Source: Methanomassiliicoccales archaeon (lineage in GTDB: Archaea; Thermoplasmatota; Thermoplasmata; Methanomassiliicoccales; UBA472). Taken from it: a stretch of DNA of 36,223 nucleotides. Positions 1 to 36,223 of this stretch are shown in pieces (positions within the stretch are counted from its first letter, which is position 1; each line of letters opens with the position of its first letter). Position numbers and translations under genes: made by a program. Where the stretch lies: positions 1-36,223 of the forward strand of contig JAJRAN010000034.1 of the NCBI GenBank assembly GCA_028682915.1, written 5' to 3'. The notes under the pieces were generated by a model. It made no database searches and had not been told where the DNA came from. It worked only from the letters and a program-made list of their open reading frames with translations.

Positions 1-595
1 GGATCAGCCCGGGCTGCACCTTTTGATGTGGCCCGAGCCGTGCCAAGCGCTCCACGTCTCCCCGGGTGAAGTTCATGAGTATCGACTGGGCGGTATCATC
101 GAGGTTGAGTCCGGTGGCCAGCACGTCCGCCCCAACATCCCTGGCGACCTTGTTCATGCATCTGCGGCGGATGACCCCGCAGTAGGTACACGGCCCCTTG
201 TCCCCTGAGGCCTTGGCTATGCCGTCCATGGTCATCCCCACCTCGCCCTGGAAGGATATGACCAGGTGCTCTATCCCCAGCGACCTGGTCAGCTCCTTCG
301 CCTTTTCCATGGTACTTGGGCGATATCCGGAAATACCCTCATCGACGGTGATCGCGACGACGCTTATGTCACGGCGCTGCCTCAGGGCCAGATGCATTAT
401 GTATAGGGCAACGGAGCTGTCCTTGCCTCCTGACAAGGCGACAGCGACCTTGCTCTTCCCTTCCAGGTCGACCTGCTGTCTGATCTCCTTCTTGACCCTC
501 CGCTCCACGTACTCGAGGAAGTGCTCCTCGCAGAGGTGCGAGCCATTGTAGCGTACATACTCGACGGCCTCCTTGGAGCACTTGATGCATTGCAC
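1..595 (-). CDS. tRNA 2-thiolation PP-loop ATPase (TtuA/NcsA/CTU1 family), truncated by window edge
   Basis: Manual reverse-strand translation from GTG at 595: MQCIKCSKEAVEYVRYNGSHLCEEHFLEYVERRVKKEIRQQ...VAVALSGGKDSSVALYIMHL...GPCTYCGVIRRRCMNKVARDVGADVLATGLNLDDTAQSILMNFTRGD; N-terminal Cys/His zinc motif, SGGKDS PP-loop, CxxC. Absent from the ORF track because it runs off the window. Confidence 0.88.
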   Translation of the reverse strand, partial: MQCIKCSKEAVEYVRYNGSHLCEEHFLEYVERRVKKEIRQQVDLEGKSKVAVALSGGKDSSVALYIMHLALRQRRDISVVAITVDEGISGYRPSTMEKAKELTRSLGIEHLVISFQGEVGMTMDGIAKASGDKGPCTYCGVIRRRCMNKVARDVGADVLATGLNLDDTAQSILMNFTRGDVERLARLGPHQKVQPGLI

Positions 596-694
596 GCAGG
601 ACCTCAGGAAATCCCCTGATTAAAACCTTGCCCGAGAGCGTTTCGGGCACCATATGCAAAGTGTTAATTCGTACCAGCGCTTTTTCAGCGGGCG

Positions 695-1669
695 ATGAGG
701 GAAATGAAGGAGATTTGGATCGAGAAATATCGCCCCAGGGCCCTCAAAGAGGTCGCGGGGCAGAAGGAGATCACCGATCGCCTTCAGTCCTATGTCCGTT
801 CCAAGAACCTCCCTCACCTCATGTTCGCCGGCTCTCCGGGGACGGGCAAGACAACCTGCGCCCTGGCCCTGGCCAAGGAGCTTTTCGGGGAGGGCTGGAA
901 GAACAACTTCGTGGAGATGAACGCGTCCGACGAGAGGGGCATCGATGTAGTTCGAGGCAAGATCAAGGAATTCGCCCGAACGGCGCCGATCGGGGGCGCG
1001 GGCTTCAAGATCATCTTCTTGGACGAGGCGGACGCGCTGACCAACGACGCCCAGTCGGCATTGAGGCGCACCATGGAGAGATACTCGGCAATCTGCCGTT
1101 TCATAATCTCCTGCAACTACTCCTCGAAGATCATCGAGCCCATCCAATCCAGGTGCGCGGTCTTCCGCTTCCGGCAATTGAAGGCGGAGGATGTGAAGAG
1201 GTACCTGCAGCACATCGCGAAACTGGAGAAGCTGGATGTCGCTGACGACGCCTTGGATGCGTTGGTGCACGTAGCGAACGGGGACATGCGCAAGGCCGTG
1301 AATTCATTGCAGGTGGCCGCAGCATTATCGGAAACGATAACAGTGGACGTGGTCTATCAGACCACGGGCACAGCGCATCCCGAGGAAGTGAAGAGGCTGC
1401 TTGAGACCGCGCTCAAGGGCGACTTCCTCGAGGCCAGGAGCCAGCTGGACGAGCTAATGATAACCTACGGCCTATCGGGCGAGGACGTCATCAGGCAGAT
1501 ACACAAGCAGTTCTTCGAGCTCAACATCCCGGACATCGAGAAGGTGCGCCTGATCGATAAGACCGGGGAGGTCGAGTTCCGCATAGTCGAGGGGAGCAAC
1601 GAGAGAATCCAGCTCGAGGCATTGCTAGCCTACCTCGTCCTGGTAGGGTCGACCAACATTAAGAGATGA
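695..1669 (+). CDS. rfcS: Replication factor C small subunit
   Basis: Walker A GSPGTGKTT, Walker B FLDEAD, RFC box IEKYRPRALKEVAGQ, SRC motif (QSRCAVFRF). Confidence 0.95.
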   Translation: MREMKEIWIEKYRPRALKEVAGQKEITDRLQSYVRSKNLPHLMFAGSPGTGKTTCALALAKELFGEGWKNNFVEMNASDERGIDVVRGKIKEFARTAPIGGAGFKIIFLDEADALTNDAQSALRRTMERYSAICRFIISCNYSSKIIEPIQSRCAVFRFRQLKAEDVKRYLQHIAKLEKLDVADDALDALVHVANGDMRKAVNSLQVAAALSETITVDVVYQTTGTAHPEEVKRLLETALKGDFLEARSQLDELMITYGLSGEDVIRQIHKQFFELNIPDIEKVRLIDKTGEVEFRIVEGSNERIQLEALLAYLVLVGSTNIKR

Positions 1670-1747
1670 ATCTGAGATGGATTAGGGGCACCGTTCACGC
1701 TTCCAAAACATTAAGCCCCCAGCAAGTCATCTTTTTCGCTGCTGAAT

Positions 1748-2872
1748 ATGGTAACACGAGATAGCAGACAATTAAATCAGGATGCTCGTGCCCCATTGGC
1801 AATGGAGTTATTGAAGCAATTCTGGTTCGCCCAAGTCCAAGCCCTTGTCGATGCGACTGGAAGCAAAGCGACCATCGAGGCAATGACCCCATATTTCAAG
1901 AATTCTGCCCTCGCGGGAACGATGGTGAGCAAGGAGCTACTTGGACTTGACTTGGTCGGATTACCAGAGTTGGCTGAGATGTGGGGCTTGCAGAATACTT
2001 GTCTGGGGTGGGACCACATAATAACCGTCCATAAGGACGGAATCTCGTTCAATCATGCTTCCCCCTGTTCTTTCCTCAAGGCACCTATGGAGGTTTGTGT
2101 CATCTTCTGCGAGGTAGCAGGTAGAACCAGCTGCGAGTCATTACATCCTGAATGGGCATTTGATCTCATGGTGCCAGGTTATGATGGCGGCCCTAATTGC
2201 AAGGGGGGCCATGGGTTCCTGCATATGAAGGGCACCGGCCCTCCAGAAGGTCAAGAGATCCTCTGCATACCTCGCCATGACATCGAAGAAAGATATCCAT
2301 TGGCGCTTAGGCAGAGCCTTGGTACACAATACTATGGCGAATTCATAGTCCTTACAGCAAACGCCGCCCTGGACGCCCTTGGTGAGAAAGCCATTTCAGG
2401 GGTCATGTGTCCAGCGATGTACTGGCACGGAAGGGCAATCGCAGGCACGATACTAACGAAGGAAGATTTGGATGATGGAGAGAGCCTAGTGTTGGGTGCC
2501 GTGGATTTGGTAAATAAAACACTCAAACAATCTGGCCAATTTCAAAGGACTTCCGATTCAGTCTGGAAGAAGGAAATCAAAGAGTGTCCGTTCTCCCACG
2601 CCCCGAAAGAATTTTGCGAGATGTACCAGAGCTATTTAAATGGAATTTGCACTGCCTTCGACAAGAATGCGTCGTTCTATTATTCGAAAAGAATGACCTC
2701 CGGCGCCGCATCATGCCTCGGTGAGCTAACCACTTCACCGCAAGAAGGGCAAAGGGGCCAGAGAGGAACTTATGATGACCATCTGGTCCAATTAAAACTG
2801 CGCCTGGCTAAAGGAGAAATAAGCGAGGATGAATACTTCAGGCTGAAGAAGCTCATCCTCGAGGACCGCTAA
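1748..2872 (+). CDS. Internally duplicated Cys-motif protein (ATC hydrolase-like domains) with C-terminal SHOCT-like motif
   Basis: Two CxF..AP.E.C motifs (CSFLKAPMEVC; CPFSHAPKEFCEMYQSYLNGICTAFDKNASFYYSKRMTSGAASC) and C-terminal LKLRLAKGEISEDEYFRLKKLI. Confidence 0.6.
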   Translation: MVTRDSRQLNQDARAPLAMELLKQFWFAQVQALVDATGSKATIEAMTPYFKNSALAGTMVSKELLGLDLVGLPELAEMWGLQNTCLGWDHIITVHKDGISFNHASPCSFLKAPMEVCVIFCEVAGRTSCESLHPEWAFDLMVPGYDGGPNCKGGHGFLHMKGTGPPEGQEILCIPRHDIEERYPLALRQSLGTQYYGEFIVLTANAALDALGEKAISGVMCPAMYWHGRAIAGTILTKEDLDDGESLVLGAVDLVNKTLKQSGQFQRTSDSVWKKEIKECPFSHAPKEFCEMYQSYLNGICTAFDKNASFYYSKRMTSGAASCLGELTTSPQEGQRGQRGTYDDHLVQLKLRLAKGEISEDEYFRLKKLILEDR

Positions 2873-2980
2873 TCGAATTGTGGAGAATCTGAAGGGCGTT
2901 GACCTGGATGTCCCAACCCAGCACGACAACGCTTATCTACAGCCCTGTTCACTATTTATACGGGGATCGTAGGAGAGGCT

Positions 2981-4087
2981 ATGCCCGAATGGAAGTTCCA
3001 TGGCATGCGGCGCAGGGGCTGCGTGAACGGACAGGATGTGCTGGGCGGACTTTGGATATCGCAGGTCCGAGCCCTAGTGGGAGCAATGGGTGGTGACAAG
3101 ACCCTCCTCAGCCTGGCGCCATTCATCAGCGACACCGGCGCTCGAGGCGGGGTGAAGGTGCGCGAGGCATTGGACATCAAGGGAAGCGATTTCGCTGACG
3201 TGGGGAAGGCTAGCGCCTTCGTCCTGGCTTTCCACGACGAGGGCAACCTGGTCAAGGTCTACGACAACGGCCTGAAGATAATCGACCTGGAGCCCTGCCC
3301 GTTCCGCGGGGCACCATGGGAGCTATGCTGGCTCAGGGACCATGTGGCATACAAGTCGTTCCTCAACTCCTTCTCCCCGGACCTGGAGCCTTATTTCGAG
3401 CACGATGTGCAGGACGACTCCACCAATTGCACCCTCACCGTCACCCGTGGTGGCAAGTCACCCATGGATGGCCAGCCGCTGATGGAGCTGACGACCGACC
3501 AGGTCAGGGAGAGCGTTTCCCTCGACGTGCTATCCAAGTTCGGCATCGATTACCTGGGCGAATACGTGGCCGGGACCACCATGGCGGCGAAGCAGACCCT
3601 GGGCGAGGACTGGCGCAACGTCCTTATCCCCGCCGCGGAGCATTATGGTGTCACGATGAACCAGCGCATCACCGGGGCGACCAGACTCACTGGCACCGAC
3701 CTAGCTTCGGTGGGTATGGTGGTCGACTTCGTCTCCTCTTTGCTGATGCAGGACGGTCGGGAGGAATGGGAGCAGGGAAGCGATTGGACCCGGGAGATCA
3801 CCAAGTGCCCGTTCTCGACGTACCCAAAGGAGGTCTGCGAGCAGCTGGAAGCCATGTTCAGGGGGTTGTGCTGCAGCATGAATTCGAGCCTGGCGTTCTT
3901 CCATGACAAAAGGATGACGGAAGGCCACTCCTCCTGCCAATATCATATAAACAAGGACGGATCATCCATTTGTGCCAGGGAGGCGGTGGAGACGAACGAG
4001 GCCATGGCCTCCTTGAAGACAAGGCTGGCCAAAGGTGAGATAAGCGAGGAGGATTACCTTCGCCTGCGCAGACTCATCGTGGAATGA
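2981..4087 (+). CDS. Paralog of the upstream gene: duplicated ATC hydrolase-like domains plus SHOCT-like motif
   Basis: CPFRGAPWELC and CPFSTYPKEVCEQLEAMFRGLCCSMNSSLAFFHDKRMTEGHSSC; C-terminal LKTRLAKGEISEEDYLRLRRLI. Confidence 0.6.
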   Translation: MPEWKFHGMRRRGCVNGQDVLGGLWISQVRALVGAMGGDKTLLSLAPFISDTGARGGVKVREALDIKGSDFADVGKASAFVLAFHDEGNLVKVYDNGLKIIDLEPCPFRGAPWELCWLRDHVAYKSFLNSFSPDLEPYFEHDVQDDSTNCTLTVTRGGKSPMDGQPLMELTTDQVRESVSLDVLSKFGIDYLGEYVAGTTMAAKQTLGEDWRNVLIPAAEHYGVTMNQRITGATRLTGTDLASVGMVVDFVSSLLMQDGREEWEQGSDWTREITKCPFSTYPKEVCEQLEAMFRGLCCSMNSSLAFFHDKRMTEGHSSCQYHINKDGSSICAREAVETNEAMASLKTRLAKGEISEEDYLRLRRLIVE

Positions 4088-4156
4088 TGGACCAGAGGGC
4101 CCCTCACTGCCAACATTTTTATATTCCCTCCTTATTCCCACGGCAGAGGAATCATT

Positions 4157-4306
4157 ATGGCACGATTCAAGGAGGCCGACGCAAGGCTCCTCAACAAGAT
4201 GATCTGCATGAACTGCTACGCGAGGAACGCCCCCAAGGCCACCCGCTGCAGGAAATGTGGGTACACTCACCTCCGCGCCAAGGCGAAGGAGAGCAGGAAG
4301 GCTTAG
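4157..4306 (+). CDS. rpl40e: 50S ribosomal protein L40e
   Basis: 49 aa [50 protein letters not shown]4 zinc motif; too short for the ORF track. Confidence 0.93.
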
Positions 4307-4471
4307 GCCTTCGAGCAATTCCTTCCTTCCATACCCATTCTGGCCGCCGATGCTGGCGCCCTATCACGGACGATATCAAATCCTGCAATTCGTATGGATA
4401 TCTTTTTTATGCCCATCGTTCAATCTAGTCGCATCTAACCCGAACTGGGGGTCTTTCAGATAAAGAAGGTC

Positions 4472-5437
4472 TTGGTCGTCGATGACAACCCCGATGTCCT
4501 AGCCATAGTTTCTGAGCTGGTGGCCGCCTCAGGATATCAGGCGATAACCGCCAGCGGAGGCAAGGAGGCCATCGAGAAGGCCAAATCCGAGCTCCCCAAC
4601 CTCATCCTTTTGGACATCAACATGCCCGATATAGACGGTTGGAGCGTGCTGCGCAACCTCAAGGAGGAGGGGCTCACCAACAAGATCAAGGTGATGATGC
4701 TCACCGCCTATACCGACATAGGCACGGACATCTTCGGACTTCAGGACGTCGTTTCCGGGTACGTCCGCAAGCCCTTCTCCAACACCGAGCTCTCCGACAA
4801 GATCAAGGAACTCCTCGAGACCGAGGAGGTCACCATACGGCCTTCGACGCCAGAGCCCGAGAAGAAAGGATTCTTTGACAGGCTCTTAGGAAAGAAAAAG
4901 GAGACCCCAGGTGGGATGGAGAAGGCGCAGAAGACCGCCATGAAGTTCGAGCTCCGCAAGGGCTATGGCTACATAGTCAAGGAGACCAAGCCGGAGAAGT
5001 CCTTCGAGATCTTCGTCGACCAGGTCACTCACAACCTCCAGGGGCTGTGCATCACCCGTGAGCACCCCGGAATAATCAGGAAGAAGTGGGGGCTGGAGAA
5101 GACGCCGATCATCTGGCTGTCCAATCAGCTTGGGCGGGTCTACGTCAACCCCACCAACATCGGCATCCTATCGGACACCATCATCCGCTTCATCGAGAAG
5201 TCGGGCGATAGCGTGGTCATGATCGATGGCATCGAGTTCCTTATCGTAAACAACGACTTCGAGAAGGTGCTGCGCATGGTGCACCACATAGCCGAGGCCA
5301 CCATGGAGTACAAATGCAGGCTGATCATCTCGGTGGACCCCAGGACCTTGGACATAAGGCAGATGGCCCTGCTGGAGAGGAACATGGAGATCATCGACGC
5401 CATGGTCCCCCAGAACGCAGCGAAACCTATTAGGTAG
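4472..5437 (+). CDS. Response regulator receiver domain fused to DUF835-like domain
   Basis: VVDDNPDVL...LILLDINMPDIDGW...MLTAYT...VRKPFS receiver signature; C-terminal GYGYIVKETKPEKSFEIFVDQV...NPTNIGILSDTI DUF835-like. Start codon uncertain (see findings). Confidence 0.85.
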   Translation: MVVDDNPDVLAIVSELVAASGYQAITASGGKEAIEKAKSELPNLILLDINMPDIDGWSVLRNLKEEGLTNKIKVMMLTAYTDIGTDIFGLQDVVSGYVRKPFSNTELSDKIKELLETEEVTIRPSTPEPEKKGFFDRLLGKKKETPGGMEKAQKTAMKFELRKGYGYIVKETKPEKSFEIFVDQVTHNLQGLCITREHPGIIRKKWGLEKTPIIWLSNQLGRVYVNPTNIGILSDTIIRFIEKSGDSVVMIDGIEFLIVNNDFEKVLRMVHHIAEATMEYKCRLIISVDPRTLDIRQMALLERNMEIIDAMVPQNAAKPIR

Positions 5438-5473
5438 GAAACCGGATTCCTCTCCATCTAGTCCAAGGAGAGG

Positions 5474-6766
5474 ATGGTTCTGGCGAGTTCGAAGATCGTC
5501 GAGGTCAAGGCGAGAGAGGTTCTCGATTCCCGGGGCAACCCGACAGTCGAGGCCGAGGTGCGGACCGCGTCCTTCAAGGTCACGGCGACCGCGCCCTCGG
5601 GCGCGTCCACGGGCACCCACGAGGTCCTCGAGCTGAGGGATGGTGGGACCCGGTTCCTGGGGAAAGGGGTCTCGAAGGCGGTCGACAACGTCAACAAGAA
5701 GATCGCCCCGAAGCTCAAAGGCCACGAGGTGGAGGACCTGGCCGCGATCGACGAGATCATGATCAAGCTGGACGGGACGCCGAACAAGTCGAAATTGGGA
5801 GGCAATGCCGTGGTCGCCGTCTCGCTGGCGGTGGCCAAGGCTGGAGCAATCGCCAAGGGAGTGGAGCTCTATGAGCACCTGGGCAAGGGGAGCCGGACCT
5901 TGCCCATCCCGATGATGAACATCATCAACGGCGGGAAGCACGCTGGTACCGGGCTGAGCATTCAGGAGTTCATGATCGTGCCGGCGGGAGCGAAATGCTT
6001 CGCTGACGCCCTGCGCATGGGCGCCGAGGTCTACCAGACCCTCAGGGGCATCCTCAAGGAAGCCTATGGCCCCAGTGCCATCAATATCGGGGACGAGGGC
6101 GGGTTCGCGCCCCCGTTCGAGACCTCGCAGCAGGCCATGCAGACCATCATCAAGGCCATCGAGAAGGCAGGTTACGTTCCGGGCAAGGACATCTTCCTGG
6201 CCTTGGATTGCGCTGCCTCCGAGTTCTGCATTCAGGGCGTCTACTCCATCGACAAGCGCCGCATCGGCCCGATGGACCTCATGGAGACGTACTTCTCCTG
6301 GGTCAAGAACTTCCCAATCATCAGCATAGAGGACCCGTTCCACGAGGAGGCCTGGGACATGATGGCCATGATCACCTTAAGGTTGGGCCACAAGGTGCAG
6401 CTGGTGGGCGATGACATGTTCGTTACCAATGTCGAGAGGATCAAGAGGGCGATCGAGAAGCAGGCTGGGAACGCCACCCTGTTGAAGGTGAACCAAATAG
6501 GGAGCGTGAGCGAGGCCATGGCCGCGGCCAAGCTGTCCTTCGACTATGGTTACAGGGTGGTGGTCAGCCACCGCTCGGGAGAGACCGAGGACACTTCCAT
6601 CGCCGATCTGGCCGTGGCCCTCGAATGCGGTCAGATCAAGACCGGCGCCCCGGCCCGAGGCGAGCGCACTGCCAAGTACAACCGCCTGCTGCGCATCGAG
6701 GAGGAGCTGGGCTCGAAGGCCAAGTTCCCTGGCGCCTCCTTCTATGCCAAGAAGAGCAAGGACTGA
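5474..6766 (+). CDS. eno: Enolase
   Basis: REVLDSRGNPTVEAEV, NIGDEGGFAPP, LLKVNQIGSVSEA, VVVSHRSGETEDTSIADLAVA. Confidence 0.97.
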   Translation: MVLASSKIVEVKAREVLDSRGNPTVEAEVRTASFKVTATAPSGASTGTHEVLELRDGGTRFLGKGVSKAVDNVNKKIAPKLKGHEVEDLAAIDEIMIKLDGTPNKSKLGGNAVVAVSLAVAKAGAIAKGVELYEHLGKGSRTLPIPMMNIINGGKHAGTGLSIQEFMIVPAGAKCFADALRMGAEVYQTLRGILKEAYGPSAINIGDEGGFAPPFETSQQAMQTIIKAIEKAGYVPGKDIFLALDCAASEFCIQGVYSIDKRRIGPMDLMETYFSWVKNFPIISIEDPFHEEAWDMMAMITLRLGHKVQLVGDDMFVTNVERIKRAIEKQAGNATLLKVNQIGSVSEAMAAAKLSFDYGYRVVVSHRSGETEDTSIADLAVALECGQIKTGAPARGERTAKYNRLLRIEEELGSKAKFPGASFYAKKSKD

Positions 6767-6826
6767 ATGAACCGCGGCCGTAAAATCCCGGAATTGGCGA
6801 CCAAGTCATGAGAGTGAGGTGATAGC

Positions 6827-7273
6827 ATGGAGGAAGGGGAGTTCAAGGTGCGCATCGAACCTATCGAGGGATACGAGTACAGGGTGAGCTTCAGCAAGGA
6901 GTCGATCCCTGACCTGGTCATGGACGAGCCATCCCCTCTGGGAAGGGGGGAGCATCCCAACGCCGGCCTTCTGCTCGCGGCCGCGGTGGGCAACTGCCTA
7001 TGCGCCTCCCTGACGTATTGCCTCAGCCGGGCCAGGGCGGAGGTCAAAGGGGTATCGGCGGAGGTCTATACCACGCTGGACAGGAACGAGCGCGGCCGCC
7101 TGCGGGTCAAGTCCATTCGTGTCCAATTGCATCCCGAGATGGACGACCCGAAGAAGCTGGAGAGGTGCCGCGAGATATTCGAGGACTTCTGTATAGTAAC
7201 GCAGAGCGTCCGCGAGGGCGTACCGGTGCAAGTAGAGGTCGAGACTCCAGCTGGTGCTCCTGGAAATAGGTAG
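6827..7273 (+). CDS. OsmC family protein
   Basis: PNAGLLLAAAVGNCLCASLTYCLSRA ... conserved OsmC layout. Confidence 0.8.
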   Translation: MEEGEFKVRIEPIEGYEYRVSFSKESIPDLVMDEPSPLGRGEHPNAGLLLAAAVGNCLCASLTYCLSRARAEVKGVSAEVYTTLDRNERGRLRVKSIRVQLHPEMDDPKKLERCREIFEDFCIVTQSVREGVPVQVEVETPAGAPGNR

Positions 7274-7703
7274 AGAGGGTGGACCTCCAATCCCGGACCT
7301 CCGGGGTCCAGATGAGCAGGACGGGGTCCATGGGGAAGAGCAGGTCCTTCTGATAGTCCTCCAAGGAAGGGCAGATGTTGATGTCGACGCTGCGCTCGGC
7401 GTTCTCCTTCAAAGCATGGCGAAGGTGGGAAGGCGACCTCCTCATCGCCCATAGGCGCCAGTGCGGGTCGCCAGACTTGCCCACCGTCTCGTACATCTTC
7501 AAGGTCTGGTCCGAGTCGTAGATCAGAAGGATGTCGATGTCCTTGGGCCGTTCCTTGTTGCGCAAGAAGCCCCCAAACAGGTAGACCTCCTTGATCGCCA
7601 TGGGCAGGTGGCCATGTTCCACCCTGTTCATGACGCGAACGACCTTCTTGTAGAGCCAGCGCCTGCGCTTGCTCAAGAAGAGCAGGCCCTTACCCCGTGA
7701 CAT
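7107..7703 (-). CDS. Nucleotidyltransferase-domain protein
   Basis: VYLFGGFLRNKERPKDIDILLIYDSD nucleotidyltransferase-like GG..R...DID motif; C-terminal ~50 aa antisense to the osmC-like gene. Confidence 0.65.
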   Translation of the reverse strand: MSRGKGLLFLSKRRRWLYKKVVRVMNRVEHGHLPMAIKEVYLFGGFLRNKERPKDIDILLIYDSDQTLKMYETVGKSGDPHWRLWAMRRSPSHLRHALKENAERSVDINICPSLEDYQKDLLFPMDPVLLIWTPEVRDWRSTLSTYFQEHQLESRPLLAPVRPRGRSALLYRSPRISRGTSPASSGRPSRDAIGHEWT

Positions 7704-7769
7704 CGGGAGATAACTAGACGGCCAAAGAAGAAGTAACTTTCCTTTTCGAGCCGAAAAATGCTGATGCGC

Positions 7770-8003
7770 TTATTCCTTAATCGTCCCTATCATAGGGAAC
7801 CTTTCCAGGACATCGATTTCGTGCGGAGCGTCGGCAATGTCCCTGGTGAGGTCCCCGCCAGCCACATGCATCCCCTGGTGCTCCCCACCCTCCCAGAGGG
7901 AGCTCTTTGAGACATCGTAGACCATCCCGTTGTGAGCGACGTAGATGGGCATGCCTTCCTTGCCATTGTATTTGGCCAGTTCAGCCTTGGTGAACTCTTT
8001 CAT
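7770..8003 (-). CDS. Cytochrome b5-like heme-binding domain protein
   Basis: MKEFTKAELAKYNGKEGMPIYVAHNGMVYDVSKSSLWEGGEHQGMHVAGGDLTRDIADAPHEIDVLERFPMIG: HQGMHVAGGDLT and APH heme-ligand motifs. Confidence 0.82.
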   Translation of the reverse strand: MKEFTKAELAKYNGKEGMPIYVAHNGMVYDVSKSSLWEGGEHQGMHVAGGDLTRDIADAPHEIDVLERFPMIGTIKE

Positions 8004-8513
8004 GGCCCAGGATTGTGACACTCGTTAGATAATGGTTGCTTTCCGCTCTCACGCTCAAGTGAAGATACGGTGCATCCAGAGGACTGGGAAGAGTATTCGC
8101 TGTTAACTGGCAGACATGAAAGCTGTGCTGTCCAGCAGGCGATGAAGAAGTTCGCGCTTCGGTCATGGTATAAGCCAGACAATTATCTTCTCCGCCCTTA
8201 TCGAATTATATTCTTCATGATGCCCTTTTTCATGCATCGCATGACGTCCGTCTGACACAGAATGTCGGACATCTGGATGGACGTCATCAGCGCTTGCGAA
8301 ACGTTTAAGCCTATACTCCTGATATTCTTTTTCCGCTCGGAGAAATGCACAAGTAAGCCTAATCCGCCGGTTGAAAAGAAGAGGGATGGGGCGAATAGAC
8401 TGGCATGCGCGTTTTACCGTAATGGGGGAAAGATATTGCACAGTCCAAGGCAACTAGCTGAGGCTCTGAACGGCCACGACGCTCGGCTGACAAACGACTC
8501 CTATGGCGGAGCC

Positions 8514-8783
8514 ATGGCCTTGGAGAACCGTCTGGATCGTTCAAGGCAGGCAATGCCCCCGCCATCCAAGCAGGTGAGGACGCTCTTCGGGGAGACTACC
8601 AAGCGCAAGATATTGTGCTCATGCGGCGCCATCGCTGAAATTGACCAGGGGATCGCTGCGAACAAGATGATGCTGGGAAAGGCTATGGAGTGCCGAACCT
8701 GTCGCAACGAGAGGATAGCCCGGGAAAGGGACGAGCTCGAACAGCATTTCTCTGGCAACGGGGACGAGGCGGAAGGTTGGTGA
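8514..8783 (+). CDS. Small zinc-ribbon-like protein of unknown function
   Basis: Likely ATG at 8514 inside the longer track ORF; CSCG...CRTCRNERIARERDELEQHF. Confidence 0.45.
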   Translation: MALENRLDRSRQAMPPPSKQVRTLFGETTKRKILCSCGAIAEIDQGIAANKMMLGKAMECRTCRNERIARERDELEQHFSGNGDEAEGW

Positions 8784-8884
8784 GGCCCCCCTCATAGAAA
8801 GAATTTCAATAATCCAAATATGTAGCGGCTCACTTTTAAATAGAATCGTCCTGATGGCATTGCTCAACTGCCACGGTGTGCCCT

Positions 8885-9481
8885 ATGGACCTTCTGCTGA
8901 TATCTGGTTTCCTAGGTTCTGGAAAAACGACCATGGTGCTAGCCACCATCGACGAGATCACCAAACGGAAGCACAAGAAGGTGGTCGTAATCGTGAACGA
9001 CTTCGGCAAGATCGGCATCGATGGGAAGGTCATGGAGAAGTATGGCCTGAAGGTCAAGGAGATGCCTAGCGGCTGCATCTGCTGCACATTGGGGTCGGAC
9101 CTGCTCACCACCCTACGCGATGTAGCGGAGGTATTCAAACCGGACCTGGTGATCATCGAACCGACGGGAGTGGCAGACCCAGAGGCGATCCACGGCACCT
9201 TGGATCTGTACGTCGGTCCGCCTATAGAATCCACTAAGATCGTGATCATAGTGGACTCAGAGAGGTACGAGATCATCTCCAAGGCCTTGGAGAAGCCGTT
9301 GAGGAACCAGCTCAAGTCGGCCCAGGTGATCATCCTGAACAAGATGGACCGGGTGAGCCCAGAGGTCATTTCGGGCATCGAATCCAAGATTATAAGTTCG
9401 GGCGTCAAGGCCGAGATAATACCTGCCTCGGCGACTACTGGAGCAAACCTAGACAAGGTCGTGAATGCGATGGTGGGCTGA
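8885..9481 (+). CDS. CobW/P47K family metallochaperone GTPase
   Basis: ISGFLGSGKTT, VNDFGKIGIDG, SGCICCTLG, EPTGVADP, NKMD. Confidence 0.9.
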   Translation: MDLLLISGFLGSGKTTMVLATIDEITKRKHKKVVVIVNDFGKIGIDGKVMEKYGLKVKEMPSGCICCTLGSDLLTTLRDVAEVFKPDLVIIEPTGVADPEAIHGTLDLYVGPPIESTKIVIIVDSERYEIISKALEKPLRNQLKSAQVIILNKMDRVSPEVISGIESKIISSGVKAEIIPASATTGANLDKVVNAMVG

Positions 9482-9921
9482 TGATCACCGATGATTTCGT
9501 GGCCTACGCGGGAAAGGTCCACGCTCGCTTCGACCATGCCAAGCAGCCCGAGGAGCTCAGGTCCTTGGTATCGAGGACCATATCCATGGTGGCCAAGGAG
9601 TGCATGGACGACGGCGCCCGCTTGATAGGCCATATCAAGTGCATCGCCGAGGTCGATTCAGGTAAGTACATCGCCTGCAGCGTGGTCTCGGCCGATAACG
9701 ACGCCATGTGCCGGGGCGAGCTGGAAGAGAGCTCCAAGAGCCTGAATCTGATCCTGAACGTGCTCATCTACGGCCTGGACAAGCCCAAGGTGGAAGCGAT
9801 CGTCGTCCGCTCCGCTAAGAAGGTCTTTTCTGGGAAGGGCGTGCATGTGGAGTTCGAGGACCTGGAGTTCGAGGAGCACGAGCATTGCGAAGGGGAGCAC
9901 GATCACGACCACGATCACTAA
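9481..9921 (+). CDS. His-rich-tailed protein of unknown function, translationally coupled to CobW-like GTPase
   Basis: TGATG stop/start overlap at 9480-9483; C-terminal EEHEHCEGEHDHDHDH. Confidence 0.75.
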   Translation: MITDDFVAYAGKVHARFDHAKQPEELRSLVSRTISMVAKECMDDGARLIGHIKCIAEVDSGKYIACSVVSADNDAMCRGELEESSKSLNLILNVLIYGLDKPKVEAIVVRSAKKVFSGKGVHVEFEDLEFEEHEHCEGEHDHDHDH

Positions 9922-9936
9922 GACATGTGTGTGACT

Positions 9937-12369
9937 TCATTTCTTCTTCTTAGCGGACTTTGATCTGGCGGGCTTCTTTGGCTTCGCCTCGGAAGCTTCC
10001 TTCTTCGCAGCCGCCTTCGGTTTGGAGGCGGCCTTCTTCTTCGGCTTGGCTGCGGGTTTCTTGGTCTCGGACCCGGGTTTGGCCTTGCCCTCCTTGGCCG
10101 CCTTCCTCTCCGCCTTCTTCTCGCGTTTCGGGCATTCCATGTTGACGCAGAACTTCCAAGGGCGGCCCCTGTTCATGACCAAGGCGATGGGGGCGCGGCA
10201 CGCGTCGCAGACCTCGCCGGTCATCCTCAGCGTTCCGAACTGGGGAAGGGGGTAGGTGCGCTTACAATTTGGATAGGCGGAGCAGCCAATGAACCGCTTT
10301 CCCGCGCGTGAGAAAAGCAACCGCAAAGTCGATCCGCACTCAGGGCAGGTCCCGACGGAAGTGGCCTGCTTGTTGCTCTCGCAATCGGGATTGATGCAAT
10401 GCTTCTGCGGAGGGCTTCCCCTGCGGATGAGCCGGACCACCGGAGATTTGCATTTCTCGCACGCCTCCTCGGTGGCCTCGAGCTTGGCCCCGCGTGGCTT
10501 GGGGAACGCCCTCTTGCATTCCGGGTAGTTGGAGCAGGAGATGAACTCCCCCTTGCGGGACCGCTTGACGCGGAGCTCCCCCTCACAGTCAGGGCACTTG
10601 CCCACATAGCTCTGTTCCATGAGCGCAGAGCGAATCTCGTCGCCGATGCCCTCGCGATGCTTTTCCATCGCGTCGATGACGTCCGAGAGCATGTCCTGTG
10701 ACTCCCTGACCACCTCTGGCAGGAGGGCTTTGCCATCCGCTATCTCCTCCATGTCCTTCTCTAGGTGCGCCGTCATCTTGCTCTCGGTGATGGTCTTGGC
10801 GTGCTTCTCCAAGGACATGGCCACGGCGATCCCGCTCTCAGTCGGGACGAGGTCGTTCCCCACCACGTATTTCCGATCATAGAGCTTCTGGACGATCTCG
10901 TGCCTCGTGCTCTTGGTGCCTAGGCCGAGCCTCTCCATCTCCTGGATCAACGTGCCCTGGGTGTAGCGTCGCGGCGGGAGCGTCTCCAGCCTCTCCATGT
11001 CCAACCCCAGCACCTCCACCTTCTCCCCCACATTCAGGGAAGGGAGGTCGACCTCGGTCACCCGGAAATAGGGGTAATACCTCCTCCATCCCGGAGCCAG
11101 TATCTTGTAGCCTTTGGCCTCGAACACCTCATCCTTGATGGCAAGCTTGGCATGGCGGTGCTCGGCTTTGCAGGATGGGGCAACGGTGGCCAGGAACCTT
11201 CGCACCACCAGCTCGTAGATCCTCCACTTCTCGCCCTTCAGCTCCTTCTTGGTGGCAGCCTCGGTCGGGTAGATGGGAGGGTGGTCGGTGGTCTCCACCC
11301 TTCCTCTCGAGGGGCGGATGGTCTCCTGCGCCAAGACCTCTTCTGCCTCCTGCTTGAAGTCAGATTCGCGCAGCTTCTCCAATATCGTCCTCATTCCCAG
11401 CGAGCGGGGGTAGACGGTGTTATCGGTCCTGGGGTATGAGATGTATCCCGATGTGTAAAGGTCCTCCGCCACCTTCATAGCGAGCGAGGCGGACATGCCC
11501 ATCTTAACCGCCTCGGCCAGCAACATGGTGGTATTGAAAGGGGGTGGCGGGTATTCCTCCTTGTTCTCCAGAAGGTACTCCTTTACCTCGGCCGTCGAGG
11601 CGCCCTTGCATCTTTCCAAGGCACCACTGGCCTCGGCCTCCTCCCAGAAGGGGTTGCCCTCATGGCGCCCCCGGAACTCGATCTCCTTCCTGAACTTCGC
11701 CTGAATGTTCCAGTAAGGCTTCGGAACGAAGCTGAGTATCTCATTGTGCTTGTCCACTATGAGAGAGAGTGTAGGGCTCTGCACCCTGCCCACGGAAAGG
11801 AAATTGGAGCCCACCTGCCCGGAGGCCAGTGAGATGAAACGGGTAAGTGCGGCCCCCCAGGCAAGGTCGATGATCTGGCGGCACTCGGCCGCCTCTGCCA
11901 ATCGCTCATCCGGGCGGGTGAGCTCTTGGAAGGCGCGCTCGATCTCGACCTTGGTCAAGGCGGAGAAGCGGGCCCTCTTGATCTTGGCGGGGTCCACGTC
12001 GAGCATGTCCACGGTCTCCATGCCGATGAGCTCTCCCTCGCGATCGAAGTCGGTGGCGATGATGATCTCATCGGCGTCGCGGGCCTGCTCCTGCAAAATG
12101 CTGATGATGTTGTGCGCCTTGACGCTCTTGACCGGGGCGGCATAGACCAGCTGTTTGGCCGGGGTCTTCTGCCAATCGTTCATCTCCCTGGGGTAATCGA
12201 GTTCGATGACATGCCCGCGAAGGCCGATGACGAACCATTCGTCGCCGCCCCGCTCGAAGGAGAAGACCTGAACGCCCCGGTCCCTAATGGACCTCTTGTT
12301 GCCGCTGGACAGTATGGTGGCTATGCGCGCGGCGGCGTTGGACTTCTCCGAGATGACCAGCCTCTTCAT
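9937..12369 (-). CDS. topA: DNA topoisomerase I (type IA)
   Basis: MKRLVISEKSNAAARIA, ATDFDREGELIG, VGRVQSPTL, GYISYPRTDNT, four C4 zinc motifs, Lys/Ala-rich tail. Confidence 0.95.
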   Translation of the reverse strand: MKRLVISEKSNAAARIATILSSGNKRSIRDRGVQVFSFERGGDEWFVIGLRGHVIELDYPREMNDWQKTPAKQLVYAAPVKSVKAHNIISILQEQARDADEIIIATDFDREGELIGMETVDMLDVDPAKIKRARFSALTKVEIERAFQELTRPDERLAEAAECRQIIDLAWGAALTRFISLASGQVGSNFLSVGRVQSPTLSLIVDKHNEILSFVPKPYWNIQAKFRKEIEFRGRHEGNPFWEEAEASGALERCKGASTAEVKEYLLENKEEYPPPPFNTTMLLAEAVKMGMSASLAMKVAEDLYTSGYISYPRTDNTVYPRSLGMRTILEKLRESDFKQEAEEVLAQETIRPSRGRVETTDHPPIYPTEAATKKELKGEKWRIYELVVRRFLATVAPSCKAEHRHAKLAIKDEVFEAKGYKILAPGWRRYYPYFRVTEVDLPSLNVGEKVEVLGLDMERLETLPPRRYTQGTLIQEMERLGLGTKSTRHEIVQKLYDRKYVVGNDLVPTESGIAVAMSLEKHAKTITESKMTAHLEKDMEEIADGKALLPEVVRESQDMLSDVIDAMEKHREGIGDEIRSALMEQSYVGKCPDCEGELRVKRSRKGEFISCSNYPECKRAFPKPRGAKLEATEEACEKCKSPVVRLIRRGSPPQKHCINPDCESNKQATSVGTCPECGSTLRLLFSRAGKRFIGCSAYPNCKRTYPLPQFGTLRMTGEVCDACRAPIALVMNRGRPWKFCVNMECPKREKKAERKAAKEGKAKPGSETKKPAAKPKKKAASKPKAAAKKEASEAKPKKPARSKSAKKKK

Positions 12370-12452
12370 CGGGTCTCGACCAAGCACGAGGGACTATAAA
12401 AAAATAGGCTTGACACTTCCACCTTACCCGCTCACGTCATCTGGACATGTGA

Positions 12453-12899
12453 TCAATGGATATGATGCTCGCTGAGCTCCCCGGCGATGAGGACCGGCTG
12501 GCCATGGGTCACGCCCTTGACGTTGGTAAGGTCCTTGACCAACCCTTGGATGCCCTCGACGGTCCCGTGGACCACCAGCACCTCCAGGCATTTCTCCTCG
12601 TCGAGATGCACATGGATGGAGGAGGATATCACCTGGTGATGTTGGTGCTGGACCTCCATCATGTTCTCCTTTACCCCCCCATGGCGGTGGTCGTAGACCA
12701 GGGTGATGGTCCCCACGGCATGGGAATCGTCGTGGGAAAGGGACTCCTGGACCAGAGCGTTTCGGATGAGGTCGCGGATAGCCTCCGAACGGGTGGCGAA
12801 GCCCTTCTGCGCCACTAGGAGGTCGAAGCTCTTGAGCAGCTCAGGCTCCAAGGATACGCCGATGCGGGTGACGTTGTCCATTACGTCCATAGCTACCAT
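12453..12899 (-). CDS. nikR: NikR-family nickel-responsive regulator
   Basis: RHH N-terminus (TRIGVSLEPELLKSFDLLVAQKGFATRSEAIRDLIRNAL) plus ACT-like C-domain with HQHHQV...SIHVHLDEEKCLEVLVVHG. Confidence 0.9.
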   Translation of the reverse strand: MVAMDVMDNVTRIGVSLEPELLKSFDLLVAQKGFATRSEAIRDLIRNALVQESLSHDDSHAVGTITLVYDHRHGGVKENMMEVQHQHHQVISSSIHVHLDEEKCLEVLVVHGTVEGIQGLVKDLTNVKGVTHGQPVLIAGELSEHHIH

Positions 12900-12924
12900 T
12901 TGCCGGAAGAAATATCTTTGCTTC

Positions 12925-14334
12925 CTAGGCCGGGCCCTCCTCCTTGACGCGGCGCAGGAATTGACCCCTCTCGTAGAGGCAGCGAAGGGCGAACACCGCC
13001 CTCCTCATGGTCCCATAGGTCGGCACGCCCTTCTCCTCCAGCCTGCGGAGTATGGGCCGGGGGAAGCTGCCACCAACGCAGCACACCACCATCGGCTTCC
13101 TGCCCTTCCTCGCCCACCTCTCCACCACGTCCACTACCCCAACCGTCATGCCAGGAGGCTGGAAGAGGAGGTTGAGCAGGATGGCATCCACGCTCTCCTC
13201 CGCTTGAACGATCTCGATCACCTCGTGGTACATCTGGTCGTTGACCACTCCGGTGAGATCGACGGGATTATCGACCGACGCGAACGGGGGGACCTTCTCC
13301 CGCAGCCTGGTCTTGGTCTCTTCACTTATAGTGGCCATGCGCAGTCCGAAGCCCTTGCTCTTGGAGGCCACGTAGTCGGTGGCGATGACCCCGAACCCTC
13401 CCGCGCTGCCCACGATGGCGATGCGGTCCCCTTTGATCTGACCGATGTGTGCCAATGCCTTCGCGGCGTCCAATAGCTCGAAATCGTCAGCGACGCGCTG
13501 AATGCCAGCTTGCTTGAAGACCCCGCTCACCAGGGCATCCGAGGAAGTGGCAATGGCCCCGGTATGTGAGGCAGCGGCCTTGGCCCCGCTGGGGGTGATG
13601 CCGACCTTGACTGCCACCATGGGCTTCCTTATGGAGACTTCCTTTGCCAGCTCGAAGAAGGCGCCTCCATCGGCGAAGGACTCGATGTACATGCCGATGC
13701 ACTTAGTGCCCTGGTCATGCGCAAGATGCTCTAGGAAGTCGTTCTCGTTCAGGTCCGCCTTGTTACCTACCCCGGCGCATGCCCGCAGGCCGACCCCATG
13801 GTCCTCCGCCATCTCGTACATCCCCACGAGGACGGAACCGCTCTGGGAGATTATCGAGATGGAACCGTCCTTGGGGCGGGGGCTTCTCTCCTTCGGTAGG
13901 AAGAAGGTGTCGAACCTGCGCCCAGGCACCATCACGCCCATGGTGTTCGGTCCGAGGAGGCGGGTCTTCGAGCCACGCACCGCCTCAGCGATGCGCCTCT
14001 CCGCCTCCCTCCCCTCACCGCCCATCTCCGAGAAACCTCCGGCCACTGAGATGACGAACGGTATCTCCGCTTGTACGCACTCCTCCACCGCCTGCAAGGT
14101 GGCTGCGGCGGTGACGCTAAGGATGGCCACGTCCACCTTCTCTGGCAAATCCCTCACTGTGGAATAGCAGAGCAGGCCCAGCAGGTCGTGGCGATTGGGG
14201 TTGACCGGATAGACGCGGAAGCTCCCTCCGATCAACTGCCTAAGTATGACGTTCCCCGCCTTCTCCGGTTGCGAGGAAGCTCCGACCACCGCCACGCTCT
14301 TGGGGTTGAAAAGCCTCTCCAAGTTGCCGGGCAC
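12925..14334 (-). CDS. Acyl/acetyl-CoA synthetase (ADP-forming) alpha subunit
   Basis: LFNPKSVAVVGAS, GGFSE, LGPNTMGV, SQSG, SHTGA; CoA-binding and ligase domains; no ATP-grasp beta subunit adjacent. Confidence 0.88.
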   Translation of the reverse strand: MPGNLERLFNPKSVAVVGASSQPEKAGNVILRQLIGGSFRVYPVNPNRHDLLGLLCYSTVRDLPEKVDVAILSVTAAATLQAVEECVQAEIPFVISVAGGFSEMGGEGREAERRIAEAVRGSKTRLLGPNTMGVMVPGRRFDTFFLPKERSPRPKDGSISIISQSGSVLVGMYEMAEDHGVGLRACAGVGNKADLNENDFLEHLAHDQGTKCIGMYIESFADGGAFFELAKEVSIRKPMVAVKVGITPSGAKAAASHTGAIATSSDALVSGVFKQAGIQRVADDFELLDAAKALAHIGQIKGDRIAIVGSAGGFGVIATDYVASKSKGFGLRMATISEETKTRLREKVPPFASVDNPVDLTGVVNDQMYHEVIEIVQAEESVDAILLNLLFQPPGMTVGVVDVVERWARKGRKPMVVCCVGGSFPRPILRRLEEKGVPTYGTMRRAVFALRCLYERGQFLRRVKEEGPA

Positions 14335-14419
14335 GGCGAACCATTAGTATGGCGATTTATAATGGTTGAGTGGCGCGTGCTAGCGATTGACCTCCTAAGC
14401 CTAGGAAATCCACTTATAT

Positions 14420-15226
14420 ATGCGGGTCCAGATTGCTCATCTCGTGCCCGATGCCGAAAGGTTGTTGATCGCGCTCGAAAGGGCGATCGAGGAGGCGTGC
14501 AACGAGGCTCAGGTCGGGATACTCTTCTCCGGAGGGCTGGACAGCACGGTCCTGGCCAGGCTCGCCTCGGTACGATGCCAGGTCCACCTCTACACCATCG
14601 GCATGCCAATGAGCCATGACCTGGAAGTGGCCAGGGAGACAGCGGGGGAGCTGGGGCTGGAATGGGACAGCATAACCCTCGATCGAGAGCAGATAATGCG
14701 CGACCTGCCAGTGCTCTCGGCCATACTGGGGCTCGATAGCCCCTTGGTCCTGTCTTTCGAGATGCCCCTTTTCGTTGTCGCGCGCAAGGCCAATGAGCAC
14801 CTTCTGATCTCAGGTCAGGGCGCGGACGAGCTGTTCGCAGGCTATTCTAGGTACGCGAAGATGGGCGAGGAGGAGCTGAAGGCCAGCCTCCAAGAGGACC
14901 TTGAGAGGTTGCTCGCCAACGGGTCGGGAATGGAGCGCCGGCTCGCAAGCCGCTTTGGAAAGGTCGTCCGCCATCCCTACCTCCATCAGGAAGTCGTACA
15001 GCTGGCCCGGAGCATGCCCACCTCCGAGTTCATCCATCAGGGGCAAAGGAAGAAGGTCCTTCGGGACGTGGCATCGTTGCTTGACCTTGGGCAGGTCGCT
15101 TCCCGCCCCAAGAAGGCGGCGCAGTATGGCTCGGGAGTCATGAAGGAGATGAAGGCCGAGGCCAAGAGGAGGAAGGTGCCGCTCGCTGGCCTGGTCGACT
15201 CCTTGCGCCAGGGGGAAATATCTTAA
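14420..15226 (+). CDS. Stand-alone asparagine synthase-like ATP-PPi domain protein
   Basis: VGILFSGGLDSTVLARLA PP-loop; LLISGQGADELFAGYSRY; no N-terminal Ntn glutaminase domain. Confidence 0.85.
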   Translation: MRVQIAHLVPDAERLLIALERAIEEACNEAQVGILFSGGLDSTVLARLASVRCQVHLYTIGMPMSHDLEVARETAGELGLEWDSITLDREQIMRDLPVLSAILGLDSPLVLSFEMPLFVVARKANEHLLISGQGADELFAGYSRYAKMGEEELKASLQEDLERLLANGSGMERRLASRFGKVVRHPYLHQEVVQLARSMPTSEFIHQGQRKKVLRDVASLLDLGQVASRPKKAAQYGSGVMKEMKAEAKRRKVPLAGLVDSLRQGEIS

Positions 15227-15252
15227 GCTGCGGCCGACATCCTCGGGATGGC

Positions 15253-16545
15253 ATGGAATACCAAGAGGCGCTGGACTGGCTCCTTGGACTGGAGACCATG
15301 GGCATCAAGCTCGGCCTCAGCAACGTCAAGGAGCTCCTCTCGAGGCTGGACGACCCTCAGGACCAGTTCCGCAGCGTTCACGTCGCGGGCACCAATGGCA
15401 AAGGCTCGGTGAGCGCCATGACCGCCTCCATCCTCAGGTCCCAGGGGTATCGGACCGCATTGTACACCTCCCCTCACATGTTCGATTTCCGGGAGCGCAT
15501 CCAGGTCGATGGAACGCCGATATCCAGGAAGCAGCTCTGCCGTCTGGTCCAGGAGATAAAGGGCCATTTCGAGGACATGCGCAGGGCGAGGCCAGAGGGC
15601 TGTCCCACCTTCTTCGAGGTAACAACCGCATTAGCTTTCCTCCATTTCGCGGAGCTTGGGGCGGAGGTGGCTGTGGTGGAGGTGGGAATGGGCGGGCGGC
15701 TGGACGCTACCAACGTGATCATCCCTGAATGTTCGGCCATCACCAGGATCGGGCTCGAGCACACCCGGTACCTCGGCGACACCATCGGCAAGATAGCCTT
15801 CGAGAAGGCTGGCATAATAAAGCCAGGAATCCCGGTGGTCACCGCCGAGCAGAGCCCGGATGCCCTGGGCGTTATACGGTCACGGGCCATGGAGCTGTGC
15901 TCACCCCTTCGCATCGTGGCCGAAGGAGTGGACTTCAAGCTCCTGGATTCTAGCTTGCAAGGCACCAAGCTCGTCCTGCTGCGCAATGGAATGGAGGTGA
16001 GCCTTCCGCTCATAGGCTCCTATCAGGCATCGAATGCCTGCCTGGCATTCGCGGTGGTGGAGAGCTTGAGGGGGAGGGGCATGGCGATCAATGACGAGGC
16101 CGTGCGCAAAGGCCTTGAGACGGTCAGATGGCCAGGGAGGATGGAGCTGGTCGGTCGCCACCCCGACGTGATCTTCGATGCCACCCATACCCCCCAGGGC
16201 GCAGAGGTGGTGGCCGAGGAGCTGCACCGGCTCGTCCCCGGAAGGATATTCCTGGTGATGGGCGTGCTGGACGACAAGGACCTTGAGGGGGTGGTCGCCC
16301 CCTTCGCCCAGATCGCTTGGCGCGGATACGCCGCCTCTCCACTTACACAGAGGGCCTTCTCCCCCTTGAGGGTACAGCAGGCCATGTCCAAGCATATGAC
16401 GGAGGTCGAGATCGCAGATTCCGTGGTCAACGGCCTCTGCAAGGCGCTCAGGGAGGCGGGGCCGGAGGACACCATCGTGGTCACAGGCTCGATCTACACC
16501 CTAGGCGAGGCCAAGGCCTGGTGGGACGCGCATGAAGGATGCTAG
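15253..16545 (+). CDS. folC: Folylpolyglutamate synthase / dihydrofolate synthase-type Mur ligase
   Basis: GTNGKGSVSAMTASILRSQGYRTALYTSPHMFDFRERI; FEKAGIIKPGIPVV; DATHTPQGA. Confidence 0.88.
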   Translation: MEYQEALDWLLGLETMGIKLGLSNVKELLSRLDDPQDQFRSVHVAGTNGKGSVSAMTASILRSQGYRTALYTSPHMFDFRERIQVDGTPISRKQLCRLVQEIKGHFEDMRRARPEGCPTFFEVTTALAFLHFAELGAEVAVVEVGMGGRLDATNVIIPECSAITRIGLEHTRYLGDTIGKIAFEKAGIIKPGIPVVTAEQSPDALGVIRSRAMELCSPLRIVAEGVDFKLLDSSLQGTKLVLLRNGMEVSLPLIGSYQASNACLAFAVVESLRGRGMAINDEAVRKGLETVRWPGRMELVGRHPDVIFDATHTPQGAEVVAEELHRLVPGRIFLVMGVLDDKDLEGVVAPFAQIAWRGYAASPLTQRAFSPLRVQQAMSKHMTEVEIADSVVNGLCKALREAGPEDTIVVTGSIYTLGEAKAWWDAHEGC

Positions 16546-17239
16546 GATTATTTTGAGTATGGTGAGGGAGGTCTGCCCCAATGGCGTGTTCCCGGGGAGG
16601 AACGGGGAGCAAGTGGCGGAATGGCCCCCCGACCCGTTCCACGTGCTAATCTCCACCGTGCTGTCGCAGCGAACCAAGGATGCCAACACCTACGCGGCCT
16701 CCGCCGCGCTGTTCCGGTTTTTCAACTCCCCGAAGGAGATATCGCGTGCTCCTCTGTCGAGGATCAAGGAGCTGATCCGTCCAGCGGGGTTCCCGGAGGC
16801 CAAGGCGAGGGCCATAAAGGAGATCGGGCGCCGGGTGCACGAGGAGATGGGGGATGTGGTGCCCGATGACATGGAGGCGCTCCTCACCTTCCCGATGGTC
16901 GGAAGGAAGACCGCTAACTGCGTCCGGGCATACGCCTTCCACATACCCTCGATCTGCGTCGACACCCATGTCCATAGGATCTCCAACCGCATCGGACTGG
17001 TGAGCACGAAGGACCCCGAGGGCACGGAGGCGGGCCTGTCGGGCATAGTGCCCGAGGACCTCTGGATCGATGTCAACTCCCTGCTAGTAAGATTCGGCCA
17101 GACCATCTGCCTCCCACGCAACCCGCGATGCGGTTCTTGTCCCGTTTCCATGCATTGCGATTTCTTTTCGCGCCTCCATTCCCCACCCCCTTCCGCCAAG
17201 AATCTTCGTAAGGGGCCAAGGCGGGACCCTAAAGCATAA
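16532..17239 (+). CDS. nth: Endonuclease III
   Basis: LISTVLSQRTKDAN, LLTFPMVGRKTANCV, VDTHVHRISNRIGLV, Fe-S loop CLPRNPRCGSCPVSMHC; overlaps folC by 14 nt. Confidence 0.92.
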   Translation: MKDARIILSMVREVCPNGVFPGRNGEQVAEWPPDPFHVLISTVLSQRTKDANTYAASAALFRFFNSPKEISRAPLSRIKELIRPAGFPEAKARAIKEIGRRVHEEMGDVVPDDMEALLTFPMVGRKTANCVRAYAFHIPSICVDTHVHRISNRIGLVSTKDPEGTEAGLSGIVPEDLWIDVNSLLVRFGQTICLPRNPRCGSCPVSMHCDFFSRLHSPPPSAKNLRKGPRRDPKA

Positions 17240-17265
17240 TATCGGCCAGGAGCGTGTCCAGGGCC

Positions 17266-17640
17266 GTGCACGAGGTATCGGTGATGGCGAGCATCGTAGA
17301 GGCGGTGCTGGAGGAGCTCAAGCGGCACGACATCGAGAAGGTGGAGGAGGTGCACATGGTGATCGGTGAGCTCACCTTCCTTGGCAAGGACCAGCTCGAG
17401 TTCGCCTATGAGATCGTTACCAGGGGAACGATTCTGGAGGGCTCGAAGCTGGTGATGAGCGACGAGAAGGTCCAGGTCAGCTGCACAACCTGCGGATACG
17501 CGGGCGGCGTCGATTATGTCAGCGGCGGGGGCTACGACCACGTCATACCCAACCTCTCCTGCCCTAGATGCGGAGGGGCCGTCGAGGTCACGAAAGGTAA
17601 AAGCTGCGCTGTTACCTCCCTCAAGGTGGTGGAGAGGTAG
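17266..17640 (+). CDS. hypA: Hydrogenase nickel incorporation protein HypA
   Basis: GTG at 17266 gives the expected M-H-E N-terminus (MHEVSVMASIVEAV); C-terminal zinc motif CTTCGY...CPRCGG. Confidence 0.9.
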   Translation: MHEVSVMASIVEAVLEELKRHDIEKVEEVHMVIGELTFLGKDQLEFAYEIVTRGTILEGSKLVMSDEKVQVSCTTCGYAGGVDYVSGGGYDHVIPNLSCPRCGGAVEVTKGKSCAVTSLKVVER

Positions 17641-18711
17641 ATGTTCAGGTTCAGGGACGAGGCCACGGCGAAGAAGGTAATCGAGTCCATATCCCGATAT
17701 CACCTCGATGTCCGGTTCATGCATGTCTGCGGAACCCACCAGGACACCCTGGTCCGCTTCGGCCTCGAGGACATGCTCAAGGACACGGGCGTCGAGATCC
17801 GCCAAGGGCCGGGGTGCCCGGTGTGCGTCACCACCACCAAGGAGATCGTTGAGGCCATCACTCTGGCTGAGTCCGGGGTCACCGTCGCCGTCTTCGGGGA
17901 CATGATGACGGTCCCCACCCCCATAGGCTCATTGGCCGATGTCAAGGCGAAGGGTGCGGACGTTCGGGTCGTATACTCAGTGGAGGACGCCGTCAAGATA
18001 TCTCCCGCGGTCGAGGAGGCGGCCTTCATGGCCATAGGGTTCGAGACCACCAGCCCGACCACGGCGGCGGTGTTGCTCAACCCCCTCCCGGAGAATTTCT
18101 CGGTCATCAGCTGCCACCGCCTCCTCCCGCCCGCGCTGGATGCGTTATTCAGCCTGGGGGAGGTCAGGATCGACGGGCTGATACAACCAGGTCACGTGGC
18201 CACCATCCTCGGGACCAGGCCTTTCGATCGCTTCTCAGAGGAAAGGAGGATCCCGCAAGTGGTCGCAGGCTTCGAGCCGCTGGACCTGCTGGTGGCGGTC
18301 TTCATGATGTGCAAGCAGATCGCCGAGGGCAGGCACGAGGTGGAGAACGAATATTCCCGCGTGGTGAGGGCGGAAGGTAACCCCAAGGCTCGCGCCATGC
18401 TGGAGAAGGTCTTCGAGCCAGTGGACAGGAACTGGCGGGGGTTCCCGGTGATACCGAGGAGCGCCTACGAGCTCAGGAAGGAGTTCGGCCCGCACAACGC
18501 CCGTAGCAGGTTCCACGACGTCCTGAGGTCGGCTCCAGAGGTCAAGGAGGACATGGGAGGATGCCGCTGCGGGGAGGTTCTGAGGGGAATAATCACATCG
18601 CAGCAATGCCCGGTATTCGGCAAGGGCTGCAGCCCGAAACGGCCGATGGGGCCTTGCATGGTGAGCCGCGAAGGGTCGTGCAACATCGCATTCCGGTACT
18701 CGAGGAAATGA
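17641..18711 (+). CDS. hypD: Hydrogenase maturation factor HypD
   Basis: FMHVCGTHQDTL, GPGCPVCVT, GFETTSPTTA, QPGHVATILG, C-terminal CRCGEVLRG...CPVFGKGCSP. Confidence 0.95.
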   Translation: MFRFRDEATAKKVIESISRYHLDVRFMHVCGTHQDTLVRFGLEDMLKDTGVEIRQGPGCPVCVTTTKEIVEAITLAESGVTVAVFGDMMTVPTPIGSLADVKAKGADVRVVYSVEDAVKISPAVEEAAFMAIGFETTSPTTAAVLLNPLPENFSVISCHRLLPPALDALFSLGEVRIDGLIQPGHVATILGTRPFDRFSEERRIPQVVAGFEPLDLLVAVFMMCKQIAEGRHEVENEYSRVVRAEGNPKARAMLEKVFEPVDRNWRGFPVIPRSAYELRKEFGPHNARSRFHDVLRSAPEVKEDMGGCRCGEVLRGIITSQQCPVFGKGCSPKRPMGPCMVSREGSCNIAFRYSRK

Positions 18712-18714
18712 TCT

Positions 18715-19305
18715 TCAACCCACTCTGACGATGTTCCAGTTGAAGAGCATCATGAGGGACATGATCGACGCCCAGATCATCAGAGCGATGACCGCCATGG
18801 CCTCGGCCAGAGGGACCGAGGTCGTTAGCAGCAGCGCGAGCGGAAGCAGGGAGGCGATTAAGCTCGAAATCGCGCCCAGCCTCCCGAAGACATCCGACTG
18901 CCACATGGGGGCGACCATCACTAATAGCGACGAAAGGGAGAGTATGAAGAAGGTCCAGCTCGCCACGGTGTGCGGGGTGCCGGTGTCGATGGGGAACAGC
19001 CCTATCGCGAGGAGCGCGAATGCCGATAGCATGAACATGACGGCCCCGGTGCGTCCAAGCCAAGTCCTTGGAAAGGCGAGCAATAGGACATAGGCGAAAG
19101 GCAGCCAGAGCAAAGATGAAAGGATCACGCCGGCGTTGAAGAGATCCCTGCCTCCCCCATCCATCCTTCCGAGCTCGGACAAGGTGTCCACGCCGAAAAC
19201 CCAAGCGCCGTCCTCTATGACTGCTAAGGTCCAGAGGACCGCGAAGGCCATCGCGCCGATCAGCCCAAAAGTCGCCCCAAGCCTGCGCAGCTTCTCACCT
19301 TTCAT
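18715..19305 (-). CDS. DUF998-like integral membrane protein
   Basis: Multiple TM segments; GVDTLSELGRMDGGGRDLFNAGVI resembles DUF998 proteins. Confidence 0.6.
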   Translation of the reverse strand: MKGEKLRRLGATFGLIGAMAFAVLWTLAVIEDGAWVFGVDTLSELGRMDGGGRDLFNAGVILSSLLWLPFAYVLLLAFPRTWLGRTGAVMFMLSAFALLAIGLFPIDTGTPHTVASWTFFILSLSSLLVMVAPMWQSDVFGRLGAISSLIASLLPLALLLTTSVPLAEAMAVIALMIWASIMSLMMLFNWNIVRVG

Positions 19306-19418
19306 AGGTGCTCATAACAACATGACCTCAAGCTTACTTAAACAAGATATCGGAGCAGGGGGGGAGAAGTATTCAAGCTTCCTATCACATACCCACGGCT
19401 CAGGAAGGGGTTGGGCCG

Positions 19419-20615
19419 ATGGAGGGCAAGCCTTTGAATGGGGAGCAGAGCGCGCAATCAGCCAGCGCAGGCTCGTCGGGTAGCGCGCCGAGCGGAGCTA
19501 CTCAGCCCGTTCAGACGCCCCGGGCCGTCTGCGTTGCCCTCGCATCCGGCCAGAAGCCAGTCAAGGTGTACGGGGAGGTCCCGTCCGAGTTCAGGGAGAT
19601 AGTGCAATCATGCAACATCGCCTGGATTAACTTCGCCGTGGCGGACCTGGAGAAGGACGGGACGGAGATCGCCGCCAAGCTGGGGTTCTCCGACAGCCTG
19701 GTCTCAGCGCTGCTGAAAGGCTTCTACTCCAACTATGAGGACAGGGAGGTGGAGCTGGGCATCATGGTCCCCGCCGTTCGCATCCACGGCCTCGAGATTC
19801 ATTCCTACAACCTGATCGTCCTGATCCGCAAGAACCTCATCCTCACCATGCACGATGAGGTCGTTACCAGGTTCATTCAATTCTCCCGCTACGCGGACAC
19901 GTTCCTTCGCAAATTACCGGACCATATGCCCGCCGAGGACAAGCTCACCAACATGCTGGTCCGGATCCTGGACGAGAACAACAACCGCAATTTCGAACAG
20001 CTCAGGGAGATCCAGGACCAAGGCGACAAGATGAGCGAGTACCTATCCAACCCGCGTTCCCCCAGAGAAAAGGTCGGTCGCAACATCTACGAGATGAAGC
20101 ACGCCCTGATCGAATACCTCAACTCCATGTGGCGGACCAACGACGTGCTCAACTCCCTGCGGTATGGCGATGCGGACGTGATAACCGACAATCCCAAGGT
20201 CCTCACCAAGGTCGGCCTTCTCATCGAGGACGTCAACCGCCAGATATCCTTGGCGGAGCATATGTCAGACGTGCTCGCCTCCGGTCTGGAGGTCCTCCAA
20301 TCCATCTACAACAACCAGCTGCAGACGCTGAACAACCGGATGACCTTGGCCGTGGCATGGCTCACGATCCTGGGTACGGCGTTGCTGGTCCCCAACACCA
20401 TCGCCACCTTCTTCGGCTCGATACAAGGCCTCGACCCCAAGACCCTCCTATGGTACACTGGAATCACGATCCTTGCCACGGTCAACGCCACCATCCTGGC
20501 GTTTTGGTGGGTGGGCAGGAAGGTCATCATGCCCAGGACAGCGGCGGACACCACGACCTTGGAAAAGGACGAGAGGATTTCGCCGTCAGGAGACAAATAT
20601 CGGATCTTTAAATGA
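19419..20615 (+). CDS. CorA-like divalent cation transporter
   Basis: Long coiled region then two C-terminal TM helices (NNRMTLAVAWLTILGTALLVPNTIATFFGS ... WYTGITILATVNATILAFWW); canonical GMN absent. Confidence 0.78.
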   Translation: MEGKPLNGEQSAQSASAGSSGSAPSGATQPVQTPRAVCVALASGQKPVKVYGEVPSEFREIVQSCNIAWINFAVADLEKDGTEIAAKLGFSDSLVSALLKGFYSNYEDREVELGIMVPAVRIHGLEIHSYNLIVLIRKNLILTMHDEVVTRFIQFSRYADTFLRKLPDHMPAEDKLTNMLVRILDENNNRNFEQLREIQDQGDKMSEYLSNPRSPREKVGRNIYEMKHALIEYLNSMWRTNDVLNSLRYGDADVITDNPKVLTKVGLLIEDVNRQISLAEHMSDVLASGLEVLQSIYNNQLQTLNNRMTLAVAWLTILGTALLVPNTIATFFGSIQGLDPKTLLWYTGITILATVNATILAFWWVGRKVIMPRTAADTTTLEKDERISPSGDKYRIFK

Positions 20616-20674
20616 TTCCTCATAAGCTTTATTAATGGACCCTTGGAATAGCGTAGTATCTGGGCTATCCGCCC

Positions 20675-21127
20675 ATGGGAGGAAATGATTTGACATCTCA
20701 GAAGTTGCTAGAATGGCTGAACAAGGCCATTGCGCGGGAAATGCAGGTCTCCATCCAATATATGTGGCAGCACGTCCAATGGGCCGGGGTCGAGCATTAC
20801 GCCGTCTCCGACGAGTTCAAGAGCGTCGCCGTCACGGAGATGAAGCATGCGGAGAAGATCGCCGAGAGGCTTTGGTATCTCGGTGGGGTCCCCACGACCA
20901 AGCCCACATCCATCCTGGTGGGCGGAGAGCTTTGGGAGATGGTGGACAACAACATCAAGGCCGAGATGGAAGCCATCGAGATGTACAAGCAGATAATATG
21001 CGATGCCGAGAAAGAGGGCGACACCACCACGGCCTTCATCTTCCGCGAGATCCTGGAGGACGAGGAGGAGCACCATGACTTCTTCACCAGCCTTAAGGAA
21101 GGGAAGAAGCCGGTAAAGAGGAAATGA
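20675..21127 (+). CDS. Bacterioferritin/ferritin-like protein
   Basis: AREMQVSIQYMWQH ... EMKHAEKIAERLWYLGG ... EMEAIEMYKQ ... DEEEHHDF; alternative TTG start at 20690 behind GGAGG. Confidence 0.85.
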   Translation: MGGNDLTSQKLLEWLNKAIAREMQVSIQYMWQHVQWAGVEHYAVSDEFKSVAVTEMKHAEKIAERLWYLGGVPTTKPTSILVGGELWEMVDNNIKAEMEAIEMYKQIICDAEKEGDTTTAFIFREILEDEEEHHDFFTSLKEGKKPVKRK

Positions 21128-21245
21128 TCCCATCGCCTAATTTGATTCCCTAATCCTTTCCCGCCCTCTTATTTTTCCTTCTTTGAGGGAGCGGCGGCAC
21201 AGCTGCTAAATATGGCCCTTTTTCATCCTTTCCTCTGGTGCCCTG

Positions 21246-21725
21246 ATGATGATACGCGACGCTGAGGAGCTGCACAAGTTGCTGTCCAAAGCCCTGCAGA
21301 TCGAGTCGGAATATGAGACGTTGGCGGAATGGCAGGGTTACATTTCCTTGGACAGCCCCAAATATCGCGACCTCCTCTTCGAGCTGATCTCCGACTCGGA
21401 GAAACATGCGGCCTGGGTCAAGGAGATGCTAGGCATGGTGACCCTTCCCCCCGGCCATCAAGCATTGGGGCTGCCACCCGCAAAGTTCGACTTCCAGGGC
21501 AGGTCGGAGTTCGACACCCTGATGGAATTGGAGCGATATGAGCAGTTGACGCTCGACCTTTATACCGCCATCAGGGCTGCGTTGACCAGGTCCGACCTCG
21601 AGGGTAAGATCCGTGAAGGAGACCTGCCAAGGATGCTGAGGATGTTGGACGACCTCATCTCCGACGAGGGCCACCATCGAGACGCGGTGCATTCATTCGT
21701 GGGCCAGGTGAAGATGATAAGGTGA
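21246..21725 (+). CDS. Ferritin-like/rubrerythrin superfamily protein
   Basis: Four-helix E/H pattern: ESEYETLAEWQ, ELISDSEKHAAWVKEML, ELERYEQLTLDLY, LISDEGHHRDAVHSF. Confidence 0.6.
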   Translation: MMIRDAEELHKLLSKALQIESEYETLAEWQGYISLDSPKYRDLLFELISDSEKHAAWVKEMLGMVTLPPGHQALGLPPAKFDFQGRSEFDTLMELERYEQLTLDLYTAIRAALTRSDLEGKIREGDLPRMLRMLDDLISDEGHHRDAVHSFVGQVKMIR

Positions 21726-21781
21726 TGTGCCCGCATCTTCTCACCAAAGAGGGCAAAATCATATAGGCAAGATACCTAATC

Positions 21782-23206
21782 GTGGGTCCGTTCAGCGTGA
21801 GCAAAATGTCGAGTTTCGAGGCATTGCAGATCGACCCAAGGATAATGCGGGTGATCGAGAAGATGGGATGGAGCGAGCCGACCCCGGTGGAAGAGGCCAC
21901 CATCCCAGTCATGATGGAAGGCAAGGATGTCATGGCCCAGGCGCAGACAGGCACGGGCAAGACAGCCGCCTTCGGCATACCATTGTTGCAGAAGATCAGC
22001 AAAGGGAGGACGCCTAGCGCCCTGATCCTAGTGCCCACCAGAGAGCTGGGGGTCCAAGTCTCCGAGGAGATCACCCGGCTGGGGGAGTTCATGGACCTTG
22101 TGACAATACCAGTCTATGGCGGCGCATCGATCGAGGTGCAGTTCGATCAGTTGCGTAAAGGGGTCGATATCGTGGTCGGCACCCCTGGGAGGATTATAGA
22201 TCACATCAGGCGAGGCACCTTGGACCTCCGCAACATCAAATTCTTGGTATTGGATGAGGCCGACCGCATGCTGGACATGGGGTTCATTGACGACATTCGA
22301 TACATAATCTCCAAATTGCCCAAGCAGCGCAACACCTATCTCTTCTCGGCCACGTTGCCAGGCGAGATAAGGGACCTCGCCATTGAGCACATGAAGGAAC
22401 CTCAGCAGATCAACATCTCTGAGGAGAAGCTGGTGCTGCCGAGCACCGAGCAAGCCTATATCAACGTCGGCAGGAAGAACAAGATCTGGGCGCTGTGCAG
22501 AATTCTCGACACGGAGAAGCCCAAGGCAATAGTGTTCTGCCAGACGAAGAGGATGGTCGACATACTGGCCAAATCGCTCACCTCTTATGGGTATCCAGTG
22601 GCCGCATTGCATGGGGACCTGACCCAGGCCCGCAGGGAAAAGGTGCTGGACGACTTCCGCTCAGGCAAGATCATGGTGCTTATCGCCACCGACGTCGCGG
22701 CCAGAGGCCTCGACATCGAGGGTGTCACGCACGTCATCAACTATGACATACCTGATAACCCGGAGGTGTACGTTCATCGCATCGGCCGCACCGGGCGGGC
22801 GGGAAAGGAAGGCAAGGCCATCACCTTTGTCACGTCGCAGGAGGAGCACCTTCTCAAGGGCATAAAGGACTTCAGCGGTGCAGGGGTCGCCCATACCGAG
22901 GTCCCGGAAGGAAAGGGGAAGGAGACGGTGCGGAAGGTCTGGGACTTCGATGAGGTATCGGACATATTCGGCATGGTAAAGTTCAGGATCAACCTGGGCC
23001 GCGGGGACAATATGGCGAGCGCGGATCTCTCCAATCTATTGACCAAGAGGGCGCGCATCAGCGATTTTGCCATCGGTCACATCGAGGTCGGAGAGCAGAG
23101 CTCGGTGATAGAGGTGCACAAGGACGTCGCCCTCAAGGTCATCAACGCCGTGAAGGGCGCCGAATTCAGAGGAAAGAGACTGACTTTCGAGCCTGCCAAG
23201 AAGTGA
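21782..23206 (+). CDS. DEAD-box RNA helicase with C-terminal DbpA-like RNA-binding domain
   Basis: AQTGTGKTAAF, PTRELGVQV, DEAD, SAT, HRIGRTGRAGKEG; tail FRINLGRGDNMASADLSNLL...IGHIEVGEQSSVIEV. Confidence 0.93.
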   Translation: MGPFSVSKMSSFEALQIDPRIMRVIEKMGWSEPTPVEEATIPVMMEGKDVMAQAQTGTGKTAAFGIPLLQKISKGRTPSALILVPTRELGVQVSEEITRLGEFMDLVTIPVYGGASIEVQFDQLRKGVDIVVGTPGRIIDHIRRGTLDLRNIKFLVLDEADRMLDMGFIDDIRYIISKLPKQRNTYLFSATLPGEIRDLAIEHMKEPQQINISEEKLVLPSTEQAYINVGRKNKIWALCRILDTEKPKAIVFCQTKRMVDILAKSLTSYGYPVAALHGDLTQARREKVLDDFRSGKIMVLIATDVAARGLDIEGVTHVINYDIPDNPEVYVHRIGRTGRAGKEGKAITFVTSQEEHLLKGIKDFSGAGVAHTEVPEGKGKETVRKVWDFDEVSDIFGMVKFRINLGRGDNMASADLSNLLTKRARISDFAIGHIEVGEQSSVIEVHKDVALKVINAVKGAEFRGKRLTFEPAKK

Positions 23207-23247
23207 AGGATGCGCACTATCGAAAAAGCTCCTCGCTTAATAATGGA

Positions 23248-23580
23248 TCAGCGCCACTTAGAATATCTGTCCAGTAGGGCACAGATGTCGTCCGAGACAG
23301 CCTTCTCGAACTGACCTTTCTCTTGTTCCGTCCGGACATAGATCTTCGCCTCTTGCGTTGACACCCGAGAAGCCTTGGCGATGATGTTGGCCAGCAGCGC
23401 GGAGGAGTAGGTCGGGTCCATCTTGGACTCCGCGAAGACCTCCCTGATGTCGTACTTGAAACCTCCCAGGCGGTTGAGGTTGAGCATTGGAACCCGGACA
23501 TAATCCTTTTGGACGAACTTCTCCTCAAAATTCCTTCTCTTACTGCCTGACCTTCGATTCACATGATTTATTTCGCCCAA
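23248..23580 (-). CDS. Conserved hypothetical protein
   Basis: Coherent 110-aa ORF (FVQKDYVRVPMLNLNRLGGFKYDIREVF...ALLANIIAKASR...) convergent with the helicase; start uncertain. Confidence 0.6.
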   Translation of the reverse strand: MGEINHVNRRSGSKRRNFEEKFVQKDYVRVPMLNLNRLGGFKYDIREVFAESKMDPTYSSALLANIIAKASRVSTQEAKIYVRTEQEKGQFEKAVSDDICALLDRYSKWR

Positions 23581-23784
23581 ATTTATCTGAGGCTCCTAGA
23601 TGCTCACATTAATTCCAATACTTAAGCCTTGGCATGCTATACCAAGCGGAATACAAGCAATTGGAAAATAAAAAAATAATGACTGGGTCGCCCTCGAAGC
23701 TTTTTTATAAAGGTATGTGCCATTTATGTTCACATAGGATACAGGCTAATGCCTGTTAAGCCTTGGGAGATATGAGGGAAAACT

Positions 23785-24336
23785 ATGGCTGAAAAGAAAA
23801 GCAGTTGGATATGGAGGTTGCTGGGCGGCATAATCCTGGTCATCCTGGGTATTGCCATTCTGGTTTACCCGGACGTGACGTTGGCGATTATCGTCTTGAT
23901 CGTCGGGATATTCCTAATCATCACTGGTCTCTTCGAACTGATCTTCGGGTTCTCCGCAGAGGCCAAAGGTGCCAGGTGGATATTCATATTAAAGGGCGTT
24001 ATTGATTTAGTCCTAGGTATCGTGCTCTTAGTCTACCCGGACATCACCCTGACGATATTCGTCTATATAGTCGCAGCATGGGCAATCGTATGGGGCATAT
24101 TCGAGTTGGTCGCCACATTCATGGTCCCAAAGGAACAGAGCCATGCCGTCTATGGCACAGGTGGAAAATGGGTCGGCGTATTGATCGGATTGGTCGCCAT
24201 CGCGTTCGGAGTTGTGATAGCGATCTACCCTGATGCGACCTTGACCATCATCATCTATCTGATCGGGTTCCTGGTCATCGCCGTCGGCGCATTGATGGCC
24301 ATAAACTCGTTCGGGACGAGGCCGTCCAAGAGCTAG
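23785..24336 (+). CDS. DUF308/HdeD family membrane protein
   Basis: Three internal repeats GIAILVYPDVTLAIIV / GIVLLVYPDITLTIFV / GVVIAIYPDATLTIII. Confidence 0.88.
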   Translation: MAEKKSSWIWRLLGGIILVILGIAILVYPDVTLAIIVLIVGIFLIITGLFELIFGFSAEAKGARWIFILKGVIDLVLGIVLLVYPDITLTIFVYIVAAWAIVWGIFELVATFMVPKEQSHAVYGTGGKWVGVLIGLVAIAFGVVIAIYPDATLTIIIYLIGFLVIAVGALMAINSFGTRPSKS

Positions 24337-24341
24337 GAAGA

Positions 24342-24420
24342 ACCGAAAAACACTGGTGGTCGGTATGGCTTGGGATGCTCCCAAGGCGGAATACCATACC
24401 GACCCCCAAAATCTTTCGGT
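24342..24420. other. Intergenic nested stem structure (possible terminator or structured RNA)
   Basis: ACCGAAA(24342-24348)/TTTCGGT(24414-24420); GGTCGGTATGG(24358-24368)/CCATACCGACC(24394-24404); CTTGGGA(24369-24375)-TGC-TCCCAAG(24379-24385). Confidence 0.6.
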
Positions 24421-24531
24421 CCACCGGTAATAAACCCTTAAGAATTTTCAAATCTTTATTCTCTCGATCGTTCTTCGTTAATTGATGTTACTAGAATAGG
24501 TAATGCTTCCTTCGCCTCACGTTCATTATAA

Positions 24532-25512
24532 TCATTCTGAGACAACGTCGACCAATGGCTCTATACGGTCGATAGTCCGTCGCAAGAAATTCGAATCCTC
24601 TATCTTGAGTTCGAAGGCCTTCTCCTTGCAGAATTGGACGCATCGGCCGCAGCCTTTGCACAAGTTCGCGTCGATCGTGGCCTTTCCTTCCTTCATTGCA
24701 ATGGCATGAACATAGCAGACACCCTTCTTGATGCATGCCTGGCAGCCGCGGCATCTCTCACGGTCGATCGTCATTGTGACTCCAGGCATTCGATTGATCG
24801 TGGCGTTAATGCTCGAGTTGAGATCGGGGACCATCTTCCAAAGGCAGCAACATTCGCAGCAGGAGCAGATCGAAAGAAGGTTCTCCTTGGCGCCGGTACC
24901 AAGCCAAACCGCGTCGATCTTGTCCCTGCCTATTAGGTGGACGAGCCCCGCCTCGCGGCATTTTCGCAGATGCTCGATTGCCTCTTCGGCATCGACCAAC
25001 CTGCCCATGCCCTTCGGTATCTTGAGCACACCTCTCCCAAGGAATATGCATCCCAGATCTGATGGGTAGTTGCTGCAGTGGTTCGAGTCCCGGCACATGC
25101 ATTTGTTCATGATGTAGACATACCTGGACTTGCGAACAAAGTGCTCGACCACCTGTGATGGAAGGACGATATTCTCGGGTTGAGCTTCGATATTGACCGC
25201 TATGGTGCTCGACTTCTTAAGGGACTCCTTGACCACCTGCTCCTTCGGAAGGATGATGATGTCATCATCCTCGAAGAAAGCGAATTCCATCGCCTGCCCC
25301 ACCACTGGTATCTTGGTCATCTTGGCCATCATAAACCTGCGATGGAAGCTCTTCTTGATGATACGAGTATAGAGCGGGGTCATCCGTCCCATGCAATTTG
25401 GGACAACCCGTGCGCACTTAATCCTTTTCAATCCCGACAACAGAGGGCTGAGGAAAGAGAGTTGCGATTCAAATAAGAGCCTAAAATCGTCTAAGAACGC
25501 CCTCTGTGTCAA
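24532..25512 (-). CDS. Cys-rich 4Fe-4S ferredoxin-type protein
   Basis: KCMCRDSNHCSNYPSDLGC, SICSCCECCC, CRGCQACIKKGVC, CKGCGRCVQFCKEKAF. Confidence 0.82.
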   Translation of the reverse strand: MTQRAFLDDFRLLFESQLSFLSPLLSGLKRIKCARVVPNCMGRMTPLYTRIIKKSFHRRFMMAKMTKIPVVGQAMEFAFFEDDDIIILPKEQVVKESLKKSSTIAVNIEAQPENIVLPSQVVEHFVRKSRYVYIMNKCMCRDSNHCSNYPSDLGCIFLGRGVLKIPKGMGRLVDAEEAIEHLRKCREAGLVHLIGRDKIDAVWLGTGAKENLLSICSCCECCCLWKMVPDLNSSINATINRMPGVTMTIDRERCRGCQACIKKGVCYVHAIAMKEGKATIDANLCKGCGRCVQFCKEKAFELKIEDSNFLRRTIDRIEPLVDVVSE

Positions 25513-25566
25513 AAATTGAGGTCCTCTAATTTAATCATAATCATATTAGAAAATGATCCATGCCAG

Positions 25567-25645
25567 CAAGTGAACCGAAGTGAAATCACTTGTGATAACC
25601 AGGTAACACCCCTTAAGAGCCTCTTCTGAAAATCAGTGAATCACT
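25567..25645. promoter_or_regulatory. Cluster of AGTGA/TCACT dyads upstream of TasA-like gene
   Basis: CAAGTGA 25567-25573, AAGTGA-AA-TCACTT 25578-25591, AGTGA-A-TCACT 25635-25645. Confidence 0.4.
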
Positions 25646-25671
25646 AAAAAGCATTCAGGAGGTCGACAAAC

Positions 25672-26247
25672 ATGAAGAGGAAAATTGCGATGTTGCTGGT
25701 AAGCGCAACCCTTGCTATCGCCCTATTAGGCGGCGGGGTTTATGCATACTTCAGCGACACAGAGTCCAGCACCGGAAATCAATTCACCGCTGGCTCGTTG
25801 GATCTGGTCTTTGGAGGCTCTGGATCCTCGAGCATGGTTCTTAACAATCTGGCCCCAGGCAACTCTGGAGCTTCGTCATTACAACTAGACAACAATGGTA
25901 ACATTGCCGGTACTCTCACGATGACTGCGAGTAATGTGGTCGACGGCGAAGGAACAAACTGGGAGCCCGAGACCAACACCGCCCCACCCGGCGATCTGAG
26001 CGCCAATGTTGACATCGTTGTCTTTGTTGATGCCAACGGCAACGGAATCTATGATGACGGCGTAGGGAACGATCTGTGGAGTGGGAAACTCAACACCCTG
26101 CCGAGCGTTAACGTCAACTGCGGCTCCCTTGCTGGAGCCGGCTCGACCCACATCGGTATCTACTGGAGCATCGCGACGAGCGTAGGTAACGACATAATGG
26201 GTGACACTACCTCCTTCGATGTAACGTTCACCCTGCAGCAACCGTAG
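25672..26247 (+). CDS. TasA/camelysin (CalY)-like secreted pilin or matrix protein
   Basis: MKRKIAMLLVSATLAIALLGGGVYAYFSDTESSTGNQFTAGSLDL...NNLAPGNSGASSLQLDNNGNIAGTLTM; SipW-type leader and TasA-like N-L-x-PG motif; SD GGAGGT upstream. Confidence 0.85.
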   Translation: MKRKIAMLLVSATLAIALLGGGVYAYFSDTESSTGNQFTAGSLDLVFGGSGSSSMVLNNLAPGNSGASSLQLDNNGNIAGTLTMTASNVVDGEGTNWEPETNTAPPGDLSANVDIVVFVDANGNGIYDDGVGNDLWSGKLNTLPSVNVNCGSLAGAGSTHIGIYWSIATSVGNDIMGDTTSFDVTFTLQQP

Positions 26248-26256
26248 AACCCCCCC

Positions 26257-26286
26257 TAGCAGGTGGATCGCAAGGTCCACCTGCTA
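26257..26286 (+). terminator. Intercistronic hairpin, possible attenuator or mRNA-stabilising element
   Basis: Perfect 11-bp stem TAGCAGGTGGA / TCCACCTGCTA with 8-nt loop TCGCAAGG. Confidence 0.55.
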
Positions 26287-26337
26287 TCAAATTTGTTAAT
26301 ATCTTAGGTCGAGGAACCGAGTACCAGAGGTATCAGT

Positions 26338-26856
26338 ATGAGAAGGAAGAGAATCATAACGAAGCGCATTACCTATACTATCCTAGGGGTGCTGATTGGA
26401 CTTGTGGTCCTTTTAGCGGTCTCCCCTATCGTCGGAGTTCGCTTCGATGCGATTCTCTCTGGGAGCATGTCCCCCTCCTTGGATGTCGGGGACCTTGTCG
26501 TAACCACGTCTGCCTCTCCAGAGGATCTGAGTGTAGGCGACATCATCGTATTCCATTCACCAATCAATGGCAATCTCATTTGCCATCGGATCATCTCAAT
26601 AGGGCAGGAGGATGGATCCCTAGTCTTCCAAACCAAAGGGGATTGCAACGAGGATCCAGACCCTTTCACGCTGAGCTCCGACAGCATCGTTGGTAAGGTG
26701 CAGGCCTGCATCCCATCAATGGGCTACGTCGTGCAATGGCTAAGAGGCCCTTTTGGGATTCTGGCTTTAATCAGCCTCGGAGCTGCGGCGTTGCTCATTC
26801 CTGATAAGCCTGAGGATAACAAGAAGGAAATCACGAAGGAAGATACGAATGGCTGA
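26338..26856 (+). CDS. Signal peptidase I, ER/SipW type (S26B)
   Basis: SGSMSPSLDVGDLVV (Ser), NGNLICHRIISI (His instead of Lys), TKGDCNEDPDP; N- and C-terminal TM segments. Confidence 0.9.
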   Translation: MRRKRIITKRITYTILGVLIGLVVLLAVSPIVGVRFDAILSGSMSPSLDVGDLVVTTSASPEDLSVGDIIVFHSPINGNLICHRIISIGQEDGSLVFQTKGDCNEDPDPFTLSSDSIVGKVQACIPSMGYVVQWLRGPFGILALISLGAAALLIPDKPEDNKKEITKEDTNG

Positions 26857-28207
26857 GCGTAAGAGACGAGCGAAGCTAGGGATCATTGCGACGGCTTTCG
26901 TGCTGTGGCTGATGCTAGCTAGCATCATGGGGGCTTCGGCCTCCTACTTCGATTCAGAGCAAGCCATAGTCAGTCTCACCGGGTTCACCTCTAGCAGATG
27001 GACGCAGACGACCCGGGCCGATTTCCAACTTGACGTGCGCGCGAATGTGGACATTGACCGTCAGCCAGATGATGTGATCCTTAGTGGGAGAACGGAATTC
27101 CTTTACGCATTCCGTGGGGGAAATTCCCGCTCCTTCTGGAGGTATAACACCAGCACCACGACCTGGGGCACGTTGGCAAACGCCCCTGCCCTCCTAAGGG
27201 ACGAAGGAGGTGCCTTGGCCAGCGATGGCGACAGATATATCTACGCAATTCATGGCGGCAATCGTCAATTCTGGCGATACGACACCTCGTATAACCTCTG
27301 GTCGACAATGGCCCCGACCCCGAACAACGTCAGACTCGGCGGTGGGCTTAGCTACGATGGTAAAGGTGGTTTCTATGCCCTCCGAGGTGACAGCAACAAC
27401 GGATTCTGGAGATACAATGTCGCCACTGATGCCTGGGCGGTCCTCATCAATACTCCGGGAACGGTAAGTGATGGAGGCTGTCTTGTTAGCGATCAAAAGA
27501 ATTTTGTATTTGCCATACAAGGAAACGGGCTGAGCGCATTCTGGCGCTACAACGTGACATCCAATTCTTGGTCCACAATGGCGCCAGTCCCATACCAAGT
27601 GCGCTACGGAGGGGCGATGACCTATGATGGCATCGACAGCATTTACGCTTTGACCGGATGGTCTCAGCCTTACTTCCTCAGGTATAGCATTTCTGAGAAC
27701 CATTGGTATACCTTGTCCAACATACCGAGCGCGGTCAGCTATGGTGGGAGCTTAGCCTTCTGCTATCCCAGCACCCTCTTCGCTTTCTCCGGTGGAGGCA
27801 CATCAAGGTACTGGCAATATGCCATTTCCACTGGAACTTGGTCCGCCGCCATATCCGCACCAGGGACCGTAGGAGTGGGAGGGGCCCTCACCAACGGTCC
27901 TTTGATGTTCTCTAGGGCAGGGACCTTGACATCTGTGACCTGCGACACAGGAAAGGCAGGGTCCTCGATCCTGGGGCTGTTTTGGTCTGAGGCGTTGGCA
28001 TCCGGTACGGACATCACCTTCGAGATGCGCGCCTCGGACACGCTCTCATCGGGTGCACCTTCTGGTCCATGGATAGGCCTTGGCGGGACCTCCCCCGTGA
28101 TTTCAGGCTTGCCTAGCGGCAGGTACATTCAATGGAGGGCAACACTGACCACCAGCAACCTACATCTGACCCCAGTGTTACAGGAGGTCCGGATCTATTA
28201 TGTCTAG
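26849..28207 (+). CDS. Secreted Kelch-like beta-propeller protein with SipW-type leader
   Basis: Leader ...LMLASIMGASASYFDSEQAIVSLTGFTSS; six FWRY-type repeats; start overlaps the signal peptidase gene by 8 nt. Confidence 0.78.
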   Translation: MAERKRRAKLGIIATAFVLWLMLASIMGASASYFDSEQAIVSLTGFTSSRWTQTTRADFQLDVRANVDIDRQPDDVILSGRTEFLYAFRGGNSRSFWRYNTSTTTWGTLANAPALLRDEGGALASDGDRYIYAIHGGNRQFWRYDTSYNLWSTMAPTPNNVRLGGGLSYDGKGGFYALRGDSNNGFWRYNVATDAWAVLINTPGTVSDGGCLVSDQKNFVFAIQGNGLSAFWRYNVTSNSWSTMAPVPYQVRYGGAMTYDGIDSIYALTGWSQPYFLRYSISENHWYTLSNIPSAVSYGGSLAFCYPSTLFAFSGGGTSRYWQYAISTGTWSAAISAPGTVGVGGALTNGPLMFSRAGTLTSVTCDTGKAGSSILGLFWSEALASGTDITFEMRASDTLSSGAPSGPWIGLGGTSPVISGLPSGRYIQWRATLTTSNLHLTPVLQEVRIYYV

Positions 28208-30269
28208 GGCACATGGATGCGCGGGAAGGTCCAAACCCACCCTTCTCCGATCAGCCGTGGCCATAGCTCTATTGTTGATTCTCTTATCATTAATGCCCCT
28301 TACGCTTCCATCGGTCGAGGCAGCTGCAGTCCCCGTCATCGATTTGGAATTGAATGGAGGATATGATACCCCGTTCGCCGTCGAGAACCTCAAACCTGGC
28401 GATATGGGCTCCAAGAGCGTCGTATTGCGCAATATCGGGAATGTCGATGGGGAGATCGCCATTTGGATCTCAAACATCCTGGAGTCAGACTTCGCCGGGG
28501 ATGGCGCCCATTTGGACGACTATCTTCTCTTCGATGTCAGTTGTACCGACATATCTACCGATGTCCGGACGCCCTGCCCCATTCGTTCGTTGCCGAGCGC
28601 TCCTGTAGGAAGCAGCTACATCTGGGTTCTCAACGTCCGGGCAGGCCAGACAATCCAGATCAATTGGCTCTGGGAGTTCGTCGAGAACTATCAATCCCAA
28701 AATGAGGCCCAAGGCGATTCACTCAGCTTTGATATCAATTACCTGCTCGGAGATATGCTTCCCCCCAGCCAGGGAATGTCCTGGTTGAAGGTGGATGTAC
28801 TGGGTAGGATCACCACCGCCCTGTTGGACAATGAAGGAAGGGCAACGAGCCAAGTAGTGGCCTTTGATGAGGCCAGGTCCGTTTCCCTCACCATTCCTGA
28901 AGGAGCGAGATGCGTCTCCGAGGACAATGGGACAATAAGCAGCATCGTGATCTCGAAGGATGAGGGTGCACTGCCAGTTGAGGCGGGCCAGGCTTTGATC
29001 GGTCCAGTCTATTCAATAGACGCCTTCGTTTCTTCGGAGGAACAGGCACAAGTCTTCCTTGATATTCCTGCGACCCTGCGCATCAATTACGACCCGGCCT
29101 TGCTGCCCTCCATCACGGAAACAATCGGTCTCTATATGCACCTGGAGGGAAGTTCCTGGGTACCTTTGACGATGGCCGTGGACTCACCGTCCTACATTGG
29201 GCAATGTGCTAGCATCATTAACAGATCGGGGCAGGTTGGCGTAATCGCTTCGTTCGATCCCCTGGAATCAGCCTACTTCCTGCCCAGCAGCTTGACCATC
29301 GACCCAAGCAGACAGGTATGGTGGGATCCAATCATCTTCGCGAGTCGAGTTGGAAAGGTCATCAAAGTGACCGTGATGCTGACGAACATTGGTCAAGTCG
29401 GTGGTGTAGAGAACGTCACATTATTAGTAAATGGAAATGAGGTCGAGGTCGAACAGGTCGCCTTAGGTCCATTAGAAACAAGGGAGGTGACCTTCGATCT
29501 GAGCGGAATGGACGAAGGGGATTACGAGATCGAGGTATCAGGCCTCTCCGGCCATGTGGCGGTCGGCACGGATGTGAACTGGTGGCTGATAATCGCCTTC
29601 TTCTGTCTCGCCCTTGGTGCGGTGGTCGGATTCGCCTACAGTGCAAGCCGCTGGGATGCGATGAGACGGCGCGTCGACCGTCTACAGAGCAGCGTCAATG
29701 ACGTGGAGTCCAAGTTAATGGTACCCGAGACATCGCCGATGCCCTTGAACCAAACGCCTATCATGAAGAGCATGCAAGTGAACCCGGGCCAGAGGACGAT
29801 GGCTAAGGCTGCATCATCTCCCCAACCCGCCCAGAGCATCGATGAGACCATGGCGGCCTATGTGGCGAGCTCCGAGCCCGATGCCTCGCAAAAAGAGGAA
29901 AGGCTCTGGATCGCCGACTCCTTCAATCAGGTGGACAAGGCTTTGGAGCCGGAGCCATCTATCAGCCCAGATGCACCACAAATCGAGGATGAAGTGATTT
30001 CCGGTCAAGATAGCCCATCTTCTGAGGAAGGTCTGGCGTTCGAAGCTAGCATCCAGTTCATGGATGATGTAGAGGCTCGCAGGATGGTGCTGGCCAAAGG
30101 TTTCCTCCTGGAAAAGATCCATTCCGAAGGCGAGCTGGTTGTGGATGAAGTGCCAGAAGGCCCGAGCGGCATGATCGCCATAGCCGCGTTAAGCCAGCTG
30201 GTGGAGGAAGGCAAGCTTCGCGTCGTGCAAGAGAAGCATCGCACCATCTACTTCATGAACGAGCAGTAG
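28200..30269 (+). CDS. Membrane-anchored protein: TasA-like N-domain, CARDB-like domain, TM, cytosolic tail
   Basis: Signal/TM at N-terminus; VENLKPGDMGSKSVVLRNIGNVDGEIAIWISN; VTVMLTNIGQVGGVENVTLLVNGNEVEVEQVALGPLETREVTFDLSGMDEGDYEIEV; TM WWLIIAFFCLALGAVVGFAY; start overlaps the previous gene by 8 nt. Confidence 0.72.
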   Translation: MSRAHGCAGRSKPTLLRSAVAIALLLILLSLMPLTLPSVEAAAVPVIDLELNGGYDTPFAVENLKPGDMGSKSVVLRNIGNVDGEIAIWISNILESDFAGDGAHLDDYLLFDVSCTDISTDVRTPCPIRSLPSAPVGSSYIWVLNVRAGQTIQINWLWEFVENYQSQNEAQGDSLSFDINYLLGDMLPPSQGMSWLKVDVLGRITTALLDNEGRATSQVVAFDEARSVSLTIPEGARCVSEDNGTISSIVISKDEGALPVEAGQALIGPVYSIDAFVSSEEQAQVFLDIPATLRINYDPALLPSITETIGLYMHLEGSSWVPLTMAVDSPSYIGQCASIINRSGQVGVIASFDPLESAYFLPSSLTIDPSRQVWWDPIIFASRVGKVIKVTVMLTNIGQVGGVENVTLLVNGNEVEVEQVALGPLETREVTFDLSGMDEGDYEIEVSGLSGHVAVGTDVNWWLIIAFFCLALGAVVGFAYSASRWDAMRRRVDRLQSSVNDVESKLMVPETSPMPLNQTPIMKSMQVNPGQRTMAKAASSPQPAQSIDETMAAYVASSEPDASQKEERLWIADSFNQVDKALEPEPSISPDAPQIEDEVISGQDSPSSEEGLAFEASIQFMDDVEARRMVLAKGFLLEKIHSEGELVVDEVPEGPSGMIAIAALSQLVEEGKLRVVQEKHRTIYFMNEQ

Positions 30270-30301
30270 CCCCAGAAGAAAGCATCATCTAATCGCAGGT
30301 C

Positions 30302-32113
30302 ATGCTGAGCTGCGTGCTGCTCAGGGCCCGCGAACTCACCAAGACCTTCGGCAAGAAAGAGGTTCTGCGATCGGTCAGCGTCCTGGTGGAGAAGGGAGAC
30401 CGCATCGGCCTGGTCGGGCCCAACGGTTCTGGCAAGTCCACGCTGCTCAAGATCATCACCCGAGAGCTGAGGCCGGACACCGGCGATCTGGAGCTCAGAA
30501 CGGATAGAATCGGCTACTTGGCCCAGCTTGACGAAAGCACAGAGGATACCGTTGGAAGCACGCTTCTCGACCCAAGGCAGCGCTCTATCGAGCGTCGCAT
30601 GTTTGAGCTCGAGTCGGCGATGACGCGGGCGGGAGAGGACTCGAGCGTCGACCTGGATGAGGTCGTCCTTGAGTACAATCGGCTGCAGGAGGAGCTGACC
30701 TCGAGGAGGGAGCACCTGGTGGAAGACACCCGGAAGGACGCCATGGAGCGCATGGGGATATCCGATCGCTCAGAGGAGCGCAGGGTGGAGGAGATGAGTG
30801 GAGGCGAGCGCACAAAGGTGCGCCTAGCCCGAATACTCATGCAGGCCGAGGAGGCGGACCTCCTGATCCTCGATGAACCAACCAGCCACCTCGACATCGA
30901 AGGAGTGGAGTCGCTGGAGGACTACCTTCTGCATTATCCGGGGGCGGTGATTGTGGTCTCACATGACCGCTATTTCCTAGACCGGGTGGCGACTTGTATC
31001 TGGGACCTGGACAGAGGAGGGGTCAGGGAGTTCCAGGGCAACTACTCAGATTTCGTGAAAAAGAAGGCGCTGGAACAGGAGAAGCTGAAGGCCGCGAGTG
31101 AGAAGAACCGGAAGGAACGGGAACGCTTGCTTAAGGTCGCGGAGGAGCAACACCTGCGCAACTGGTACGGCACGACGCACAAGACCACCTTGAAAAGGGT
31201 GGAGAGGATGGGGGTCGTCGAAGGCCCGGAGCAGGAGGGCAGCGTGAGCTTTGGCATCGAGGTGGCGGAGAAGCACAGCAAAGGGTTCGTCGTCGCCAAG
31301 GACCTGGTGGTGGTAAGGGGCAACCAGAGGGTCCTGGACAAGCTGGATCTGGAGGTCAGCCTCGGCGACAAGCTCGGCGTCTTCGGGCCCAACGGGGCGG
31401 GCAAGACCACACTTCTAAAGGTCATCAGGAAGGAGCTGGGATACCTCGGGGAGCTATGGGTCTCTCCCGCCGCCAAGATCGGCTACTTCTCCCAGGGGCA
31501 CGACAGCTTGGACGGGAGGCTGACGCCCGAGGAGCAGCTGATCCAGGTCCTTGGGAGCGAGGAGAAGGGATTGGCCAGGTCCTTGCTTGCGAGGTTCCTG
31601 TTCGACGATCTCCAGGTCAAGACACCGATCGCCAAGCTGTCTGGAGGGGAGAGAGCGAAGGTGGCCCTCGCGCTCCTGATATGCGAGAGGAGGAACCTCC
31701 TCCTCCTTGACGAGCCGACCAACTATCTGGATACCGGGTCCAGGGAGGCGGTAGAGGCGGCTCTGCGCGAGTATCCAGGCACATTGATACTGGTCACCCA
31801 TGATCGCTATCTCATGGACGCGGTCTGCAACAAGGTGGCCGAGCTCAGAAGGGGGCGGCTCAGGATGTTCGCGGGGACCTACTCGCAGATGAAGGGCGTC
31901 ATCCAGCGGCAGGAGGTCCTGGCGGAGGCGCAGGTCTATCGAGTGGTATTGGGGTTCACCGATTGGACGACCAGGAAGAAGCTGAGGCCAGGGGACACGG
32001 TTGCGATCGCCCCATCCGAGATGGAGAACTATCAATGGGCCTTGGACAACGGCAAGCTCAAGCGCCTGGACAAGAAGGAGTACAAGAAGGTCAGGAAGCC
32101 CGATGCCGAATGA
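30302..32113 (+). CDS. ABC-F family ATPase
   Basis: Two ABC cassettes: GPNGSGKST/SGGERTKV/LDEPTSHLD and GPNGAGKTT/SGGERAKV/LDEPTNYLD; no TM domain. Confidence 0.93.
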   Translation: MLSCVLLRARELTKTFGKKEVLRSVSVLVEKGDRIGLVGPNGSGKSTLLKIITRELRPDTGDLELRTDRIGYLAQLDESTEDTVGSTLLDPRQRSIERRMFELESAMTRAGEDSSVDLDEVVLEYNRLQEELTSRREHLVEDTRKDAMERMGISDRSEERRVEEMSGGERTKVRLARILMQAEEADLLILDEPTSHLDIEGVESLEDYLLHYPGAVIVVSHDRYFLDRVATCIWDLDRGGVREFQGNYSDFVKKKALEQEKLKAASEKNRKERERLLKVAEEQHLRNWYGTTHKTTLKRVERMGVVEGPEQEGSVSFGIEVAEKHSKGFVVAKDLVVVRGNQRVLDKLDLEVSLGDKLGVFGPNGAGKTTLLKVIRKELGYLGELWVSPAAKIGYFSQGHDSLDGRLTPEEQLIQVLGSEEKGLARSLLARFLFDDLQVKTPIAKLSGGERAKVALALLICERRNLLLLDEPTNYLDTGSREAVEAALREYPGTLILVTHDRYLMDAVCNKVAELRRGRLRMFAGTYSQMKGVIQRQEVLAEAQVYRVVLGFTDWTTRKKLRPGDTVAIAPSEMENYQWALDNGKLKRLDKKEYKKVRKPDAE

Positions 32114-32145
32114 TCGCGGGAATAATTTGATAACCTTGGCTCCGA

Positions 32146-32244
32146 ATGAATTTGCTAATTGGTGTGTCCGAGGCTCCGATACCAAAGGACGTCACCTTGT
32201 GGATCTGCAACGAGATCAGGGCCCAGGAAGCCTATGCTCTTTGA
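32146..32244 (+). CDS. Possible small ORF, 32 aa
   Basis: MNLLIGVSEAPIPKDVTLWICNEIRAQEAYAL; below the track size cutoff. Confidence 0.25.
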   Translation: MNLLIGVSEAPIPKDVTLWICNEIRAQEAYAL

Positions 32245-32618
32245 ACCATTCCCAACGATTCTAGGGCCTCGACTCCCTTCTCCGCGTCCTTATCCAGAAC
32301 GAGGACATGGTCGGTCCGGTAGGATGAGATCACGAAGATCGGGATCCCCAGATCGGCCATGGCCTCTGACACCAAGGCCATGAAACCGACCAGGTCCAAG
32401 TCCAGGTCCCCAATGAAAGATATCATCCTGTAGGTCCTTCGCCCGAAGGCACTCTCATCATCGCGCAGGGCTCGTACCACCGTCCTCTCGCCGCGGTAGT
32501 CTATAAGCGCGAAGGCTCCGATGACCTCGTCGGTAGGACTGGCAAGTACAATCTCGAACCTCTCCTGGTGCACCCTGAACCCGATGCCTCGCACTTGGAT
32601 GAGATCCTTCCGCCGCAT
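32232..32618 (-). CDS. ACT domain-containing protein
   Basis: ALIDYRGERTVVRAL...ISFIGDLDLDLVGFMALVSEAMADLGIPIFVISSYRTDHVLVLDKDAEKGVEAL. Confidence 0.75.
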   Translation of the reverse strand: MRRKDLIQVRGIGFRVHQERFEIVLASPTDEVIGAFALIDYRGERTVVRALRDDESAFGRRTYRMISFIGDLDLDLVGFMALVSEAMADLGIPIFVISSYRTDHVLVLDKDAEKGVEALESLGMVQRA

Positions 32619-32754
32619 AAAGGTCGAATCGTCTGACCAGATGAAATTGGTTTTGCCTAGGGCCCCAAGTCAAAATACCCATCCTGAGGATGGAAGGTGC
32701 GGCCAAAGCCATTACATATTTCCGCTTCATCTTCCTGGTGAGGATGTGGCAACC

Positions 32755-33039
32755 ATGCTCTCACAAGCACCCATCGATCTGGCCAAGGTCAAGCAGAATG
32801 AGATTGACAAGGAAGCCCTCAGGCTCGCGGTCATCGCCGAGCTTGACGCGATCACCTTATACGAGCAGCTAGCAGCGGCCGTGAAGAAGGAAGACCTCAA
32901 GAAAGTCCTTCTTGATGTGGCAAAGGAAGAGAAGACCCATGTGGGGGAATTCCAGGCTCTGCTATTGAAGTACGATGAAGAGCAGGCAGAGGAGATGGAC
33001 AAGGGAAGGCAAGAGGTCGAGGAGCTCACTGAGAAGTGA
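32755..33039 (+). CDS. Short ferritin-like (encapsulin-cargo-type) protein
   Basis: ATG at 32755 inside the longer track ORF: LRLAVIAELDAITLYEQLAAAVKKEDLKKVLLDVAKEEKTHVGEFQALLLKYDEEQAEEMDKGRQEVEELTEK. Confidence 0.8.
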   Translation: MLSQAPIDLAKVKQNEIDKEALRLAVIAELDAITLYEQLAAAVKKEDLKKVLLDVAKEEKTHVGEFQALLLKYDEEQAEEMDKGRQEVEELTEK

Positions 33040-33057
33040 GCTCGGCCCAATTTTTTA

Positions 33058-33276
33058 TTAAATTTGATCCCCCATTATGGCCTGGTTCAGGTCCTCCACC
33101 AATTTCTCGGGTTCCGCACCCATTAGCATCGCCGCCTGTTTGACGGAGATTATCTTGGCGGCATGCCTCATCACCGGGGTCTCAAGGTCCGTGTATCCTA
33201 TTCCATACAGAACCTTCAACGTCTCAGGAAAAAGATCGATGACCTTTTCGAGGTCCATGTCCTCGTTGATCCTCAT
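33058..33276 (-). CDS. DUF1858-like protein
   Basis: 72 aa DMDLEKVIDLFPETLKVLYGIG...; 4-nt spacing downstream of the rhodanese gene. Confidence 0.7.
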   Translation of the reverse strand: MRINEDMDLEKVIDLFPETLKVLYGIGYTDLETPVMRHAAKIISVKQAAMLMGAEPEKLVEDLNQAIMGDQI

Positions 33277-33280
33277 ATCG

Positions 33281-34102
33281 TTACCTCTCCACCTCGCATC
33301 CTTCCGCGTCCCCCCATTCCGACCATGATGAGTCGTAGGTCCGGACCTTGGGGTATCCCAAGAGACGAAGCATCATGTAACCATGGCTAGCCCTAAGACC
33401 CATCCAGCAATAGACGACCACCTCCTTGTCAGGCGTCAATCCGCTCATCTCGTACATTCTCCGAAGCTCATCAGGTTTCTTGAACTTGGCCGTCCGAGGA
33501 TCGATCGCCTCCAGCCAATGAATGTGAACTGCCCCAGGGATATGCCCTCCCCTCTTGCCGAATGCCATCTTGCCTGAGTACTCGCCTTCCCTGCGGACAT
33601 CCAGGTATTTGACGCCCTTGTCTTTCAAATGGTCAATGATCCATTCCTTGGTGGCGAGGTTCCCTTCGTCATGGCCTGCTCGATAGCGCGTGGTCTTCAC
33701 CTTTGGAATAGTGAAGGAAAAGGAATTACCAGCATCCAACCAGGTCTTGATGCTCCCATCATACACTTTGACCTTCTTATGTCCGAAATGCTCCAAGGTC
33801 CAGAGGAGCCTGGCCGAGAACAGACCTCCGAAATTGTCATAGGCCACGACCGTGGTATCCTTTCCTATCCCTTTAGATGACATCAACCCCTCAAACCTCT
33901 CTTGAGGAATGCACATGGCAGGTAGTCCGCCCCACGACCTCACGATATCGAACAGCTCGATGTTGACCGCGTTCTGCACGTGTCCCTTTCCATAATCATA
34001 GGACGACCTGGTGTCTACGATCCTGAGTTCAGGATCATCGAGGTGGCTCTCCAGCCAATCCGAATCAACTATCTCTGGCCCTGAAGCGATTCTGGCCTCC
34101 AT
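33281..34102 (-). CDS. Thiosulfate sulfurtransferase (two rhodanese domains)
   Basis: LRIVDTRSSYDYGKGHVQNAVNI; YLDVRREGEYSGK; active-site VYCWMGLRAS; likely start at Met 34102. Confidence 0.9.
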   Translation of the reverse strand: MEARIASGPEIVDSDWLESHLDDPELRIVDTRSSYDYGKGHVQNAVNIELFDIVRSWGGLPAMCIPQERFEGLMSSKGIGKDTTVVAYDNFGGLFSARLLWTLEHFGHKKVKVYDGSIKTWLDAGNSFSFTIPKVKTTRYRAGHDEGNLATKEWIIDHLKDKGVKYLDVRREGEYSGKMAFGKRGGHIPGAVHIHWLEAIDPRTAKFKKPDELRRMYEMSGLTPDKEVVVYCWMGLRASHGYMMLRLLGYPKVRTYDSSWSEWGDAEGCEVER

Positions 34103-34183
34103 TTCAATAATCCTGCATTGTGAATGCAATCCTATTTACTCGAACCAAGGATATTAAATGATTTTGAAACCACAAGAAAAATA

Positions 34184-34225
34184 ATCGATTGACTGGACAG
34201 GAAGGATGTCACACCATCAATCGAT
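34184..34225. promoter_or_regulatory. Long dyad in divergent intergenic region
   Basis: ATCGATTGA 34184-34192 / TCAATCGAT 34217-34225, perfect 9 bp. Confidence 0.35.
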
Positions 34226-34324
34226 GTAATCTAGGCATTTGCAGAATGTGAAAGTAATATCATCTGTTGTGGGCATTCCTTTGCTGGTTGATTTGAGCAT
34301 GATTCTTGAGGGCGGTGAGAGTCG

Positions 34325-35047
34325 ATGATTCCCGAAGCGGCCTTCTGGGGGTTAGTTTCCACTATCCCATTGCTCATCGGGGCATACATCGCGTTCAGGT
34401 TCCGCCCTTCCCCGAAGGTCGTCGGCATCATCATGGGTTTCGGCGCTGGTGCCTTGATAGCCGCCGTCGCCTACGAATTGATTCCCGAGACCTCTCCGCG
34501 CGACTTCGCTTCTTTCATCTCCCTTGGGCTAGGCGCGGTCGTGTTCTATCTTGCCACCTCATGGATCGATAGGCGCTCGAGGCGAAAAGGCAAGGAAGGG
34601 GAGAGCGCCAAGGCGCAGACGGGAAAGGCCATCGTCCTCGGCGCACTCCTCGACGGCATACCCGAGTCCCTGGTCCTGGGCATGTCCCTTGGGATAGGGG
34701 GTGCGATAAGCGTAGCGTTCCTCGGAGCGGTATTCGTCTCGAACCTCCCTGAGAGCATCGGTGCCACATCAGAGATGGACCGTGGCGGCATGGAACACGC
34801 CAAGGTTTACAAGATTTGGCTGTCCGTGCTCCTGGTATGTGTGGCCGTCACCGTCTTGGGGGCAATCCTGATCCAATACACCTCTGGAGTGGAAGGTATA
34901 TATGTCAAGGCGTTCGCGGCCGGGGCGGTGCTTGCGATGCTGACCGATTCGATGATACCTGAAGGCTTCGAGGAAGGAGGGAGGCTCACAGGGTTGATGA
35001 CGGTGTTGGGATTCGCCTTTGCTTCAATTCTCGCGTTGATTGGATAG
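34325..35047 (+). CDS. ZIP family metal transporter
   Basis: Multiple TM; GFGAGALIAAVAYELIPE; LGALLDGIPESLVLG. Confidence 0.82.
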   Translation: MIPEAAFWGLVSTIPLLIGAYIAFRFRPSPKVVGIIMGFGAGALIAAVAYELIPETSPRDFASFISLGLGAVVFYLATSWIDRRSRRKGKEGESAKAQTGKAIVLGALLDGIPESLVLGMSLGIGGAISVAFLGAVFVSNLPESIGATSEMDRGGMEHAKVYKIWLSVLLVCVAVTVLGAILIQYTSGVEGIYVKAFAAGAVLAMLTDSMIPEGFEEGGRLTGLMTVLGFAFASILALIG

Positions 35048-35143
35048 GCGTTCGGTCTGAGAATGAAGAAATGATAGATATGGACGTGTATCATTCAACG
35101 AAAAAATTAGATGAGAAAAGGTTTGCATCTTGAAGCAGCATTC

Positions 35144-35437
35144 CTAGAGGCTGGCTAAGGTGTGCATGATTTTGTACGAATCGGTTCCTGGAGGCACGAA
35201 TTGGAGGATCGGGATAATGTCCGCAGTATGCATCTCTGGAACGACCTTTGCCAAATATTTCTTGACCTCTTCGGGGTTCTCCGTGTCCCAAATGCACCAT
35301 GCTCCAGTCAGCCGCGAATCAACGTAACTGCTTATCATGTTCGAGCCCTTTGGTGCTCCTGGCATTGCCTCGATTACCTTTCTTCCTACGACTTTGAAAT
35401 CTTCTTTCTTCCAGGTGTGTATAATTAGAAAACACAT
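35144..35437 (-). CDS. DUF3303-like small protein
   Basis: 97 aa MCFLIIHTWKKEDFKVVGRKVIE...GAWCIWDTENPEEVKKYL; resembles DUF3303. Confidence 0.55.
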   Translation of the reverse strand: MCFLIIHTWKKEDFKVVGRKVIEAMPGAPKGSNMISSYVDSRLTGAWCIWDTENPEEVKKYLAKVVPEMHTADIIPILQFVPPGTDSYKIMHTLASL

Positions 35438-35594
35438 GGTCTACACCCCCGAAATATGACTCTCGAGGCCTTCGATACTTAAGTCTTATTTTGGCAATCG
35501 ATAGTTTTCAGACGACACTTGTCGTACCTGAGAAACCATGTAAAATTAGAAAGCTCATGGACCCGGCTATAGAACTGGTGCTCGCTTGTAAATG

Positions 35595-35987
35595 TCAGAT
35601 CGCGTCTTCCATGCTACAGACCATTTGCGCAAACTGCCCGGCTGTGTTCCTCCAAATCTTGAGGGATTGCAGCCACTTCTCCTCCTTTCCAATTGCTTCA
35701 ATATTCGAGTGAACGAGGTCGATCAGATGGTCGTAGTAATTCACCAGGTTGTATATTGGCCATTCCTCATTTGAGATGGTGGCCATATCCTCGATCTTGA
35801 TGCACTTCTCTAGCAACTCAAGTTTACTCTGTATAACTCCAACTTCGAAGCCAGTGATCCTAATAAAATCACTGGCCGAATGAATATTCTCAAAAAACCT
35901 GAATGACCACAGTCTGGTGAGCTCGTTGAGATCATGACGAACCCCTTTAGATAGCCGCAAAGCCTCAACCAGAAATTCCTTTTCCAT
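35595..35987 (-). CDS. Hypothetical helical protein
   Basis: Coherent ORF from Met at 35987; no recognised family. Confidence 0.5.
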   Translation of the reverse strand: MEKEFLVEALRLSKGVRHDLNELTRLWSFRFFENIHSASDFIRITGFEVGVIQSKLELLEKCIKIEDMATISNEEWPIYNLVNYYDHLIDLVHSNIEAIGKEEKWLQSLKIWRNTAGQFAQMVCSMEDAI

Positions 35988-36105
35988 GCTCTTCCACAAA
36001 ATTAGGTACGACTCTTAGATTTCACCTTTTCGGTAATTAATCCCAGACTGTCAGGCATGTTAGAATGGTCCATGACATGTGAGGCGTAAAAAAATGATTG
36101 GGAGT

Positions 36106-36177
36106 GCGGGCGTCGGGATTTGAACCCGAGTTTTAAGCTTGGCAAGCTTAAGTGATAACCAGCTACACTACGCCCGC
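36106..36177 (-). tRNA. tRNA-Gly(GCC)
   Basis: 72-nt cloverleaf on reverse strand: GCGGGCG TA GTGTAGCTGGTTATCAC T TAAGC-TTGCCAA-GCTTA AAAC TCGGG-TTCAAAT-CCCGA CGCCCGC; upstream TTTATTATA box A; CCA not encoded. Confidence 0.95.
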
Positions 36178-36223
36178 TTGAGCATCGTCCCGAATGTGGT
36201 AGGGTATAATAAACCTTTCAATG

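Follow-up and report, generated by a model that had tools for sequence, protein, structure and literature searches.

Positions 25672-30269 of the window, by which we mean the whole stretch of 36,223 nucleotides analyzed here (contig 3 of a Methanomassiliicoccales assembly totalling 1.84 Mb), contain four open reading frames, P1 to P4, at the coordinates given by a first-pass annotation of this DNA. As that annotation had proposed, the genes are consecutive and all lie on the + strand, starting at 25672, 26338, 26849, and 28200. The features of the locus are:

25672-26247, + strand: P1, 191 aa; predicted TasA/camelysin-like fibre subunit with a SipW-type leader, followed by the donor-like segment AYFSDTESSTGNQFTAG
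26257-26286, + strand: hairpin between P1 and P2, 13 bp with a 4-nt loop; supported by intergenic folding energy relative to shuffles
26338-26856, + strand: P2, 172 aa; predicted SipW/ER-type signal peptidase (TIGR02228) with Ser43, His83, and Asp102
26849-28207, + strand: P3, 452 aa; predicted secreted protein with a leader, a Kelch propeller, and a conserved C-terminal module; proposed donor-only cap
28200-30269, + strand: P4, 689 aa; predicted signal peptide, TasA-like domain, CARDB-like domain, transmembrane helix, and cytoplasmic tail; proposed acceptor-only membrane base
28317-28757, + strand: TasA-like domain of P4, assigned by homology to P1 (hhalign)

The 8-nt overlaps that had been described for the last two junctions are real in the window, where P2 and P3 share 26849-26856 and P3 and P4 share 28200-28207. 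In relatives, the spacing at these junctions varies between 77-nt overlaps (as called) and gaps of a few nucleotides; tight gene packing is conserved and the exact 8-nt overlap is not. Ribosome-binding sequences of the AGGAGG type lie upstream of P1 and P4. The P1-P2 intergenic region folds to -31.6 kcal/mol, compared to a shuffled mean of -19.3 kcal/mol, with 0 of 300 shuffles reaching so low an energy. The hairpin at 26257-26286 is a possible expression step-down after P1 and, together with the overlapping P2, P3, and P4 genes, would fit production of more P1 than of the remaining proteins. A long hairpin is also found at the P1-SipW junction of a Chloroflexi locus (L117).

Profile and structure searches agree with the first-pass assignment of P1 to the TasA family. 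P1 matches PF12389 with 64.2 bits (E 1.9e-17, Pfam cut-off 22.5 bits) and the SipW-dependent leader model TIGR04088 with 37 bits (cut-off 19). Its score of 46 bits against the B. subtilis TasA equivalog NF046066 does not reach the cut-off of 450, and on these scores P1 is a relative of TasA rather than TasA itself. A profile built from the P1 alignment reaches TasA (8aur, 8e-6) and the archaeal bundling protein AbpX (9sj2, 5e-4) in the PDB, and the AlphaFold model of P1 returns the fibre form of TasA as its top PDB match in Foldseek (8aur, E 2.1e-6), with 5of1 fourth. The model has a pLDDT of 77, and its low-confidence stretch is residues 20-38, around the end of the leader and the donor-like segment. 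Sequence and predicted fold together identify P1 as TasA/camelysin-like. PF12389 is named after camelysin, a metallo-endopeptidase, which raises the possibility that P1 is not a fibre subunit and instead acts as a secreted protease resembling camelysin or as a matrix protein in monomeric form; given that the fibre form of TasA is the best fold match and that all P1s examined (14 of 14) have a donor-like segment directly behind the leader, we regard this as very improbable. By analogy to TasA, a P1 fibre subunit would polymerize through its N-terminal donor strand.

P2 scores 102.8 bits against TIGR02228, the archaeal/ER-type signal peptidase model (E 1.6e-29, cut-off 51.85), and 81.1 bits against the B. 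subtilis SipW equivalog NF046067, the cut-off of which (190) is not reached. Ser43, His83, and Asp102 are invariant among 15 homologues. The genome encodes a second S26-like peptidase (355 aa, contig 90) that scores just 11 bits with TIGR02228 and, judged from its sequence, looks like a housekeeping enzyme. Across the order, 11 of 147 genomes contain a TIGR02228 match of at least 78 bits and 10 of these 11 also encode a TIGR04088 protein; in the eleventh (G010) the SipW-P3 pair is located at a contig end. The suggestion that P2 is a dedicated peptidase thus holds insofar as P2 is of the SipW type, is distinct from the second S26 enzyme encoded in the genome, and co-occurs with leader proteins. 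Dependence on SipW is not absolute: a genome from the same genus as the window (G133, 99% complete) retains P1, P3, and P4 with no TIGR02228 match at E<=0.01, and the approximately 350 nt between its P1 and P3 contain no SipW ORF. Another peptidase may replace SipW in this genome, or the assembly may be faulty. P1 is the presumptive substrate of P2.

P3 matches Kelch_3 with 42.1 bits (E 8.9e-11, Pfam cut-off 22 bits). Its C-terminal module of approximately 100 aa, for which a Pfam search returned no named family, is conserved even where the propeller is absent. In genus g16, P3 consists of the leader and the C-terminal module, with no Kelch domain; the P3s of G017, G019, and G021, which have this reduced form, are approximately 175-180 aa long. 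By this comparison the propeller, which had been counted as part of the module, is an optional head of P3 and not a core part. The N-terminus of P3 has no relevant match in the PDB, and comparison of P3 with TapA found no sequence likeness.

The likeness that had been noted between the P1 and P3 leaders was evaluated by searching for a P1-like segment just after the leader, using composition-preserving shuffles as the reference. A P1-like donor segment is present in 13 of 17 P3s (p<=0.006), compared to 0 of 15 P4s. The likeness is thus significant for most of the family and not for the window P3 (p=0.40), which fails the test along with the P3s of G019, G020, and G022. The donor segment of the window P3 is too diverged to score, and its assignment as a donor follows from membership in the family, including the homologue from the same genus (G133), which passes (p=0.004). 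P3s do not match the P1 core profile, the exception being an extra TasA-like protein of G481.

Evidence for a second TasA-like module, in the membrane-anchored P4, is provided by profile comparison. The N-terminal domain of P4 aligns to the P1 profile with an hhalign probability of 99 (E 3e-18, 132 columns), while its PF12389 score of 22.9 bits is marginal against the cut-off of 22.5. The CARDB-like region scores below the Pfam cut-off. P4 contains a signal peptide and, as read from its sequence, one apparent transmembrane helix at approximately residues 461-482 followed by a cytoplasmic tail. The structure search did not corroborate the TasA assignment: Foldseek with the multidomain P4 model returned mostly unrelated beta-sandwiches and not TasA, and we do not count it as support. 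The P4 domain was modelled at moderate confidence, so its open acceptor groove is putative.

Two profiles, one for the post-cleavage segment of P1 and one for the P1 core, were run on the neighboring proteins. The core profile matches all 18 P4s and the donor-segment profile matches none of the 18. P4, possessing a sandwich and no donor segment, would accordingly be expected to act as an acceptor only. A different arrangement is conceivable in which the TasA-like domain of P4 is closed and self-complemented, P4 then being an assembly chaperone or fibre-binding partner. Precedents come from TasA monomers, which self-complement before assembly (PMC9674648, cited in PMC9715654), and from the closed domain of TapA, which is unable to accept a strand (PMC10151520). 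P4, however, aligns to P1 from the first core strand through the C-terminal QGD.LSF strand, and the alignment gives no sign of an additional strand, which makes a closed domain appear improbable.

We identified relatives of the locus with the P4 alignment, mostly in Methanomassiliicoccales/Thermoplasmatota archaea; a search with P2 alone found none. P4 homologues are present in 11 of 147 genomes of the order. P1, P2, P3, and P4 lie on one strand and in one order in G000, G011, G015, G017, G019, G020, G021, and G022, and the set is split over two contig ends in G139. Inspection of the flanks by eye showed helicase, Fe-S, and ABC genes in the genus of the window, ribosomal-protein-like genes near the G139 and G011 sets, and other housekeeping-like genes in G015 to G022. 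Methanomassiliicoccales thus preserve the P1-SipW-P3-P4 order in at least three different genomic settings. The first-pass annotation had named independent shuffling of the genes across relatives as the outcome that would count against a common module; what we find is that the set stays together and the flanks change. An apparent P1-P2 fusion in G022 (one ORF, L064 233-1303) was rejected, P1 being out of frame before the join and a frameshift being likelier.

Other SipW-associated proteins occur within the order. G013 encodes three divergent TasA-like proteins and SipW on short contigs, with no P4 match (L058 4147-4776 and 5926-6540; L127 787-1365). G090 (L066; contigs C92, C118, and C35) encodes six large proteins, in open frames of approximately 730-960 aa, with SipW-type leaders, along with several signal peptidases, and these proteins constitute a different SipW-dependent set.

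Outside archaea, the P4 scan also identified the Chloroflexi Dehalococcoidales MAG L117 and RBG_16_56_11 (L125), both of which encode P1, SipW, leader protein(s), and P4. P4-domain matches are present in 11 of 393 Dehalococcoidia genomes, and G480 (a second copy), G784, and G660 have additional clusters that combine SipW, P1, leader protein, and P4, with a variant in G584. In the second G480 cluster (C34), an automatic search with the P1 model matches three neighboring proteins over positions 3-193, 2-40, and 43-190, which indicates the same donor/acceptor split as the profile test. Several of the Chloroflexi clusters reside on contigs of 57-186 kb, making mis-binning unlikely as a general explanation. 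The archaeal SipWs group together in a tree with moderate support (89/91), and the P4 tree leaves the number and direction of transfers open. When the whole P4 alignment was used to search the phylum, matches to the CARDB region (columns ~378-450) dominated, and the result is hardly informative on TasA domains outside the order. The occurrence of related sets in Methanomassiliicoccales and Dehalococcoidia points to interdomain sharing of a surface system. One Dehalococcoidia MAG (L123) encodes only a shortened P4 (4302-5507) that is missing its N-terminal part, with no P1 in the genome, which looks like decay by deletion. The L123 P4 adjoins the same response-regulator-like genes as L117.

Across clusters, the sequence comparisons reveal a split of roles in which P1 combines a donor segment with a sandwich, most P3s carry a donor-like segment but lack the sandwich, and P4 has a sandwich and no donor segment. 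We favor, at a probability of roughly 0.55, the interpretation that the cluster encodes a fibre of the TasA type, assembled by donor-strand exchange on the surface of the archaeal cell, with P1 as the shaft, P3 as a donor-only cap, and P4 as an acceptor-only membrane base. After Sec-dependent export, P1 would be cleaved by P2, the ER-type peptidase, close to the aromatic segment AYFSD. The cut would free the N-terminal strand of P1 to complete the beta-sandwich of the next P1, generating a linear fibre. P3, with a donor-like N-terminus and no acceptor sandwich, could occupy one fibre end only, similar to TapA, and would display a variable head, here the Kelch propeller. P4 has a standard signal peptide and a transmembrane helix, and its TasA-like domain starts directly at the first core strand; it would only receive a strand, tying the opposite end of the fibre to the membrane and giving it a polarity. 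Such a fibre may function in adhesion or biofilm formation. The earlier description of the locus as a complete matrix/pilus module is therefore borne out for the TasA-type subunit, the SipW-type peptidase, and the TasA-like domain in a membrane-anchored P4, while completeness and fibre formation are matters of inference and the propeller is not core.

The main competing interpretation is that P1 makes a TasA-type fibre while P3 acts on its own as a secreted adhesin and P4 serves as a surface receptor or S-layer linker that happens to share a TasA-like domain, the genes being co-regulated only. Binding is a common function of Kelch and CARDB-like domains, and the window P3 has no scorable donor segment, both of which are compatible with this idea. 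P4 nearly always adjoins P1 and SipW, however, and leader proteins lacking a sandwich are found repeatedly between SipW/P1 and P4, in archaea as well as in Chloroflexi. We thus consider an independent adhesin and receptor rather unlikely, though a more serious contender than a closed P4.

The proposed base, shaft, and cap can be compared with several characterized systems. TasA fibres assemble as each subunit uses its N-terminal strand to complete the sandwich of its neighbor (PMC9674648), and TasA-family fibres are already known in archaea (PMC10151520, PMC9674648). The B. subtilis tapA-sipW-tasA operon, like the present locus, combines a TasA-type subunit, a SipW-type peptidase, and an accessory protein that carries the N-terminus of the subunit, and its tapA and sipW genes overlap, as do genes here (PMC10151520). 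The TapA N-terminus (AFHDI) is almost identical to that of TasA (AFNDI) and the TapA domain is closed, so that TapA donates only and can start a fibre (PMC10151520). The present locus differs in that P1 and P2 both score below the B. subtilis equivalog cut-offs and in its membrane-anchored protein with a donor-less TasA-like domain, which is not described for the B. subtilis operon. B. cereus sipW-tasA, calY, and capP likewise produce TasA-type filaments that are processed by SipW and involve an accessory protein for assembly; CapP is chaperone-like and located in the cell wall, and the available part of the source reports neither a TasA-like membrane anchor nor a propeller protein (PMC13082335).

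Among archaea, the AbpA (Pyrobaculum) and AbpX (Pyrodictium) bundling pili are TasA-related donor-strand fibres (PMC11952670). The P1 profile reaches AbpX (9sj2/9rhp), though both proteins are distant from P1 in sequence. Sulfolobus threads (Saci_0406) are another archaeal donor-strand fibre, and Saci_0405 is their proposed donor-only cap, with no acceptor site, the role we propose for P3; the thread subunit, in contrast, is Type-I-pilin-like, and the available part of the source reports neither SipW nor a membrane anchor (PMC9715654). The literature covered, which stops short of the original AbpA report, yielded neither a donor-less membrane-anchored TasA-like partner nor this four-gene set.

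Neither the way in which archaeal donor-strand fibres are attached to the cell nor their outward-facing end is settled, and PMC9715654 states that the polarity of thread filaments is unknown. If the proposed role of P4 is correct, a membrane-anchored TasA-like protein with no donor strand would fix attachment and polarity together. We tentatively suggest, with less confidence than for the fibre itself, that archaea and Chloroflexi share a base-shaft-cap system. A single polymerization chemistry would be distributed over its three proteins, cap heads would be exchangeable, and the transmembrane base might use its cytoplasmic tail (of winged-helix-like appearance in some members) to signal to the cell that a fibre is attached. 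An anchor of this kind whose tail resembles a DNA-binding domain would be remarkable. We do not claim a winged-helix identity for the tail, as Pfam gave just a weak DUF2582 match for the G015 tail (E 0.022); by eye, P4 tails appear winged-helix-like in the window (29961-30266) and in L059, L060, and L061.
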